Positions 1-64,000 of a DNA stretch of 64,000 nt are shown piece by piece. Below the pieces are notes generated by a model. That model was not told the DNA's origin and searched no databases. It saw only the letters and a program-made list of their open reading frames with translations. Origin of the DNA: Eubacteriales bacterium (GTDB taxonomy: Bacteria > Bacillota > Clostridia > Acetivibrionales > JANLFN01); the NCBI GenBank assembly GCA_024655885.1, contig JANLFN010000002.1, forward strand, positions 1-64,000, written 5' to 3'. The translations under genes and the position numbers were made by a program. Within the stretch, counting starts at the first letter, position 1; each line of letters begins with the position of its first letter.

Positions 1-50
1 AAGGGGACGGTTCTTCTGTCTGACTAAGTCAGACAGAAGAACCGTCCCCT
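1..50. repeat. GGGGACGG-type palindrome, copy A
   Basis: Near-perfect inverted repeat with outer arms AAGGGGACGG and CCGTCCCCTT and an inner stem TTCTTCTGTCTGAC pairing across a 3-nt TAA loop. It sits 17 bp beyond the stop of the ABC permease and could end transcription of that operon, although no strong U tract follows. The same outer arms with different inner stems recur near 21.2 and 45.4 kb, with a variant at 13.6 kb and a half copy at 62.8 kb. Confidence 0.85.
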
Positions 51-66
51 TGTCTCTTCCTCACCT

Positions 67-1215
67 TTAATCCAGGCTTTTTCTAAATCTAAAGATGGCG
101 ATGGTCAGTATGACCACCGTAAAGATGCACAGGGCAATCACATCGTTCCACAAGAAGTCTATCCCAACCCCCTTCAGCATAATCCCGCGGATGATGTCGA
201 GGAAATAGGTGAGGGGAATAGCATAGCCTATCCAGTTGATGACCGCCGGCATGGCCTCTCTTGGAAATATAAAGCCGGAAAGCAGGATACTGGGAAGCAA
301 GACAAGGATCATCACCATCATGGCCTGCATCTGGTTATTGGCAAAGGTGGAGATGAGCATGCCTATGGAAAGCGAGCAATAGACAAAAAGAAACCCCAGC
401 AGCAGCAAAAGAGACAAGCTGCCCGCCGCTTCAACCCTGAACCAGAACAGGCATATGGACAGGGCAAAAAGGAAGCCTGCGTATCCGATAATGACATAGG
501 GCACCAGCTTTCCCAGGATCAGCTCCGCCGATCTTATGGGCGTGACGATCAACTGCTCAATGGTGCTGCGTTCCTTTTCGCGGACCAGCGCAAAGGCCGT
601 CAGCATGATGGTTATATTTTGCAGTATAAGTCCTACAAGCCCCGGAATGGTAAAACGGTTGCTCTCCAGGTTAGGGTTATACCATACCTTTGTATTTAAG
701 GATATCCCCGGCACATTGACCGAAGAGATCCCCAGCTTCTTTAACGCCTTTTCCTTGAAGGTCTTGGCGTAGACCTCCGTAATGAGCAGCCCGCTGTTTA
801 AGGCCGTCCTGGCCGTTGTAGGGTCTGTTCCGTCAATAATCAGCTGGGTTTGGGGCGTCTTATTCTTCTTTAAATCCACGGCATAATCCGCAGGTATGAT
901 TAATCCGGCCTTTGCTTTGCCGCCGTCAATCAGGTCGGACATTTCCTTCTCGCTGGAAGCATAATACTTTACGGTAAAATAGTTGGATGCCACAAACTTA
1001 TCAATATACTCCCGGCTTTCGGCGCTTTTACTTTGATCAAATACAACGGTAGGTATATTATCTACTTCGGTATTCACTGCGTACCCGAAAAGCAGCATCA
1101 TGATAATAGGCATGGCAAAAGGCAGCCTCAGGCTGATCGGGTCTCTCTTAACCTGTATGAATTCTTTTTTTATGATGGCTAAAAATCTTTTCAAAGAAAA
1201 CATTTTTCTGTCCAT
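67..1215 (-). CDS. ABC-2 type multidrug efflux permease
   Basis: Membrane subunit of an export ABC transporter, 382 residues. A basic N-terminus leads into one membrane segment (about residues 31-47). A large extracytoplasmic domain of about 140 residues follows, then a run of C-terminal membrane helices. This is the ABC2_membrane_3 (YhhJ/YbhS/YbhR) layout, including the ABC-2 signature around EKERSTIEQL near residue 215. It is the last gene of a four-gene minus-strand operon (tetR, adaptor lipoprotein, ATPase, permease) and starts 24 bp after the ATPase gene. Only one permease gene is present, so a homodimer is expected. Substrate unknown; drugs, bile-like compounds or lipids are typical of the family. 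Confidence 0.88.
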   Translation of the reverse strand: MDRKMFSLKRFLAIIKKEFIQVKRDPISLRLPFAMPIIMMLLFGYAVNTEVDNIPTVVFDQSKSAESREYIDKFVASNYFTVKYYASSEKEMSDLIDGGKAKAGLIIPADYAVDLKKNKTPQTQLIIDGTDPTTARTALNSGLLITEVYAKTFKEKALKKLGISSVNVPGISLNTKVWYNPNLESNRFTIPGLVGLILQNITIMLTAFALVREKERSTIEQLIVTPIRSAELILGKLVPYVIIGYAGFLFALSICLFWFRVEAAGSLSLLLLLGFLFVYCSLSIGMLISTFANNQMQAMMVMILVLLPSILLSGFIFPREAMPAVINWIGYAIPLTYFLDIIRGIMLKGVGIDFLWNDVIALCIFTVVILTIAIFRFRKSLD

Positions 1216-1239
1216 AACGGCCCCACTCCCTTTCCACGC

Positions 1240-2022
1240 CTATTCTTCCCCACGCAGGAACTTCATTTCGGTGAAGGTTGAACTCACCTTCCTGTTGGTG
1301 ACTCTTTCTACATAAGTGATGAAGATATCCTCCAGATTTTTTGCATTTTCCTGCGCTATCAGCTCCTGTGGAGAAGCTATATTGATTAGTTTTCCATTGA
1401 AAATAAATGCTACGGTATCGCAGCTCTCCGCTTCATCCATATAATGGGTTGTAACCAGTATGGTTATGCCCTGTCTTGAAAGGGCATGGATAATTTCCCA
1501 GAATACTCTCCTGGATACCGGGTCCACCCCTGCGGTGGGTTCGTCCAGGACAAGAAGCTGGGGCTTGTGGATCAGGGCGCAGCCCAGGGCCAGGCGCTGC
1601 TTCCATCCGCCGGACAAAGTGCCCGCAAGGCTTTTTTCTTTGCCTATCAGGTTCGCCATCATGATCAGCTCTTTTTTCCTGGAATCCCTTGTCTCTTTAT
1701 CCAGCCCGTAGATGCCTCCGTAAAAGTCAAGGTTTTCTTCTACGGTCAGGTCCTCATACAGGCTGAACTTCTGGGACATGTAGCCCAGATTCTGCTTTAC
1801 CGCTTCGGTTTCCTTGACAATATCCCTGCCCATAACCAGTCCTTTTCCCGAGGTAGGGTGCAGGACGCCGCATATCATCCTTATGGTTGTGGATTTGCCC
1901 GAGCCATTGGGGCCGAGAAAGCCGAATATTTTCCCTTTGGGAATTTTAAAGCTGATATTGTCAACCGCCGTGAAACTGCCGAATTTCTTTGTCAGATTTT
2001 CTATTTCAACCGCATACTCCAT
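1240..2022 (-). CDS. ABC transporter ATP-binding protein (efflux)
   Basis: Nucleotide-binding subunit of the export system, 260 residues. Visible motifs are Walker A GPNGSGKST (37-45), signature LSGGW (136-140), Walker B LLVLDEPTAGVDP (156-168) and an H-loop in TTHYMDE. Start ATG at 2022 is preceded by AAGGAGA at good spacing. It resembles the CcmA/YbhF class that pairs with ABC-2 permeases. It lies between the adaptor gene (57 bp upstream) and the permease (24 bp downstream), so it presumably energises that permease. No fusion and no missing catalytic residue are seen. Confidence 0.93.
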   Translation of the reverse strand: MEYAVEIENLTKKFGSFTAVDNISFKIPKGKIFGFLGPNGSGKSTTIRMICGVLHPTSGKGLVMGRDIVKETEAVKQNLGYMSQKFSLYEDLTVEENLDFYGGIYGLDKETRDSRKKELIMMANLIGKEKSLAGTLSGGWKQRLALGCALIHKPQLLVLDEPTAGVDPVSRRVFWEIIHALSRQGITILVTTHYMDEAESCDTVAFIFNGKLINIASPQELIAQENAKNLEDIFITYVERVTNRKVSSTFTEMKFLRGEE

Positions 2023-2079
2023 ACCGTCTTCTCCTTTTTTAAACTGACTTTGACTTCTGACAGGATGTGTCCCCTTTCA

Positions 2080-3147
2080 CTATTCGATTCGCGCCTCCAT
2101 AGGCATTCCCGGCTTCAGCGTGTCAATATGGTCCATGATTTTTATTTTCAACTTGAAAACCGTATTTTCCTTTGCCTCGGTGGTCTCGGTGTTCTTGGGG
2201 GTAAATTCCGCTTCATCCGCTATATATATAATCTTACCCTTGATGGTTTTGCCCGGCATGGATGAGACCGTCAGGTTTACTTCCTGGTTCAGCTTGACCT
2301 GGTGCAGGTTCCGCTGGGGAATATAAACCCTGAGCCACAGGTTGTTCAAATCGGCTACAGTGGCTACGCTGCTTCCAACACTCACTATATCTCCCAGATT
2401 TATGTTTTTTGAAAGATAGGTCCCGGTTATGGGCGATTTTATATTATATTTCGATAAAACCAGCTTTGCCTGCTCCAGGGCTTCCTTGGACTGTTCCAGG
2501 TCTGCTTCCGCCGCTTTTATGGTCTGGTAGGTAGAGCCGTTTCTCAGCAGATCAAGCTGCGCCTGGGCGGATTTGAGTTGGGACTGGGCGGAGTTATACT
2601 GCTTTTCCGCTGTTATGAGCTGCTGCTGTGCGGTATCCAGCTTATATTTGGCGTCTGCCAGGTCATTTTCCGATACGGCGCTGGAATCCAGAAGAGACTT
2701 GGTTTTATTATACTTATCCTGCCAGTAATTATAGCTGATCTGCGCGGTGTCCACCCCCGTCTTCGCCGTATTCAACCCGGTTTTTGCAGCTTCAACAGCC
2801 GCCTGGGCCTGCTCTATCTGCTCAGGCCTGGTCCCTGCCTTAAGCTCATCCAGCTTTGCCTGTTTAAGGCTTACCACCGCCTCCTGCTGCTTTACGGCCA
2901 ATTCCTGCATGGAAGAGTCGACAACGGCAATGGTCTCATTTTTGTTGATTAAATTGCCCTCCTCCTTTTCAAGCTTAATAACCTTTCCTGAAACTTCGGA
3001 ATTGACATCAATCTGTTCCGCCTCAACGGTTCCGCTCAGCACAAGGCCTTCAGACTTCCCGCACCCCGACAGGGCAAACAGGACCGCCAAAAACGCTCCG
3101 AGGACTTTTATAGTCGTAAATCTGCCGCGTGGTTTATCCATATACAT
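2080..3147 (-). CDS. HlyD-family periplasmic-adaptor-like lipoprotein
   Basis: Membrane fusion (adaptor) protein, about 355 residues. The first 27 residues form a lipoprotein signal ending in ALSGC, so the mature protein should be lipid-anchored outside the membrane. A biotinyl-lipoyl-like half-motif follows, then a long alanine- and glutamine-rich coiled coil, the second lipoyl half and a beta-barrel domain, as in YbhG/HlyD proteins. ATG at 3147 or 3141 both fit the GAGGAG site. An upstream TTG-led extension would overlap the regulator gene and lacks a ribosome site. Adaptors of this kind are also found in Gram-positives with ABC-2 exporters. Confidence 0.88.
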   Translation of the reverse strand: MYMDKPRGRFTTIKVLGAFLAVLFALSGCGKSEGLVLSGTVEAEQIDVNSEVSGKVIKLEKEEGNLINKNETIAVVDSSMQELAVKQQEAVVSLKQAKLDELKAGTRPEQIEQAQAAVEAAKTGLNTAKTGVDTAQISYNYWQDKYNKTKSLLDSSAVSENDLADAKYKLDTAQQQLITAEKQYNSAQSQLKSAQAQLDLLRNGSTYQTIKAAEADLEQSKEALEQAKLVLSKYNIKSPITGTYLSKNINLGDIVSVGSSVATVADLNNLWLRVYIPQRNLHQVKLNQEVNLTVSSMPGKTIKGKIIYIADEAEFTPKNTETTEAKENTVFKLKIKIMDHIDTLKPGMPMEARIE

Positions 3148-3199
3148 TCCGCTCCTCTTTACTATTTTAGATTTTTTATTATATTTACTATAAAGCCAT

Positions 3200-3856
3200 T
3201 TAACCTTTCTTATCCTCCCCTGTCTGCTTTGCAATACCGTACATCAGTACATCAATCATCGTATCAATTTCCTTACCCATGTCGTTTACTTCTATCTTGC
3301 CTTCGAATATCTTTCTCTGTGCCACTAGCGCAGCCACATTGGCCATGATAGCCCTCAGCAGCATTACATGGTCGATATCATCCCTCATCATGCCCTTTTG
3401 AACCATCTCTCTGTGAAATTTTTCCGCTATTGTAAGGGCCCTCACTACAATATTCTGATACAGGGCTTCCCTCACATCCTCATGATACAGGGCTTCCGTC
3501 AATAGGACCCTGACCATGGGGAAAAGGGAATCCGCCAGCTTCAAACGGTCAACAAGAATTTGTTTCAGTACTGTTCTCAGGTCTTTTTCTTCAAGTCTTG
3601 TCATAATTTTTTCCAGGCTGTCGATTACAAGCCTGCCGCTCAATATGTTCACTGCGTGGATTAGTATTCCCCTCAGAATATCCTTTTTCGTTTTGAAATA
3701 TCTGAAAATCGTGCCTTCGGCAACCCCCGCACTTTTTGCTATTTCACTGGTGGTAGATGCGCTGTATCCTTTTTCAGAAAAGATTTTTATGGCGGCTTCC
3801 AGGATTCTTCTCTCCTTTTCCGGGATGTCCTCACCGGATAAGCCCCAAATGTCCAT
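3200..3856 (-). CDS. TetR/AcrR family transcriptional regulator
   Basis: One-component repressor of 218 residues. The N-terminal helix-turn-helix (RRILEAAIKIFSEKGY to EGTIFRYFKTKKDIL) is typical TetR_N, followed by an all-helical ligand domain. The ATG at 3856 lies 6 nt after a perfect AAGGAGG; an ATG 6 nt upstream is too close to that site. The first gene of the efflux operon, it is likely to repress itself and the transporter through the palindrome at 3871-3893. Inducer unknown. Confidence 0.9.
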   Translation of the reverse strand: MDIWGLSGEDIPEKERRILEAAIKIFSEKGYSASTTSEIAKSAGVAEGTIFRYFKTKKDILRGILIHAVNILSGRLVIDSLEKIMTRLEEKDLRTVLKQILVDRLKLADSLFPMVRVLLTEALYHEDVREALYQNIVVRALTIAEKFHREMVQKGMMRDDIDHVMLLRAIMANVAALVAQRKIFEGKIEVNDMGKEIDTMIDVLMYGIAKQTGEDKKG

Positions 3857-3870
3857 ACATATCCTCCTTG

Positions 3871-3893
3871 ATAATGAGTGATTACTCACTTAT
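3871..3893. promoter_or_regulatory. putative TetR operator
   Basis: Inverted repeat TGAGT-N4-ACTCA (3875-3888) with flanking ATAA/TTAT symmetry, directly upstream of the regulator's ribosome site. Position and symmetry suit autorepression by the adjacent TetR protein. No binding data; inferred from layout. Confidence 0.6.
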
Positions 3894-4014
3894 TATAATC
3901 CCTGCCATATTTTTATTCAATAGGTAAATATAATTTTTGCATATTACCGGAGAAAATTCTTTAAACTATACAGTAAAGCAATGGATACCGATCCAACAAT
4001 ATAGGAGTGCTCTC

Positions 4015-4392
4015 TTGAAAAAAACAAACGCAACCATTAAGAAATATATAAAGTACATTTTTATCGGCCTTGTCACCGGTATGACAAACGGACTTTTCGG
4101 GTCAGGCGGAGGCACCATAGTAGTTCCGGCAATGACCCTGCTGCTGGGGGTGGAGGAGCATAGGGCACATGCGACGGCTATAGCCGTAATCCTGCCTTTA
4201 ACCGTTGTCAGTGCCTTTTTTTATATTGCAAACCATTTTGTAAACTGGGAACTCACATGGAAAACCATGCTGGGAGGTATGGCGGGCGGTTACGCAGGGG
4301 CAAAGCTTTTAAATCTATGCCCCACCGCCCTGTTACGAAAAATTTTTGCGGTTTTCATGATATTTGCTTCCTTTAGGATGCTGATAGGATAA
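4015..4392 (+). CDS. half-size TauE/SafE permease, first half
   Basis: Small membrane protein of 125 residues resembling one half of a TauE/SafE (DUF81) anion exporter. It has about four membrane segments and the glycine-rich FGSGGGTIVVP motif that begins a TauE repeat. I chose the TTG at 4015 because AGGAG lies 7 nt upstream; the ATG at 3937 lacks one. The usual family protein is about 250 residues with two such repeats. Here the second repeat is a separate gene 27 bp downstream, so the two products probably form a heterodimer. Substrate unknown (sulfite, sulfonates and other organic anions are known for the family). Confidence 0.8.
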   Translation: MKKTNATIKKYIKYIFIGLVTGMTNGLFGSGGGTIVVPAMTLLLGVEEHRAHATAIAVILPLTVVSAFFYIANHFVNWELTWKTMLGGMAGGYAGAKLLNLCPTALLRKIFAVFMIFASFRMLIG

Positions 4393-4419
4393 AATAATAT
4401 CCTGGAGCCGGAGGTTACA

Positions 4420-4788
4420 ATGATACTTTTTCTAATCGGATTGGCAGCGGGAATTATAAGCGGTATGGGTATAGGCGGAGGCACCATCCTGATTCCGGCG
4501 CTCGTCATTTTTATTCATCCGGAGCAGCATATCGCCCAAAGCGTCAATCTTCTATTCTTCATACCCACAGCCATGATTGCCCTGGTTGTACATATAAGAA
4601 ACAGGAATATCGATTTCAAGCTGGCTTTTCCCATCATCGTCCTGGGACTGGCCGGGTCTTTCATAGGCTCGCACCTGGCCATAGCCTTGCAGGCTTCGGT
4701 TCTAAAAAGGCTGTTTGCCGTATTCCTCCTTTTCATGGGCTGTTACGAAATGTTCAGGAAGGATAAGAAGACAAGGTCAAAAATATAG
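4420..4788 (+). CDS. half-size TauE/SafE permease, second half
   Basis: Partner of the preceding gene, 122 residues, with the parallel motif MGIGGGTILIP near its N-terminus and about four membrane helices. ATG at 4420 follows GGAGG by 5 nt. The two halves are similar in layout but clearly diverged. Tandem arrangement and equal length suggest either an ancestral pre-fusion state or fission of a full-length gene. A short basic tail (RKDKKTRSKI) should lie in the cytoplasm. Confidence 0.8.
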   Translation: MILFLIGLAAGIISGMGIGGGTILIPALVIFIHPEQHIAQSVNLLFFIPTAMIALVVHIRNRNIDFKLAFPIIVLGLAGSFIGSHLAIALQASVLKRLFAVFLLFMGCYEMFRKDKKTRSKI

Positions 4789-4849
4789 ATTTATCATAGG
4801 CCTTAGGTGTATTTATCGTATGTAAATGATTTATTTTATTTATAATATA

Positions 4850-4878
4850 TTGAAGCTTTGTTCCATCCATTATATAAT
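4850..4878 (+). promoter_or_regulatory. sigma-A type promoter
   Basis: TTGAAG, 17-bp spacer, TATAAT. It lies about 110 bp before the chosen start of the glutamate-synthase-like gene. Confidence 0.7.
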
Positions 4879-4990
4879 TCAAGTATAGTCCCGATATACG
4901 ACAATGGCGTCTATATTTCAGGTTAAGGGCAATGAAGTCCTATCGCCCACTAAATTTCTGCAAGAAAATTTTATTGAAGGAAGGGTCAAA

Positions 4991-6586
4991 ATGAATCTTC
5001 AAACACCTAATGGCAATGATGCCACAAGAACTTTTAATCGTTCCAAAAATGTTGTACCGTCAAGCGGTTTATGTTCAAGATGTATTGACGGCTGCCGCGG
5101 AAACTGTGAGATTTTTAAATCCACTTTTCGCGGCCGGGAGCTCATTTATCCCGGTCCTTTCGGTGATATTACGGCCGGAGGCGACAAGAACTACCCTGTA
5201 GACTATTCACATCTTAATATTCAAGGATATGCCCTTGGTGCAAGGGGCTTGCCCGACGGAGTGGAAGCAAATCCTGACAATGCAAGGTTTCCCGCTGTAA
5301 ACACGGAAACGGAATATGGATGGGATAGAAAAGTAAAAATGAGCATCCCTATATTTACAGGTGCTCTGGGATCAACCGAAATTGCGCGAAAAAACTGGGA
5401 TCACTTTGCGGTAGGCGCTGCAATTTCCGGTATTACCATTGTTTGCGGGGAGAACGTATGCGGTATAGACCCGGAACTGGAGCTGGACAGCAATAACAAG
5501 ATCAAACGCGCACCGGACATGGACAGGAGAATTGAAGCGTACAAGCGCTATTACAATGGAATGGGTGAAATCCTCATCCAGATGAACGTGGAGGATACGC
5601 GTCTGGGAGTAGCCGAATACATTATTGAAAAACACGGTATTGAAACGATTGAACTGAAATGGGGACAGGGAGCCAAGTGTATAGGCGGAGAGATCAAGGT
5701 GAATTCCCTTGAGAGAGCGCTGGAGCTTCAAAGAAGAGGCTATATCGTTACGCCTGACCCCTGTGATCCTGTTATCCAGACTGCCTTCAAAGAAGGGGCA
5801 ATAAAAGAGTTTGAAAGACACAGCAGACTCGGATTTATAAGTGAAGAAGGTTTCTTTGCCGAAGTAGAAAGGCTCCGTAAGCTTGGATTTAAAAGAATAA
5901 CGTTGAAAACCGGAGCTTACAGCCTACGTGAGCTGGCCATGGCGATTAAATGGTCTTCAAAGGCAAAAATCGACCTTTTGACAATAGATGGGGCTCCGGG
6001 GGGAACAGGAATGAGTCCCTGGAGAATGATGGAAGAATGGGGAATGCCTTCGATTTATCTACATTCTGCGGCCTATGAATTTTCCAAAATATTGCAGGAT
6101 AACGGCGAAAGGGTGCCCGACCTGGCTTTTGCCGGCGGTTTTAGCAGTGAAGACGGAGTTTTTAAGGCATTGGCCCTCGGAGCACCTTTCGTAAAAGCCG
6201 TATGTATGGGAAGAGCTCTAATGATTCCCGGTATGGTGGGGAAGAATATTGCCCAATGGATAAAGGACAATGACCTTCCCAAGACAGTAAGCGAATTCGG
6301 TACAACGCCGGAGGAAATATTTGTTTGCTACGAAAAGGTCAAGGACATTGTCGGCGGAAATGAAATTAAAAATATTCCGTTGGGTGCCATAGGTATTTTC
6401 AGCTATGCCGATAAGATAAAAACCGGCTTGCAGCAATTGATGGCAGGCGCACGCTGTTTCAGGTTGAGCGCTATTACAAGAAATGAGCTTATGTCCCTTA
6501 CGGAGGAATGCTCAAAAGTGACTAAAATACCATACATCATGGATTGCTACAGGGATGACGCCCTGGAAATATTAAAAAAGAAGTAG
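4991..6586 (+). CDS. FMN-binding glutamate-synthase-like protein with N-terminal four-Cys motif
   Basis: A 531-residue protein related to the FMN-binding synthase domain of glutamate synthase (GltB2). It has the barrel signatures LTIDGAPGGTGMSP and FAGGFSSEDGVFKALALGA. It lacks an amidotransferase domain, and I do not see the usual 3Fe-4S cysteine pattern of GltB after the GGTG motif. Instead cysteines occur at residues 28, 31, 35 and 39 (CxxCxxxCxxxC), which could hold an iron-sulfur cluster. ATG at 4991 has GAAGGAAGG upstream; the earlier ATG at 4904 has no ribosome site. It stands alone without a small subunit, so electron donor and reaction are uncertain. The family is often labelled glutamate synthase, but that activity is not shown here. 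Confidence 0.82.
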   Translation: MNLQTPNGNDATRTFNRSKNVVPSSGLCSRCIDGCRGNCEIFKSTFRGRELIYPGPFGDITAGGDKNYPVDYSHLNIQGYALGARGLPDGVEANPDNARFPAVNTETEYGWDRKVKMSIPIFTGALGSTEIARKNWDHFAVGAAISGITIVCGENVCGIDPELELDSNNKIKRAPDMDRRIEAYKRYYNGMGEILIQMNVEDTRLGVAEYIIEKHGIETIELKWGQGAKCIGGEIKVNSLERALELQRRGYIVTPDPCDPVIQTAFKEGAIKEFERHSRLGFISEEGFFAEVERLRKLGFKRITLKTGAYSLRELAMAIKWSSKAKIDLLTIDGAPGGTGMSPWRMMEEWGMPSIYLHSAAYEFSKILQDNGERVPDLAFAGGFSSEDGVFKALALGAPFVKAVCMGRALMIPGMVGKNIAQWIKDNDLPKTVSEFGTTPEEIFVCYEKVKDIVGGNEIKNIPLGAIGIFSYADKIKTGLQQLMAGARCFRLSAITRNELMSLTEECSKVTKIPYIMDCYRDDALEILKKK

Positions 6587-6770
6587 CTTCTGTTGGGGGG
6601 ACAGACACTGCAGCAGCTGTGGCTGTTCCCCTTCACAGTTTCAGCTCTAAATAAGAATCCGTTTCCGTCTTAGGTTGGACAGCATTTTCAAAACCCAGGA
6701 AATCTCTGGTTTCTGAAAAATTTCAGCTGTCACAAATATTCCAACGAATGTTTAAAAGGTTCAAGAGAAG

Positions 6771-7514
6771 CTATCCCGCACTGTTTGGCCCGGCGGAATC
6801 TTTCAAAAGTTTCTCCTCTTCCGGAGCAAGTTCTCTGCACTCTCCCGGCTTGAGACCTTCATCCAGCTTAAGCTTCCCCATTTCCACCCTCTTAAGATAC
6901 TTTACTTCTTTGCCTACAGCCTTAAACATTCTCTTTACCTGGTGAAACTTGCCTTCATAAATAACCAGTTCCACCTCCGAAAACTCCCCCTGCCTAAGTA
7001 TGTCAAGAACAGCAGGCATTGTTTTATAGCCGTCGTCAAGGACAACTCCTCTTTGGAACAGGACTGCGTCTTCCCTATCCACCCTTCCCCTGACAAGGGC
7101 ATAATATTTTTTTCTTACATGCTTTTTAGGAGATAAAAGCCCATGGGCCAGCTGCCCGTCATTGGTCATTACCAGCAGCCCTTCGGTATCAATATCCAGC
7201 CTTCCTATGGGAAATAAACCGAAGCACTTGTACCTTTCGGGCAGTATATCCGCAACCGTCTTTAATTTACTGTCATAGGTGGCTGAAACAACGCCGGACG
7301 GTTTATTCATCATCACATACACATACCGCCTGTAGTTTAATACCTGTCCGTTTATTTTAACTACAACGGTTTTGGGGTCAATATGCATGCCCTCATCCCT
7401 GACCGTTACGTTATCCACACTGACCGCGCCTCTTTTAACCAATTCTTTTATCTCCCTGCGGGAACCGTAGCCGGAATTTGAAAGCAGCTTGTCCAGCCTC
7501 TGGGTCTCTCTCAA
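6771..7514 (-). CDS. RsuA/RluB-family pseudouridine synthase
   Basis: rRNA-modifying enzyme of 247 residues. An N-terminal S4 RNA-binding domain (RLDKLLSNSGYGSRREIKEL) is followed by the catalytic domain with GRLDIDTEGLL, whose second Asp is the family's nucleophile. I chose the TTG at 7514, 5 nt after GGAGGTG; an upstream ATG lacks a site. The DIDTEGLL signature is of the RsuA/RluB/E/F group. Whether it modifies 16S or 23S rRNA cannot be settled from sequence alone. It is followed on the same strand after the rRNA methyltransferase gene. Confidence 0.88.
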   Translation of the reverse strand: MRETQRLDKLLSNSGYGSRREIKELVKRGAVSVDNVTVRDEGMHIDPKTVVVKINGQVLNYRRYVYVMMNKPSGVVSATYDSKLKTVADILPERYKCFGLFPIGRLDIDTEGLLVMTNDGQLAHGLLSPKKHVRKKYYALVRGRVDREDAVLFQRGVVLDDGYKTMPAVLDILRQGEFSEVELVIYEGKFHQVKRMFKAVGKEVKYLKRVEMGKLKLDEGLKPGECRELAPEEEKLLKDSAGPNSAG

Positions 7515-7628
7515 GAAAACACCTCCGTCACTCCAGGGTAATGGACACACTTCTCTGAACCACAGGGCTTCCTTTTACGATGAGGAACGTCCTGTTATGT
7601 TTTCCTTTACCCATATGTCGCTGCAGTC

Positions 7629-9035
7629 TTAATTCATCTTGCGCCAGCCCTTGGGATAAAGGTTTTTAAGCATATCTCCCATCTGCTTCCCCCATCCCAG
7701 GGTATAGCCGTCCACACACACGCCTGTCATACCTTTTTCCCCCTCCATCATCAGGGTCTCACCCCGGAGGTAGCTTAATACCTCTTTTGACCGGGAGCTC
7801 AAATCCACAACCTTTTTTATGTCTCCTTTCTTTAAGGAAACCGCCAGTGAGTGAGAAGGTATGAATTTATCCCTGGAAAACTCTCCGAGGTACCAGCCGA
7901 ACTTTGCAATTTTTATTCTGCTTACGTCAGGCAGCTCCCCGGGCAGGCAGTATAAATTGCCGCCTTTTATTTCAAAGTACCCTTCAATTCTGGTATTAAG
8001 GCACTCTTCCATAAAGTCTTCAAAGGCGGCGAATCCAACATGAATATTATTATTGGAAACCTGGCCCCGTTCTGCCGTGACCCTCCCGAAATCCCCATCT
8101 TTTTCTCCGGGATTTTTCATTTCCGCCTGCGCCCTTTTTCTCAAAAGAGCGGTAAAATGGCCCTCTCCTTTTAGCCTGTGGGGCCATAGCCTGGCGGTCC
8201 TGGCAAGCGCTTCGCTCCCGTCTCCCCACTCCGGCCTGCCGCAGGAAATGCCGGCCGGCTTCGGTACATCCACCAGTTGATATTCCGGGAAGCTGTTCAT
8301 GAACCGGGAGATCATCCTTTCATCTTCCTCCGGCGAAAAAGTACACGTGGAGTACACAAAAGAACCACCGGGCCTCAGCATCCTGTCAACCCATTGGAGT
8401 ATGTCCCACTGCGTTTCTCCGCATTTCTCGCATTTGTACTTCTCCCAGCTTCTCACAGCTTCTTCATCCTTCCGGAACATTCCCTCCCCCGAGCAGGGGG
8501 CATCCACCAGTATTTTGTCAAAAAAGCCTTCAAACCTGTGGGCAAGCCTTTCCGGTGTTTCGTTTGTCACAACGGCATTTCTTACGCCACACAATTCTAT
8601 ATTTTTGACAAGTGCCTTTACCCTGTCCGAATTGATATCATTTGCAACCAGCAGCCCTTTGCCCTTCATTCCCGCCGCAAGCTGCACCGTTTTTCCGCCT
8701 GGTGCGGCACACAGGTCCAACACCCTTTCACCCGGTTTGGCGTCCAGAACCGCCGCCGGGAACATGGCACTGGGTTCCTGTATATAGTATAGTCCGGCAA
8801 AATAATACGGATGCTTTCCCGGGCTTTCCCCTTCCGCATAGTAGAATCCGTCGGTGGCCCATGGGACAGGTTCAAGATAAAAGGGGGAGATTTTAAGAAA
8901 TTCCTCCACACTGATTTTAAGGGTGTTCACCCTGAGCCCATAAACCCTGGGCTTGTTGAAAGACTCAACAAACTCCCCGTATTCTTTTCCCAGCAGGTTT
9001 TCCATTTTCAGCAAGAACTCTTCAGGCAGTTTCAT
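7629..9035 (-). CDS. RsmF-like rRNA cytosine-C5 methyltransferase
   Basis: SAM-dependent RNA m5C methyltransferase of 468 residues. The SAM site VLDLCAAPGGKT lies near residue 107. Catalytic cysteines sit in DAPCSGEGMF and YSTCTFSPEEDE. The C-terminal half carries the RsmF-type extra domain and a PUA-like end, which makes it longer than RsmB-core proteins. Start ATG at 9035 follows GGGGTG. The next gene on the strand is the pseudouridine synthase, so the pair looks like an rRNA-modification unit. Confidence 0.88.
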   Translation of the reverse strand: MKLPEEFLLKMENLLGKEYGEFVESFNKPRVYGLRVNTLKISVEEFLKISPFYLEPVPWATDGFYYAEGESPGKHPYYFAGLYYIQEPSAMFPAAVLDAKPGERVLDLCAAPGGKTVQLAAGMKGKGLLVANDINSDRVKALVKNIELCGVRNAVVTNETPERLAHRFEGFFDKILVDAPCSGEGMFRKDEEAVRSWEKYKCEKCGETQWDILQWVDRMLRPGGSFVYSTCTFSPEEDERMISRFMNSFPEYQLVDVPKPAGISCGRPEWGDGSEALARTARLWPHRLKGEGHFTALLRKRAQAEMKNPGEKDGDFGRVTAERGQVSNNNIHVGFAAFEDFMEECLNTRIEGYFEIKGGNLYCLPGELPDVSRIKIAKFGWYLGEFSRDKFIPSHSLAVSLKKGDIKKVVDLSSRSKEVLSYLRGETLMMEGEKGMTGVCVDGYTLGWGKQMGDMLKNLYPKGWRKMN

Positions 9036-9130
9036 AGAAGCACCCCGTCATGATTTTTCATGTTTTATATTATAGCATAATAGGCAATAATTTTTATTAT
9101 ACATACATTCCTCTATTCCATATATTTATC

Positions 9131-9159
9131 TTGAAATTTGAAACCGGCCGTGCTATAAT
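9131..9159 (+). promoter_or_regulatory. tRNA promoter
   Basis: TTGAAA, 17-bp spacer and a perfect TATAAT, about 40 bp ahead of the tRNA-Glu gene. Confidence 0.75.
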
Positions 9160-9199
9160 AAACACGGTTGTTAATTTTATCTTGATGCGGTTCATTTAG

Positions 9200-9275
9200 G
9201 GCCCATTGGTCAAGCGGCCTAAGACACCGCCCTCTCACGGCGGTAACAGGGGTTCGAATCCCCTATGGGTCACCA
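9200..9275 (+). tRNA. tRNA-Glu (anticodon CTC)
   Basis: Full cloverleaf: acceptor GGCCCAT pairs with ATGGGTC. The anticodon stem CCGCC/GGCGG encloses loop CTCTCAC with anticodon CTC. The T arm is GGGG-TTCGAAT-CCCC, and CCA is encoded. The body closely resembles Firmicutes tRNA-Glu. It is a single tRNA with its own promoter and terminator. Confidence 0.95.
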
Positions 9276-9280
9276 AAAAA

Positions 9281-9307
9281 ACCTATACATTTATGTATAG
9301 GTTTTTT
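9281..9307 (+). terminator. terminator of tRNA-Glu
   Basis: Stem ACCTATACAT / ATGTATAGGT with a 2-nt loop followed by six T residues, immediately after the tRNA. Confidence 0.9.
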
Positions 9308-9329
9308 CTTTCCCCGGAACTGTACTCTC

Positions 9330-10007
9330 TTATTTATTTCGCTGTTTTATAGAATTGATAAAATTGAGGCTTGCATTCCGGACATGCTCTATGGTGAGTT
9401 TTTCCGCCTTATCCGCGTCTCCCTCCATCATCGCCTGCAATATGGCTTTATGTTCTTCCAGCACCTTCCGTGCCCGGCCGGGGGAGCAGAGGGAAGCGCT
9501 CCTGGCCCTCCGGATATAGTGGTGAAAGGCGCTGAGCGTTTGCATTAAGGGATTGCTTTTACTGGCCCTGTACATTATTTCGTGGAACCTGGAGTCAAAC
9601 TTCAAAAGCTGCTCCACCCCGTTTTTTTGTGTATAGAACTCTTCCAGCTCAACCGCCTCCTTCAATTCCTCCAGTTCCTCCGGCGTCATCTTTTCGGTTG
9701 CCCACCTTGCAGCAAGACCTTCAATCATCATTCTTATGGTCCATATGTCCTCGATATCCTTGCTGGTTATGCCCTTTACGATGGTCCCTTTATTGGGTAT
9801 TGACATCACAAGGCCTTCAAGCTCCAGCTGCCGGATGGCCTCCCTTATGGGAGTCCTGCTCACCCCCAGCTCGTCGCACAGCTTTGTTTCGATAAGGCTT
9901 TCACCATATTGATATTTTCCGTTCAGTATGTCATTTTGCAGCTGGTTAAAAACCCGCGCCCTAAGCGAACTGTTATTGCCGCTTTCTTCAATATCTATCT
10001 TAGACAT
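9330..10007 (-). CDS. GntR/FadR-family transcriptional regulator
   Basis: DNA-binding regulator of 225 residues. The N-terminal winged helix (IETKLCDELGVSRTPIREAIRQLELEGLV) is followed by an all-helical FCD domain with conserved Asp and His residues (FDSRFHEIMYRAS, EHKAILQAMMEGD, IEHVRNA) of the type that binds metal and carboxylic acids. It lies downstream of aconitase and Re-citrate synthase on the same strand. It is therefore a likely local regulator, plausibly acting at the GTATAC-centred palindrome at 13531. Ligand unknown; citrate or a related acid is a reasonable guess. Confidence 0.88.
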   Translation of the reverse strand: MSKIDIEESGNNSSLRARVFNQLQNDILNGKYQYGESLIETKLCDELGVSRTPIREAIRQLELEGLVMSIPNKGTIVKGITSKDIEDIWTIRMMIEGLAARWATEKMTPEELEELKEAVELEEFYTQKNGVEQLLKFDSRFHEIMYRASKSNPLMQTLSAFHHYIRRARSASLCSPGRARKVLEEHKAILQAMMEGDADKAEKLTIEHVRNASLNFINSIKQRNK

Positions 10008-10111
10008 AAAAAAGCTCTCCTTCCTTGCAGAGCAGTTTATGGTTAGATTTATAATAAAAATTAACCCTTACAAGCTCAAAAAGTTAAGCAGCAAAGGCAA
10101 AACAGCAGGTA

Positions 10112-12040
10112 TTAACTGCCGTTTTGCCGTGTGTAGTTGAGCAATCCGCCTGCCAGTATTATTTCTGCCTGTCTGCTTGATAAATATACGGCAACCTTGA
10201 TATCCTTGTGCTTTGTATTATTTCTGATGGTCATTTCGCCGCCGTTCCTGACCTGTTCCCTGGCATTGGACAGGATGATTTCATCTCCGTTTTCTATGCC
10301 GTCGTAGTCCTCCTCGTTGACAAAAACCATGGGGATAATCCCTGAATTAATCAAGTTTGCCATGTGGATGCGGGCAAAGGATTTTGCAATCACACCCTTC
10401 ACCCCCAGCTGCAGCGGCGCCAAAGCAGCATGTTCCCGGCTTGAGCCCTGTCCGTAATTTGAACCTCCGATGATAAAGCCTCCTCCATTTTCCTTAGCCC
10501 TTGCCGGGAAATCAGGGTCGCAGGGTGTAAGGCAAAATTCCGCCAGATACGGCACATTGGAGCGGAAAGGAAGCAATTTTGCATTGGACGGCATGATATG
10601 GTCGGTGGTTATGTTATCCCCCACTTTGATTAACGCCTTTCCCGCAAGGTTTTCCGGCAATTCCCTGTTCACGGGGAAGGGTTTGATGTTGGGTCCTCTT
10701 ACCACTTCCACTTCCACACCCTCGGGTGCAGGCGGAATGACCATATTGTCGTTCACAGCATATTTTTCCGGCTTTTCAACCACAGGAGGGTCCCCTGCTT
10801 CCCTTGGGTCGGTTAACATCCCGGTAATAGCGCTTACCGCCGCTACTTCAGGACTTACGAGGTATACCTTTGCGGAAGCCGTTCCACTCCTGCCTTCAAA
10901 ATTTCTGTTGAAAGTTCTGAGAGAAACCGCACCGGTGGCAGGCGCCTGCCCCATACCTATACATGGACCGCACGCCGATTCAAGGACCCTTGCACCTGCC
11001 GCTACCATATCCGCTAAAGCCCCGTTTTCAGCAAGCATTGTCAGTACCTGTTTTGAACCTGGGGCAATCACAAGGCTCACCCCCGGAGAAACGGTCTTTC
11101 CTTTTAAAATCTGCGCCACCTTCATCATGTCGGTATAAGAAGAGTTTGTGCAGCTTCCGATGGCAATTTGGTCCACCTTTATTTTGCCTATATCCTTAAC
11201 CCGGGCCACGTTGTCAGGGCTGTGAGGCCTGGCGGCCAGCGGCTCCAAGCCTTCAAGGTCTATCTCGATTTCCTCGTCATAGGTGGCATCGGCATCCGGC
11301 AGCAGCTCTCTCCAGTCATCCTCCCTGCCCTGGGCTTTGAGGAATTCCCTGGTTATGCCGTCACTGGGAAAAATGGAAGTGGTCGCACCCAGTTCCGCAC
11401 CCATATTGGTTATGGTAGCCCTTTCAGGTACGGACAGCGTTTTAATCCCTTCTCCGGCATACTCCATAACCTTGCCCACTCCACCTTTTACGGTCAGTAT
11501 TCTCAATACCTCAAGGATAATGTCCTTTGCCGAAACCCACGGCTTCAAGCTTCCCTTCAAAGTAACCCTGCACACTTTAGGCATGGTCAGATAGTACGGA
11601 CCTCCGCCCATAGCCACCGCCACATCCAGGCCGCCGGCTCCGATTGCCAGCATGCCGATTCCGCCTCCGGTAGGGGTATGGCTGTCCGAACCCAAAAGAG
11701 TCATCCCGGGAATCCCGAACCTCTCCAGGTGCACCTGGTGGCAAATGCCGTTTCCCGGCCTTGAAAAGTAAATACCGTGCTTTGCCGCCACCGTCTGTAT
11801 GTATTTATGGTCATCCGCATTTTCAAAACCCGTCTGCAGGGTATTATGGTCAATATAGGCCACCGACTTCTTTGTCCTGACCCTGGGAATTCCTATAGCT
11901 TCGAATTGAAGGTACGCCATAGTCCCTGTGGAGTCCTGGGTCAAGGTCTGATCTATTCTTATCGAAATTTCCTTTCCCGCCGTCATTTCACCGCTTATTA
12001 AATGTTCTTTTATAATCTTCTGTACCAGATTCTGTCCCAC
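10112..12040 (-). CDS. aconitate hydratase
   Basis: Converts citrate to isocitrate through a 4Fe-4S cluster; 642 residues, the short single-chain form common in clostridia. Cluster ligands are seen in IGSCTNSSYTD and ACGPCIGMG. Substrate-loop motifs SDSHTPTGGGIG and GSNYGQGSSREHAA are intact. GTG start at 12040 with GAGGAGG 9 nt upstream. It follows the citrate synthase gene by 87 bp on the same strand. Together they make the oxidative branch toward 2-oxoglutarate and glutamate; isocitrate dehydrogenase is not in this window. Confidence 0.95.
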   Translation of the reverse strand: MGQNLVQKIIKEHLISGEMTAGKEISIRIDQTLTQDSTGTMAYLQFEAIGIPRVRTKKSVAYIDHNTLQTGFENADDHKYIQTVAAKHGIYFSRPGNGICHQVHLERFGIPGMTLLGSDSHTPTGGGIGMLAIGAGGLDVAVAMGGGPYYLTMPKVCRVTLKGSLKPWVSAKDIILEVLRILTVKGGVGKVMEYAGEGIKTLSVPERATITNMGAELGATTSIFPSDGITREFLKAQGREDDWRELLPDADATYDEEIEIDLEGLEPLAARPHSPDNVARVKDIGKIKVDQIAIGSCTNSSYTDMMKVAQILKGKTVSPGVSLVIAPGSKQVLTMLAENGALADMVAAGARVLESACGPCIGMGQAPATGAVSLRTFNRNFEGRSGTASAKVYLVSPEVAAVSAITGMLTDPREAGDPPVVEKPEKYAVNDNMVIPPAPEGVEVEVVRGPNIKPFPVNRELPENLAGKALIKVGDNITTDHIMPSNAKLLPFRSNVPYLAEFCLTPCDPDFPARAKENGGGFIIGGSNYGQGSSREHAALAPLQLGVKGVIAKSFARIHMANLINSGIIPMVFVNEEDYDGIENGDEIILSNAREQVRNGGEMTIRNNTKHKDIKVAVYLSSRQAEIILAGGLLNYTRQNGS

Positions 12041-12127
12041 GTATTTTAGCCTCCTCGTTTCATTCGCTGAAAGTGGAGAGTTGCCATAAAGTAACCATCA
12101 TCTCTACTCTCCGCTTTTTCACCTCTT

Positions 12128-13507
12128 CTATAGTGCCAGATCAAAAATCTCCGGCGTCAAAAGTTTCATGGCCTCCAACAGCTCCTCGTCGCCGATGGCG
12201 GTCACCCTTCCGGTCTGATACTGCTGGTCCACCCAGTCCTTTAACTTGGCAACCTTTTCATCCTTCTTATCAATTCTTTTACTTCCGGATAAGCCGAAAT
12301 AGTTGTTGATCCAGTGGGCGATACCTGCAAGCCCGGAATGCGTGTTGATAGCCACCCCTACCGGCCGGTTCAAAAGCTTGCCCGTATCAAATATATTGTA
12401 AATTTCCTCATCCTTCAGCAGCCCGTCGGCATGGATTCCCGCCTGTGTCACATTGAAATGCCTTCCCACAAAAGGAGTCCGCTCGGGTATTTTATAACCG
12501 ATCTCCTTTTCATAATATTCGGCGATCTCGGTTATTACCCTGGTGTCCATACCGTCGGTGGTGCCTCTTAATTGGGCATACTCAATGACCATTGCCTCCA
12601 GCGGGGTATTGCCCGTTCTTTCCCCGATGCCCAGGAGAGAGCAGTTAACGGCTGCCGCACCGTACATCCATGCAATTGCCGAATTGGAAACCGCCTTATA
12701 GAAATCATTATGTCCATGCCATTCGATCAATTCGCTGGGGAATCCGGCATGATGCCTGAGCCCATAGATTACGCCGGGCACGCTCCTGGGAAGCGCGGCT
12801 CCCGAATAGGAAACACCGTAGCCCAGGGTGTCGCACGCACGGATCTTTATGGGAATTTTGCTTTCGTCCATAAGCTTTCTCAATTCCAGGGCAAAAGGTA
12901 CGACAAACCCATAAAAATCAGCCCTTGTAATGTCCTCGAAATGGCAACGTGGTTTGATGCCCACTTCTATGGCGCTCTTTACTATAGCCATATAGTGGTC
13001 AAGGGCCTGTTTCCTGGTCATATTCAGTTTTTTGAAAATGTGATAATCCGAACAGCTGACAAGGATCCCGCTCTCCTTCATCCCCATATCCTTTGCCAGC
13101 TGGAAATCACTCTTTGTCGCCCGTATCCAGCTTGTAACCTCAGGATACTGATACCCTCTTTCCAGGCATTTATACACAGCCTGCTTATCCCTGTCACTGT
13201 ACAGGAAAAACTCGCTCTGGCGGATGATTCCCTTGGGGCCCCCAAGCCTATGTAGCATGTCGTAGAGGTCCACGATCTGCTTCACCGTATAGGGTGCCCT
13301 GGACTGCTGGCCGTCCCGGAAAGTGGTGTCGGTGATCCATATTTCATCCGGAGGAGCCATAGGTACCCTTCGATGGTTAAACGCACACTTGGGTATTTCA
13401 TCATAGCTGTATATTTCACGGTAAAGATTGGGTTCGGAAACATCTTGAAGTGCATATTTATACTGGGTTTGTTCCAATGTATTGGTTCTCTTGTTAAATT
13501 CAAGCAT
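12128..13507 (-). CDS. Re-type citrate synthase (isopropylmalate/homocitrate synthase relative)
   Basis: A 459-residue DRE-TIM-type Claisen condensing enzyme. The barrel motif ITDTTFRDGQQSR lies near residue 55, with ECHxHN-like EWHGHNDF and the end-of-barrel GERTGNTPLEA. The long N-terminal leader and the segment GGPKGIIRQSEFFLYS match my memory of the Clostridium kluyveri (Re)-citrate synthase group rather than LeuA or NifV. Aconitase directly downstream supports citrate as the product. ATG at 13507 has GGAGG 7 nt upstream. Generic annotation may call it 2-isopropylmalate or homocitrate synthase; the context argues against that. Confidence 0.85.
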   Translation of the reverse strand: MLEFNKRTNTLEQTQYKYALQDVSEPNLYREIYSYDEIPKCAFNHRRVPMAPPDEIWITDTTFRDGQQSRAPYTVKQIVDLYDMLHRLGGPKGIIRQSEFFLYSDRDKQAVYKCLERGYQYPEVTSWIRATKSDFQLAKDMGMKESGILVSCSDYHIFKKLNMTRKQALDHYMAIVKSAIEVGIKPRCHFEDITRADFYGFVVPFALELRKLMDESKIPIKIRACDTLGYGVSYSGAALPRSVPGVIYGLRHHAGFPSELIEWHGHNDFYKAVSNSAIAWMYGAAAVNCSLLGIGERTGNTPLEAMVIEYAQLRGTTDGMDTRVITEIAEYYEKEIGYKIPERTPFVGRHFNVTQAGIHADGLLKDEEIYNIFDTGKLLNRPVGVAINTHSGLAGIAHWINNYFGLSGSKRIDKKDEKVAKLKDWVDQQYQTGRVTAIGDEELLEAMKLLTPEIFDLAL

Positions 13508-13530
13508 TGAGTAACCTCCCTCACTCTCTG

Positions 13531-13566
13531 TGCGATTGTATAATTGTATACAATTATACAATCGCA
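13531..13566. promoter_or_regulatory. perfect 36-bp operator palindrome
   Basis: Perfect palindrome centred on GTATAC (13546-13551). Each half is TGCGATTGTATAATTGTA or its complement. It ends 24 bp before the citrate synthase ATG, overlapping the likely promoter or leader. TTGTATACAA-like cores are typical FadR/GntR operators, and a GntR gene closes the same cluster. If transcribed it would also form an 18-bp hairpin. Confidence 0.7.
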
Positions 13567-13598
13567 CTCCAGCCAATGTCAATAGGAAAGATAAAAAA

Positions 13599-13650
13599 AT
13601 AGGGACGGCGGTTCCCTTTACAAAAGTGTAAAGGGAACCGCCGTCCCTAT
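13599..13650. repeat. GGGACGG-type palindrome, copy B (variant)
   Basis: Perfect arms ATAGGGACGGCGGTTCCC plus TTTAC, mirrored across the loop AAAAGT. It shares GGGACGG...CCGTCCC with copies A, C and D but has an extra CGG and a different inner stem. It lies just downstream of the ECF gene stop, so it may end that transcript. Confidence 0.8.
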
Positions 13651-13665
13651 CTTCACAAGCAGTGT

Positions 13666-14205
13666 TTAATTATACAGGCCTCTCTGAATGTTAGTCCTCA
13701 CCAGCATGGCCGAAAGCACATAGCCTATAACAGCGCTGACGCCTCCCTGAACAAGATTTAAGGGGAGATTCGTCAAGGCGGCGGAAATACCGAAAGTTTC
13801 ATCAAACCACCCCAATATAAAGGCTTCCGCCGCAAAATATCCCGCCACCATGATCAACGCTCCGATGACCACTGCCATAATCCTGGAAACCTCTCCGGAC
13901 TTTTCTGCTCCCTCCCTCGAAGCAATCAGCCCGGTGATATACCCTTCCACACCTTTTACTACAAAGGTAATGGGCGCATAGATAAAAGCCCCTGCCGCAA
14001 GGTCCGCAAGGCATGAACCTATTGCGCCCGCTATAAATCCCGCATTTCTCCCCAAAAGAATTGCGGCAATCATTATCACCGCATCTCCTATGTTTACGTA
14101 TCCGGGAGGGATAGGGGCAGGTATGCGTGTAAAATAAGTAGCCAAGCATACTAAGGCGATCATTAGGCCATTTAAGACTATTTTTTTGACTGATTTTCCG
14201 TTCAT
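13666..14205 (-). CDS. ECF transporter S component
   Basis: Substrate-binding membrane subunit of an energy-coupling-factor vitamin transporter, 179 residues, about five to six membrane helices (ECF-type PF07155-like). N-terminal segment MIALVCLATYFTRIPAP and GYVNIGDAVIMIAAILLG are typical of S components. No ATPase or EcfT gene is nearby, so it must use a shared module encoded elsewhere. It lies beside cobalamin-loop genes on the same strand, which hints at a corrinoid or precursor substrate. No B12 riboswitch is present, and the substrate remains unassigned. Confidence 0.8.
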   Translation of the reverse strand: MNGKSVKKIVLNGLMIALVCLATYFTRIPAPIPPGYVNIGDAVIMIAAILLGRNAGFIAGAIGSCLADLAAGAFIYAPITFVVKGVEGYITGLIASREGAEKSGEVSRIMAVVIGALIMVAGYFAAEAFILGWFDETFGISAALTNLPLNLVQGGVSAVIGYVLSAMLVRTNIQRGLYN

Positions 14206-14227
14206 ATTGTCCCTCCATCAAATTATT

Positions 14228-14237
14228 GTATCGATAC
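14228..14237. promoter_or_regulatory. short palindrome upstream of ECF S component
   Basis: GTATCGATAC, with imperfect symmetry extending to ATTGTATCGATACGAT, 23 bp before the ECF gene. Possible operator of an unknown repressor; weak evidence. Confidence 0.35.
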
Positions 14238-14434
14238 GATTTTTAACTGTACCTATTTGTTAGAGATATTTTAATGACCTAATTTCCCTTTGTCAATATA
14301 AAATGTAATAATATCCAAAAATTTTGTACACGGATTTTTCCTAAATGCTTTTAACTGGATTTAGAAGTCAAAGTGGGATTTCAATCCCCGGATATCCTGA
14401 TAAACAACTTATCGAATTTAAGTGCCCGGGCATG

Positions 14435-15025
14435 TCAGCCGTTTAAAAGCGTTAAAACCGGATACCCGTGCACAATTTCAATCCTGGTGATACTTCCGTT
14501 GCCTACTTTAAAATGCCAGGTATCCTCCACCTTCATACCCAGCAAATAGGCCAGAATAATCCTGATACAGCCATGATGAGTCACAATGACGAAGGTTCCC
14601 GATTCATGACTGCTGGTTAATTCTTCGGTGAACTGAGCAACTCTTTTATACTGTTGATATGCGCTTTCCCCGTCCTGCATACAGTAATTGACCCAGTCTT
14701 TCACCCACAGGCTGTGCTCCTCCGGAAACCTCCCTGCAATCTCACCGTAGTCAAGGTTGTCCCACACTCCGAAATTCCGTTCTTTAAGGTTGTCCGAATA
14801 CATAATTTCCAATTTGAAGTTTTCATTAATTATTTCCGCCGTTTTAGAAGCCCTTTTCAATGGACTTGAATAAATGGAATCCACCTGCAGCCCGGCCAGT
14901 TTTTTTTGAACCTCTTGGGCCTGTTTTATGCCTTCTTCATTTAATTCGACATCCGTCCATCCGCAGTATGTACCTTTTTTATTGCTGGCCGTTTCTCCGT
15001 GTCTCACAAGGATAAGTTCAACCAT
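14435..15025 (-). CDS. cobC: histidine phosphatase, probable alpha-ribazole phosphatase
   Basis: Phosphoglycerate-mutase fold enzyme of 196 residues. The phospho-histidine motif LVRHGETASN is at the N-terminus, SSPLKRASKTAEI follows near residue 60, and a second catalytic His lies in THHG. ATG at 15025 follows GGGGAGGG; an ATG 15 nt upstream overlaps that site. Directly after cobS and cobU, so dephosphorylation of alpha-ribazole phosphate (or cobalamin phosphate) in nucleotide-loop assembly is likely. Sequence alone would only give the broad phosphatase family. Confidence 0.82.
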   Translation of the reverse strand: MVELILVRHGETASNKKGTYCGWTDVELNEEGIKQAQEVQKKLAGLQVDSIYSSPLKRASKTAEIINENFKLEIMYSDNLKERNFGVWDNLDYGEIAGRFPEEHSLWVKDWVNYCMQDGESAYQQYKRVAQFTEELTSSHESGTFVIVTHHGCIRIILAYLLGMKVEDTWHFKVGNGSITRIEIVHGYPVLTLLNG

Positions 15026-15047
15026 AGCCGCCCTCCCCATATCTCAA

Positions 15048-15812
15048 TTACAACCTGTATCCCAAAGTCAGAAAAATAAAAGCCGCTACCAGGAAAATCG
15101 TCTGGTTCAGCTCACAAACCGCCCCAAGAATATCTCCCGTAGCACCTCCGATTTTCCTTCCCAGCATTTTTACAAGGAAATAGGCTGAAACCACAGGAAC
15201 TGCGGCCAGCATGAGACCGGCGGTACCTGCTGCCGCAAAAAAAATCACTCCGTAAATAGGAAGCCCGACAGCGATTTCCCTCACACCGCAGTAATCAATA
15301 AACGACTTTCCCAGACCTTCTCCGCTCCTGGCATAGTTGGAAACACCCGTAGATATCAAGGACCCTATCCTTCCGGCCACAGGCATCAGAAGAATTATTT
15401 TTGGGGCCTCGGCCTGTCCCATCCCTGCAAGCAGTGCGGAATTCACCAAAAGTATGCTGACAACCGCCAGCACCGCATTCGTACCCACCCGGCTGTCTCT
15501 CATGATCTCCAATATTTTCTCTTTTGAGCGGTTTGAAAAAACGCCGTCAAAGGTATCTCCCAGTCCGTCAAGGTGAAGGCCGCCTGTTAAAAGAATATAC
15601 AGAATGACAATGAAAACGGCTGTCTGGTACTGTGGAAACAGGATGCGCAGCCCATAGTACGACCCCATCAGCACACCTCCCAGTACCAGCCCCACCACAG
15701 GGGCGAAGACCAGTCCTTTTCCGAAGTCCTCCTGCTGCACATTGAGTTTTATTGGCAGTGGGATGGCGGTAAGAAATTGGAGCATAAGCAAAAACCGCTT
15801 AAAATATTTCAT
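15048..15812 (-). CDS. cobS: adenosylcobinamide-GDP ribazoletransferase
   Basis: Integral membrane cobalamin synthase, 254 residues. It joins adenosylcobinamide-GDP to alpha-ribazole (phosphate). Family hallmarks are RFLLMLQFLTAIPLP at the N-terminus and the acidic motif GGLHLDGLGDTFDGVFS that binds metal, followed by several hydrophobic helices. ATG at 15812 sits after AGAAGGG. Middle gene of cobU-cobS-cobC, 22 bp before cobC. Confidence 0.93.
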   Translation of the reverse strand: MKYFKRFLLMLQFLTAIPLPIKLNVQQEDFGKGLVFAPVVGLVLGGVLMGSYYGLRILFPQYQTAVFIVILYILLTGGLHLDGLGDTFDGVFSNRSKEKILEIMRDSRVGTNAVLAVVSILLVNSALLAGMGQAEAPKIILLMPVAGRIGSLISTGVSNYARSGEGLGKSFIDYCGVREIAVGLPIYGVIFFAAAGTAGLMLAAVPVVSAYFLVKMLGRKIGGATGDILGAVCELNQTIFLVAAFIFLTLGYRL

Positions 15813-15885
15813 AGCTATCCCTTCTTTCACATAATGATAAATCATGTCCTGCATAAAGACGGCACACTTGAAACCTCAGGCCGCC

Positions 15886-16446
15886 TTACCCTTTGATCTT
15901 CACCGGGATCCCCGAGATGCAAAGATATACTTCATCCGCCGCCGCCGCCAGCATCTGGTTCACCCTTCCGGCGATATCGCGGAATACCCGGCCGGCAGGA
16001 TATTCAGGAACTATTCCCATACCCACTTCATTGGTAACCAGTACAAAAGGCACCGGTGATCCGTTAATGAGCCGGATAAGTTTACTGATCTCACTCTTTA
16101 TATTGGCCTCAATCTCCACAATCCTTTCAGCCTCAATGGCGTCCCAATCGGTGTTATTTTCGATCATTATGTTTGTAACCATAACCGTAATACAGTCCAG
16201 CAAAACCGCCGATTTTCCTTCCAGCCTGTCCTTCAGGTGCCTGTCCAGGTCCTTGTAAGCTTCTATCGTCTCCCAATAATCAGGCCTTTGCTCCCGGTGT
16301 TTCTTTATCCTCAGCTTCATTTCATCGTCAAAGGGAATGGAAGTAGCTATGTAGACCACCTCATTCCCATATTTCTTTACCATTTCCTCGGCAAATGTGC
16401 TCTTGCCGCTTCTTGCCCCGCCTGTTACAAGTGTAAGCTTACCCAT
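15886..16446 (-). CDS. cobU: bifunctional adenosylcobinamide kinase/guanylyltransferase
   Basis: CobU, 186 residues. It phosphorylates and guanylylates adenosylcobinamide. P-loop GGARSGKSTFAEE (residues 8-20), EAYKDLD and the C-terminal VTNEVGMGIVPEYPAGRVFRD are characteristic. First gene of the cob cluster on the minus strand. The presence of loop-assembly genes without corrin-ring genes here is compatible with corrinoid salvage, though ring genes may lie elsewhere. Confidence 0.95.
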   Translation of the reverse strand: MGKLTLVTGGARSGKSTFAEEMVKKYGNEVVYIATSIPFDDEMKLRIKKHREQRPDYWETIEAYKDLDRHLKDRLEGKSAVLLDCITVMVTNIMIENNTDWDAIEAERIVEIEANIKSEISKLIRLINGSPVPFVLVTNEVGMGIVPEYPAGRVFRDIAGRVNQMLAAAADEVYLCISGIPVKIKG

Positions 16447-16596
16447 GGCATCCTCCTAATAATTAAGTTTTAGACCTCATTCCCATCCTTTTCCACAAAA
16501 TCAGGCAAAGGGAAAACAGAAATTTGTTAAATAAGCACTGTTTAACACGAATAAAATTATAACATAAAATTTAAAAAGAAAAGACAGTAATACTGT

Positions 16597-16629
16597 AAAA
16601 AAACAAAACCCGTGGATAATCACGGGTTT
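16597..16629 (-). terminator. terminator of the aspartokinase operon
   Basis: Stem AAACCCGTG / CACGGGTTT with a 6-nt loop. On the minus strand it is followed by TTTTGTTTTTTT, 30 bp after the lysC stop. Confidence 0.88.
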
Positions 16630-16658
16630 GTCCGGGAGTTCCAGTGTCTTTACCTGTG

Positions 16659-17144
16659 TCATCCCCGGACCTGGTCCAGCTTAAACTTTTCATGTACCGC
16701 GTTCACGGCCATTTCAGCATCCTGTATGTCAACCAGCACCGATATTTTGATCTCCGAAGTAGTAATCATGTGAATGTTGATACCGACTTCGTACAGAGCT
16801 TCAAACATTTTAGCCGCAACACCGGCATTGTTCATTATTCCGGCCCCTACCACCGAAACCTTGGAATACTTGTCGGAGTACTTGACCTCTTTGGCTCCCA
16901 CAAAGTCAAGATTCTTATTGAGTATTTCCAATGTTTTGTCGAGGTTGCTTTTCGCTATGGTGAAGGAAATATCTTTTGTATCGTCCCTGCCTATAGACTG
17001 AATGATTAAATCCACATTTATATTTTCCTTTGCAAGGAGAGAGAAAAGTTTAAATGCCACCCCCGGCTTATCCTCAAGCCCTATAACCGCAACTCTTGCG
17101 ATATTGCTGTCCCTGGTTACTCCTCTTACCAGCATTTTTTCCAC
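16659..17144 (-). CDS. putative aspartokinase beta subunit from internal start
   Basis: An in-frame GTG at 17144 (codon 246 of lysC) lies 8 nt after CCTCCTT-complement AAGGAGG at 17153-17159; an ATG follows three codons later. The product would be about 161 residues holding only the two ACT domains. In Bacillus subtilis aspartokinase II a beta chain starts at almost the same place. Seen: ribosome site and start codon. Inferred: actual translation. Confidence 0.6.
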   Translation of the reverse strand: MEKMLVRGVTRDSNIARVAVIGLEDKPGVAFKLFSLLAKENINVDLIIQSIGRDDTKDISFTIAKSNLDKTLEILNKNLDFVGAKEVKYSDKYSKVSVVGAGIMNNAGVAAKMFEALYEVGINIHMITTSEIKISVLVDIQDAEMAVNAVHEKFKLDQVRG

Positions 17145-17879
17145 ACTACCAACCTCCTTAACAATTGTTCCGGGATCCCTGGTGAAGCTTGACCGGACCA
17201 CCAGATTCACATTATATTTTTTAGCCATTTCCACCGATCTGTTATGCAGTACAATGGCTCCAAGGCTGGCAAGCTCAAGCATTTCATCATAGGATATGTC
17301 CGGCAGTTTGCTCGCATTTTTTACAATCCGCGGGTCTGCCGTATAGACCCCGTCCACATCGGTGTATATCTCACACAGGTCCGCTTTTAAAGCAGCCGCA
17401 AGGGCTACCGCAGTAGTATCGGAGCCTCCGCGCCCCAGGGTGGTTATGTCCTCAAATTTGTTCCAGGCCTGAAAGCCTGCTACAACCACAATATTCTTGC
17501 GGTCCAGCTCTCTGAAAACCCTTTCGGTGTCTATATTCTTGATCTTGGCATTTCCGTAATTGCTGTCGGATGTGATTCCCGCCTGATATCCCGTAAGGGA
17601 AATCACAGGATACCCTTCCTTTTCTATGGCCATTGCCAGGAGAGCTATTGAAATCTGCTCACCTGTAGAAAGAAGCATATCCATTTCGCGTTTTGAAGGG
17701 TTAGGATTTATTTCCCTGGCTTTCTCTATCAATTCATCCGTTGTGTCCCCCTGTGCGGATACCACAACGACTACCGAATTTCCTTGCCGGTATGTCTCTA
17801 TAACCCTGGATGCCGCATTGTACAGTCTTTCTGCATTCGCTACCGAACTTCCTCCAAATTTCTGAACGATTAAGCTCAC
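16659..17879 (-). CDS. lysC: aspartate kinase (alpha/beta type)
   Basis: First enzyme of the aspartate pathway, 406 residues. The kinase domain begins MSLIVQKFGGSSVAN and includes TLGRGGSDTTAVALAAAL. Two C-terminal ACT domains give feedback control. Length and layout match the Bacillus-type lysC, in which the same gene also yields a beta subunit from an internal start. Here an AAGGAGG with an in-frame GTG 8 nt later occurs at codon 246. It is the last gene of the ACT-hom-aspartokinase-lysC run and is followed by a clear terminator. Confidence 0.93.
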   Translation of the reverse strand: MSLIVQKFGGSSVANAERLYNAASRVIETYRQGNSVVVVVSAQGDTTDELIEKAREINPNPSKREMDMLLSTGEQISIALLAMAIEKEGYPVISLTGYQAGITSDSNYGNAKIKNIDTERVFRELDRKNIVVVAGFQAWNKFEDITTLGRGGSDTTAVALAAALKADLCEIYTDVDGVYTADPRIVKNASKLPDISYDEMLELASLGAIVLHNRSVEMAKKYNVNLVVRSSFTRDPGTIVKEVGSVEKMLVRGVTRDSNIARVAVIGLEDKPGVAFKLFSLLAKENINVDLIIQSIGRDDTKDISFTIAKSNLDKTLEILNKNLDFVGAKEVKYSDKYSKVSVVGAGIMNNAGVAAKMFEALYEVGINIHMITTSEIKISVLVDIQDAEMAVNAVHEKFKLDQVRG

Positions 17880-17903
17880 CTGGCAAGACCTCCTTTTTGA
17901 ACT

Positions 17904-19256
17904 TTATTCAAAGAATTCATGGTACAAAGCCTTTACCGCCTCTATACTGTCCGACGCCTTAATGCCGAACATGATGCTTACTTCCGATGCCCCCTGGTTT
18001 ATCATGTCTATGTTGACTGCAGCCCTGGCCAATGCTCCTGTGGCCCTTGCAGCAACACCTACCGTACTCATCATTCCCACTCCCACAATCATAATCATGG
18101 CCAGATCACGCTCTATATATATATCGTCTACCTTAAGCTCATCTTTTATTCTCTTTAAAATTCTCTCCTCCTTTTCACTGTCAAGCTGCTTTTGATTGAG
18201 GATGATTGAAATATTGTCTATACCTGAAGGCGTATGTTCATAGGAGAGGGATTCATCCTCCAGTATGCTGAGGACTTTACGGCCGAAGCCCACTTCACGG
18301 TTCATCATGTATTTGCTTATAAATATGCTGCAAAAGCCGCTGTCGCTTGCTATTCCCACCACCGGTCCATTACTGCTGGTGCGGTCCGCAACAATTCTGG
18401 TCCCCGGGGCGGACGGATTATTCGTATTTTTAATGCAAACGGTAATGCCCATACGGTATACGGGTTCCAGCGCTTCTTCGTGCAGCACCGAGAATCCCGC
18501 ATAGGAAAGCTCTCTCATCTCCTTGTAGGTCAGTTCAGGGATGGGCTTGGGATTGGATATGATATTGGGGTTTGCGGCAAACACCGAATCCACATCCGTA
18601 AAGTTCTCATAGACCTCCGCCTGAACCGCCGCCGCCAGTATGGAACCAGATATGTCCGATCCGCCCCGCGGGAAGGTGACCACATCTCCCCCCCGGGAAT
18701 AGCCGAAAAATCCGGGAAACACCATGATTCCACTTCTGGCGCTCAAATAATTCCTTAAATTGTCGTAAGATTCGGGTAATACGCGGGCATTTCCAAATTC
18801 ATCGCTCAAAAGCAAGCCTGCCGCCTTAGGATTTATGTACTCGGCTTTTACTCCCCTGCTGTTTAAATACTCGGCCACAAGCTTCGCTGTATTGTCCTCG
18901 CCTGCCGCCTTCATCAAATCCATAAACCTGTCCTCATTCCCGGTATTGCTTAAAAGCCTCCTGTTAAGGTCCTCCTCTATCACATCCACAATATGCCCGG
19001 ACAAATTGAGGTTATCCGCTATTTCCCTGTATCTATCGATAACCGCATTTCTTTCTTTTTCAGCCCTGCCGTTTTTGATCTGGCTTTCAGCACATTGAAT
19101 TAAAAGGTCGGTGACTTTTATATCTTCTTTAAAACGCTTTCCGGGAGCAGATACGACAATGAGCCTGCGCTCCGGATCCGAAAGGATTATATCGCAAACT
19201 TTTTTTATCTGCTCTGCACTGGCCAGTGATGTGCCTCCGAATTTTGCCACTTTCAT
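17904..19256 (-). CDS. aspartate kinase (second, monofunctional)
   Basis: A second aspartokinase of 450 residues, with N-terminus MKVAKFGGTSLASAEQ, kinase motif FPRGGSDISGSILAAA and C-terminal ACT repeats. It is longer than the neighbouring lysC and closer to the ThrA/MetL-like kinase class. ATG at 19256 is used; an in-frame upstream ATG would put the GGGGG ribosome site inside the gene. It lies between hom and lysC, so it probably supplies aspartyl phosphate for threonine and methionine and responds to a different end product than lysC. Confidence 0.9.
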   Translation of the reverse strand: MKVAKFGGTSLASAEQIKKVCDIILSDPERRLIVVSAPGKRFKEDIKVTDLLIQCAESQIKNGRAEKERNAVIDRYREIADNLNLSGHIVDVIEEDLNRRLLSNTGNEDRFMDLMKAAGEDNTAKLVAEYLNSRGVKAEYINPKAAGLLLSDEFGNARVLPESYDNLRNYLSARSGIMVFPGFFGYSRGGDVVTFPRGGSDISGSILAAAVQAEVYENFTDVDSVFAANPNIISNPKPIPELTYKEMRELSYAGFSVLHEEALEPVYRMGITVCIKNTNNPSAPGTRIVADRTSSNGPVVGIASDSGFCSIFISKYMMNREVGFGRKVLSILEDESLSYEHTPSGIDNISIILNQKQLDSEKEERILKRIKDELKVDDIYIERDLAMIMIVGVGMMSTVGVAARATGALARAAVNIDMINQGASEVSIMFGIKASDSIEAVKALYHEFFE

Positions 19257-19359
19257 GGTGAATACCCCCATCTATGCTCAGTAGTGAATCCAGCTGATTG
19301 TCTTCTTCCATATCCTATATCTATTTTCAAGGCCGTCATCCGCTTCTCCTGGTATACCC

Positions 19360-20610
19360 CTATTCATCCAACATTCTGATCACACTTGCAACTTCTTTAA
19401 TGGAGCCGGTACCTTTCAGCTTGCCCAAAGCGGCCTGCAAATTCTTTTCAGCATCCCTGCAGGTGGTAAAGGCAATTTCATCCGCCGCCCTGTCCGCTGC
19501 GGCCTTGACCCATTCGACCTTGCCGAAAGCTCTCGTAACCAGCTTTCCTGCTTCTTCAAAATTCCTCACTTTCAATCGAATGAAATACCTGGTAAAGGTT
19601 TCTCCCATAGGAATGACGTTATTGCCGTGGGTAACGGTCCAGATGTTTCTTGCCCCGCTGTCAAGGTGTTTAACAATGTCTATTATGTCAGCTACTACAG
19701 CACTGGCCGTAGGTAGCTTTCCAGCCCCCCTGCCGTAAAACATGGCCTCGCCGATAGCATCTCCCTTGACCACAATACCGTTGAAGACATCTTCCACCGT
19801 TGCAAGGGGATGAGATTTTTCTACCATGGCCGGGCTTACCCAGGCAATGATTTTTTTCTCCGCCCTTTTGCTGAAGGCGATTAACTTTATAACCGAATTT
19901 AATTCTTCCGCGTATTCCATATCCACCGGAGTTATTTTTGTGATTCCTTCGGTATAAATATTATTATAATCGACAAACTCATTATATGCTATGGAAGAAA
20001 GAATTGCTATCTTTCTGCAGGTGTCGTATCCCTCTATATCCGCCGTCGGGTCTGCCTCCGCATATCCGTTCTGCTGCGCCTCCTTCAAGGCCTGGTAGAA
20101 ATCCTTGCCCTCTCTCCTCATTTGAGTCAGTATATAATTGGTTGTCCCGTTCAATATGCCTGTAATGCCCTTTATCTCATTGGCGGCAAGGCATTGGTTT
20201 AAAGGGCGGATAATGGGGATTCCTCCTCCCACGCTGGCCTCAAACAGGTAGTGTACTCCATTTTCCTTTGCCAACTGCAAAAGCTCCGGCCCATGGGTTG
20301 CAACAAGCTCTTTGTTTGATGTGACAACATGCTTCCTTAAGCGCAAAGCCCTTTTTGTAAACTCATAAGCAATTTTGGCTCCGCCGATGGTTTCAACAAC
20401 AATGTGGATATCCTTGTCGTTAAAAATTTCCTCACTGTCTTTTGTCAGCAGGTCTCTATCAGGACTGTCAGGGAAATCGCGCACGTCCAGTATTTTTTTT
20501 ACAGTGATTTCCTGACCCGACTTTTTGCTTATGCTTGAATTGTTCTTTCTAATAACCTCTACAACTCCTGAGCCCACAACTCCATAACCCAATACTGCCA
20601 CATTGATCAT
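19360..20610 (-). CDS. hom: homoserine dehydrogenase
   Basis: NAD(P)-dependent reduction of aspartate semialdehyde to homoserine; 416 residues. N-terminal nucleotide fold AVLGYGVVGSGVVEV, catalytic-domain motif YAEADPTADIEGYD and GRGAGKLPTASAVVADI, and a C-terminal ACT domain. GGAGG precedes the ATG by 5 nt. It starts 11 bp after the ACT-domain gene, in the usual clostridial order ACT protein then hom. Confidence 0.95.
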   Translation of the reverse strand: MINVAVLGYGVVGSGVVEVIRKNNSSISKKSGQEITVKKILDVRDFPDSPDRDLLTKDSEEIFNDKDIHIVVETIGGAKIAYEFTKRALRLRKHVVTSNKELVATHGPELLQLAKENGVHYLFEASVGGGIPIIRPLNQCLAANEIKGITGILNGTTNYILTQMRREGKDFYQALKEAQQNGYAEADPTADIEGYDTCRKIAILSSIAYNEFVDYNNIYTEGITKITPVDMEYAEELNSVIKLIAFSKRAEKKIIAWVSPAMVEKSHPLATVEDVFNGIVVKGDAIGEAMFYGRGAGKLPTASAVVADIIDIVKHLDSGARNIWTVTHGNNVIPMGETFTRYFIRLKVRNFEEAGKLVTRAFGKVEWVKAAADRAADEIAFTTCRDAEKNLQAALGKLKGTGSIKEVASVIRMLDE

Positions 20611-20621
20611 AAAAATCCTCC

Positions 20622-21065
20622 CTACTCCCTAGCCAGAATTTCCTGTCTGCGCACCCCTTCTATTTTGCTAATATTATCCATAAGTTCACTAATATCCTTT
20701 GTCATTCCCTCGGTTTCTATAGTTATTGTTACATCAGCAAGGCCATTGATGGGGATATTCTGATTTATGGTCAGAATATTTGCCTTTGCAAGGGCAATCT
20801 GGTTGATAATACTGGATAATATCCCCGAAAAGTCTTCTACAACAAAAAACAATGTGATCACTTTTCCTCTGGACGTTTCATAAAACGGGAACACATAATC
20901 CTTATACTTGTAATAAGCGCTTCTGCTCAAGCCAACTTCCTTTACAGCTTCATTTACCGTTTTTATAACACCCATACCCAGTATCTTCTTGACCTCAATG
21001 ACCTTGGAAAAAACTTCCGGCAACACCTTGGAATCTACAAGAAAATACACTGAACTTTTTTTCAT
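20622..21065 (-). CDS. ACT-domain regulatory protein (PheB family)
   Basis: Small protein of 147 residues. An N-terminal segment with a helix-turn-helix-like stretch (VNEAVKEVGLSRSAYYKYKDYVFPF) is joined to a C-terminal ACT domain (ITLFFVVEDFSGILSSIINQIALAKANILTI in outline). This family, often labelled PheB/UPF0735, commonly precedes hom in Firmicutes and is thought to sense an amino acid. ATG at 21065 follows GGAGAG. It leads the homoserine/aspartokinase operon. Confidence 0.88.
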   Translation of the reverse strand: MKKSSVYFLVDSKVLPEVFSKVIEVKKILGMGVIKTVNEAVKEVGLSRSAYYKYKDYVFPFYETSRGKVITLFFVVEDFSGILSSIINQIALAKANILTINQNIPINGLADVTITIETEGMTKDISELMDNISKIEGVRRQEILARE

Positions 21066-21114
21066 ATTTCTCTCCGTGTCCATGTATCATGTACATGTGT
21101 TTTTATATTGTGTA

Positions 21115-21143
21115 ATATTAACACATTTAATATTAAAGTTCAA
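21115..21143 (-). promoter_or_regulatory. promoter of the ACT-hom-aspartokinase operon
   Basis: On the minus strand TTGAAC (21143-21138), 17-bp spacer, TAATAT (21120-21115), about 50 bp before the ACT-protein start. Confidence 0.65.
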
Positions 21144-21169
21144 TATAGAATTATGAAAATATCGGGTAT

Positions 21170-21227
21170 GACAGGGGACGGTTCTTTGTCACATTTCTTG
21201 AAATGCGACAAAGAACCGTCCCCTGTC
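21170..21227. repeat. GGGGACGG-type palindrome, copy C
   Basis: Arms GACAGGGGACGGTTCTTTGTC and its complement, with an imperfect inner extension CATTTC/AAATGC. It lies 5 bp past the thrS stop and between thrS and the upstream operon promoter. It could serve as the thrS terminator hairpin, without a U tract. Confidence 0.85.
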
Positions 21228-21231
21228 GCAC

Positions 21232-23139
21232 TTATATCAACTTGTTGGCAACCTCTGCCTCTATTTTGTCAATGAAATCCTCCACCGACATGCTTCCAAG
21301 GTCTCCATCCTTCCTGGACCGCACGGCAACAGTCCTGTGCTCCAGTTCTTTGTCGCCTATGACGATCATATACGGGATTTTCTCCATTTGAGCCTCTCTG
21401 ATTTTGTAGCCGATTTTTTCATTTCTTAAATCCATTTCCACACGGATATCCCTCTTCTCCAGCATGCCTTCAAGTTCCAGCGCATAGGAGTGCTGTTTTT
21501 CTACTATGGGCAGAATCTTTACCTGGACGGGAGCCAGCCATGTGGGAAACGCCCCGGCGAAATGCTCGGTCAAAATGGCTATAAACCTCTCTATGCTCCC
21601 GAAAACAACCCTGTGAATCATCACCGGCCTGTGTTTTTCACCGTCTGCCCCTATATAGGCCAGGTCAAACCTTTCGGGCATCTGGAAGTCCAGCTGTATG
21701 GTGCCGCACTGCCATGTGCGCCCAATGGAATCCTCCAGGTGAAAATCAATTTTGGGACCGTAAAAAGCGCCATCCCCCTCATTGATCTTATACTGCATTC
21801 CCTTGATTTCCAGAGCGTTTTTCAAGGCAGCGGTCGCCATCTCCCACTCCTCGTCGGTACCTATGGATTTTTCAGGTTTTGTGGATAATTCCACGTGGTA
21901 TTTGAACCCGAACACCTTGTAAAAATCGTCTATCAGGTCGATAACGCCGATGATTTCATCTTTTACCTGTTCCGGGGTCATAAAAATGTGGGCATCGTCC
22001 TGGGTAAAGCACCTTACCCTCATTAATCCGTGCAGGGCGCCTGAAAGCTCATGCCGGTGCACCAACCCCAGTTCAGCCAATCTCTGGGGCAAATCCCTGT
22101 AAGAATGGAGCCGTCTTTTGAAGACCAGCATGCCTCCGGGACAGTTCATGGGCTTCACTGCATAATCCTCTTCATCTATCTTTGTAAAGTACATATTCTC
22201 CTTGTAATGGTCCCAGTGTCCGGAGCGGTGCCATAATTCCTCACTGAGGATAATGGGGGTTTTGATTTCCTGATACCCTCTCTTCCTGTGCTCCACCCTC
22301 CAAAAATCCTCCAGGATATTTCTCAAAACCATTCCCTTTGGCATAAAGAACGGAAATCCGGGGCCTTCATCCAGTATATTGAATAGGTCCAGCTCCTTTC
22401 CCAGCTTCCTGTGGTCCCTTTTTTTCGCTTCCTCCAGCCTGAACAGGTATTCGTCCAGTTCCGCTTTCTTAGCAAAGGCGGTGCCGTAAATCCTCTGGAG
22501 CATCTTGTTTTTCTCGTTTCCCCTCCAGTATGCGCCTGCCACCGATAAAAGCTTAAAGGCCTTGACCTTACCTGTAGAAGGCAGGTGCGGCCCCGCACAG
22601 AGGTCCACAAACTCTCCCTGCCTGTAAAAGGATATTTCTTCTCCTTCGGGCAAATCCCGGATCAATTCGACCTTATAGGGTTCGTCCTTATCCTGCATGA
22701 ATTTTACCGCTTCATCCCTGGGAAGCGTAAACCTTTCCAGGGGCAAATCCTCTTTGATAATTCGCTCCATTTCCTTTTCGATTTTTTCCAGTTCTTCAAC
22801 CGAAAAAGGCTTTTGAGAATCAAAGTCATAATAAAATCCATTATCAATGGACGGACCGATGGCAAGCTTTACCTCGGGATGCAGCCTTTTTACGGCCTGG
22901 GCCATGATGTGGGAAGTGGTATGCCGGTAGGCATGTTTTCCTCCTTCATCGTCAAAGGTCAAAAGGCTGAGCTTGCAGTCCTTTTCCAATGGATAGCCCA
23001 GGTCCTTGACCTGTCCATCCACTTCTCCCGCTAAGGCTACCTTGGCAAGTCCCGCACTGATGCTCTCCGCCACTTCTTTAACAGTAACACCCTGGTTGTA
23101 CTCTTTTATGCTTCCGTCCTTAAGCGTAACCTTAATCAT
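21232..23139 (-). CDS. thrS: threonyl-tRNA synthetase
   Basis: Class II synthetase, 635 residues. TGS domain at the N-terminus (GSIKEYNQGVTVKEVAESIS), editing domain with HTTSHIMAQAV, and catalytic core with zinc ligands around VKPMNCPGGMLVF and RVRCFTQDDAHIF. The C-terminal anticodon-binding domain follows. ATG at 23139 after GGGAGG. Expression is controlled by the threonine T-box directly upstream. Confidence 0.97.
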   Translation of the reverse strand: MIKVTLKDGSIKEYNQGVTVKEVAESISAGLAKVALAGEVDGQVKDLGYPLEKDCKLSLLTFDDEGGKHAYRHTTSHIMAQAVKRLHPEVKLAIGPSIDNGFYYDFDSQKPFSVEELEKIEKEMERIIKEDLPLERFTLPRDEAVKFMQDKDEPYKVELIRDLPEGEEISFYRQGEFVDLCAGPHLPSTGKVKAFKLLSVAGAYWRGNEKNKMLQRIYGTAFAKKAELDEYLFRLEEAKKRDHRKLGKELDLFNILDEGPGFPFFMPKGMVLRNILEDFWRVEHRKRGYQEIKTPIILSEELWHRSGHWDHYKENMYFTKIDEEDYAVKPMNCPGGMLVFKRRLHSYRDLPQRLAELGLVHRHELSGALHGLMRVRCFTQDDAHIFMTPEQVKDEIIGVIDLIDDFYKVFGFKYHVELSTKPEKSIGTDEEWEMATAALKNALEIKGMQYKINEGDGAFYGPKIDFHLEDSIGRTWQCGTIQLDFQMPERFDLAYIGADGEKHRPVMIHRVVFGSIERFIAILTEHFAGAFPTWLAPVQVKILPIVEKQHSYALELEGMLEKRDIRVEMDLRNEKIGYKIREAQMEKIPYMIVIGDKELEHRTVAVRSRKDGDLGSMSVEDFIDKIEAEVANKLI

Positions 23140-23189
23140 GTTTCTTCCTCCCTAAAAAATCAATGGTCTTTAATAATACTTAAAAATAC

Positions 23190-23410
23190 AAAATAAAAAG
23201 CCCTCATCCTTATAACTACATAAGGGACGAGAGCTGGTTCCCGTGGTTCCACCCTAATTCAACTCATTATGATTGTAACGTCATCAACGCTTCGGCTCAG
23301 AGGCGGTTTTCAACTATGTTTCCTTAGAGGCGCTTCCAGCCGGGGCACCTCCTCTCTTGAAGGAAATGGATAATCTACTCTTCTCATCATCGTCGAATAA
23401 AATATTGTTT
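23190..23410 (-). promoter_or_regulatory. T-box riboswitch, threonine (specifier ACC)
   Basis: Leader of thrS. The antiterminator core GGGTGGAACCACGGG is complementary to 23239-23253. It is followed by a terminator hairpin (GCTCTCGTCCCTTAT against ATAAGGATGAGGGC) and TTTTT. Stem I ends with GAAA-ACC-G-CC, giving an ACC threonine specifier at 23307-23305. Uncharged tRNA-Thr should favour read-through into thrS. Confidence 0.93.
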
Positions 23411-23416
23411 CAAATA

Positions 23417-23445
23417 ATTATAGCTTTACCGAAACCCATTGTCAA
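23417..23445 (-). promoter_or_regulatory. thrS promoter
   Basis: Perfect consensus TTGACA, 17-bp spacer, TATAAT on the minus strand, just upstream of the T-box leader. Confidence 0.9.
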
Positions 23446-23536
23446 TAAAAAAGTTCCCCGGATTTTTTGTATTGCGAATATTTCCTGGCAATAGCATGTC
23501 CCGTCAAACCGGTGGTATAATATCCCAGGAGGGAAA

Positions 23537-23689
23537 ATGCAGATGAGAGTTAAAAGAGTAGAAAAGTTTAAAAGGTACAACCGCAAAAAAAGGCACAGAT
23601 TCATTTTGTTTGTCATAGTCCTGCCCAGTGCGTCCATTTTTCTAGGCTATTTGATCACCGCTTTGCTTATCCTTCCGGCGATCAAATAG
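23537..23689 (+). CDS. small basic membrane protein, 50 residues
   Basis: Short gene with a strong site: AGGAGGG, then ATG 4 nt later. The product begins MQMRVKRVEKFKRYNRKKRH, about ten basic residues, followed by a single hydrophobic helix of about 27 residues ending LLILPAIK. One membrane-spanning peptide with a positively charged cytoplasmic N-terminus is predicted. A perfect 12-bp inverted repeat (GGCTATTTGATC at 23645-23656, complement at 23680-23691) overlaps its last codons and stop. Family not recognised. It is convergent with the comEA-like gene and divergent from the thrS promoter region. Confidence 0.65.
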   Translation: MQMRVKRVEKFKRYNRKKRHRFILFVIVLPSASIFLGYLITALLILPAIK

Positions 23690-23776
23690 CCTGCACCGCT
23701 GTTATCCTTGCCGTCAAAGCAGCCCCTGTTTTTTATTAAGCCGCACATTGCCGGGGGATACCTCCTCTTAATCCGT

Positions 23777-24547
23777 TCAATCCACAGTAATCCTGTCTTT
23801 GATTTTATTGAACTTGCCTTCTTTGATCCCCGGCACTCTCATGATATCCTGAATGGTTTTAAAAGGGCCGTTTTTTTCCCTAAAAGCCACTATATCCCCG
23901 GCAGAGCTCTCTCCTATCCCCGGCAGGGCAGTAAGCTGTTCCGCTGTGGCCGTATTTATATTGACCATATCCTCTCCGCTGTTGTCGGACGTATTCTCAT
24001 TAAGAATGGCTCCACCGCTGTTCTTTATTAGTGTAACTCCCCCTCCGGCCTCGCTTTTGGTCTCCACATTTTTTCCCTGCCCGCCTATAGCGGCAGGCTT
24101 GTTTTCACCGGCAGGCTTAACGGGGTTTTTAGGATTGACCTTTAAGGTGACATTGGCTGTGAGCTTATACACAAGGTTGATATTGTCGGTATCCGCAGCT
24201 TCCGTAAAGCCTCCTGCCGCTTTAACGGCATCGTCGATTAGCTGTCCCTTCTTAAGAGTGACAATTCCCGGGGATTTAACACATCCGGTCACATACACCT
24301 TTATTTCGTCGTCCTCCTTATCCGTATCCCCCTGCCCAGGCTTTTTGTCCGCACCCTCCCCTGCTTCCCCGCTGCCTTGAACCGTGCTGTCCGCTGCTTG
24401 CTGCTGCGGTTTTTCAATAATAACCTGCCCGCCGCTTTTGCTGATAATCACGCCTGTAATTCCCGCCGCAGCTGTAAGCACCGCCGCGGCAGCTATGACC
24501 TGCCACTTTTTTATATCTACCTGCTTTCCAAACAAATTGACCGTCAT
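23777..24547 (-). CDS. comEA: ComEA-family helix-hairpin-helix protein
   Basis: Membrane-anchored DNA-binding protein of 256 residues. N-terminal membrane helix (about residues 17-35). A low-complexity linker and an SLBB domain follow (VYVTGCVKSPGIVTLKKGQ, DAVKAAGGF). The C-terminal double helix-hairpin-helix reads VNINTATAEQLTALPGIGES...IVAFREKNGPFKTIQDIMRVPGI. ComEA is the surface DNA receptor for transformation. ComEC/ComEB are not adjacent here, so a role in uptake is family-based only. Confidence 0.88.
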   Translation of the reverse strand: MTVNLFGKQVDIKKWQVIAAAAVLTAAAGITGVIISKSGGQVIIEKPQQQAADSTVQGSGEAGEGADKKPGQGDTDKEDDEIKVYVTGCVKSPGIVTLKKGQLIDDAVKAAGGFTEAADTDNINLVYKLTANVTLKVNPKNPVKPAGENKPAAIGGQGKNVETKSEAGGGVTLIKNSGGAILNENTSDNSGEDMVNINTATAEQLTALPGIGESSAGDIVAFREKNGPFKTIQDIMRVPGIKEGKFNKIKDRITVD

Positions 24548-24708
24548 TCCATCACCCTCCTGTCCATATATTATTCTCTATTAATTCTATTTTCTCCTTT
24601 TTTTTACATAATTTTTTTTGCATTTTTTATACCTTTTTATTCCCTTTTCTGGTATACTGAATTTACATATTTTAATTCTTACCCTTGTGCCTGGAGGAAC
24701 ATTTACTA

Positions 24709-26025
24709 ATGAGAAAAGTACTGATACCATGGCTGCTTATTTTCGGCGTGTTTTTTTCTTTACCCCCTGTGGCTTATGCACAGCCTCTCAATTTAGATTA
24801 TGCACAGTCCTGCATTCTTATAGACTCAAAAACCGGACAGGTATTATACGAGTATAAAACCGATGAAAAGCACGTGTATCCGGCCAGCACAACAAAAATA
24901 ATGACGGCCATACTGGCCCTGGAAAAGGGGAAGCCGGACCAGATGATGACCGCAAGCAGATCTGCTGTGTATGAAATAGGGGAAGGCGGCATGAATATCG
25001 GTATAAACGAGGGTGAGAAACTCCGTATGGAGGACTTGCTGAATGCACTGCTGATAAGCTCCGCCAACGAAACGGCCAATATCATAGCAGAAAACATTTG
25101 CCCCACCCGCAGTGAATTTGTGGCCCTTATGAATGCCAAAGCCAAAGAGCTTGGGGCTAATGACACCCACTTTGTAAATACCTGCGGCATTCACGACCCG
25201 GACCACTATACTACGGCAGGGGACCTGGCGAAAATCGCGCGCTATGCCATGAGTATTCCGGAATTCAGGAATATTGTAGCAAAAAAGTCCTACACACTGC
25301 CTCCTACAAACAAGCACGACAGCTGGCCCGCGCTGCCCGTATCCAATTATGCCCTTTTAAATTATAAATCGGATTTCTTTTCCCGCATAAACGGGATTAA
25401 AACCGGTTATACAAGCGAAGCAGGACATAACCTGGTCACTTCCGCCGTAGACGACGCCAGTGGTATGGAATTGATTGCCGTTGTCCTGGGAGTGAAGGGA
25501 AATATTTACGGGACAGCGGCAAAGAAAAAATGCCAGGATTATTCTGTGGAGTTACTGGAGTACGGATTTAAAAATTATTCTGTCCAGAGGCTGGTTGGTG
25601 CAAACCAATTTGTAAAGACAGTCCCCGTAGCCGATTCTTCAAAAAACACCGGACTGGATTTGCTAACCGCCGATGAACTGAGCTGCACCCTGCCTAAGGA
25701 TAAAAATGAATGGAATGTGGTGAAGGAAGAGCATATTGAACCGGATGTGAAAGCTCCTGTAAGACAGGGGGATGTACTGGGCTACATAGAGTATAAGAGA
25801 AATGGAGTACTTTTAGGAAAAGTGAACCTGATCGCTTCCAGAGACGTTGAAAAGAGCCTGGGAGCAAAAATAACGGACGGAGTAAAAGACATTTTCAAAA
25901 ACTCCTGGTTTTTGAGGGTCATCGCAAGTGCAGCCCTGGCTTTAGTGCTGCTTGGATGCTTGAGGTTTATTTTAAGGAGGCTGTCCAGGACAGTGAAAGC
26001 AAAAAAGAGACAGGACGATGAATAG
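24709..26025 (+). CDS. dacF: D-alanyl-D-alanine carboxypeptidase (DacF/PBP5 type)
   Basis: Low-molecular-weight penicillin-binding protein, 438 residues. Signal peptide ending near VAYAQP. Serine active-site motifs are SxxK (ASTTKIMTAI), SxN (SSANETANI) and KTG (GIKTGYTSEAGHN). A C-terminal PBP5-type domain and a final membrane anchor (ASAALALVLLGCLRFIL) follow. It trims peptidoglycan pentapeptides. ATG at 24709 lies 11 nt after GGAGG. In spore formers such enzymes often act in cortex or forespore wall synthesis; which role applies here is not visible. Confidence 0.92.
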   Translation: MRKVLIPWLLIFGVFFSLPPVAYAQPLNLDYAQSCILIDSKTGQVLYEYKTDEKHVYPASTTKIMTAILALEKGKPDQMMTASRSAVYEIGEGGMNIGINEGEKLRMEDLLNALLISSANETANIIAENICPTRSEFVALMNAKAKELGANDTHFVNTCGIHDPDHYTTAGDLAKIARYAMSIPEFRNIVAKKSYTLPPTNKHDSWPALPVSNYALLNYKSDFFSRINGIKTGYTSEAGHNLVTSAVDDASGMELIAVVLGVKGNIYGTAAKKKCQDYSVELLEYGFKNYSVQRLVGANQFVKTVPVADSSKNTGLDLLTADELSCTLPKDKNEWNVVKEEHIEPDVKAPVRQGDVLGYIEYKRNGVLLGKVNLIASRDVEKSLGAKITDGVKDIFKNSWFLRVIASAALALVLLGCLRFILRRLSRTVKAKKRQDDE

Positions 26026-26056
26026 TGCAGTATCCTCATTTATACTGAAACATTAT

Positions 26057-26090
26057 ACGGGCTGGCGGAAAATTCCGCCGGCCCGTTTTT
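26057..26090 (+). terminator. terminator of dacF
   Basis: Stem CGGGCtGGCGGAA / TTCCGCCgGCCCG followed by TTTTT, between the convergent dacF and leuS genes. Confidence 0.9.
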
Positions 26091-26099
26091 ACTCCGTTA

Positions 26100-28508
26100 C
26101 TATTTCACCACGATATTGACCAGCTTTCCAGGCACTCCAATAACCGTTACTACCGTCTTTCCCTCCACAAGCGCCTGAACTTTCGGATCCTTCACCGCTT
26201 CCTCTTCCGTCTTCTGCTTGTCAAGCCCTGAAGGCAGGAAAATTTTGTCCCGGACCTTGCCGTTTATCTGTATGGCGATCTCTATCCGTTCCTCTACCGT
26301 TTTACTTTCATCCCATTCAGGCCATACCTGGCTGTATACTCTGCCGGGGTACCCCTGAATGGACCAGAGCTCTTCCGTTATATGGGGGGCTACGGGATTC
26401 AGCAGGATCAGGAAGGTTTTAAATTCCGCCCTGTTTACGGCTCCTTTGCCGTTAAAGTCGTTTAACAGCGCCATGAGGCTTGCAATGGCCGTATTGAATT
26501 TCAGGTTTTCATAGTCTTCACTGACCTTTTTTATTGTCCTGTGCATATTGATTTCCAAATCCTTGGAATAGGTTTCCCCATCCACAAGAATGCTTTGAAG
26601 CCTCCAAACCCGGTCCAGGAACCTCCTGCACCCTCTTACTCCGCTTTGAGACCAGGAGACGCTCTTTTCAAAGTCCCCGATAAACATTTCGTATGTCCTC
26701 AGGGTATCTGCGCCCAGTTCATCTACGATATCATCAGGATTCACCACATTTCCCCTGGATTTGGACATCTTTTCATTGTTCTCGCCCAGAATCATCCCGT
26801 GGGATGTCCTTTTCCGGTATGGTTCAGGCGTGGGAACCACTCCGCAGTCATACAGGAACTTATGCCAGAACCTGGAATACAGCAGGTGCAGTGTCGTATG
26901 CTCCATTCCGCCGTTATACCAGTCTACCGGTAGCCAGTACTCCAGATTTTCCTTGCTTGCGAGCTGTTTGTCGTTATGGGGGTCGGTATAGCGAAGAAAA
27001 TACCATGAAGAGCCTGCCCACTGAGGCATGGTATCCGTTTCTCTTGTTCCTCTCCCTCCACATTTCGGGCAGGTGGTCTCCACCCAGTCGGTCATATTGG
27101 CCAAGGGTGACTCCCCGGTGTCGGTGGGCTCATAGCTTTCCACTTCGGGCAACAGCAAAGGAAGCTCTTCTTCCGGCAGCGGCACCCATCCGCATTTTTC
27201 ACAGTAAACCAGAGGTATGGGTTCACCCCAGTATCTCTGCCTTGAAAACACCCAGTCTCTAAGCTTGTAATTGACCTTTCTCTGTCCAAGGCCCTTCTCC
27301 TCAAGCCAGTCACTGATCTTTTCCTTTGCTTCCTTGACGGTCAGGCCGCTGATAAATCCCGAGTTAACCACAATACCGTTCTCGGTGTCGGTAAAGGCTT
27401 CTTTTTCTATATCCCCGCCGCTCACAACCTCGATTACGGGCAGGTTGAACTTCCTCGCGAACTCCCAGTCTCTTGTGTCATGGCCCGGCACAGCCATAAT
27501 GGCGCCTGTACCGTAAGACATTAAAACATAGTCCGACACCCATACAGGTATCCTCTTTCCGTTTACAGGGTTAACGGCAGTGATGCCGCCCAACGGCACT
27601 CCTGTTTTTTCCTTGGCAATTTCGGTTCTCTCAAAGTCCGATTTTCTTGCAGCTTTTTCCCTGTACTCCAACACCTCGCCAATATTTTCAATTTTTTCCT
27701 TTAAGCTGTCGATGAGGGGATGCTCGGGCGAAAGAACCATATAGGTCACCCCAAACAGGGTATCGGGACGGGTTGTAAAAATCCTTATTTTGCTTCCTCC
27801 GGTAATCTCAAAGTCCACTTCCATGCCTTCCGAACGGCCGATCCAATTCTTTTGCTGAATTTTTACCCTTTCTATGTAGTTCACCGTATCCAGGTCATTG
27901 ATCAGCCTCTCCGCATATTCAGTAATTTTAAGCATCCACTGGTTTTTAACCTTTCTGACTACCTCTCCTCCACAGCGTTCACATACGCCGTTAACCACCT
28001 CTTCATTGGCGAGTCCCACCTTGCAGTCGGTACACCAGTTAATGGCCGCCTCTTTTTTATAGGCAAGGCCTTTTTCAAAAAGTTTGAGGAAAATCCACTG
28101 GGTCCATTTATAGTAATTGGGGTCTGTCGTATTTATTTCCCTCGACCAGTCAAAGGACAGGCCCAGGGCCTGCAGTTGAGCTTTAAACCTCGCTATATTC
28201 CTTTCTGTCACAATTCTGGGATGGATTTTATTTTTAATGGCATAATTTTCGGTGGGAAGCCCGAAAGCGTCCCACCCTATAGGATACAACACATTATAGC
28301 CCTGCATCCTTCTTTTCCTTGAAACTATATCTAAAGCCGTATAAGGTCTGGGGTGGCCTACATGAAGCCCCTGTCCCGAAGGGTAGGGAAACTCGATCAA
28401 CGCGTAGTATTTGGGCTTTGTCTTGTCTTCCGAAGCATGGAAGGCCCCTTCCCTCTCCCAGATATCCTGCCATTTTTTTTCAATTTGTTTCGGATTATAC
28501 TCGGTCAT
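26100..28508 (-). CDS. leuS: leucyl-tRNA synthetase
   Basis: Class I synthetase, 802 residues. HIGH-equivalent GLHVGHPR near residue 45, zinc-type cysteines CTDC...CERC, an editing insertion, and KMSKS in [12 protein letters not shown]-terminal anticodon-binding domain complete. ATG at 28508 follows GAGG. Unlike thrS in this window it has no T-box upstream. Last gene of nadD-yqeK-lytR_C-rsfS-leuS. Confidence 0.96.
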
Positions 28509-28600
28509 TTTTACACATCCTCGTTTACTAAAAATCAATTTAATATTCTTCACAAACAGTATTGACCCCTCATTTTTATGAATCAATACCTGCTGTCCTT

Positions 28601-28939
28601 TTATTTACGGCTTAAAATTCCATCCGACCACAGCCTTTCCAAATTATAAAAGTGCCTGTCCTCTTCGTGGAAAATGTGCACCACAACCTCACCGTAATCC
28701 AGTAAAACCCAGCGGGCGCTGTTGTAACCCTCCTTATGAAGGTATCTGCAGCCCAGCTCTTCCATTTTCACTTCAAGCTCATCCGCCAGGGCCTTAATAT
28801 GGGTGGTGGATGTACCGCTGCAAATCACGAAATAGTCCGCCAGGATGGTAACCTTGCTTATATCCAGTACATCGACGTCTTTCGCCTTCTTTTCATTTAA
28901 AAACTCAACAACTTTATCTACCATTAATTTGGAATCCAA
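28601..28939 (-). CDS. rsfS: ribosomal silencing factor
   Basis: RsfS/Iojap protein, 112 residues. Binds ribosomal protein uL14 and blocks subunit joining when nutrients are short. Family motifs [23 protein letters not shown] and [20 protein letters not shown] in outline. The likely start is TTG at 28939 with GGAGG 12 nt upstream; an ATG five codons in is the alternative. Order nadD-yqeK-(LytR)-rsfS is a standard Firmicutes cluster. Confidence 0.93.
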
Positions 28940-29023
28940 TAAATTATTCTACCTCCCTTTATGGCTTCTAAACAAATTCACTTATTTCATTATGGGTTAT
29001 AGCCCGCCGATTGTCAATCGGTT

Positions 29024-29560
29024 TTACGGTTTAAAGTCATCCCCTATAATCACCGTGACATCATATTTTGAATTGGGGTCAGCCCATTTTACCACCTTTC
29101 CTGCTTTAAGAATTTTCTGTATCCCCTCTCCCGCCTTTTTGTCATTCCTTTCAACAATTAACGTGCTCTGGGGAGAGTTGGTCTTTTTGTTCCCTGCGCT
29201 TACCGAATACCCACTGGCTTCCAGCGTTGCCCTGACTTCCTCCGCAAGGTTTTTCACATTGGTGTAATTTATGACCTCAACCTTGATTTTCTCCGGTTTA
29301 GGCGATGTCCCTTCTTCGTTTTTAGTATCCGTTTTTGCCTGCGCCGGCTCTTCCGCCCTTTTGTACTGCACGGTTTTAAAATCATCCGGTCCACCCTCTT
29401 CAGCCGGTTTCGATGTGTCTTCGACGGTGGCCGTAACCACTGCCTTCTGGAATATCCTTGCATCTCTTGCGAAATTCAGGGCAACAATGGTCGCCATCAG
29501 AACCACCATAAAAGTGCCCACTATGAAAAAAACCATATTAAAAAACAATTTTTTATTCAT
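29024..29560 (-). CDS. LytR_C-domain membrane protein
   Basis: 178-residue protein. One N-terminal membrane helix (residues 8-28), a charged linker rich in E, K and P, and a C-terminal LytR_C-type domain (IKVEVINYTNVKNLAEEVRATLEASGY...). It lacks the LytR-CpsA-Psr catalytic domain, so it is not a wall-polymer ligase itself. A stand-alone LytR_C protein between yqeK and rsfS is common in clostridia. Function unknown, probably at the cell surface. Confidence 0.78.
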   Translation of the reverse strand: MNKKLFFNMVFFIVGTFMVVLMATIVALNFARDARIFQKAVVTATVEDTSKPAEEGGPDDFKTVQYKRAEEPAQAKTDTKNEEGTSPKPEKIKVEVINYTNVKNLAEEVRATLEASGYSVSAGNKKTNSPQSTLIVERNDKKAGEGIQKILKAGKVVKWADPNSKYDVTVIIGDDFKP

Positions 29561-29569
29561 ACATCCCTC

Positions 29570-30133
29570 TTAGCCGTTTAAAATTATATAATTTCTGGCA
29601 TGAATGGTTGCCGGATGAATAAGTGCGCCTTTTGCAATCACATAGTGTATAGTACAGTCCAGCGACATCAGCACCGCTTTGCTGATATCAATAAACGCCT
29701 GCTTTCTCACATCCTCAACCCCGGCAAACTTTCTTCCCGGTTCAATAAAGTCTGCTGTAAAAATGATTTTCTCAAGCATGTCCATATTTTCACGGCCCGT
29801 CGTATGCCAGCATATCGCCGCTAATACGGATTCATCCTCAATTCCATATTCCTCCCTGGCCAGCACCGACCCAAGAGGGCCGTGGAGGAGTTCAGTCTGA
29901 ATTTTGGAAATATTATCCACATCAATCCCAAATTTTCTGCACAGCCTTAGCGCTTCCTCCCCTTTTATATTTCTGGCACAGTCGTGAAGAATTCCCGCCA
30001 TTTCCGCTTTTTTGACATCCACTCCGTACTTTGCCGCAAGCTCTATTGCCGTTTTCATAACATTTACCGAGTGGGTATACCTTTTAGGGGACAGCTCGTG
30101 TTCCAGTTTATTCCTAATTTGTTCTATAGTCAT
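29570..30133 (-). CDS. yqeK: HD-domain Ap4A hydrolase (YqeK family)
   Basis: HD-superfamily phosphohydrolase, 187 residues. Known relatives cleave diadenosine tetraphosphate symmetrically. Metal ligands are in RYTHSVNVMKTA, GILHDCARNI, ELLHGPLG and CWHTTGRENM. ATG at 30133 after AGGTGATG. Directly downstream of nadD, as in many Firmicutes. Confidence 0.92.
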   Translation of the reverse strand: MTIEQIRNKLEHELSPKRYTHSVNVMKTAIELAAKYGVDVKKAEMAGILHDCARNIKGEEALRLCRKFGIDVDNISKIQTELLHGPLGSVLAREEYGIEDESVLAAICWHTTGRENMDMLEKIIFTADFIEPGRKFAGVEDVRKQAFIDISKAVLMSLDCTIHYVIAKGALIHPATIHARNYIILNG

Positions 30134-30213
30134 CCCATCACCTGTATTCAATGGTTCCAAAGCCCATTAAGACTGCAAAATTATTGGCATAACAATCCTT
30201 CAGCCCTCAACGG

Positions 30214-30837
30214 CTACGGCGCGTTGTATAAATTGTTCTCCCATATATACTGCTCTACGGCCTCAGGTACAAGATATTTTATTGACCCTCCATTGGCCGC
30301 CTTCTCCCTGATTTCAGTGGAAGATATCCCGATGACGGGCGTATCGGTTATATTGATCCTGGCTCCATGGCCCTGTTTTAAACACTCTATTTCTTCCCGC
30401 AGCTTGTCTATCATGTAACCGGGCCGCAAGGCAATAATAAACTCGCAAAGGGAAAACAATTTTTCACAATCCTTCCATTTTAACAAATCCCGCACCACAT
30501 CCGCACCTAAAATAAAATACAGGTCAGTGCCGCTTCTATACTTTTCTCTTAATTGGGTCATTGTATCCACAGTATAGCCATAGCCTGCCTTTTTCATTTC
30601 AATGTCCGATATTTCAAAGCAGGGATTGGACAAGATGGCGGCACGGACCATGTTAAACCTGTGTCTTGCTTCGGTAACATTTAAGCCGGCCTTGTGAGGA
30701 GGATGTCCGGACGGCACAAATAAAACCTTATCCAGATTGAACTTTTCTCTGATGGTCTCGGCAATAATTAAATGCCCGTAATGCACCGGGTCAAATGTCC
30801 CTCCCAGAATCCCAATCCTCAGGTTTTTATCTTGCAT
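30214..30837 (-). CDS. nadD: nicotinate-nucleotide adenylyltransferase
   Basis: Joins ATP and nicotinate mononucleotide in NAD synthesis; 207 residues. Nucleotidyl-transferase motif GILGGTFDPVHYGHL at residues 8-22, HKAG, and the C-terminal ISSTEIREKAANG. AAAGGTG precedes the ATG. First gene of the five-gene minus-strand run that ends with leuS. Confidence 0.95.
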   Translation of the reverse strand: MQDKNLRIGILGGTFDPVHYGHLIIAETIREKFNLDKVLFVPSGHPPHKAGLNVTEARHRFNMVRAAILSNPCFEISDIEMKKAGYGYTVDTMTQLREKYRSGTDLYFILGADVVRDLLKWKDCEKLFSLCEFIIALRPGYMIDKLREEIECLKQGHGARINITDTPVIGISSTEIREKAANGGSIKYLVPEAVEQYIWENNLYNAP

Positions 30838-30920
30838 AAATCAACACCTTTATATTATTTTATGATAAAATCTCTTTATTCGTTAAAGCTTCCTTATCAA
30901 CAGCACCCTGCTTCCTGTCA

Positions 30921-30995
30921 TTATACCAAAAAGAGCGGTGCTGCACAATAAAGGTTTTTCCCGAGGAAAAACCTTTATTGTGCAGCACGGTATAA
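30921..30995. repeat. long perfect hairpin between purD and nadD
   Basis: Perfect 24-bp arms (30938-30961 and 30965-30988) around a 3-nt CGA loop, enclosed by an outer TTATACC/GGTATAA pair. On the minus strand the hairpin is followed by CGCTCTTTTT, so it may be the terminator of the pur operon. Its length is unusual for a terminator and it is unrelated in sequence to the GGGGACGG family. Confidence 0.8.
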
Positions 30996-31017
30996 AATTG
31001 TATCCATGACTCCATTA

Positions 31018-32277
31018 TTATTTGATTCCTATATCCTTCCTGAAATGCACGTCTTTAAAATGAATTTTGCCCACAGCCCCATAGGCTTTTTTTATGGCGG
31101 CGTCCAAAGTGTTTTCAAGGGCCGTCACCCCTAAAACACGCCCTCCGGCGGTATAGAACTTTCCGTCCGAAAGCCTGGTTCCGGCATGAAACACAAGAAC
31201 ACCCGGCTCTCTCTCCGCTTCGTCTATTCCCTCTATTTCATACCCGGTGGCATATTCCACGGGATAGCCTCCTGACGCCATGACTACACAAACGGCGGCA
31301 TTGTCGTCCCACTTTATGTCTATTTCATGGAGTCTCTCATCGATGACCGCATTAAATATTTCAACAATGTCGTTTTTTAGCCTGGGCAAAACCACCTGGG
31401 TTTCAGGATCTCCAAACCTTGCGTTGTATTCAAGCACTTTGGGCCCCTCCTCTGTCAAGATCAATCCGAAATAGAGCACCCCTTTAAATTTGCGTCCTTC
31501 CCTGCTCATGGCATCGATTGTGGGCGTGAATATATTTTCCATGCAGTATTCGTGGATTTCACGGGAATAAATCCTGCTTGGGGAAAAAGTCCCCATTCCC
31601 CCTGTATTTGGGCCCTGATCGTTGTCAAAAACCCTTTTGTGGTCCTGGGAGCTGACCATGGGAACTATGGTTTTTCCGTCGGTAAATGCCAGAATGGAAA
31701 CTTCCTGCCCTGTGAGGAACTCCTCAATTACAACCTTATCCCCTGCACTCCCGAATACCCTGTCGTCCATGATGGTTTTGACGGCCCCGCATGCCTGTTC
31801 AAAGCTGTCTGCAATGACCACGCCCTTGCCCAGGGCTAGGCCGTCTGCTTTTACGGCAATGGGGTAGTTCCTTCCTTTTAAATATTGAATGGCCTCTTCA
31901 CTGCTGTCAAACACTTCATAGCTGGCCGTAGGTACACCATATTTTCGCATAAGCCCTTTTGCAAAAGCCTTGCTGCCTTCAATCATCGCCGCATTCCTCC
32001 GGGGTCCGAAAGCTCTGATTCCTTGGGCCTCCAACGCATCCACCATTCCCGCCGCCAGGGGATCGTCGGGAGCTACCACCACCAGGTCTATGCGGTTTTT
32101 CTTTGAAAATTCCACCATTCCTTCCACGTCGGTGGCCTTCAGGGGAACACATTCTGCCAGTGCGGCTATTCCGCCGTTTCCGGGTGCGCAATATATTTTT
32201 TGGACCAGCGGACTCCCCGAAATCTTCCAAACCAGGGCATGCTCTCTTCCGCCGCCGCCCACTACCAATACCTTCAT
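31018..32277 (-). CDS. purD: phosphoribosylamine-glycine ligase
   Basis: Second step of purine synthesis, 419 residues, ATP-grasp fold. N-terminal VLVVGGGGREHALVWK, grasp motifs VKADGLALGKGVVIA and VLEYNARFGDPETQ. ATG at 32277 after GGAGGG. Last gene of purE-F-M-N-H-D. Confidence 0.96.
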   Translation of the reverse strand: MKVLVVGGGGREHALVWKISGSPLVQKIYCAPGNGGIAALAECVPLKATDVEGMVEFSKKNRIDLVVVAPDDPLAAGMVDALEAQGIRAFGPRRNAAMIEGSKAFAKGLMRKYGVPTASYEVFDSSEEAIQYLKGRNYPIAVKADGLALGKGVVIADSFEQACGAVKTIMDDRVFGSAGDKVVIEEFLTGQEVSILAFTDGKTIVPMVSSQDHKRVFDNDQGPNTGGMGTFSPSRIYSREIHEYCMENIFTPTIDAMSREGRKFKGVLYFGLILTEEGPKVLEYNARFGDPETQVVLPRLKNDIVEIFNAVIDERLHEIDIKWDDNAAVCVVMASGGYPVEYATGYEIEGIDEAEREPGVLVFHAGTRLSDGKFYTAGGRVLGVTALENTLDAAIKKAYGAVGKIHFKDVHFRKDIGIK

Positions 32278-32342
32278 TGTCCAACCCTCCATTCTCAGCT
32301 CTCAGCCACTCAGCCACTCAGCTTCCCGGCTGCTTTTGGGGC

Positions 32343-33887
32343 TCAGTGCTTGAAATGCCTTATGCCCGTGAACACCATGGCTATACCGTATTTATTGCAT
32401 GCCTCCACCGAATCCTTATCCTTTATGGAGCCCCCGGGCTGGATAATCGCCTTAATCCCGGCAGCGGCTGCCGCTTCAACGCAATCGGAAAAAGGAAAAA
32501 AGGCGTCCGAGGCCAGCACGGCACCTTCTGTCCTCTCTCCGCCGTACTCTATGGCAATTTTGGCAGCCATGATCCTGTTTGTCTGGCCCGGGCCCACACC
32601 CAGCGTCTGCTTGTCTTTTGCGATGACTATGGCGTTTGATTTTGTGTGTTTCACCACCTTCATGGCAAAAATCAGGTCCTCCATTTGCCGGGAGTCGGGC
32701 TTGGCCTCGGTCACATACCGGAGCTCACCCATATTTACCAGCTGGGTGTTGTAATCCTGTACCAAAAGCCCTCCCGCCACCTTTTTCATGTCATAGGTGC
32801 CCGCAGGAATGGGATCGGCAATGCCGTCCAGCTGCAGGACCCGGAGATTGCTCTTTTGGCACAGGATCTTCAGCGCTTCTTCCGAGTAGGAAGGAGCCAC
32901 GACGATTTCAACAAATATCTTGTTGATTTCCTCTGCCGTTTTTCGGTCAATTTCCCTGTTGGCCGCCAGGATTCCTCCGAATATGGATACAGGGTCGGCC
33001 TCATAAGTCCTCACATAGGCTTCATAAATATCCTTGCCGCTGGCGACTCCGCACGGGTTGGCGTGCTTCACCGCAACAACGGTAGGCTCCTCAAACTCCT
33101 TCAGCAGCTCGATGGCCCCGTTTGTATCGTTTATATTGTTATAGGACAGTTCCTTGCCGTTGAGCTGCCTCGCCGAGGTCAGGAGGCCCCTGCCGGCCCC
33201 CACCTCCCTGTAAAACACCGCTTTCTGGTGGGGGTTTTCGCCGTACCGCATTTCCTGTGCTTTCTCAAATGTAAGGGAAAGGGTTTCGGGAAAAAATGTC
33301 TCGCCAAGCTTGCTCTTCAAGTAATTTGAAATCAGGGTGTCGTAATGGCTGGTGTGTTCAAACACCTTATATGCCAGCTTGAATTTGGTCTGAAGGGATA
33401 CGGCCCCGCTGTCCTTCAATTCTTCCAGCACCCTCTGGTAGTCGGAGGGGTCCACAATGGCCACCACATCCTGGTAGTTCTTTGCAGCCGCACGCAGCAT
33501 GGTGGGTCCGCCGATATCTATATTTTCAATGGCTTCCTCCAGCTCCACATGCTCCTTTAAAACCGCCTTTTTAAAGGGATAGAGGTTGATTACCACCATG
33601 TCTATGGGCTCAATCCCCAGTTCCTTGAGCTGTTTCATATGCTCGGCGTTATCCCTGATTGCCAGCAATCCCCCGTGTATTTTGGGGTGAAGGGTTTTTA
33701 CCCTTCCGTCCAGGCACTCGGGAAATCGGGTAATATCGGACACATTGACCACCCCAACTCCCGCATCGCTCAATGCTTTTGCCGTACCGCCCGTTGAAAT
33801 GATTTCAACCCCCCAGCCTGCCAGTGCCTTTGCGAGGTCTACAATTCCCGTTTTATCGGAAACACTTATTAAAGCACGTTTGATCAT
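32343..33887 (-). CDS. purH: AICAR transformylase/IMP cyclohydrolase
   Basis: Bifunctional enzyme for the last two steps to IMP, 514 residues. N-terminal MGS-like cyclohydrolase domain ([18 protein letters not shown]) and C-terminal transformylase with [13 protein letters not shown] and [12 protein letters not shown] at 33887 after AAGGAGG. About 16 bp after purN. Confidence 0.97.
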
Positions 33888-33903
33888 AACATACCCCTCC
33901 TTG

Positions 33904-34530
33904 TTATCTAAGTATGCGCACTTTCCTTCCTTCCACCACAAGCCTTCCCTCCGAGAACAGCTTTATGGCCTGGGGAAGAAGCTCCCATTCTGCCTGTTCC
34001 ATCACCCTTTTTTGTAAACTCTCGGGGGTATCCCCTTCCTCAACATAGACAGGCTTTTGAAGAATGATGGGACCCGCATCCGTCTCATACTCTATAAAAT
34101 GCACCGTGGCTCCGGTGACCTTTACGCCGTATTCAAGGGCCTTTTGATGTGGAATCAGCCCGTAATAGCCGTCCCCGCAGAAAGACGGTATTAAAGAGGG
34201 GTGGACATTGATAATCCGATTGGAATAACGCCGGATAAAAGTTTCTCCGAGGATTGTCAGAAAGCCTGCCGTTACGATGAGTCCAACCCCATATTTTTCA
34301 AAGTGCGCGATCAGCGCTTTATCGTAATCAACGGTTGAAGGGTAGTTTCTTTTTGATATAACGACCGCAGGAATCCCGTGTCTTTTTGCCCTCTCAAGGG
34401 CGAAAGCCTCTCTTCTGCTGGAAACAACCGTGGAGATTACACAGTCCTTTAAATACCCGTCTTCGATTTTGTCTATCACAGCCTGGAGGTTTGTCCCTCC
34501 ACCCGAGACCAGAACACCTATTTTCAGCAT
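33904..34530 (-). CDS. purN: phosphoribosylglycinamide formyltransferase
   Basis: Folate-dependent GAR transformylase, 208 residues. Motifs [12 protein letters not shown] at the N-terminus, [17 protein letters not shown] with the catalytic His, and [18 protein letters not shown]. Its ATG overlaps the purM stop by 7 nt (ATGCTGA), suggesting translational coupling. Confidence 0.96.
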
Positions 34531-35546
34531 AAGTCCACTCCCGCTCCTCCTGCGGTGATATCCCCTATGACGTAGGCTTCCTCGGAGTCTCTGTTCAAAT
34601 ATTTCACCACTTCCTCCGCTGTTTCCCCGTCTACGGCAAGGACCATTCCTATGCCCATGTTGAAGGTGTTGTATATATCCCGTTCCTTTATATCTCCAAT
34701 CCTTTGGAGGAGGTCAAATACAGGCAGCACCGGCCACGAACCTTTAAAGATCCTCACCCGCAGGTTTCCGTGAACCATCCTGGGGATGTTTTCGATAAAA
34801 CCCCCGCCGGTAATGTGGGAAATACCCTTGATTTGAAACTTGTCTTTTAAATCCAGCACCGTCTTTACATAAATTCTGGTGGGCTTGAGCAGTTCCTCCC
34901 CCAGGGTCGACCCCAGCGCTTCTATGTATTCCTGCAGTTTTTCGGGCTTGGGGTTGAGAAGTTTTCTTACCAGTGAGTAACCGTTGCTGTGAAGTCCCGA
35001 CGAGGCCAGGCCAATGAGCTTATCCCCTGCTTTTATGCTTTTCCCGTCAATGATTTTACTCCTGTCCGCTATACCTACACAAAACCCTGCCAGATCGTAC
35101 TCATCCTCGGGGTAAAAACCGGGCATTTCCGCCGTTTCACCGCCTATAAGGGCGCAGCCGGAGATTACGCAGCCCTCCGCTATTCCTTTGACAATTTCCG
35201 CCACCTTTTCGGGCCGGTTCTTCCCCAGCGCAATATAGTCAAGAAAAAAAAGGGGTTCAGCTCCGCTGCACACGATATCGTTCACACACATTGCAACGCA
35301 ATCTATCCCCACCGTATCATGCCTGTCCATTAAAAAAGCGATTTTGAGTTTTGTTCCCACACCGTCGGTGCCCGATACCAGGACAGGATGCTCGTACTTG
35401 TTCCTGTCGATGGCAAAAAGCCCTCCAAAACCTCCGATATCGGTCAGCACCTCAGGCCTGAACGTCCTTCTCACATGGCTGCCCATCAGCCTAACGGCTT
35501 CATAGCCTGCTTCTACATCTACACCGGCCTCTTTATACGTCGTCAT
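34524..35546 (-). CDS. purM: phosphoribosylformylglycinamidine cyclo-ligase
   Basis: AIR synthetase, 340 residues. Motifs [33 protein letters not shown] and [18 protein letters not shown] at 35546 follows GGAGG by 6 nt; upstream in-frame starts would run into purF. Confidence 0.96.
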
Positions 35547-35569
35547 CCTTGTCCTCCCCTGTCCTGTCG

Positions 35570-36991
35570 TTATGCGCATCCCCCACAGGAGCCCTCGTTC
35601 TCCGCCCCGGGTACCCTCATGGGATATTTCCCGTCAAAACATGCGGTGCAGAAACCGCATTGAGCGCCCACAGGCGTGCTTAAAAGCCCCTCCTGGCTTA
35701 AGTATCCCAAACTGTCGGCGCCGATCATCTGCCTTATCTCCTCAACAGAGTGGCTTGAGGCAACCAGGTGCTTACGGGAGGGGGTGTCTATACCAAAGTA
35801 GCAAGGGTATTTTATGGGGGGTGAGCTTATCCGTAAATGCAGTTCCTTTGCTCCCGCATTTCTAATCATGTTCACAATGCGTCTTGTGGTGGTTCCTCTT
35901 ACGATGGAGTCATCCACCATGACAACCCTTTTTCCCTCAAGGGCGCTTTTTAGAGCATTAAATTTTATTCTCACGCCGGTTTCCCGCTGGCTTTGGTCGG
36001 GCTGTATGAAAGTCCTGCCCACATATCTGTTCTTCAGAAGACCCTGCCCATAGGGTATTCCTGATTCCATGGAGTAGCCCAGCGCAGCTGTAAGGCCCGA
36101 ATCAGGAGCCCCTATCACTAAATCCGCATCCACAGGATATTCTGCGGCAAGCCTCCTCCCGGCTTCAATCCTGGCCTGGTGGACACTGGCTCCGTCTATA
36201 AAGCTGTCGGGTCTGGCAAAATAGACAAACTCAAATATGCAAAGTTTGGATTCCTGCCGTTTTTCAGGCAGCACCGACCTGATTCCGTCTTCTCCGATAA
36301 TGACCACCTCCCCCGGAACAACATCGCGGATGAATTCGGCCCCCACGGCGTCAAGGGCACAGGTCTCCGACGCAAGCACATAGGAATTGTCCATTTTTCC
36401 TATGCAAAGAGGCCGGATGCCCAGGGGGTCTCTCACCCCGATAAGCCTTTGAGGCGTCAGAATTACCAGGGCATAGGAACCGCTCACATCCAGCATCATC
36501 TTGTGGATTGCCTCCTCAATATTGACACTGGATATCCTGTACCTGGAAATCAGGTTTAAAATCACTTCAGAATCAGACGTGGACTGGAATATGGCCCCGC
36601 TTTCCTCCAGGTTTTCCCTTATCTCCGCCGCATTTACGAGATTTCCGTTGTGGGCGAGGGCCAGCTGTCCATTCCTGTATTTTGCAACCACAGGCTGGGC
36701 GTTTTCCCTGAGGCTCGCCCCTGAGGTGGAATAGCGCACATGTCCAATGGCCATTTTGCCTTTCAGGTGGTTTAACACCACTTCGTCGAATATCTCAGGT
36801 ACCAGGCCCATATCCTTATGGTAAAGTATGGTGCCTCCGTCATTAACGGCAATGCCGGCACTCTCCTGTCCCCTGTGCTGAAGGGCATACAACCCGTAAT
36901 AGGTCACATGGGCCACATCATGCTGGTCGCTGTTGTAGATCCCAAATACCCCACATTCTTCCTTCATTTTGTCCGGTCTAGCATCAATCAT
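35570..36991 (-). CDS. purF: amidophosphoribosyltransferase
   Basis: First committed purine step, 473 residues. The N-terminal 12 residues end in KEE before the catalytic Cys of CGVFG, so they look like the cleaved propeptide of Bacillus-type PurF. PRPP loop [13 protein letters not shown]. Iron-sulfur cysteines appear as PCYFGID and CGFCTAC near the C-terminus, as in the oxygen-labile Bacillus enzyme. GGGGAG lies 6 nt before the ATG. Confidence 0.96.
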
Positions 36992-37083
36992 TTAGTTCTC
37001 CCCGGCCTGCGCCTTAACTCTAAGATTGTTTTTTACTGGTAAAACCAATTGCCTGGACAAAGGATTTCAATCCCCATCCCATA

Positions 37084-37596
37084 TTATATTCCCTTGAGTT
37101 TTTCCTGCAAGGCCCTGTTCTTCTCTTCCACCTTATTCGCCAGTGCCGCTTTGTATGCTTTCATTTTCATTCTCAACTCATGACTGGCTGTAGACAGGAT
37201 TTGCACCGCCAGGAGTGCGGCATTCTCAGCCCCGTCAATGGCTACGGTGGCTACGGGAATACCACTGGGCATTTGCACCATGGACAGGAGCGAATCCAGT
37301 CCGTCCATGGTTGACGATTTAACCGGAACCCCTATCACGGGCAGCGGGGTGTAGGCAGCCAGGACGCCCGGCAAATGCGCCGCTTTTCCCGCCGCTGCAA
37401 TGATAACGTCTATGCCGTTATCCTCCGCGTTTTTGGCAAACTCGGCCGCTTTGTCCGGTGTCCTGTGGGCAGAGCATACCATGACCTCCACCTGGACTCC
37501 AAAATCCTTCAACAGCTTTATGCAGCCTTCCAATATGGGGAAATCCGAATCGCTCCCCATAATCACCGCCGCCTTCGGCTCTTTATTTGTACACAT
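37084..37596 (-). CDS. purE: N5-CAIR mutase
   Basis: 170 residues. Motifs [31 protein letters not shown] and [26 protein letters not shown] (outline) define class I PurE. ATG at 37596 follows GGAGG by 9 nt. The reading frame stays open for 33 codons upstream, but nothing there looks conserved. First gene of the pur operon. purK, purC and purL are not in the window. Confidence 0.95.
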
Positions 37597-37772
37597 AGGT
37601 GTAAACCTCCGTAAGTTATAGTGAAGATGCGGCTCCGGGCACAGCGGCAGGCCGCTTCCGTCCATTAAATTCAAATGCCCGAAATCCCGTTTCAACCAGA
37701 CTTCAGGCCTTTTGACAATCCAAATTCGGGGTGTCCATATAAAACCCGTTCAATAGATCTTCTATACAAACT

Positions 37773-37802
37773 ATACTATCAAACAAGCCCCAAGGTTGTC
37801 AA
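37773..37802 (-). promoter_or_regulatory. purE operon promoter
   Basis: On the minus strand TTGACA (37802-37797) and TAGTAT (37778-37773) with an 18-bp spacer, leaving a leader of about 170 nt before purE. I see no purine riboswitch in that leader. Confidence 0.6.
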
Positions 37803-37814
37803 TTCATACCCATA

Positions 37815-37863
37815 AAAAATACGAACATTTTTTTCATATTATAATATAATATTCGTATTTTTT
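37815..37863. promoter_or_regulatory. pair of PurR-like boxes
   Basis: Two inverted boxes, AAATACGAACATT (from 37817) and its counterpart ending near 37861, with CGAA at 37822-37825 and TTCG at 37852-37855. The gap between boxes is about 17 bp. This is close to the Bacillus PurBox AWWWCCGAACWWT and to its paired arrangement upstream of the -35 of purE. A Gram-positive PurR repressor would be expected to bind; its gene is not in the window. Confidence 0.7.
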
Positions 37864-37890
37864 AACCAATATGCCGTATTTTCTTTTCCT

Positions 37891-37901
37891 TATTCCCATT
37901 C
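37891..37901. repeat. att-like direct repeat, purE side
   Basis: TATTCCCATTC, identical to the guaA 3' terminal copy at 39604-39614. It probably marks the far end of the island. Confidence 0.7.
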
Positions 37902-38002
37902 TGTGTTTAAGTCTTTTTCTTAAATTTCATGTGTTGATTTTACTGCATTTCACGCCATTATTATTTCTATTTTCAATGAAAAAAACAGGCTTCAGAAAAT
38001 TT

Positions 38003-38020
38003 TAGTACGTTTTTAGTACG
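38003..38020. repeat. 18-bp subterminal direct repeat, copy 1
   Basis: TAGTACGTTTTTAGTACG, itself two TAGTACG units 11 bp apart. Identical to 39525-39542 and placed about 100 bp inside the island end. Candidate arm-type integrase site. Confidence 0.7.
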
Positions 38021-38063
38021 CTTGTTTTCACTTATTTTTATATTTTCTGTGGTGCCAATTATA

Positions 38064-38369
38064 TCATTTTATAATTTTTGTTAAATCCATTTTAGCATAT
38101 ACAACTCTATGGATTTCAACAACTTTTTCTTTAACCACATAGAAAACAGCATAATTCTTGACTGGTAAAAGCCTATATTCATTTTCCAATTCTCTGATTG
38201 GCTGATACACCTTGCACAAATAAGGGAACTGTGCAAGCCTAGATATAGATTCATCCAAGGCATTTAATAAATCCATTGCTGCCTTTGGTGCTTTTAAATG
38301 GTCGGCAATATAAGTTGTAATATCAGTTAAATCCTTCCTTGCCAAAGGCAGGTATCTAATTTCATACAT
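38064..38369 (-). CDS. RelE/ParE-family toxin
   Basis: Type II toxin of 101 residues: YEIRYLPLARKDLTDITTYIADHL at the N-terminus, the central RLAQFPYLCKVYQPIRELENEYRLLPV in outline, and YAVFYVVKEKVVEIHRVVYAKMD. Overlaps the antitoxin gene by 8 nt. RelE-like members cut mRNA on the ribosome, ParE-like members poison gyrase; the subgroup cannot be fixed here. Carried on the island remnant, where it would help retain the element. Confidence 0.88.
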   Translation of the reverse strand: MYEIRYLPLARKDLTDITTYIADHLKAPKAAMDLLNALDESISRLAQFPYLCKVYQPIRELENEYRLLPVKNYAVFYVVKEKVVEIHRVVYAKMDLTKIIK

Positions 38370-38649
38370 TATCAGATTCCATCCTGTCCGAAAGCTTTAC
38401 CCTTAATTCGTCAAAAACTTCTTTATGGGAATATCTCTTATCAGTAGTTTTGGCTTCCAATTCAGCTTCCTTCAGCTTGAAATATACTTCACTTTCAAAC
38501 TGATGACGTTCATAAGCTTCCATGCTCATTACAACCATATCCCCATAACCATTCTTGGTTAAAAATACTGGTTCGGCAGTTTCGTGGACAACCCTTGAAA
38601 TATCAGCAAAATTATTTCTTAAATCTGAAACTGGTCTGATATGCGGCAT
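38362..38649 (-). CDS. Phd/YefM-family antitoxin
   Basis: 95-residue antitoxin. N-terminal Phd/YefM DNA-binding fold (IRPVSDLRNNFADISRVVHETAEPVFLTKNGYGD in outline, MVVMSMEAYERH) and a charged C-terminus to wrap the toxin. ATG at 38649 follows GAGGGG by 8 nt; an in-frame GTG 9 nt upstream overlaps that site. Probably autorepresses through the palindrome at 38666-38704. Confidence 0.9.
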   Translation of the reverse strand: MPHIRPVSDLRNNFADISRVVHETAEPVFLTKNGYGDMVVMSMEAYERHQFESEVYFKLKEAELEAKTTDKRYSHKEVFDELRVKLSDRMESDNV

Positions 38650-38665
38650 ATTATTCACCCCTCAA

Positions 38666-38704
38666 TTAGTTTAGCATAATTTTATCATAATTATGCTAAA
38701 CTAA
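38666..38704. promoter_or_regulatory. toxin-antitoxin operator palindrome
   Basis: Perfect 16-bp arms TTAGTTTAGCATAATT and complement around a 7-nt centre, 17 bp upstream of the antitoxin start. Expected binding site of the antitoxin or toxin-antitoxin complex. Confidence 0.75.
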
Positions 38705-38721
38705 CAACAAGTTTTTGAAAA

Positions 38722-38964
38722 TTAACTTTCAATATCCTTTACATTAAATGGGTCAGTCAAATCCTTCCCTTCATTTTTTTCAAAAAATTCCAACAATGCA
38801 GTTCTTCTTATCTTCATGCTTCCAAGTTTTAAAGCTGGAAGTAAACCCGCTTTGATTAAACTGTAAATGTAGGCATTATTACATTTAACCAATTCAGCTA
38901 CTTCACTAACAGTATAAAGAACATCCTGTGATTCAGCATTGTATATAACAATTAAAGGAAGGAA
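38722..38964 (-). pseudogene. excisionase-type HTH protein, 5' end lost
   Basis: The frame reads YTVSEVAELVKCNNAYIYSLIKAG and then LLPALKLGSMKIRRTALLEFFEK, a MerR-like excisionase-family (HTH_17) domain. After the upstream stop at 38965 no ATG, GTG or TTG with a ribosome site precedes the domain. I therefore read it as a truncated gene. Such Xis-like proteins usually accompany a tyrosine integrase, and one is present 350 bp away. Confidence 0.65.
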
Positions 38965-39006
38965 TTATATTACCCAGGGTAAAAAAGCCCCTCAAAAGCC
39001 AAATAA

Positions 39007-39038
39007 AAAGCACCTGCCATTAAACAAGCGGGTGCTTT
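39007..39038 (-). terminator. terminator inside the island
   Basis: Stem AAAGCACCCGC / GCaGGTGCTTT with a T-rich tail on the minus strand, directly after the stop of the short gene at 39037. Confidence 0.7.
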
Positions 39039-39270
39039 AATAAACAATACCATCAATATCATAAGTTGGTATTTTCCCAATATCCCCAACAGCTTCAATT
39101 ATTGGGATTGAACCATCATCAAAGAAAACTGATTCAAGAACACTATAAGCTGCCAATAAACTATTTTGAAGGGGATAGTTTGTTCCACCAATTGCAGGGC
39201 ATTTCTTCAACTTTTCATTAAAATCATTTTGAACTTCTAAGTTTAATTCACCATCAACTTCAATAGTCAA
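39037..39270 (-). CDS. unknown short protein, probably a 3' gene fragment
   Basis: Reads for 77 residues from a TTG (TIEVDGELNLEVQNDFNEKL...YDIDGIVY). The frame is open only a few codons further upstream before a stop. It is acidic, with no membrane segment and no family I recognise. A proper terminator follows it, but no ribosome site precedes it, so it is likely the end of a gene cut by the deletion that shortened the island. Its upstream end overlaps the region where integrase-like sequence begins on the other strand. Confidence 0.35.
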   Translation of the reverse strand: MTIEVDGELNLEVQNDFNEKLKKCPAIGGTNYPLQNSLLAAYSVLESVFFDDGSIPIIEAVGDIGKIPTYDIDGIVY

Positions 39271-39280
39271 GAAGTCAAAG

Positions 39281-39519
39281 GTAAAGAAAATCAGAATTCA
39301 TGACCTGCGGCATTCTCACGCATCCTTATTGATTGAAATGGATTTTCACCGCTGCTTATATCAGAAAGGCTTGGGCATGAAAATATTGAAACTACCCTTC
39401 AAACTTATTCCCACCTTTATCAGAATAAGCAAAGTGAAGTAGCTGACAAACTGCAACAACTTAATGAAAAAACAACTAATAACATCCCTGAAAATAATCA
39501 TGAAAATAATAAGGAATAG
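39281..39519 (+). pseudogene. tyrosine integrase C-terminal remnant, frameshifted
   Basis: Reads KKIRIHDLRHSHASLLIEM, then after a one-base loss near 39340 continues in the next frame as FSPLLISERLGHENIETTLQ and TYSHLYQNKQSEVADKLQQL. HxLRH and LGH boxes and the nucleophile-region TYSHLY are those of phage/ICE tyrosine recombinases. The N-terminal three quarters are missing. It ends 84 bp from the guaA stop, the usual int-next-to-att position. Confidence 0.82.
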
Positions 39520-39524
39520 TAAAA

Positions 39525-39542
39525 TAGTACGTTTTTAGTACG
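39525..39542. repeat. 18-bp subterminal direct repeat, copy 2
   Basis: TAGTACGTTTTTAGTACG, identical to 38003-38020, lying just after the integrase remnant's stop and about 60 bp from the guaA-side att copy. Confidence 0.7.
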
Positions 39543-39555
39543 TTTGAAGAAAACT

Positions 39556-39599
39556 AAACCCTGCACACCCTATAAAATCAAGGGTTGCAGGGTTTTTCT
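39556..39599. terminator. bidirectional terminator between int remnant and guaA
   Basis: Stem AAACCCTGC...ACCCT / AGGGT...GCAGGGTTT with T-rich tails on both sides (TTTTTCTTT on plus). It lies inside the island boundary, so it probably came with the element and now ends guaA transcripts. Confidence 0.8.
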
Positions 39600-39602
39600 T
39601 TA

Positions 39603-41138
39603 CTATTCCCATTCAATGGTGGCCGGCGGCTTGCTGGTGATGTCATAGACAACCCGGTTGACATGTTTTACTTCATTGACTATGCGATTTGATATTTTCT
39701 CGAGCACATCATAGGGAATCCTCGCCCAGTCCGCCGTCATAAAATCGGTAGTGGTCACCGCTCTTAAGGCCAGCGTGTAGTCGTAGGTTCTCTCATCCCC
39801 CATGACCCCTACGCTCCTCATCCCTGTGAGGACAGTGAAGTACTGGTTTATCTCTCTCTCCAGACCTGCCTTTGCTATTTCCTCCCGGAAGATGTAGTCG
39901 GAATCCTTGAGTATTTCCAGCTTCTCTTTTGTGACCTCTCCAATGATCCTTATAGCAAGGCCTGGGCCGGGAAACGGCTGTCTCCATACGATATCCCCGG
40001 GGATGTTCAGCTCTTCCCCCACTTTTCTCACCTCATCCTTGAAAAGGCTGCGAAGAGGTTCTATGATCTCCTTGAAATCCACGTAATCCGGCAGCCCGCC
40101 TACATTATGGTGGCTCTTGATAACAGCCGCGTCCCCCACGCCGCTTTCTATCACATCGGGATATATAGTCCCCTGTACCAGGAAATCTACAGTGCCTATT
40201 TTTTTTGCTTCCTCTTCAAATACCCGGATAAATTCCTCTCCAATCCTTTTTCTCTTGATTTCCGGATCCGAAACGCCCGCCAGCCTGCTTAAAAACCTTT
40301 CCTGCGCATTCACGCGGATAAGGTTTATATCAAACTGGTTCCTGAATACCTGCTCCACCTGGTCTCCCTCATATTTTCTGAGAAGGCCGTGATCCACAAA
40401 AATGCAGGTCAGCTGTTTTCCCACGGCCTTGTGGATCAAAACGGCGGCAACAGAGGAATCCACCCCGCCCGAAAGGGCACAGAGCACCTTTTTGCCGTCC
40501 ACCTTTTCACGGATGGCCGCCACCGACTGTTCCACAAAGGACGACATCCTCCAGTCACCGGAACAGCCGCATATTTTATAGAGGAAATTGTTCAATATTT
40601 CCCTTCCCTTGAGGGTGTGCATTACCTCAGGATGAAACTGCACGGCATAAAGCTTTTTATCCGGATTTTCCATGGCAACAGACGGACAGTTTGCTGACCG
40701 TGCCGTATTGGCAAAACCCTGGGGCAGTTTATCCACATAATACGTATGGCTCATCCAGCAGGTGGTTTCGGAATCAATGGATTCAAAGAGCCGGCTGGAA
40801 GGGTCCAACTGGATATTCACTTTGCCATATTCCCTCTGCTCAGCCTTTAAAACGCTTCCTCCCAGGGACACTCCCATCAGCTGCATGCCGTAACAGATTC
40901 CAAGGATGGGAATTCCAAGATTAAATATTTCCCTGTCGCAAAACGGCGCACCCTCATCCAGTACCGATGCCGGACCTCCGGTAAAAATAATGCCCTTGGG
41001 ATTCATGGACCGGATGGTGTGGGCTGAAGTATTGTAAGGGATGACCTCACAGTAGACATTGGCCTCTCTGACTCTTCTCGCAATCAACTGGTTATACTGG
41101 GCCCCAAAATCCATAACCAGGACTAATTCATTCTTCAA
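39603..41138 (-). CDS. guaA: GMP synthase (glutamine-hydrolysing)
   Basis: Converts XMP to GMP, 511 residues. Class I glutaminase with [10 protein letters not shown] nucleophile Cys and the HPEV motif; PP-loop [15 protein letters not shown]-terminal dimer domain ending [12 protein letters not shown] start with GGGGAG 8 nt upstream. The last codons form one att copy of the neighbouring island, and the protein end remains intact. Before the insertion, guaA would have lain directly upstream of the purE promoter. Confidence 0.96.
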
Positions 41139-41219
41139 ATCAACAACTCCCCTTTGCGATTTTTACATGGGATTAGAACAACACTGTAATTATAAAGGAT
41201 TTTTCCCGGCATTGCAAAA

Positions 41220-42167
41220 CTAAATGCAAAACTGCCCCAGGCACGCCTCCCCATTCAAATAGTTGAACCTTTTGCCCTGGTACCTTCCCTCCCTTTCCAT
41301 TTTTTCCTCAACCTTATCCCGTATTTTCCACCAGCTTGTGTTCCAGTTGCAAAAAAGGCTCCTTTCCCTGGGAGCACGTCCTATCAGCCGCTGGATCACA
41401 ATATCAGGGGCCAAGTACTCAAGAAAGGTCACTATTCTCTCCATATACTCCTCCATGGTAACGGGAGAGATCTCGTGCCTGGTATACATTTCCTCCAGTA
41501 CAGTGCCTTTCAGTATATATAATGAATGGCACTTCACCTGTTTTACACCGAGAGCGGAGAGTATTCTGGCGCCTTCCGCCACATCTTCCATGGAGTCCAT
41601 GGGCAAATCCACAATATAGTGGGCGCAGGACCCAAGCCCCTTCCCATGGATGCGAAGCACCGCATCAATGAATTCAGCAAGAAGGTGCCCCCTGTTGAGC
41701 CGCTTCAGGGTATGGTAATTCACCGTCTGGAGTCCCAGTTCTATAACGATGTCAACGCCCCGGGAAAATTGCACATGGCTCAGGAAATCAAGGTATTTGT
41801 CATTTATGCAGTCAGGACGGGTGGATATATAGATTGCGGCCACATTGTCGGCACAGGCTTCTACAATGTATTTCTTAAAGCTCTCCAGGGGAAGGTATGT
41901 ATTGGAGTAATTCTGAAAATACGCTATAAATTTTCCGGACTTATAGTTTTTGCTTATATAGCCGGCATTCCGGCTCAATTGCTCACTTACGCTCAAGGAA
42001 TTGGGCAGGCACTCAAAGCCGGCCCCTTCCTCGCCGCAAAATATGCATCCCGTACGGCTAATGGTGCCGTCCCTGTTTGGACAGCCTGCCGGTATATTGA
42101 TGGGAAGCTTGTAAACCTTCTCACCATACTTTTGTTTCAAGTAGTCGGAAAACTTGTAATAAAGCAT
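41220..42167 (-). CDS. radical SAM protein, YhcC/TIGR01212 type
   Basis: 315 residues. The N-terminal cysteine motif GCPNRDGTISRTGCIFC has the long CxxxxxxxxCxxC spacing typical of the YhcC group, within Elp3-like radical SAM folds. RPDCINDKYLDFL and ELGLQTVNYHTLKRLNRGH are family signatures. Reaction not established; relatives are suspected tRNA or sulfur-related enzymes. GGGGAG precedes the ATG. It follows larC on the same strand with a 72-bp gap. Confidence 0.85.
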   Translation of the reverse strand: MLYYKFSDYLKQKYGEKVYKLPINIPAGCPNRDGTISRTGCIFCGEEGAGFECLPNSLSVSEQLSRNAGYISKNYKSGKFIAYFQNYSNTYLPLESFKKYIVEACADNVAAIYISTRPDCINDKYLDFLSHVQFSRGVDIVIELGLQTVNYHTLKRLNRGHLLAEFIDAVLRIHGKGLGSCAHYIVDLPMDSMEDVAEGARILSALGVKQVKCHSLYILKGTVLEEMYTRHEISPVTMEEYMERIVTFLEYLAPDIVIQRLIGRAPRERSLFCNWNTSWWKIRDKVEEKMEREGRYQGKRFNYLNGEACLGQFCI

Positions 42168-42239
42168 TTAGTATCTCCCCAGCTCCTGTCTCTCCTATGT
42201 GTTTTTCTGTCCACATCTCCTTTACCCGTGTTCGAAATG

Positions 42240-43568
42240 TTACAGGAGATGCTGGGCGTTCCTCCGGGCCAGGTCGTAAATCCTGTCCAGCGGCATTCCC
42301 CATTTTGCCGCTATGGTTTTGCAGTCTTCGTATTCGGGGGACAGCTTTTTAAAATCGCCGCAGGTGGCAACCTTGACTCTGATTTCCCCTAATTCCGTAT
42401 CCACGCTGTGGATTTCCCTATCCATACAATATCTTTGCACATAGGTCCTCCTTACACCCAGGGTGGTGGTCTGCTTCAAAATAATATCCACAGCCTCTTT
42501 CTCCGCGTCCTTGTCAACCAGCACCGTCAGTTTGACCGCCGGACGGTTTTTTTTCATGTACACCGGGGTATAGAATACATCCAGGGCCCCTCCCTCAAAC
42601 AGGGAATCCATGGCAAAGCTTAACATTTCCGGGCTCATATCGTCAATATTTGTTTCAAGTACGGCTATTTCTTCCTTCTTTATATCGTCCTCACCCAGAA
42701 GGGTTCCCATGACCACCCGCAGAGCATTTGTCCTGCCGATTTCCCTTTTGCCCAAGCCGTAGCCGATCCGGTCTACCAGCATGGCAGGCATGTTCCCGAA
42801 ATCCGAAGCAAGGCATTTGATCAGTCCCATGCCAGTAGGGGTGACAAGTTCGGTATCCACATCTTCGGTAATAAATGGAATATTGCTGCCCGACAGCATC
42901 TCCATAACAGCCGGGACAGGAACCGGAAGCAACCCGTGGTTGCATTCTATAAACCCTTTTCCGTCATGGAGGGGTGAAGAGAAAACCTTTTTGATACCCA
43001 AAAGGTCCAGGCATATTGCCGTTCCCACAATATCCACAATGGAATCGATAGCCCCAACCTCATGGAACTCAATTTCCTCCACCGGCTTGCCATGTACTTT
43101 TGCCTCCGCCCTTCCGATTTCTCTGAACACCTTTTTGCTCAAAACCTTCACGTTATCGTTTAAGTCGCTCCAATCAATAATCATCTCAATGCTCTTCAGA
43201 TTTCGCATGGAGTGGGTATGGGAATGGGGATGAGGATGGGAATGGCCATGGGCATCCCCTCCATGGTCGTGAACATGCTCATGCTCATGTTCATGTTCGT
43301 GTCCGTGTTCATGCTCGTGTTCATGCTCGTGTTCATGCTGCTTAAGCTTTTGCTGAATCCTCTCATACTCTTCATTTATGACAACCTGCACATCCGTGCC
43401 TGTAATCCCTCCGCTGGCTTTTTTCTCAACGGCAATATCATATCCTTTAAGGTTCAGCTTGCTAAGCTCCCTTTTAAACACTTCCACATCAATGCCCAGG
43501 TCCAGCAAGGCTCCCAGCGTCATATCTCCGCTGATTCCCGAAAAACAGTCAAAGTATAGTACCTTCAT
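42240..43568 (-). CDS. larC: nickel insertion protein for pincer cofactor
   Basis: LarC puts nickel into the pyridinium bisthiocarboxylate mononucleotide (pincer) cofactor in a CTP-dependent step. 442 residues. N-terminal VLYFDCFSGISGDMTLGALLDLG and VTPTGMGLI are characteristic. A region at about residues 77-122 is almost entirely His, Glu and His-Gly pairs and should bind nickel. The gene is one uninterrupted frame, unlike Lactiplantibacillus larC1/larC2, which needs a frameshift. Third gene of larE-larB-larC. Confidence 0.94.
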   Translation of the reverse strand: MKVLYFDCFSGISGDMTLGALLDLGIDVEVFKRELSKLNLKGYDIAVEKKASGGITGTDVQVVINEEYERIQQKLKQHEHEHEHEHEHGHEHEHEHEHVHDHGGDAHGHSHPHPHSHTHSMRNLKSIEMIIDWSDLNDNVKVLSKKVFREIGRAEAKVHGKPVEEIEFHEVGAIDSIVDIVGTAICLDLLGIKKVFSSPLHDGKGFIECNHGLLPVPVPAVMEMLSGSNIPFITEDVDTELVTPTGMGLIKCLASDFGNMPAMLVDRIGYGLGKREIGRTNALRVVMGTLLGEDDIKKEEIAVLETNIDDMSPEMLSFAMDSLFEGGALDVFYTPVYMKKNRPAVKLTVLVDKDAEKEAVDIILKQTTTLGVRRTYVQRYCMDREIHSVDTELGEIRVKVATCGDFKKLSPEYEDCKTIAAKWGMPLDRIYDLARRNAQHLL

Positions 43569-43604
43569 GTAGTAATCCTCCCTGCATAGAATCCGCTTTA
43601 TTAC

Positions 43605-44354
43605 CTACAACCTGTTTATCATACCGGCAAGGTAGCCGGCCCCGAAGCCATTATCAATATTAACCACACCTACGCCGCTTGCACAGCTGTTAAGCATGGT
43701 AAGCAGAGCCGAAAGGCCTCCAAAATTCGCTCCATAGCCTATGCTGGTGGGCACTGCAATGACCGGCTTGTCTACCAGACCCCCGACAACGCTTGCAAGC
43801 GCTCCCTCCATGCCTGCCACCACAATTAAAACATTGGCGTTCATCAAATCCTCCATGCAGGCAAGCAACCTGTGTATACCCGCCACACCCACGTCATACA
43901 GCCTGTTCACTCTGTTTCCGAGAATTTCGGCCGTTACCGCCGCCTCTTCGGCCACAGGAATATCCGACGTCCCTGCGGAGACAACGGCAATTATTTTTTC
44001 ACTTCTCAGTATTTCCCTTCTTTTTACCGCCACAATTCTTGCCGTCTCATAATACTCCGTATCCCCGGTAATTTCCCTTATGCCTTCATATACCGCCCTG
44101 TCGGCCCTGGTGGCCATAATGTTGTTATTGCCTTTTTCCAAAAGCTTTTGAACAATCACTTTAATCTGCTCAATGGTTTTGCCCTGGCAGTAGATCACTT
44201 CCGGATAGCCGTTCCGTATGGCCCTATGATAGTCTATTTTAGCGAATCCCACATCTTCAAAGGGCAAGTTTTTAAGCTTCGACAGGGCTTCCTCTATCTC
44301 AACCCGCCCGTCCTTGACACCTTCCAGTAAATGCTTTAAATTCTCCATGTCCAT
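43605..44354 (-). CDS. larB: nicotinate adenine dinucleotide carboxylase/hydrolase
   Basis: LarB carboxylates and hydrolyses nicotinic acid adenine dinucleotide, the first step of pincer-cofactor synthesis. 249 residues. The C-terminal half has the PurE-like fold (VVSAGTSDIPVAEEAAVTAE, VVAGMEGALASVVGGLV, PVIAVPTSIGYG). N-terminal DVGFAKIDYHRAIRNGYPEVIYCQGKT in outline is LarB-specific. Second gene of the lar set. Confidence 0.93.
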   Translation of the reverse strand: MDMENLKHLLEGVKDGRVEIEEALSKLKNLPFEDVGFAKIDYHRAIRNGYPEVIYCQGKTIEQIKVIVQKLLEKGNNNIMATRADRAVYEGIREITGDTEYYETARIVAVKRREILRSEKIIAVVSAGTSDIPVAEEAAVTAEILGNRVNRLYDVGVAGIHRLLACMEDLMNANVLIVVAGMEGALASVVGGLVDKPVIAVPTSIGYGANFGGLSALLTMLNSCASGVGVVNIDNGFGAGYLAGMINRL

Positions 44355-44417
44355 TAAACCACACCCTTTATTCCACGCTTTTCACCTGTATTCAATTCAA
44401 GCGCCCGTCTCCACTTG

Positions 44418-45230
44418 TCAGGCCGTCTTAATGACCTCGTTCATGCTGCCTGTACGGTAGCCTTTTAAGTCCAGAGTCACATAGGAAAATCCTATTTCCT
44501 TTAAAGTGTCGTGGACTTTGCCTGTCAACTCCGAATTAAAAAATCTTCCAATTTCCTGGGGCGGCACTTCTATTCTCGCTATATCCCCGTGGTGCCGTAC
44601 CCTCACCTGTTTAAAGCCCAGGTCCAGGAGGTATTGTTCCGCTTTTTCAATCATGTTCAGCTTCTCCCGGGTTATCTCCTGGCCGTAAGGCACTCTTGAC
44701 GCCAGGCACGCAAAGGAAGGCTTATCCCATGTGGGAAGTCCCATTTCCTTTGACAGCTGCCTGATGTCATTCTTGGTCAGGCCGGCTTCCTTCAAAGGAC
44801 TTGCCACATGAAGCTCTCTCACTGCCTGCATTCCGGGCCTGTAGTCATCCAGGTCGTCCATATTGGAACCGTCGGCAATAAATTCAATGCCGTTTTCTTC
44901 GGCCACCTCACGGATCTTGCTGAAAAGCGTTTTTTTACAAAAATAGCACCTGTTTACAGGATTTCCTGAAAAACCTTCAATATCAAGCTCTTCAGAGTCA
45001 ATGACAATATGCCTTATTCCTATACTCCTGACAAACTCAACCGCTTCATCCAGTTCCCTTTTGGGATAGGTCGATGAACGTGCGGTAACCGCAACTGCTT
45101 TATCTTTCAGAACAGTATGTGCCACCTTTAGAAGAAATGTGCTGTCCACTCCCCCTGAAAAGGCTACGGCCATACTCTCCATTTTTTCTATATTTTTTTT
45201 TAAAAGCTCCAATTTTTCGTCAAGCCTCAC
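44418..45230 (-). CDS. larE: pincer-cofactor sulfur transferase
   Basis: LarE, 270 residues; adenylates and thiolates the cofactor precursor. PP-loop VAFSGGVDSTFLLKVAH (residues 22-38). Cysteines 95 and 98 (RCYFCKK) and 175 (SFACLASR) match the three-cysteine LarE type that holds a 4Fe-4S cluster, rather than the single-Cys sacrificial type. GTG start 7 nt after AAGGAGGG. First gene of the lar operon; no larA nearby. Confidence 0.94.
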   Translation of the reverse strand: MRLDEKLELLKKNIEKMESMAVAFSGGVDSTFLLKVAHTVLKDKAVAVTARSSTYPKRELDEAVEFVRSIGIRHIVIDSEELDIEGFSGNPVNRCYFCKKTLFSKIREVAEENGIEFIADGSNMDDLDDYRPGMQAVRELHVASPLKEAGLTKNDIRQLSKEMGLPTWDKPSFACLASRVPYGQEITREKLNMIEKAEQYLLDLGFKQVRVRHHGDIARIEVPPQEIGRFFNSELTGKVHDTLKEIGFSYVTLDLKGYRTGSMNEVIKTA

Positions 45231-45360
45231 CGGTATACCCTCCTTATTAAGTATGAAACTATTGACCGTATAAGATTTACAAGGCCGTCAAAGGATCTAT
45301 GGCCTACCATATATAATACCACATTTTTCTTAAAATAAATATATACGCTTTATATTGCCA

Positions 45361-45420
45361 AAGACAAGGGGACGGTCTCCTGTCTGGCTTCGCTAGACAG
45401 GAGAACCGTCCCCTTGTCTT
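45361..45420. repeat. GGGGACGG-type palindrome, copy D
   Basis: Arms AAGACAAGGGGACGG / CCGTCCCCTTGTCTT with inner stem TCTCCTGTCTgG / CtAGACAGGAGA and loop CTTCG. One mismatch separates the outer and inner stems. It sits between the divergent larE and the 45.5-kb gene, so it does not follow a gene end. Confidence 0.85.
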
Positions 45421-45523
45421 TTTCTGTCTTTTTTTTCTTTTTGTTTCACTTATTTTACAAGTGCTTTACATTTCTTGTCCGAAGGTTCATATTCTGGTAT
45501 TATACAGGTGAGGGGTTAATGCT

Positions 45524-47704
45524 ATGAAAAAAACAGTTCTTTTCTTTATTTTTTTCGCTATTATTCTTTTTAATTTTGCCGCCTGTTATGGAGCTGAGAG
45601 CCAAAAGCTTCTCTACGGCGGAAAGACGTATTCCTTTGAAGGGTATTATCTATCCCTGAAGGATGATATTTATATGGACGAGAGTAATTACGAGGGCAAT
45701 GCCCAGAGCGGCATCCTGTCCCTGAAAGATAAAGATGGGATGTACTCCGCTGTTATAGCCTATGAAAAACTGGACGAGGATACACTGAAAACCATGCGCG
45801 AATATTTAAACGACAATGAGTCCTCGGACAGGGAACTGTTTGAAAGGTTTAGCGAATACCGGAACAGCTGGTTTGAAGCATTGAAGGCCTATTACGCGAA
45901 AGACTATTTATTCGGCGGAGACGCCTATGGGGCCGGCGGGTCCGCCATGAAGGTGTTCGGGGAATATAATGAAAAGATCTACGGCCAGGACTGCCATGTT
46001 ATACTGTATAACACCATAAAATCCGATAAATTGGACTCTCAGGAGGAAACACACATAGACATCACGGTGCCCGTCAATTCCAAAAGCACTATATACGCCA
46101 TAAATTTCAAATTAGCCAAGGGCAGCCTGAATGAACATTCAGTCAAAAGCATATCCGGGTTGATAGATTCAATGCATATTATAGGCCTTCCTCCCCAGGA
46201 AACACCTCTGGGCTTTTTCTCAGACAGCAAAGCCTTAGAGTTATGCAATTCAGGTATATACCCGGATTTGGGAAGCGGGGACACCGTCTATACAAGTTTT
46301 ACCAACAGCGAACTGGGCTACAAGATATCCTACCCTGTTACATTTATACCGTATATGGAGAACAATGTTATCCATTCTTTGGACTATCACAGCTACAGAA
46401 TTAATTCCAACGACTTTTTTTCCATCTCTGTGGAGCCTGCCCTTGATTCAGCGGCCATAAGCCAAAAAATCGATTCGGTGAAAAAGCTTTACGGCGATAA
46501 AATCGGCGGATTGGATACCGGTGAGGTAAAACTGCACGGAAATACATTTTTTTATCTTAATTACCAGTTGAAAGACTTTAAAGATTTTTTTTACGTTTAT
46601 GAATACTTTACCTTATATAATTCCAGGCTGTACAGTATTCAACTGCACAGCGCCTATAGAAAACCCTCCCAAGGAATAATGCAGGAATTTCAAAAAATAG
46701 CCGAAACACTGGAATTTATAGAACCATCCGGCTCTATTTACCAAGAAAGTTCTGATTTTGCGAAATTTATAAACCCCGAGGAAGGGTATTCCATTGCATA
46801 CCCGGAAAAATGGAGCTTCTCGGAAAACGATTTATCCAGCATCAATTACGAGTCCTATTCAATAAAAAACCCTGATTACTCAGGCTCCTTTGAAATACTT
46901 GCATCCGAAGGCGAGCTGAACAATGAGTGCGAAAATACCGAAATACTGAAAGCAGTGGCGGGATTGGACACTTCCTATTTAAAAAAGTATTCGGCTCCCT
47001 ACCTTGACAAACCCAGCCGGCTGCTGGCATACAATTTTTCTGTGAAAAATGGGGTCCCCTGCCTGGTTAAGCTTGTAAACTACCTGGACAGCAATGACAG
47101 GGTAAAGCTGTGCTACTCTGTAGATATGGTGAGAAAGAAGAAGCTGTATTCCCTTTTTATTATCGTCAGCGACTATGCGACCCAAAACGGAAGGGTGTCG
47201 GACAAAAGCCTGGATTCCGCCATCAACCGGATTGCCGGTTCCTTTACACTTGAAAAAACCGAAGAATATCTCAAAAAGCAGGCGGAGGGAGAAACAAGGA
47301 GCAGAAAAACCGTCTTTATAGAAAATTATTTCAAGCAGAAGTTCTCGGAAAACGCAAGGATATCCAGTGCCGCCTATCTTTACTCCAAAAATGACGTATT
47401 TGCGGTTGTGGACAATGCGGGCAGCAGCGGCGGATTCTACAGGTTAAAGGTGGACTTTGCCGCAAAGGAAATTCAAATTACGGCCAAAATGACAAAGTCT
47501 GAGGTAATCGCATCCGCGGCGAAGGATATAAGAAAGCGGTATAAAAGCAAGCCCATTGTGGATATTGTTCCTGATACCCGAAATATGGAGGTTCATGTAA
47601 GGTATCTGGATATGAAAACCTTCCAACCCGTTAAGGAAACGTATAAAGTCAACGTCCGGTTTGTAGACGGATATTTCAGCTGGGATATAATCAAAAAGGC
47701 CTGA
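45524..47704 (+). CDS. secreted protein of unknown function with repeated domains
   Basis: 726 residues. An N-terminal signal sequence (KKTVLFFIFFAIILFNFAAC) could end at a lipid-modified Cys, though the lipobox is imperfect. At least two related modules start with LGYKISYPVTF (about residue 263) and EGYSIAYPEKW (about 420). Each is followed by a beta-rich stretch resembling PsbP/Mog1-type folds; an earlier module may precede them. The C-terminal 100 residues (KQKFSENARISSAAYLYSK on) look like a separate domain. ATG follows GAGGGG by 8 nt. Single-gene unit. Function not known. Confidence 0.75.
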   Translation: MKKTVLFFIFFAIILFNFAACYGAESQKLLYGGKTYSFEGYYLSLKDDIYMDESNYEGNAQSGILSLKDKDGMYSAVIAYEKLDEDTLKTMREYLNDNESSDRELFERFSEYRNSWFEALKAYYAKDYLFGGDAYGAGGSAMKVFGEYNEKIYGQDCHVILYNTIKSDKLDSQEETHIDITVPVNSKSTIYAINFKLAKGSLNEHSVKSISGLIDSMHIIGLPPQETPLGFFSDSKALELCNSGIYPDLGSGDTVYTSFTNSELGYKISYPVTFIPYMENNVIHSLDYHSYRINSNDFFSISVEPALDSAAISQKIDSVKKLYGDKIGGLDTGEVKLHGNTFFYLNYQLKDFKDFFYVYEYFTLYNSRLYSIQLHSAYRKPSQGIMQEFQKIAETLEFIEPSGSIYQESSDFAKFINPEEGYSIAYPEKWSFSENDLSSINYESYSIKNPDYSGSFEILASEGELNNECENTEILKAVAGLDTSYLKKYSAPYLDKPSRLLAYNFSVKNGVPCLVKLVNYLDSNDRVKLCYSVDMVRKKKLYSLFIIVSDYATQNGRVSDKSLDSAINRIAGSFTLEKTEEYLKKQAEGETRSRKTVFIENYFKQKFSENARISSAAYLYSKNDVFAVVDNAGSSGGFYRLKVDFAAKEIQITAKMTKSEVIASAAKDIRKRYKSKPIVDIVPDTRNMEVHVRYLDMKTFQPVKETYKVNVRFVDGYFSWDIIKKA

Positions 47705-47720
47705 ATCCAGGCCTTTTACG

Positions 47721-48834
47721 TCACATTGCGCCCCCTGTCCCGCTGGCCAGGTACGCGTTTATAAAACCGTCTATTTCACCGTCCATTACCGAATTTACAT
47801 TCCCCTCTTCATAATTCGTCCGGTGGTCCTTCACCAGGGTATACGGACAGAATACATAGGATCTTATCTGGCTCCCCCAGGCAATCTCCATTTGTATGCC
47901 CTTCAGGTCCTCTATTTTCTCCTTCTGTTCGCGCTCCTTTAATTCCAGCAGCTTTGCCTTCAGCATTTTCATGGCGGTTTCCCTGTTCTGGAACTGGGAA
48001 CGCTCGGTCTGGCATGAAGTCACTATCCCGGTAGGGATATGGGTAATTCTCACAGCCGATTCCGTTTTGTTGATATGCTGTCCGCCTGCGCCGCTTGATC
48101 TGTAGGTATCGATTCTGAGGTCATCGGGGTTTATTTCAACCTCGATGTCATCATCCAGCTCAGGCATAACATCCAGTGAAGCAAAGGAAGTATGCCTTCT
48201 TCCTGACGCATCGAAAGGTGAAATCCTCACCAGGCGGTGCACGCCTTTTTCAGCTTTTAAATACCCGTAGGCATTCTCCCCTATGATGTGGAGGGTCATG
48301 CTTTTGATGCCCGCTTCATCTCCGGCAAGAAAATCCAGTGTTTTTACCGTAAACCCGTTTCTTTCGGCCCAGCGGGTATACATTCTCACCAGCATTTGAA
48401 CCCAGTCCTGAGCCTCTGTTCCTCCCGCACCTGCGTGGAACGTCAGTATGGCGTTATTTCTGTCATATTTGCCCGTTAAAAGCGTTTCAATCCTGAGCCT
48501 CTCAAAGTCCTCCCGGAATTTCTTGAGATTCTCGGCGACTTCAGGAATGATGCTGTCGTCGTTTTCTTCAAGTCCCAGCTCATTTAAAACCCTCAAGTCT
48601 TCCCATTGAGCTTCCAGCTTCTGGTACTTTTCCACCTTTGCTTTTAAGGCCTTGGTTTTTTGAAGAACCTTCTGCGTGTTTTCGATATCATCCCAGAAAT
48701 CCGGTTCTGCCGCCTTCTGCTCCAGTTCGGCAATTTCATCGTTCAGTCTTGGGATGTCAAAGAGAAGCCCCCATTTCATCCAGATCCTTTTTTACCGCAA
48801 GAATTTCCAGTTTAAATTGTTCCAATTCAAGCAT
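47721..48834 (-). CDS. prfB: peptide chain release factor 2, programmed frameshift
   Basis: RF2 recognises UGA and UAA. Frame 0 starts ATG at 48834 (AGGAG 8 nt upstream) and runs 25 codons to TGA at 48759-48757 in CTTTGAC. An upstream GGGGG acts as the stimulatory Shine-Dalgarno-like element. A +1 shift yields about 370 residues. Domain motifs are SPF (RISPFDASGRRH) and GGQ (GAGGQHINKTESAV). The canonical autoregulatory shift is complete, so the gene is intact rather than broken. Confidence 0.96.
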
Positions 48835-48934
48835 TTTATCAACTCCTTTATTTTTCATTATCCATTGAAAACAGCACCTTGTCAATTTATATCTTTCATG
48901 CCGGGATTTATGCGATGAAAACTGCAGCCCATGG

Positions 48935-49522
48935 CTATTTTTTATGCGTTATTTCATAGGTAAAAATTATAGCCTCGGCTATAGACTTCATGGACATCCT
49001 TGAATCCATGCTCTTTTTTCTCATTCGTTCGTACGCCTCGTTTTCACTGATCTTATCCCGTTCCATTAAAATCCACTTTGCCCTTTCCACAACCTTCCGC
49101 GTTTCATAATTCTCAGTCATTTCCTTGAGCTTCCTGTTTAAGTCGAATACCCTTTTATAATTTATCATGGCCATTTCTACCGTATGGAGGAGCAGTTCCT
49201 TGCTCAACGGTTTGGGGCAAAGGGACAGCACCTTGGATTTTTCCACCAGGCTTGTAAGCTCCACATCTTTATAATCCCCAATGACAATGCAGGCGCAAAG
49301 CATTTCATCATCCACTGTTTCTATGGTCTGTCTCAGTTCCCGGAGCTGCAGGCCCAGGTCCACTACGACAAAATCGGGATTGCAGCTCCTGATCAGCTTC
49401 ATAAGCGACAGAGAATCATAACAATTTCCCAAAAACATATAACCGTACGGGTTCAGCATGTTTCTTATCGTTATTTGCAAAGGGTTTTCAGCCGTTGCTA
49501 CAACATATTTTTCCCCAGCCAT
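48935..49522 (-). CDS. ANTAR-domain response regulator
   Basis: RNA-binding antiterminator of 195 residues. N-terminal receiver-like domain (VVATAENPLQITIRNML, phospho-acceptor-like Asp in FVVVDLGLQ) with a degenerate acidic pocket. A coiled-coil linker leads to a C-terminal ANTAR domain (VVERAKWILMERDKISENEAYERMRKKS). Such proteins bind paired hexaloop hairpins and prevent termination. It is divergent from amt-glnK, suggesting nitrogen control, as for NasT/NitR-like regulators. No cognate histidine kinase is adjacent. Confidence 0.9.
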   Translation of the reverse strand: MAGEKYVVATAENPLQITIRNMLNPYGYMFLGNCYDSLSLMKLIRSCNPDFVVVDLGLQLRELRQTIETVDDEMLCACIVIGDYKDVELTSLVEKSKVLSLCPKPLSKELLLHTVEMAMINYKRVFDLNRKLKEMTENYETRKVVERAKWILMERDKISENEAYERMRKKSMDSRMSMKSIAEAIIFTYEITHKK

Positions 49523-49999
49523 TAAAATAACCGCCTTCCGAATATCTTATGATAAACGAACTTCCCGGGATCCTGTCCCTTCTTCCATAGTAATGAAGCA
49601 AAAATTATCAGGAAACACAGCTTTAGTGCCAAATTCCTTCAAAAAAAGCGATGAGGATTTAATTATACTGCTGTGAAAAGCACATTAAACATAAGTATTA
49701 AATATTATACAGAAAGAACTATGGTTTCCGTGCATTAGAAAAACCTCTCGCTGCATTCATTATATACAAGGAAAGGCTATTCTATCAAAGCTTTTTTATT
49801 ACTTCCGGCGTATATGAATATCATATTATGTTCATTATATTAACATATGGGGTTGCCGCATGCAAGTTTATATTTCACTCAAGTTTTAGAGAAGGACGGA
49901 CAGATCCCATTCTTTCAAGTTTTTTTTACCTGTTACCCGCTGATCTGCAAATCCGCTTTGGACACAGGCAATATTTTTTGAATTTTTGTTGTTTGCATA
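49523..49999. other. intergenic region with no recognised gene
   Basis: AT-rich spacer between the ANTAR gene and the amt promoter. I see no convincing ORF with a ribosome site, no tRNA and no riboswitch. It should hold the minus-strand promoter of the ANTAR gene, which I could not place with confidence. Confidence 0.5.
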
Positions 50000-50028
50000 T
50001 TGCATTTTTGCCACACAGATGTTAAAAT
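50000..50028 (+). promoter_or_regulatory. amt promoter
   Basis: TTGCAT (50000-50005), 17-bp spacer, TAAAAT (50023-50028). Transcription would begin near 50035, just before the leader terminator. Confidence 0.6.
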
Positions 50029-50034
50029 AAAAAT

Positions 50035-50069
50035 AATTACAATGGTGAAGTTAAGTAAAGGCGCTTATC
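50035..50069 (+). promoter_or_regulatory. candidate ANTAR RNA target in the amt leader
   Basis: Two adjacent potential hairpins with six-base loops: AATGGT (50041-50046, weak stem) and AAAGGC (50057-50062, stem GTTAAGT/GCTTATC with one mismatch). Both loops have A at position 1 and G at position 4, the feature of ANTAR targets. The second overlaps the 5' arm of the following terminator, as an antiterminator should. Confidence 0.5.
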
Positions 50070-50106
50070 AGGAGTTGTTATTCTCTTGGTAATGCGCTTT
50101 TCTTTT
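50057..50106 (+). terminator. leader terminator ahead of amt
   Basis: Stem AAAGGCGC-TTA-TCAGGAG pairing with CTCTTGG-TAA-TGCGCTTTT, followed by CTTTTCT. It lies about 100 bp before the amt start, so it must be read through for expression; probable attenuator. Confidence 0.7.
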
Positions 50107-50206
50107 CTCGTTGAATCCCGCCGGAGTGGTTCAAAGAATTCTTTTTCCCTGATTATCAATGAGGATAATTCAAATGAATCAAAAATGAATGGTGAGGTGT
50201 ATTTTT

Positions 50207-51544
50207 ATGAAAAAGAAAACATTTTCAATTCTGTTGATTTTATTCGTATTGGTATGTATTCCTGTTGCGGCATTTGCAGAAGGCACAACCGCAATTGATT
50301 CCGGAGACACAACCTTTTCAATTATTTCTTCGGCACTGGTATTTTTGATGACACCCGGCCTTGCCCTGTTTTATGGCGGGATGGTAAGAAAAAAGAATGT
50401 TTTAAACACCATGCTGAACTCATTTATAATCATGGCTCTCATTTCGGTCCAATGGGTACTTATAGGATATACACTTGCGTTTGGCCCGGATCACGGCGGT
50501 GTTTTAGGCGGCTTGAACTGGCTGGGATTAAACGGTGTGGGAGGCGACCCGAATCCCGATTATGCGGGTACAATTCCCCATGCGGCTTTTGCCATGTACC
50601 AACTGATGTTTGCCATCATCACTCCGGCTCTCATCACGGGATCATTTGCTGAAAGAATGCGGTTCCCTGCATTTGTGGTTTTCATTGTTCTCTGGGCAAC
50701 ATTTGTCTATGATCCGCTGGCACACTGGGTTTGGGGTGTAGGCGGATGGCTTAGATCCCTGGGAGCACTTGATTTTGCCGGAGGTACCGTCGTGCATATC
50801 AGCTCGGGCATTGCAGGTTTGACCGCCGCTCTTGTCCTGGGGGAACGCAAAGGCTACAAGACCATCCCCATGATACCCCATAATATTCCGTTTGTGCTGC
50901 TGGGAGCCGCCCTGCTCTGGTTCGGCTGGTTCGGCTTCAATGCGGGAAGTGCGCTGGCAGCCAACGGCCTGGCTTTAAACGCTTTTGCCACCACAAACAC
51001 GGCTGCTGCCGCCGCTGTGCTGTCATGGGTCATTGTTGAATGGATACACCACGGAAAACCCACACTTCTGGGTGCCGCTACCGGTGCGGTTGTGGGACTT
51101 GTTGCAATCACTCCGGCGGCAGGCTTCGTAAATGTCATGGCCTCCATCCTTATCGGTTTTATGGTAAGCCCTCTCTGCTACTTTGCAATAAGTGTGGTTA
51201 AACCCAAACTGGGGTATGACGATTCCCTTGACGCCTTCGGATGTCACGGCATCGGCGGTATCTGGGGAGCTCTGGCCACAGGTTTATTCGCCACCAAGTC
51301 CGTTAATCCCGCCGGCGCAGACGGACTCTTTTACGGAAATCCGCACCAATTGCTGGTACAGCTGATAGCTGTGGTTGTCACATTAGCATTCTCAAGCATC
51401 GTTACCTTTATTATCTTAAAAATAGTATCCCTTTTCACAAGACTGCGTGCAAGTGAAGCGGAAGAGGATGACGGCCTGGATGTAACTCTGCACGGTGAAG
51501 ACGCATACCCGGATTTCACTTCAGACCAGAGTATCGCGTTATAA
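50207..51544 (+). CDS. amt: ammonium transporter
   Basis: Amt/AmtB channel, 445 residues. Signal peptide ending near AFAEG, then eleven membrane helices. Family motifs ALVFLMTPGLALFYGGMVRKKN, DFAGGTVVHISSGIAGL and the twin-His helix region FGCHGIGGIWGAL. A cytoplasmic acidic tail ends the protein. ATG at 50207 follows GAGGTG by 7 nt. Followed by glnK after 28 bp, the standard Amt-PII pair. Confidence 0.96.
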   Translation: MKKKTFSILLILFVLVCIPVAAFAEGTTAIDSGDTTFSIISSALVFLMTPGLALFYGGMVRKKNVLNTMLNSFIIMALISVQWVLIGYTLAFGPDHGGVLGGLNWLGLNGVGGDPNPDYAGTIPHAAFAMYQLMFAIITPALITGSFAERMRFPAFVVFIVLWATFVYDPLAHWVWGVGGWLRSLGALDFAGGTVVHISSGIAGLTAALVLGERKGYKTIPMIPHNIPFVLLGAALLWFGWFGFNAGSALAANGLALNAFATTNTAAAAAVLSWVIVEWIHHGKPTLLGAATGAVVGLVAITPAAGFVNVMASILIGFMVSPLCYFAISVVKPKLGYDDSLDAFGCHGIGGIWGALATGLFATKSVNPAGADGLFYGNPHQLLVQLIAVVVTLAFSSIVTFIILKIVSLFTRLRASEAEEDDGLDVTLHGEDAYPDFTSDQSIAL

Positions 51545-51572
51545 TTTATTTAAATAAAGGGGGACAGGAACC

Positions 51573-51911
51573 ATGAAAAAAATAGAAGCGATTATACGCC
51601 CGGGAAAACTGGAGGATATAAAGGAATCCCTTAACAAGTACAATGTCCATGGCTTGACCATAAGCCAGGTGATGGGATGCGGACTGCAAAAAGGCAGGAA
51701 GGAAATCTTCAGAGGCACGGAAATTACGCTGAACCTGCTTCCTAAAATTAAAATTGAAATCGTTGTCAAGGATGACTTTGTGGATGAAATCATAAAACTA
51801 ATAGTAAATGAGGCCAAAACAGGTGAAGTAGGTGACGGGAAAATATTTGTCTACAACGTGGAAGACGCCATCAGGATAAGAACCGGCGAGCAAGGGGAAG
51901 CGGCAGTATAA
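51573..51911 (+). CDS. glnK: PII signal protein
   Basis: Nitrogen sensor of 112 residues that binds ATP/ADP and 2-oxoglutarate and gates Amt. Motifs KKIEAIIRPGKLEDIKESL, KIEIVVKDDFVDE and TGEVGDGKIFVYNVEDAIRIRTGE in outline. In the T-loop, Tyr51 (uridylylation site) is replaced by Ile and Tyr46 by Phe (KEIFRGTEI). This PII therefore cannot be modified at the classical site and should act by ligand binding alone. Same transcript as amt. Confidence 0.95.
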   Translation: MKKIEAIIRPGKLEDIKESLNKYNVHGLTISQVMGCGLQKGRKEIFRGTEITLNLLPKIKIEIVVKDDFVDEIIKLIVNEAKTGEVGDGKIFVYNVEDAIRIRTGEQGEAAV

Positions 51912-51934
51912 AACAGGATTACATCGCCATATAA

Positions 51935-51976
51935 AAACCGGTCTGTAAAAAATTTTTATAGACCGGTTTAAATTTT
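51935..51976. terminator. bidirectional terminator after glnK
   Basis: Stem AAACCGGTCT / AGACCGGTTT with an A/T-rich extension and T tract. Serves glnK and probably the convergent gene at 51979. Confidence 0.85.
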
Positions 51977-51978
51977 TA

Positions 51979-52353
51979 TTATCTCCGCCTTCTGCGCAGT
52001 AGTTCCCTTATAAGCAGTATTCTTATAAGGTCGCGCAGCAGCCGCCTCCTTCTCCCAAATCCAAAAGGTGCTACCTGTCTGCCTTGCATCATGCCATAGC
52101 CGTCATCCTCCGGGTCGCCTATTTCCATTACCGTTCTCATGTAGACCTCGTCGGTCATGGACTCAACCATAGCCCTGCTGGGATAAGGGTACATGTCCGG
52201 ATCGTCCTTTTCAGCACACACCCTCATAATCTTAGGATATACCCTGTGGTAAATCTCCGGATACATATCTTCAAGCCGTTCTACAGGATACTGCGTCTTA
52301 GGCGGACAATACGGACTTGGTCCTATTACTTCTACCTCAGGAAAATATTTCAC
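51979..52353 (-). CDS. unknown small protein, Tyr/Pro-rich with Arg-rich tail
   Basis: 124 residues from a GTG 7 nt after AAGGGAGG. The N-terminal half is rich in Pro and Tyr (VEVIGPSPYCPPKTQYPVER, MYPEIYHRVYPKIMRVC). The middle is acidic (IGDPEDDGYGMM). The end is strongly basic (GFGRRRRLLRDLIRILLIRELLRRRRR in outline). No membrane segment and no family recognised. The composition recalls some clostridial spore-surface proteins, but that is a guess. Confidence 0.65.
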   Translation of the reverse strand: MKYFPEVEVIGPSPYCPPKTQYPVERLEDMYPEIYHRVYPKIMRVCAEKDDPDMYPYPSRAMVESMTDEVYMRTVMEIGDPEDDGYGMMQGRQVAPFGFGRRRRLLRDLIRILLIRELLRRRRR

Positions 52354-52650
52354 AAAATAACCTCCCTTAAGTTACTTTAATATATTATATGCTGCTTTTT
52401 TCTTTAAGTTACTAATTATATGTTTTATGTCTATTGATGGCTGGCAAAAATTTTTCTTTATAAATTAATTTTGGCAATCCGCCGTCAATAATTTCATCTC
52501 TACGGACCTGTCCAATGCTTAAATTCCCTTAAGCAAGCTTTTCGCCATTTTTCAACAAAATGATTACTAATTTTCCTTTTTTTGTTGACAACGACAATAT
52601 GTTGCTATAAAATAGTATAAGAATTCTTATATAACCTTGGAGGTTGTTTT

Positions 52651-52794
52651 GTGGATCAGATAGAATTTTTGAGAGAAAAACTGCACAAAATCATGGAGTC
52701 AGGAACTAAGGATGAAATCCTCACTGTAAGCCGGGAGCTGGACGAGCTGATATATCGGTATATGGAAGACAAATTTATGAATAAAAATAAATAA
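52651..52794 (+). CDS. Spo0E-like aspartyl-phosphate phosphatase
   Basis: 47-residue protein from a GTG 7 nt after GGAGG. The signature SRELDELIYRYM matches the Spo0E SxELDxLI motif in a two-helix hairpin. Members remove phosphate from Spo0A and so delay sporulation. Single gene with its own leader, between the unknown small protein and a HAD phosphatase. Confidence 0.88.
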   Translation: MDQIEFLREKLHKIMESGTKDEILTVSRELDELIYRYMEDKFMNKNK

Positions 52795-52856
52795 TAAGGG
52801 ATTCATTTCCGCTTCAGGCGACGTTACAAATATTGCAACTGGTAATGATTCACTGC

Positions 52857-53681
52857 CTAGTGCTTCAATATATACTTTTTAACAGCTGCAGCTACCCCGT
52901 TATTGTCATTGTCAAGGGTTATATAATCCGCAATTTCTTTTATGAAATTTTCTGCATTACCCATTGCAATACCCACACCTGCAAACCGTATCATGGAATA
53001 GTCGTTTTCATTATCCCCTATGGCGACAATCTCCTCTCTATCCAAATTCATTTTTTCCGAAAGGAATTTTAAAGCATTTCCCTTGTTGACTCCCCGGTTT
53101 ACTATCTCAAAGTTATCGTAAAAGGAACTCATGATCTCAACCGAATCTATTTCAGAGATCTTTTTTCTCGCCCTGGAAAGCAGCTCCAAATCTTCAGACA
53201 CAACCACAATTTTCGAGGGGGAGATGGGATTTTCTTCAACCACTCTGTTCAAATCCTTCTCAATTTCAATATTGATTCGGTCCTGTTCAGGCAGTTCTTC
53301 ATTCAGTTTCTTATAAAAAGCCGCCCCGAATTCCAATGTTTGGGCGTATAGGGTATCTCCAATGTAAATATGAAAGTAGATACCCTGCTTACGGCATATA
53401 TCAATGATGTTAAAGCAGTCCTTTTTGCTTAAGGTGTTGTTATAGAACACCTGCTCCGTCTCCATATCCTTGATAACCGCTCCATTACAGGCTATTAAGG
53501 GACCCCTGGCACATACCTGCCTTGCGTAAATACGTGCACTCTTAAAAATCCTGCCGGAACATATGACAATTTTTACTCCTTCATTCATAGCTAGCTGCAG
53601 CATTTTCACGTTTTCCTTAGATATGTTCTTGCTGGAATTCAGCAAGGTACCGTCCAAATCAATGGCCATGAGCTTATACAT
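52857..53681 (-). CDS. Cof-type HAD hydrolase
   Basis: Haloacid-dehalogenase phosphatase, 274 residues, type IIB cap. Motif I MAIDLDGTLLN, motif II VICSGR, motif III with Lys in NKGNALKFL, motif IV GDNENDYSMIRFAG. Substrate likely a sugar or nucleotide phosphate. ATG at 53681 is 6 nt after AAGGGG, 10 bp downstream of the aminotransferase stop, so it may be the last gene of that operon. Confidence 0.88.
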   Translation of the reverse strand: MYKLMAIDLDGTLLNSSKNISKENVKMLQLAMNEGVKIVICSGRIFKSARIYARQVCARGPLIACNGAVIKDMETEQVFYNNTLSKKDCFNIIDICRKQGIYFHIYIGDTLYAQTLEFGAAFYKKLNEELPEQDRINIEIEKDLNRVVEENPISPSKIVVVSEDLELLSRARKKISEIDSVEIMSSFYDNFEIVNRGVNKGNALKFLSEKMNLDREEIVAIGDNENDYSMIRFAGVGIAMGNAENFIKEIADYITLDNDNNGVAAAVKKYILKH

Positions 53682-53691
53682 TCTTAACCCC

Positions 53692-54861
53692 TTATTTTTT
53701 ACTTTTTTCAATAAATTTCTCTATTCTTTTTAGCGCTTCAAAGATATTTTCCATGGAGTTGGCGTATGTAGCCCTTACAAATCCTTCCCCACACTCACCG
53801 AAAGCATTTCCGGGTATGATTAATACCTTCTCTTCCCTGAGCAGGTTCTCACAGAATTCATCCGAACTCATTCCGGTGGAGCGGATACAGGGAAATACGT
53901 AAAAGGCTCCCAAAGGCTCAAAACAATCAAGCCCCATTTTCCTGAAACCGTCCACCATAACCCTTCTTCTCCTGTTGTATTCCCTTACCATCACCCGCGC
54001 ATCCTCATCACCGTTTCTCAATGCCTCAACGGCCGCATATTGCGCTGTGGTCGGCGCGCACATAATCGCATACTGGTGTATCTTATACATGGCGGCAATT
54101 AAGTCGGGATGTCCGCACACATACCCTATCCTCCAGCCCGTCATTGCAAAAGCCTTGGAAAAACCGTTTACGACCAGAGTTTTTTCATACATTCCGGGCA
54201 GGCTCGCAATAGATATATGCTGTCCCTCATATGTAAGTTCGGCGTAAATTTCATCCGAAATAACGATGATATCCCTGTCCTTTAAGATTTTCACAATCTT
54301 TTCAAGGTCTTCCCCTGTCATTATAGCCCCTGTAGGGTTATTGGGAAACGGCAGGATCAGCACCTTTGTCCTGTCGGTTATTGCCTCCTCCAGCAGCCGG
54401 GGAGTCAGCCTGAATTGGTCCTCAGCCCTCAAATTCACAACTACCGGTGTGGCTCCCGTAAAAACAACACAGCCCTTATACGCAACAAAACTCGGTTCAG
54501 GCAGGATCACCTCATCGCCCGGCCCCACCAGTGCCCGCAGGGCAATGTCTATGCCTTCGCTGGCTCCCACGGTGACGATCATCTGGTTTTTGGGATCATA
54601 GTCCAGGCCGTATTTCCTTTTAACGTACCTGGAAATCTCCTGTCTTAATTCAATAACGCCGGCATTGGACGAATAGTGGGTATGTCCTTTCTCGAGGGAA
54701 TATATTCCTGCCTCCCTGATAGTCCAAGGGGTGACGAAATCCGGTTCTCCTATGCCCAGTGAAATGGCATCCTTCATCTCATTAATCAAGTCAAAGTATT
54801 TTCTTATACCCGAAGGAGGTACCTTTTTAACTGCGGGTGAAATCATCTCTTTTATATTCAT
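53692..54861 (-). CDS. class I/II aminotransferase, probable alanine or aspartate transaminase
   Basis: PLP enzyme of fold type I, 389 residues. PLP lysine in VNGFSKAFAMTGWRIGY, cofactor motifs FPNNPTGAIM and ISDEIYAELTY. It overlaps the Lrp-type gene by 4 nt (ATGA). The pair is like the B. subtilis alaR-alaT (yugG-yugH) arrangement. The Ala-type T-box upstream supports a role in alanine synthesis. Sequence alone would only give aspartate aminotransferase family. Confidence 0.88.
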   Translation of the reverse strand: MNIKEMISPAVKKVPPSGIRKYFDLINEMKDAISLGIGEPDFVTPWTIREAGIYSLEKGHTHYSSNAGVIELRQEISRYVKRKYGLDYDPKNQMIVTVGASEGIDIALRALVGPGDEVILPEPSFVAYKGCVVFTGATPVVVNLRAEDQFRLTPRLLEEAITDRTKVLILPFPNNPTGAIMTGEDLEKIVKILKDRDIIVISDEIYAELTYEGQHISIASLPGMYEKTLVVNGFSKAFAMTGWRIGYVCGHPDLIAAMYKIHQYAIMCAPTTAQYAAVEALRNGDEDARVMVREYNRRRRVMVDGFRKMGLDCFEPLGAFYVFPCIRSTGMSSDEFCENLLREEKVLIIPGNAFGECGEGFVRATYANSMENIFEALKRIEKFIEKSKK

Positions 54862-55337
54862 AGAACTACCGCCTCTCTGTCATCCTTTTCCTTTTCTTCA
54901 AAAATCAAGCCCTCATCCTTGTACTTTTTTAATACAAAGTGAGTTGCCGTACTTAAAACAGATTCTAAAGGCGCCAGTTTTTCCGCAACAAACAACGCAA
55001 CCTCCTTCATCGTCTTTCCCTCAATTATGACTGTCAGATCAAATCCGCCGGACATAAGGTAGCATGCTTTCACCTCGGGGTACTTGTAAATTCTTTCAGC
55101 CACCTTGTCAAAACCTTCCCCTCTTTGCGGAGTAACCCTCACCTCTATCAAGGCGGTAACTGTTTCTTTGCGGGTCTTTTCCCAGTTGATTAAAGTAGTA
55201 TACCCCAGAATAATATTGTCTTCTTCTAATTTTTTAATGGCCGCGCGCACCTCTTCAACACTTTTATTCAGCATGGTTGCTATCTGTTCCTCGGTCAGCT
55301 TATTGTTCTTTTCCAGAATTTCCAATATCTCTTCCAT
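54858..55337 (-). CDS. Lrp/AsnC-family regulator
   Basis: 159 residues. N-terminal helix-turn-helix (LTEEQIATMLNKSVEEVRAAIKKLEEDNII in outline), then a RAM/ACT-like ligand domain (IEVRVTPQRGEGFDKVAERI, YLMSGGFDLTVIIEGKTM). Such proteins sense amino acids as octamers. First gene after the alanine T-box and translationally coupled to the aminotransferase, so both are under tRNA control. An AlaR-like role is inferred. Confidence 0.88.
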   Translation of the reverse strand: MEEILEILEKNNKLTEEQIATMLNKSVEEVRAAIKKLEEDNIILGYTTLINWEKTRKETVTALIEVRVTPQRGEGFDKVAERIYKYPEVKACYLMSGGFDLTVIIEGKTMKEVALFVAEKLAPLESVLSTATHFVLKKYKDEGLIFEEKEKDDREAVVL

Positions 55338-55390
55338 TGATCATCCACTCCTGTCATTATTCTTTTAGGTAAACCTTGATAATATATTTT

Positions 55391-55700
55391 CCCAATTAAA
55401 AAACTCTTTCATCCCCTTGTAGGGACGAAAGAGCCTTATTCCGCGGTACCACCCTAATTGACGTTTCGAAACGCCATCTCAGCCAATGCGAATCACATTG
55501 CTCCCCGATAACGCAGGGCTGCGTCTTACTCTATTTTGGAACCCCTTGGGCCGCACTGCCGGTAATTCCAATTTCTCAAGAAGAAGCTCCAGGGCTGCTT
55601 TCTATATAATCCTTTGTTAGACTCGCACCATCCTCTAACTCTCTTCAAAAGGGCTTATATATACTCTTCCCTCTCACAGCTTTTGCTTATCGAATTATAA
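55391..55700 (-). promoter_or_regulatory. T-box riboswitch, probable alanine (specifier GCA)
   Basis: Antiterminator core GGGTGGTACCGCGG is complementary to 55442-55455. It precedes a terminator GGCTCTTTCGTCCC...GGGGATGAAAGAG plus TTTTTT. Aligning the specifier side with the thrS leader in this window (GAAA-ACC-G-CC against GAAA-GCA-G-CC) gives GCA at 55598-55596. An AGC (Ser) reading one base earlier is the alternative. Confidence 0.85.
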
Positions 55701-55705
55701 GGTTT

Positions 55706-55734
55706 ATTATACTAAAGAAAAGAATATTAATCAA
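55706..55734 (-). promoter_or_regulatory. promoter of the alanine T-box operon
   Basis: TTGATT, 17-bp spacer, TATAAT on the minus strand, immediately upstream of the leader. Confidence 0.85.
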
Positions 55735-55757
55735 GAGTTTATTTTTCTATAATGTGA

Positions 55758-56189
55758 TTATTTTTCTATAAACTCCGCAAGCTGTCCCTCATATCTTTTA
55801 AGAGTGCTTGTTACTTCCGTTTTCAGCACTTTTAACTGTTCTTTAATATCCACCAGCTTCTCCTTTTCCTCCTCCACCAGCTTTTCAATCTTCTTTTTTT
55901 CCTCCAGGGCCTGGTTTTTTGCATCCTCAATCATGATCTCCGCTTTTTCCTGGGCTTTTATCAGGACGTCTGCAATTTTAGCGCGATCTTCATTAATTTG
56001 CTCCGCCTTTTTGAAAAGCTCCTCATACTTTAGCCTGGTCTCTTTTGCATTATTTTTTAAGGCGGCAATCTCTTCTTCCTTTTCCTTTAATTTATGATCA
56101 TACTCACTGATTATTTTTTCAATATAGGAATTTACATCGGATTTGCTAAAGCCGAAAATTGAAGTCCTAAAACGCTTTTCCCCACTCAT
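55758..56189 (-). CDS. DivIVA-domain coiled-coil protein
   Basis: 143 residues. N-terminus FRTSIFGFSKSDVNSYIEKI is a DivIVA/GpsB membrane-curvature motif, followed by a long charged coiled coil to the end. ATG at 56189 lies 6 nt after GAGGAGG. Probably a small cell-division or polarity scaffold. It is shorter than full DivIVA and single-domain, so the exact partner is unknown. Confidence 0.8.
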   Translation of the reverse strand: MSGEKRFRTSIFGFSKSDVNSYIEKIISEYDHKLKEKEEEIAALKNNAKETRLKYEELFKKAEQINEDRAKIADVLIKAQEKAEIMIEDAKNQALEEKKKIEKLVEEEKEKLVDIKEQLKVLKTEVTSTLKRYEGQLAEFIEK

Positions 56190-56374
56190 CCGTATCCTCC
56201 TCACACAAACAGCCGTCGTGTAAATAGTAAAAAAGGATTTTTTCACGCCCGGGCACTGCCCTTTTGCCCACTAATATATATTCAATATATATTTCTAAAA
56301 TCCTCCCTTTTTACCAAGAAAAACAATAAATTTATTTCTCTTTTGCCGCAAGTCTATGGGGGCCAGACCAATAT

Positions 56375-56398
56375 AAAAAGCGCCTTTAAGCGCTTTTT
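56375..56398 (-). terminator. terminator of trxA
   Basis: Stem AAAAAGCGC / GCGCTTTTT with a 6-nt loop, about 40 bp beyond the thioredoxin stop. Symmetric T runs allow function on either strand. Confidence 0.85.
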
Positions 56399-56439
56399 AA
56401 CTTGTCCTTCAACTTAAGGATGTATTCTGTTCCTGCAAA

Positions 56440-56769
56440 TTACAGGTTTTTATCTATAAGCTTGGAAAATTCCTCCTTTGATCTTGCGCCTATCACCTTA
56501 TCCACCATCTGTCCATTCTTGAAAAGCATGATAGTGGGAATGCTCATAATTCGGAACTTGGCTGCAAGTTCGCCTTCTTCATCCACGTTGACCTTGCCCA
56601 CCTTTACTTTGCCTTCATATACATTGGCAAGGTCTTCTATAATCGGAGATACCGCACGGCACGGTCCGCACCACTGGGCCCAGAAATCCACTACCACGGT
56701 TTTGTCCGATTTCAGCACCTCAGCATCAAAATTATCTTTTGTCAAAACCTTAACTTTTTCGCCAGTCAT
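56440..56769 (-). CDS. trxA: thioredoxin
   Basis: 109 residues with the redox motif WAQWCGPCR at about residues 29-37 and the cis-Pro loop SIPTIMLFKNG. Cytoplasmic disulfide reductase. ATG follows AGGAGG by 7 nt. Monocistronic by its terminator. Confidence 0.96.
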   Translation of the reverse strand: MTGEKVKVLTKDNFDAEVLKSDKTVVVDFWAQWCGPCRAVSPIIEDLANVYEGKVKVGKVNVDEEGELAAKFRIMSIPTIMLFKNGQMVDKVIGARSKEEFSKLIDKNL

Positions 56770-56958
56770 CGTTAAGCCTCCTATACAATAATGGTTTTTA
56801 TCAGCAATCTGATAAAGGAAAACATACGAGTGTTAAAACAATTATGCAATACTATTATACTCAAATATACTTGAGAAAAACTTTTTTCTCTTATAAGTTT
56901 ATACCCTTGCACCGGGTGAATATAACACGAATGGCAAAACTATTTTATGGGGTTGATC

Positions 56959-58017
56959 CTATTTTTTTAATTTCTCGCTTTCAGGATCAATGGCAGTCAG
57001 CTTAATTTCCTGGCCGTCTTTAGTAACAATGTAGTCGTCCAAAATTTCAACAACATCTCCCTTGTAAGTAATTTTACCGCTGCCGCCAATTTTATACGCC
57101 GTTTTTTCACTGTCAACAATTTCATAAATATTGCCTGATCTTGTTATAAAAATATTCCTGCTTTCAACCGGTGTTTGTAGAGATACTTCAGTCCATGTTT
57201 TTTCGGACTGGGTGGAAGAAAGCTTGCCGTAATATATCTTTACAACACGGTCCTGCTCGTCCAGTTCTCCGACATATATTTTATCTTCCGCATCGATTTC
57301 AAGCAAGGCCATCCTGTTTTTAAACTGCAGCTGTGAAGTTGCATTTTGAAGCCCATTCCTGACAAAAAGCCTGCCCTTGCTGTCCTGGTAAACCAGTTTG
57401 TCGCTGAAGCTTGTCTCCTTAATTTCTATATCTGCGGTGGCAGTCATAATATAGCTTAAATTATTCATAATGTTAAATTTGTATATTTGTGTCTGTGAGG
57501 GCCCTGTCCTGATTTTCGCATAGATCACATTGGTCTGCGGTGACAGTTCAATGTCCTCAACCCTGCTTTCTTTCGGCAAATTGGATATTTTTGGATAATT
57601 GCGTTCCACGTCCGTATCCACGTCATAAGTATAAATTTGGACGTTTCCGGGTTTGTTGTCCTGGGAGCTTATGGAATATATTACCATATTGCTGTCCGGC
57701 AGCCATCTGTAGTAAGTAAGGTTATCCATACTTTCGTTGATGGTTTTCTTTACTTTTTGGGTCTGTAAATCCACGATCTCCAGCTTCCTGTCCCGCATAT
57801 ACCCTACATAGGAACCATCGAAGGATACCTTTGCCTCCGAAGCATCCTCCGGTAATTTCATACTAACATCCTTTTTGGGTTTATCGGATATTTCATAGCT
57901 GGTAGCTTTAATTGTTTCATCATGGGATAGGTATACAAAATTTATGAAGCACAATACGGCGACCTGCAAAAATACCGATATAATAATCCACTTGTAAACC
58001 CTGACTGCGGCTTTCAT
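56959..58017 (-). CDS. membrane-anchored propeller-like protein, unknown function
   Basis: 352 residues. One N-terminal membrane helix (about 9-28), then an extracytoplasmic part with repeated short beta motifs (VSFDGSYVGYMRDRKLEIVD, YRWLPDSNMVIYSISS, DIELSPQTNVIYAKI). These suggest a TolB/WD-type beta propeller. Its start shares bases with the stop of the upstream NAGPA-domain gene (TAATG), so the two are translationally coupled and probably act together at the cell surface. Confidence 0.72.
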   Translation of the reverse strand: MKAAVRVYKWIIISVFLQVAVLCFINFVYLSHDETIKATSYEISDKPKKDVSMKLPEDASEAKVSFDGSYVGYMRDRKLEIVDLQTQKVKKTINESMDNLTYYRWLPDSNMVIYSISSQDNKPGNVQIYTYDVDTDVERNYPKISNLPKESRVEDIELSPQTNVIYAKIRTGPSQTQIYKFNIMNNLSYIMTATADIEIKETSFSDKLVYQDSKGRLFVRNGLQNATSQLQFKNRMALLEIDAEDKIYVGELDEQDRVVKIYYGKLSSTQSEKTWTEVSLQTPVESRNIFITRSGNIYEIVDSEKTAYKIGGSGKITYKGDVVEILDDYIVTKDGQEIKLTAIDPESEKLKK

Positions 58018-59042
58018 TATTGTTCACCTTCCTTACCTGGAACAACCATAAACACGGAAGGTACAAACCGTTCTCCCAGAGCATCGGAAGGCCTGTTTAT
58101 CACTTTATTGTTATAATACATTGTAGTCGAGGAGCCGCCGTCAAGATTAACCGCATTTACCGCTTTATATTGCAAGAGTATATCCTGGCAGTCTCTCAGG
58201 GTTGCACCCAAAGAGTTTAAACTTCTGCCGTCAATGGTGAGAAACAGTACGGCTCCGTCTTCTCTCTGCCCTATGGCAGTCCTGGGGTTGATTCCCCATC
58301 CCCCGTCTCCTTGGGTAATGGTAGGCTTGCCGTTGACGACCAAAGGGGGACCGAAGCTTACCCCTTCCTTTACGCCAAGCTTCTTGAGCTGCGCCATGGA
58401 ATGCCTGCCTACAATCAACATGCCCTTATCGGTAAATGCAGCCGTATCCTGCTTCACATTTTCATCCTTTATCTGGTTTGCGATGATCTTTCCGTCATGG
58501 ATAATAAAGCCCATGGGCGCACCGCCGGTTCCCGTCCAGCCCTTGTCCATAAATCCTCCTGCATTGATAGCGGCTATTGCGCCATTCCTCTTTGCGATGG
58601 AGCTGGTTTTCTCCCCGGATTCCGGCATCTGGCTTGAATACCCTACCTTCACTTTTGTAGGATCGAATATGATCATCAATTTCCCTTTAAAGTTGCCCCC
58701 ATCTATATTATATATCTCAATTCTATCCGAATGGTTTACACCGAACTCCAACTTCTGGACTTCCTCCCCCGATGCTACAGGATCCGCCGAAAAGCTGCTT
58801 CCCAGAATGCGGTGAATCGCTTCATCCGAAAGAAAAATTTTCGCTATGTACTGGTGTCTCAACGTATTCCATGCTGTTCCTACGAGAGTCTTTTTTACAT
58901 TTTCAAATGGTCCGTAAAAAATTAATAGAGGCATTGTTACAGCCGTAAAGACAATCTCAAAAACCAGGAATATTAGAAATTTTTTCCACGTCTTTTTTTT
59001 CTTTTGAGTTCTGTTTTTTTCCCTGCTTCCTATTTCTCTCAC
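58017..59042 (-). CDS. phosphodiester glycosidase (NAGPA) domain membrane protein
   Basis: 341 residues from a GTG. A lysine-rich cytoplasmic N-terminus and one membrane helix (about 23-43) lead to an extracytoplasmic NAGPA domain with GAIAAINAGGFM, NPRTAIGQREDGAVLFLTIDGR in outline, and AVNAVNLDGGSSTTMYY. Relatives remove GlcNAc from phosphodiesters or act in exopolysaccharide and wall-polymer metabolism. Coupled to the propeller-like gene downstream. Substrate unknown. Confidence 0.87.
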   Translation of the reverse strand: MREIGSREKNRTQKKKKTWKKFLIFLVFEIVFTAVTMPLLIFYGPFENVKKTLVGTAWNTLRHQYIAKIFLSDEAIHRILGSSFSADPVASGEEVQKLEFGVNHSDRIEIYNIDGGNFKGKLMIIFDPTKVKVGYSSQMPESGEKTSSIAKRNGAIAAINAGGFMDKGWTGTGGAPMGFIIHDGKIIANQIKDENVKQDTAAFTDKGMLIVGRHSMAQLKKLGVKEGVSFGPPLVVNGKPTITQGDGGWGINPRTAIGQREDGAVLFLTIDGRSLNSLGATLRDCQDILLQYKAVNAVNLDGGSSTTMYYNNKVINRPSDALGERFVPSVFMVVPGKEGEQ

Positions 59043-59260
59043 AAGATGTACCCACCCTCGTCAATGATAAATCATAGAAACCTATTTGGTTTCCCTTCCG
59101 TTATTTCCAAAGAATCCGCCGGCTTCTTCCCTGACCGCCGGCGGTCATTTTCCTCAGGAAATATCTTTTTTCTACTTATTATTAATAATAATTGATTTTA
59201 GTCAAGTTTTAAATAATAATAAGGAATATTTAAAAAATTTTTAACAAATTAAATTATACT

Positions 59261-59662
59261 TCACACAATGGCATACTTGTCAAGAGTACTGTGGACACGC
59301 TCAAAAAGCAGCCCGGCCACGAACCAGGCCGGTCCGTAATCCAGCCTTATGAAACCATGGAAAGCAAAGGGGCCCGTATATAGCCATGGGTAAGTACCCA
59401 GAATATTGTACAGGATAAGCCCGCTGGTGTACTCGATACCCCAAATGATTACAACCCATATAATCCCTCTGACCGGCCACTTCCAGCTTGCTATTGCATC
59501 ATGAATGGGTTCAAGGAAAACAGCCGATCCGTAAATAAAAAACATCCATATGTTTGTAAAGCCCCAAAGCCTTACATCCCCATTGATAAGAGAACCGATG
59601 CCGGTCCACGCGATCTCTATTCCCCATCCTAATATGCCGTAAATAAAAAAACGCTTCATCAT
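59261..59662 (-). CDS. putative ABC-transporter type IV/CmpB-like membrane protein
   Basis: 133 residues, about four membrane helices, Trp-rich (FIYGILGWGIEIAWTGIG, IIWVVIIWGIEYTSGLILY, GFIRLDYGPAWFVAGLLFE). Resembles PF06541-type putative transporter proteins. I place the start at ATG 59662 or 59659 because the upstream frame is not conserved-looking, but no good ribosome site is visible. Role unknown. Confidence 0.7.
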   Translation of the reverse strand: MMKRFFIYGILGWGIEIAWTGIGSLINGDVRLWGFTNIWMFFIYGSAVFLEPIHDAIASWKWPVRGIIWVVIIWGIEYTSGLILYNILGTYPWLYTGPFAFHGFIRLDYGPAWFVAGLLFERVHSTLDKYAIV

Positions 59663-59784
59663 AATAAAAATATTTTTTACAGCAAATGAGTTTTTTAACA
59701 ATAGAAATTTATAACAAAAACAGGATGGGGTATAACCATTTTGATTTAAGCAAAAAATAAATTCAGAGCTAAAGGAGGTAGACC

Positions 59785-59943
59785 ATGAAAAGCCGAAAAA
59801 CAAAGGCGATAACCCAGAATCCCGGCTTCAAGGGTGAGCTGGTGGATGACAAGGATCCTATGGACCAGGATCCCACCGGGAGATATATAAAAAGGAATCC
59901 TTATAAGACTCCCCCCAATAACTTAACAACCAAAAACAAGTGA
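59785..59943 (+). CDS. small hydrophilic protein, 52 residues
   Basis: Starts at ATG 6 nt after AAAGGAGG, a near-perfect ribosome site. The product begins MKSRKTKAITQNPGFKGEL and has VDDKDPMDQDPTGRYIKRNP; it is charged, with no Cys and no membrane segment. The gene is divergent from the CmpB-like gene and followed by a GAAAGTG/CACTTTC hairpin. Family not recognised. Confidence 0.65.
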   Translation: MKSRKTKAITQNPGFKGELVDDKDPMDQDPTGRYIKRNPYKTPPNNLTTKNK

Positions 59944-59968
59944 AAGTGTCCCAAGGCACTTTCATTTG
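59942..59968 (+). terminator. hairpin after the 52-residue gene
   Basis: Stem GAAAGTG / CACTTTC overlapping the TGA stop, loop of 8 nt, followed only by ATTTGCT; weak terminator. Confidence 0.55.
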
Positions 59969-60144
59969 CTATAAACCCGTCCTATTATATAGTTATACCA
60001 GTAAAAGAATCCATATGTTATTATAGTGGTAACTATGCTCAGTGGCAAAAACATTTTATCTCACAAATGATAGCTTCTCCACCCTATGCTTAATATAATT
60101 AAATAATGGGTAATAATATAAATAATAATAATCGGAGGTTGTTT

Positions 60145-62712
60145 ATGTATTTAATAGGAAAAATAACCGTAACAGCAGTTCTACCTGATGAATTGAAGCG
60201 TCTTAGGGATATTGCCTATAATCTTTGGTGGTCATGGAATTCCGAAGCTATCGACCTTTTCAGGGAAATCGACCTTGACCTGTGGAAAAGGCTGGGTAAG
60301 AATCCTGTAAGATTCCTTCAGGAAGTTAGTCAAAAAAAACTTGAAATAAAGCTTAATTCTCCGGATTATATGCAAAGGTACAGGGAAATTGTAAAAAAAT
60401 TTGATGCCTATATGGAGGGCAAGGATACGTGGTTTAAGAGGAATCATCCCGATAAGCTGAACCAAAGCATAGCGTATTTTTCCGCGGAATTCGGTCTGAG
60501 CGAAGTACTTCCCATCTATTCGGGGGGGCTGGGAATCCTGTCGGGAGACCACTGTAAATCCGCAAGCGATTTAGGCATACCCTTTACAGGCATCGGCATA
60601 TTTTACAAGCAGGGTTATTTCAGCCAGAGGATTAACCTTGAAGGATGGCAGGAAACAAATTTCTCCGCTCTAAATACCTCTCAACTGCCAATCAAGCCTG
60701 TATATAATGAAAGAGGGGAAGAAGTTGTTATCAGTGTTGAACTTCCGGGCAGGGTTGTTTACGCAAAAGTCTGGCAGGTATTCATAGGCCGGGTAAAGCT
60801 GTATCTGATGGACACCGACATAGAGCAAAACAGCCCCAATGACCGGATGCTGACGGCAAGGCTGTACGGCGGAGACCAGGAAACCAGGATCCAGCAGGAA
60901 ATTTTTCTGGGCATAGGCGGTATCAGGGTGCTTGAGACTTTAGGAATAGAGCCTTCGGTATACCATATGAACGAAGGACATTCCGCCTTTGCAGGGCTGG
61001 AGCTTCTCCGCAAGCTGGTACAGGAAAAGGATATCCCTTTCAGCCAGGCAAAGGAGGTTGTGGCATCCTCCCTGGTGTTTACCACCCACACCCCTGTGCC
61101 TGCCGGCAACGACGTGTTCCCCATAGAGATGATCGACAGGTATTTTTACAACTTCTGGGTAAAGCTTGGCATAAGCAGGCACGAGTTTTTGAACCTGGGA
61201 CTAAAGGTCAGCGACAACCAGAATTTTAACATGACGGTGCTTGCATTAACGCTGGCCGGAAGGAAAAACGGTGTGAGTGAGCTCCATGGAGCCGTATCGA
61301 GAAATATTTTCAACAACGTATGGCCCGGTTTGCCCGAGGACGAGGTGCCCATTTCACACATTACCAACGGCATTCATACCCTTACATGGCTGTCCCCGAA
61401 ATTTAAGTCCCTCTACGCCAAATACCTGGACAACGATTGGGAGGAAAGGCTGTTTGAAAAGGAGGTTTGGGACAAAATCGACAATATCCCGGACGAGGAG
61501 CTGTGGGAAGCCCACTGTGTGCTAAAAGCAAAAATGATCAATTTTGTCCGTGAAAAGCTGAGGGAGCAAAAAACGCAAAACGGCGAACCCATGGACAGCA
61601 TACGGGAGGTGGACACCCTGCTGGATCCCGGAGCGTTGACCATAGGGTTCGCACGCAGGTTTGCAACCTATAAAAGAGCCAACCTCATATTCAGGAATGC
61701 CGCCCGGATTGAAAAAATACTGAACAATCCCCAAATGCCTGTTCAGATTATTTTTGCGGGTAAAGCCCATCCTGCGGACAGGCCGGCCCATGAGATTATC
61801 AAAAATATAAATGATATTGCAAGACAGGAAGGTTTCAAGGGAAAGGTCATTCTTGTGGAGAACTATAATATGACCCTGGCAAGGAAGCTGGTCCAGGGTG
61901 TGGACATATGGCTCAATAATCCCCGCAGGCCTCTTGAAGCAAGCGGGACCAGCGGACAAAAGGTTTGTATCAACGGTATTATAAATTTCAGCGTTCTGGA
62001 TGGATGGTGGTGTGAAGGCTATAACGGGAAAAATGGTTGGGCCATAGGGGATGATACATTTTACCCAAACGAGGTTTCCCAGGACAATGCGGACAGCGAA
62101 TCCATGTACAACACCCTTGAAAACTTGATCGTACCCCTATTCTATGACAGGGACGAAAAAGGGGTCCCCGTCAAATGGGTGGGTATCATGAAGGAATCCA
62201 TAAAATCGCTGGCTTACAAATACAACACCCATAGAATGCTTCAGGACTACATAGCGAAAATGTACATCCCTTCCATGGAAAGAACGGACAGAATTGTCCG
62301 GAACGGTTTCAGTCTTGCCAGGGATTTATCCGGTTGGAAGCAGTTTATAGAAAAGCACTGGTCAAACGTTCAGGTGATGGCGGATAAAGCCATGAACCAG
62401 CTCATGCAGCATAAATCCATGTCGGGTGAAACCATCAAGATCTCAACCACGGTTTCTCTGGGGGAAATTCAGCCCTCCAGCGTCAAGGTTGAGCTTTACT
62501 ACGGCGGCATCGGAAAGAACGGCATGATTGAAAATCCGGAAATCCAGGAGATGCAGGTGGAAGAAAAGCTGGACGCCGGTATGTTCCGGTATTCCGCCTA
62601 TATCCAGCTGCTGGAAGGGGGGGAATACGGCTACACCTTTCGTGTGATTCCCTATCACCCCGAACTCATCAATAAATTTGAAATGGGCCTTGTACGCTGG
62701 GTGGTCCAGTGA
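60145..62712 (+). CDS. glgP: alpha-glucan (glycogen) phosphorylase
   Basis: 855 residues. Releases glucose-1-phosphate from alpha-1,4-glucan. An N-terminal DUF3417-type segment (LRDIAYNLWWSWNSEAIDLF) marks the short alpha-glucan phosphorylase class (TIGR02094). The PLP-binding lysine lies in EASGTSGQKVCINGIINF, where Gln replaces the more usual Met. FAGKAHPAD and QGVDIWLNNPRRPLEASG are also characteristic. ATG at 60145 after CGGAGG. Stands alone, without other glycogen genes. Confidence 0.94.
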   Translation: MYLIGKITVTAVLPDELKRLRDIAYNLWWSWNSEAIDLFREIDLDLWKRLGKNPVRFLQEVSQKKLEIKLNSPDYMQRYREIVKKFDAYMEGKDTWFKRNHPDKLNQSIAYFSAEFGLSEVLPIYSGGLGILSGDHCKSASDLGIPFTGIGIFYKQGYFSQRINLEGWQETNFSALNTSQLPIKPVYNERGEEVVISVELPGRVVYAKVWQVFIGRVKLYLMDTDIEQNSPNDRMLTARLYGGDQETRIQQEIFLGIGGIRVLETLGIEPSVYHMNEGHSAFAGLELLRKLVQEKDIPFSQAKEVVASSLVFTTHTPVPAGNDVFPIEMIDRYFYNFWVKLGISRHEFLNLGLKVSDNQNFNMTVLALTLAGRKNGVSELHGAVSRNIFNNVWPGLPEDEVPISHITNGIHTLTWLSPKFKSLYAKYLDNDWEERLFEKEVWDKIDNIPDEELWEAHCVLKAKMINFVREKLREQKTQNGEPMDSIREVDTLLDPGALTIGFARRFATYKRANLIFRNAARIEKILNNPQMPVQIIFAGKAHPADRPAHEIIKNINDIARQEGFKGKVILVENYNMTLARKLVQGVDIWLNNPRRPLEASGTSGQKVCINGIINFSVLDGWWCEGYNGKNGWAIGDDTFYPNEVSQDNADSESMYNTLENLIVPLFYDRDEKGVPVKWVGIMKESIKSLAYKYNTHRMLQDYIAKMYIPSMERTDRIVRNGFSLARDLSGWKQFIEKHWSNVQVMADKAMNQLMQHKSMSGETIKISTTVSLGEIQPSSVKVELYYGGIGKNGMIENPEIQEMQVEEKLDAGMFRYSAYIQLLEGGEYGYTFRVIPYHPELINKFEMGLVRWVVQ

Positions 62713-62777
62713 CAAAAAAGGATAAAGACGGGCGCTCCCGTTATGAGCATGCGCGCCATGGGTGCCAAGGAGTCCTC

Positions 62778-62816
62778 CCCTGTCACATCAAAGAACCGTC
62801 CCCTGTCGCACTTTTA
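62778..62816. repeat. GGGGACGG-type repeat, half copy E
   Basis: Contains AAAGAACCGTCCCCTGTCGC, the same right arm as copy C (21209-21229). It lacks the matching left arm; instead CCCCTGTCACATC precedes it. The sequence lies inside the 3' end of the activator gene and encodes its last residues and stop. Confidence 0.8.
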
Positions 62817-63781
62817 AGCTGCGCCGACCATTTGCCGCACCTGTCGCCCCACCGGGCAATGGTCTCTCCATCGGAGGATATTTCTATAACCTCACAGAGG
62901 TTGGAACAGCCTTTGCACTCTATACTTTTTGACTTATAGCTGCATTCAGCGGTTTCAAAGCCGTAAAAATTGGTTTTCCCCTTTCCTTCCTCCATCTTTT
63001 TCTTCGCAATCAATGCCGCTCCGTATGCGCCCATCACATCATAGTATTTGGGAATAACAAGCCGTTTTCCCAGAGCCCTTTCAAAAGCCGCCGCTATGCC
63101 CACATTCGCCGCCACTCCCCCCTGGAATACAATGGGTTCGGAGATTTCCTTCCCCTTTGCCAGGTTGTTCAAGTAGTTCCTCACCAGGGCCTCGCACAGC
63201 CCGCCGATGATATCCTCAAGGCTGTGGCCTGTCTGCTGTTTATGGATCATGTCCGACTCCGCAAATACCGCACACCTTCCTGCAATTCTCACCGGCGATT
63301 GGGACCGCAGGGCATAGGAGCCGAACTCTTCAATGGGAATGCCCAGGCGTGAGGCCTGCCGGTCCAGAAAGGAGCCTGTGCCGGCGGCACACACGGTGTT
63401 CATGGCAAAGTCGCATACTACCCCATTCTTAAGAATAATAATTTTCGAATCCTGGCCTCCAATTTCCAGGATTGTATTTACATCCGGAATCATCCGCTGT
63501 GCGGCCACCGCATGGGCTGTGATCTCATTTTTAACCGCATCGGCGCCAATAATCGCGCCGGCCAGCTGTCTTCCGCTTCCCGTTGTTCCTACGCCCTTTA
63601 TGTATACATCTTTTTCCAGATTTCCGGCCAGGGTCTTCATACCGTCCAGAAGCACATTGATGGGCTTTCCACAGGTACGGAGGTACAGCTTGTACACAAT
63701 ATTTTCATCTTCATCCATAACAACCAGGTTTGTACTGACAGATCCAACATCAACTCCTAGATAATACCCGGTTTTCTTCAA
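62783..63781 (-). CDS. 2-hydroxyacyl-CoA dehydratase activator-type ATPase (BadF family)
   Basis: ATP-driven electron-transfer activator, 332 residues, ASKHA fold. Motifs YLGVDVGSVSTNLVVM, the glycine run GVGTTGSGRQ, ILEIGGQDSKII, MNTVCAAGTGSFLD with cluster-type Cys, and VFQGGVAANVGI. A Cys-rich C-terminus (ECKGCSNLCE, GDRCGKW) resembles the longer activase-type members. TTG at 63781 follows GAGAGG. The last ten or so residues (KSATGDGSLM) are encoded by a GGGGACGG repeat arm, so the native end may have been replaced. Overlaps the upstream partner by 32 nt. Confidence 0.85.
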   Translation of the reverse strand: MKKTGYYLGVDVGSVSTNLVVMDEDENIVYKLYLRTCGKPINVLLDGMKTLAGNLEKDVYIKGVGTTGSGRQLAGAIIGADAVKNEITAHAVAAQRMIPDVNTILEIGGQDSKIIILKNGVVCDFAMNTVCAAGTGSFLDRQASRLGIPIEEFGSYALRSQSPVRIAGRCAVFAESDMIHKQQTGHSLEDIIGGLCEALVRNYLNNLAKGKEISEPIVFQGGVAANVGIAAAFERALGKRLVIPKYYDVMGAYGAALIAKKKMEEGKGKTNFYGFETAECSYKSKSIECKGCSNLCEVIEISSDGETIARWGDRCGKWSAQLKSATGDGSLM

Positions 63782-64000
63782 TGGTTGTCCTCTCCCTTCT
63801 CTTTTCCAACAAGTCCGTAAATGCCTCAATTCTTGTCAAATACCCTGCCTCTCCGGTCATTTCATCAATAATCAACGTGAGCACGGGAATGTCGAAATCC
63901 CGGGATATGGCAGGCAAGATGCTCTGGGCCACTATTTCCGGCATGCATGTAAGAGGATACACCTGCACCACTCCGTCATAGCCGTCCTTTGCAAAAAGCA
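63750..64000 (-). CDS. dehydratase-type partner protein, C-terminal part
   Basis: Only the last 83 residues or so are in the window; the gene continues past 64000. The visible part (VVQVYPLTCMPEIVAQSILP, DFDIPVLTLIIDEMTGEAGY) matches the C-terminus of 2-hydroxyglutaryl-CoA dehydratase D-component-like proteins that pair with BadF-type activators. Its stop overlaps the activator start by 32 nt. Physiological substrate not inferable from this fragment. Confidence 0.75.
   Translation of the reverse strand, partial: LFAKDGYDGVVQVYPLTCMPEIVAQSILPAISRDFDIPVLTLIIDEMTGEAGYLTRIEAFTDLLEKRRERTTIEENRVLSRS

Follow-up and report, generated by a model that had tools for sequence, protein, structure and literature searches.

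A conserved hexaloop and terminator leader ahead of an amt–P-II operon as a probable target of ANTAR-type antitermination

The window (i.e., the whole stretch of 64,000 nucleotides that was analyzed) contains a leader situated between a divergently oriented gene for an ANTAR protein and an operon encoding an ammonium transporter (Amt) and a P-II signal protein (Table 1). The start codon of the ANTAR gene, which a preliminary description had placed about 500 bp away, is 513 bp from position 50035. The amt start codon was assigned from a Shine-Dalgarno sequence at 50191-50199. The same description had confined the regulatory element to 50035-50106; the element runs on through P3 and P4 (50111-50170), two more hairpins with six-base loops that a hexaloop scan of orthologous leaders revealed 3' of T1 and that had been missed. 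Elsewhere in the window, a T-box leader is present at 55418-55686 on the minus strand (Rfam RF00230, E 7e-28).

Table 1. Features of the amt–P-II locus (positions are those of the window; loops in square brackets).
Feature	Position	Strand	Basis or remark
ANTAR protein gene	48935..49522	-	195 aa; degenerate receiver and ANTAR domain; PF03861, E 3e-20
amt promoter	50000..50028	+	arrangement common to orthologous leaders
P1, weak hexaloop hairpin taattac[AATGGT]gaagtta, at the predicted RNA 5' end	50034..50053	+	spacing in relatives
P2, hexaloop hairpin taagt[AAAGGC]gctta, candidate antiterminator	50052..50067	+	RNAalifold in 8 leaders; covarying outer pair
T1, intrinsic terminator with U tract	50057..50106	+	dG -22.5 kcal/mol, z -6.4
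P3, hairpin ttgaatccc[GCCGGA]gtggttcaa, closing C-G pair then mismatch	50111..50134	+	G4 in 12/12 amt leaders
P4, hairpin gattatc[AATGAG]gataatt	50151..50170	+	A1 and G4 in 12/12 amt leaders
amt, ammonium transporter	50207..51544	+	Pfam PF00909, E 3e-130; TIGR00836
P-II (GlnK-type) signal protein gene	51573..51911	+	Pfam PF00543, E 5e-31
Terminator 3' of the amt–P-II operon	51935..51969	+	consensus scan

The amt promoter combines a -35 box (TTGCAT, 50000-50005), a 17-nt spacer, and an extended (TG) -10 box (TAAAAT, 50023-50028), and the orthologous leaders display the same arrangement, TTGCA[T/A]-17-TATAAT. Because this is the conserved promoter, the amt RNA is predicted to start near 50035, right at P1. 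Another candidate returned by a consensus promoter scan, TTGCCA-18-AATAAT at 50008-50037, was set aside because it does not coincide with the promoter that relatives conserve. The pattern TTGCAT-16/18-TATAAT occurs at 19 sites in the same genome, including those of glnA and the second P-II gene; unrelated genes are also among them, which rules out a clean nitrogen regulon defined by this pattern. A -35 box of the form TTGCA[T/A], rather than TTGACA, is common to the promoters of ANTAR-linked genes (window 50000-50028; L160, L156, and L003 ~645-690), and in this genome it also precedes argC- and argG-like genes as well as unrelated genes.

Folding of the leader yielded an intrinsic terminator between the promoter and amt, in agreement with the preliminary description. 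The stem of T1 comprises 18 pairs (50057-50101) and is followed by a U tract reaching ~50106; none of 200 shuffled sequences was as good. A simple consensus-rule terminator scan of the window did not list T1 because its stem is bulged. The hairpin with hexaloop AAAGGC that had been described over the 5' arm of the terminator was likewise recovered as P2, with the loop at 50057-50062, A at loop position 1 and G at position 4 (A1 and G4), a U-G closing pair, and a dG of -1.2 to -2.0 when folded alone. For transcripts growing from 50035, P2 was part of the minimum free energy (MFE) structure from ~50070 to ~50090, and T1 replaced it from 50096; this exchange has the geometry of an antiterminator and a terminator. 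Forcing P2 to persist once the U tract is complete carried a cost of ~14 kcal/mol (-10.7 versus -24.7), and therefore the leader would be expected to terminate when left without help. Counting both strands, the window has 61 terminator-like sites; at 2 of them an A1/G4 hexaloop hairpin overlaps the 5' arm, namely the amt leader and a site at 27579 that lies antisense inside leuS and was dismissed as a chance occurrence.

The upstream hairpin P1 had been put forward as a second, weaker hexaloop, AATGGT. Its A1/G4 letters and its position in relatives uphold that view, but not its stability as a hairpin: the stem contains an A-A mismatch and has a folding energy of +1.4 kcal/mol alone. The P1 stem directly adjoins that of P2 or shares 2 nt with it, leaving no linker. 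When 13 leaders were anchored on P2 and offsets of 6 to 29 were scored, 8 had an A1/G4 hexamer at a distance of exactly 10 nt on the 5' side of the P2 loop, and no other offset exceeded 4. P1 is missing or altered in some relatives, with no counterpart in leaders L010 (where the promoter abuts P2), L011, and L013. A second leader in genome G016 has a well-formed version, TGTAC[AATGTA]GTGCA, directly abutting ATAAGC[AAAGGT]GCTTAT over a terminator. Because of the fixed 10-nt spacing and this well-formed version, P1 is probably real but weak, perhaps an optional site; in the window itself nothing sets it apart except the loop letters, together with the spacing in relatives.

Among 12 orthologous amt leaders of one order, P2 is kept in 11, with G4 in all 11 and A1 in 8; the remaining letters of its loop are variable. 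RNAalifold applied to eight aligned orthologous leaders returned P2, P3, and P4 independently. In this alignment 97.9% of cells pair, compared to 32-48% when the partners are slid, and at four pairs, located in P2 and P3, both partners have changed. A covariance model trained on the eight leaders recovered all of them and detected, outside the training set, amt leaders in G010 (E 2e-14), G033 (7e-9), G017 (6e-5), and G026 (0.01), along with a P-II leader in the sister-genus genome G001 (E 1e-6), where the divergent ANTAR gene faces a P-II gene alone and P1 has T at loop position 1. The second G016 leader, which precedes a 714-aa gene, matched with E 0.017; its P1, P2, and terminator are well formed (L139, G016 C213, ~3820-4100, minus strand). 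A class-wide search with the model gave only weak matches beyond the order. One of these, in the distant genome G230 (E 0.044), lies before amt and has the classical form of two hexaloops, ATTAC[AGGGTT]GTAAT and GAAGT[AAAGAC]GCTTC, over a terminator. A1/G4 hexaloops lie on 15 of the 24 terminators preceding amt in the order (0/13 in shuffled leaders) and on 7/39 in more distant named genomes, with examples in Desulfosporosinus nitroreducens, Megasphaera, a Veillonellaceae, and others. In some Clostridium-like genomes (L026 and L027), two units stand in tandem 5' of amt, and each joins one A1/G4 hexaloop to a terminator of its own: first CAGC[AATGAG]GCTG, then CAC[AATGGC]GTG.

The hairpins beyond the terminator have the general forms GAATC-C-C[NNNGNN]G-Y-GATTC (P3) and ATTATC[ANNGNN]GATAAT (P4). 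Besides the invariant G4, the P3 loop has A or G at position 1, and the remaining positions of the P4 loop are variable. Compensatory changes occur among the P3 stems; the P4 stem hardly varies in sequence and, being too invariant to test, shows no covariation. L017 has a P3 stem of only 3 bp and no recognizable P2, and L019 has a P4 stem of 4 bp. A C-G pair closes both P3 and P4 and, in most leaders, P1. When the downstream part of the leader was folded as a consensus, no conserved sequestration of the Shine-Dalgarno sequence by P3 or P4 emerged, and inspection by eye found no second terminator over P4. The P4 pattern yielded no regulon, its three other sites in the same genome all being inside open reading frames. 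In the P-II-only leader of G001, P3 and P4 have decayed and P1, P2, and the terminator are kept, a single case that ties P3 and P4 to amt, not to the attenuator. The loop letters suggest that P3 and P4 are ANTAR sites. A role in antitermination at T1 is unlikely because they are located after the terminator; most likely, they would be further ANTAR-binding hairpins acting on the amt message itself.

The divergent ANTAR protein aligns with EutV over nearly its full length (PDB 6wsh/6ww6, E 5e-23). The EutV residues that contact RNA are identical at R142, K143, K149, E160, Y164 (which in EutV stacks on loop G4), R168, M172, and R175, and changed at K147 (R), N173 (D), and R177 (S). The receiver retains its acceptor Asp and the Lys, and a Pfam search of the protein gave no receiver match. 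Because the acidic pair (T-A) and the Ser/Thr switch (G) are not retained, the protein is without the complete phosphorylation site of the EutV type and its control by phosphorylation is doubtful. Two further ANTAR genes are present in the genome; one follows glnA, and the other precedes a second P-II–amt pair. The divergent gene lies beside amt in seven leader-bearing genomes (68-77% identity) and in G010, and its product is probably the reader of the amt leader.

The leaders of the other ANTAR-linked genes also carry hexaloops. That of the glnA–ANTAR operon in the same genome has AGGAC[ATTGGC]GTTCT over a terminator. Loops in the second P-II leader keep G4 but begin with a pyrimidine (CAAGCA and TGTGAC), a pattern that recurs in relatives; TGTGAC, TGAGAC, CAGGAC, and TTAGAC lie over terminators in the second P-II–amt leaders (L004 5667-5960, C14; L032, L033, L036, and L018), possibly reflecting a separate ANTAR specificity. 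The second ANTAR gene has G4 hexaloops over a terminator in its own leader (L004 4600-4800; L032, L033, and L036), for example AAAGC[AATGAT]GCTTT in L036, which suggests autoregulation.

We consider it likely, judging from these sequences, that the amt–P-II operon is under ANTAR-type antitermination at P2/T1, with P3 and P4 as further ANTAR-binding hairpins. The original reading of the locus, an ANTAR-controlled attenuator in the amt–glnK leader, remains the best one given the conserved P2 over T1 and the divergent ANTAR gene in most genomes. Transcription would start near 50035 and by default stop as T1 forms. An active ANTAR dimer, probably that of the divergent gene and presumably responding to a nitrogen signal, would bind the P2 hexaloop, possibly recruited through P1, and hold the P2 stem so that T1 is deprived of its 5' arm; RNA polymerase would then read into amt and the P-II gene. 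Since the receiver is degenerate, a ligand or a partner protein, rather than phosphorylation, is suggested as the activator. P3 and P4 would be transcribed only after read-through and, on the amt message, might hold or titrate the ANTAR protein, for example, or affect translation or stability. More tentatively, and with slightly less than even confidence, the leader can be viewed as a two-stage device in which P2 (with P1) passes the terminator and P3/P4 rebind the ANTAR protein for message control or titration feedback.

The identity of the reader is the point at which a different account comes closest. The same attenuator might be read by the glnA-linked ANTAR paralogue (C23 type) or by both paralogues: genomes G016 and G029 keep P2, P3, and P4 in the amt leader, although the glnA-linked type is the sole ANTAR protein detected in them, and the loop pattern recurs in the glnA leader. 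We regard this as rather unlikely, as the divergent ANTAR–amt layout is kept in most other genomes and the divergent gene could be lost from the assemblies of G016 (92% complete) and G029 (96%). An ordinary constitutive leader terminator, or an attenuator without ANTAR (e.g., a riboswitch or ribosome-mediated), would make the hexaloops a coincidence. Terminators commonly stand 5' of operons, the P1 hairpin is weak, and no Rfam family matches the amt leader; the loop pattern, however, is conserved across genera and occurs on amt-leader terminators of the order at a frequency that shuffled leaders do not reproduce, the leader adjoins an ANTAR gene, and neither a leader peptide nor a further structured domain was noticed from the promoter to the terminator. 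This explanation is very improbable.

For P3 and P4 alone, one may ask whether they are DNA operators (GAATC-N10-GATTC and TTATC-N6-GATAA) for a DNA-binding regulator rather than RNA hairpins. Both are palindromic as DNA, the stem sequence of P4 is nearly invariant, and the MFE structure of the whole window leader lacks P3 and P4 as drawn. Their centers, on the other hand, are asymmetric and conserved at the letters of P2 (G4 in both, A1 in P4), and the compensatory changes in P3 argue for pairing in RNA, which leaves the operator explanation improbable. With ANTAR-type antitermination as the preferred reading, the amt leader would give the ANTAR proteins of a clostridial order a concrete target in ammonium uptake, and a conserved one. 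P2 sites whose P1 is doubtful or absent are relevant to the minimal ANTAR target proposed in 2022, a single hexaloop, and P3 and P4 pose the testable question of whether ANTAR proteins also act on the message after antitermination; the two-stage device, if true, would place an ANTAR target 3' of the terminator and thereby go beyond the attenuator model.

The core of the amt-leader attenuator is already known. The covariance survey of Ramesh et al. 2012 (PMC3369931), as described in its main text, is a direct precedent that found ANTAR targets 5' of genes for ammonium transporters, P-II, and glutamate/glutamine synthase, i.e., the same genes and the same kind of element. Only dual hairpins overlapped by a terminator qualified in that survey, the linker being free to vary; its main-text passages covered here describe nothing like P3 and P4, which are new relative to them. 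The nitR/glnA antiterminator of Clostridium acetobutylicum, as related in PMC4676874, resembles the present case in that antitermination was proposed in clostridial ammonium assimilation, but it acts at glnA with an antisense RNA, whereas the target here is amt–P-II. A mechanistic likeness exists to the EutV dual-hexaloop antiterminators of the eut operon (Enterococcus faecalis; Ramesh 2012, PMC3369931, and Walshe 2022, PMC8934654), in which the stem of a G4 (mostly A1) hexaloop overlaps an intrinsic terminator; the ANTAR protein here has the same RNA-contact residues. The eut linkers are reported as 5-12 nt, whereas the weak P1 is joined to P2 without a linker. With the eutP linker cut to 3 nt, induction fell strongly, and the eutP closing pairs were sequence-sensitive (PMC3369931). 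By this analogy, the abutting P1 and P2 stems and the U-G closure of P2 would count against a eut-like antitermination model. Unlike the situation with EutV, the receiver here is degenerate and no cognate kinase was identified, and in contrast to eut the amt leader carries two extra hexaloop hairpins after its terminator.
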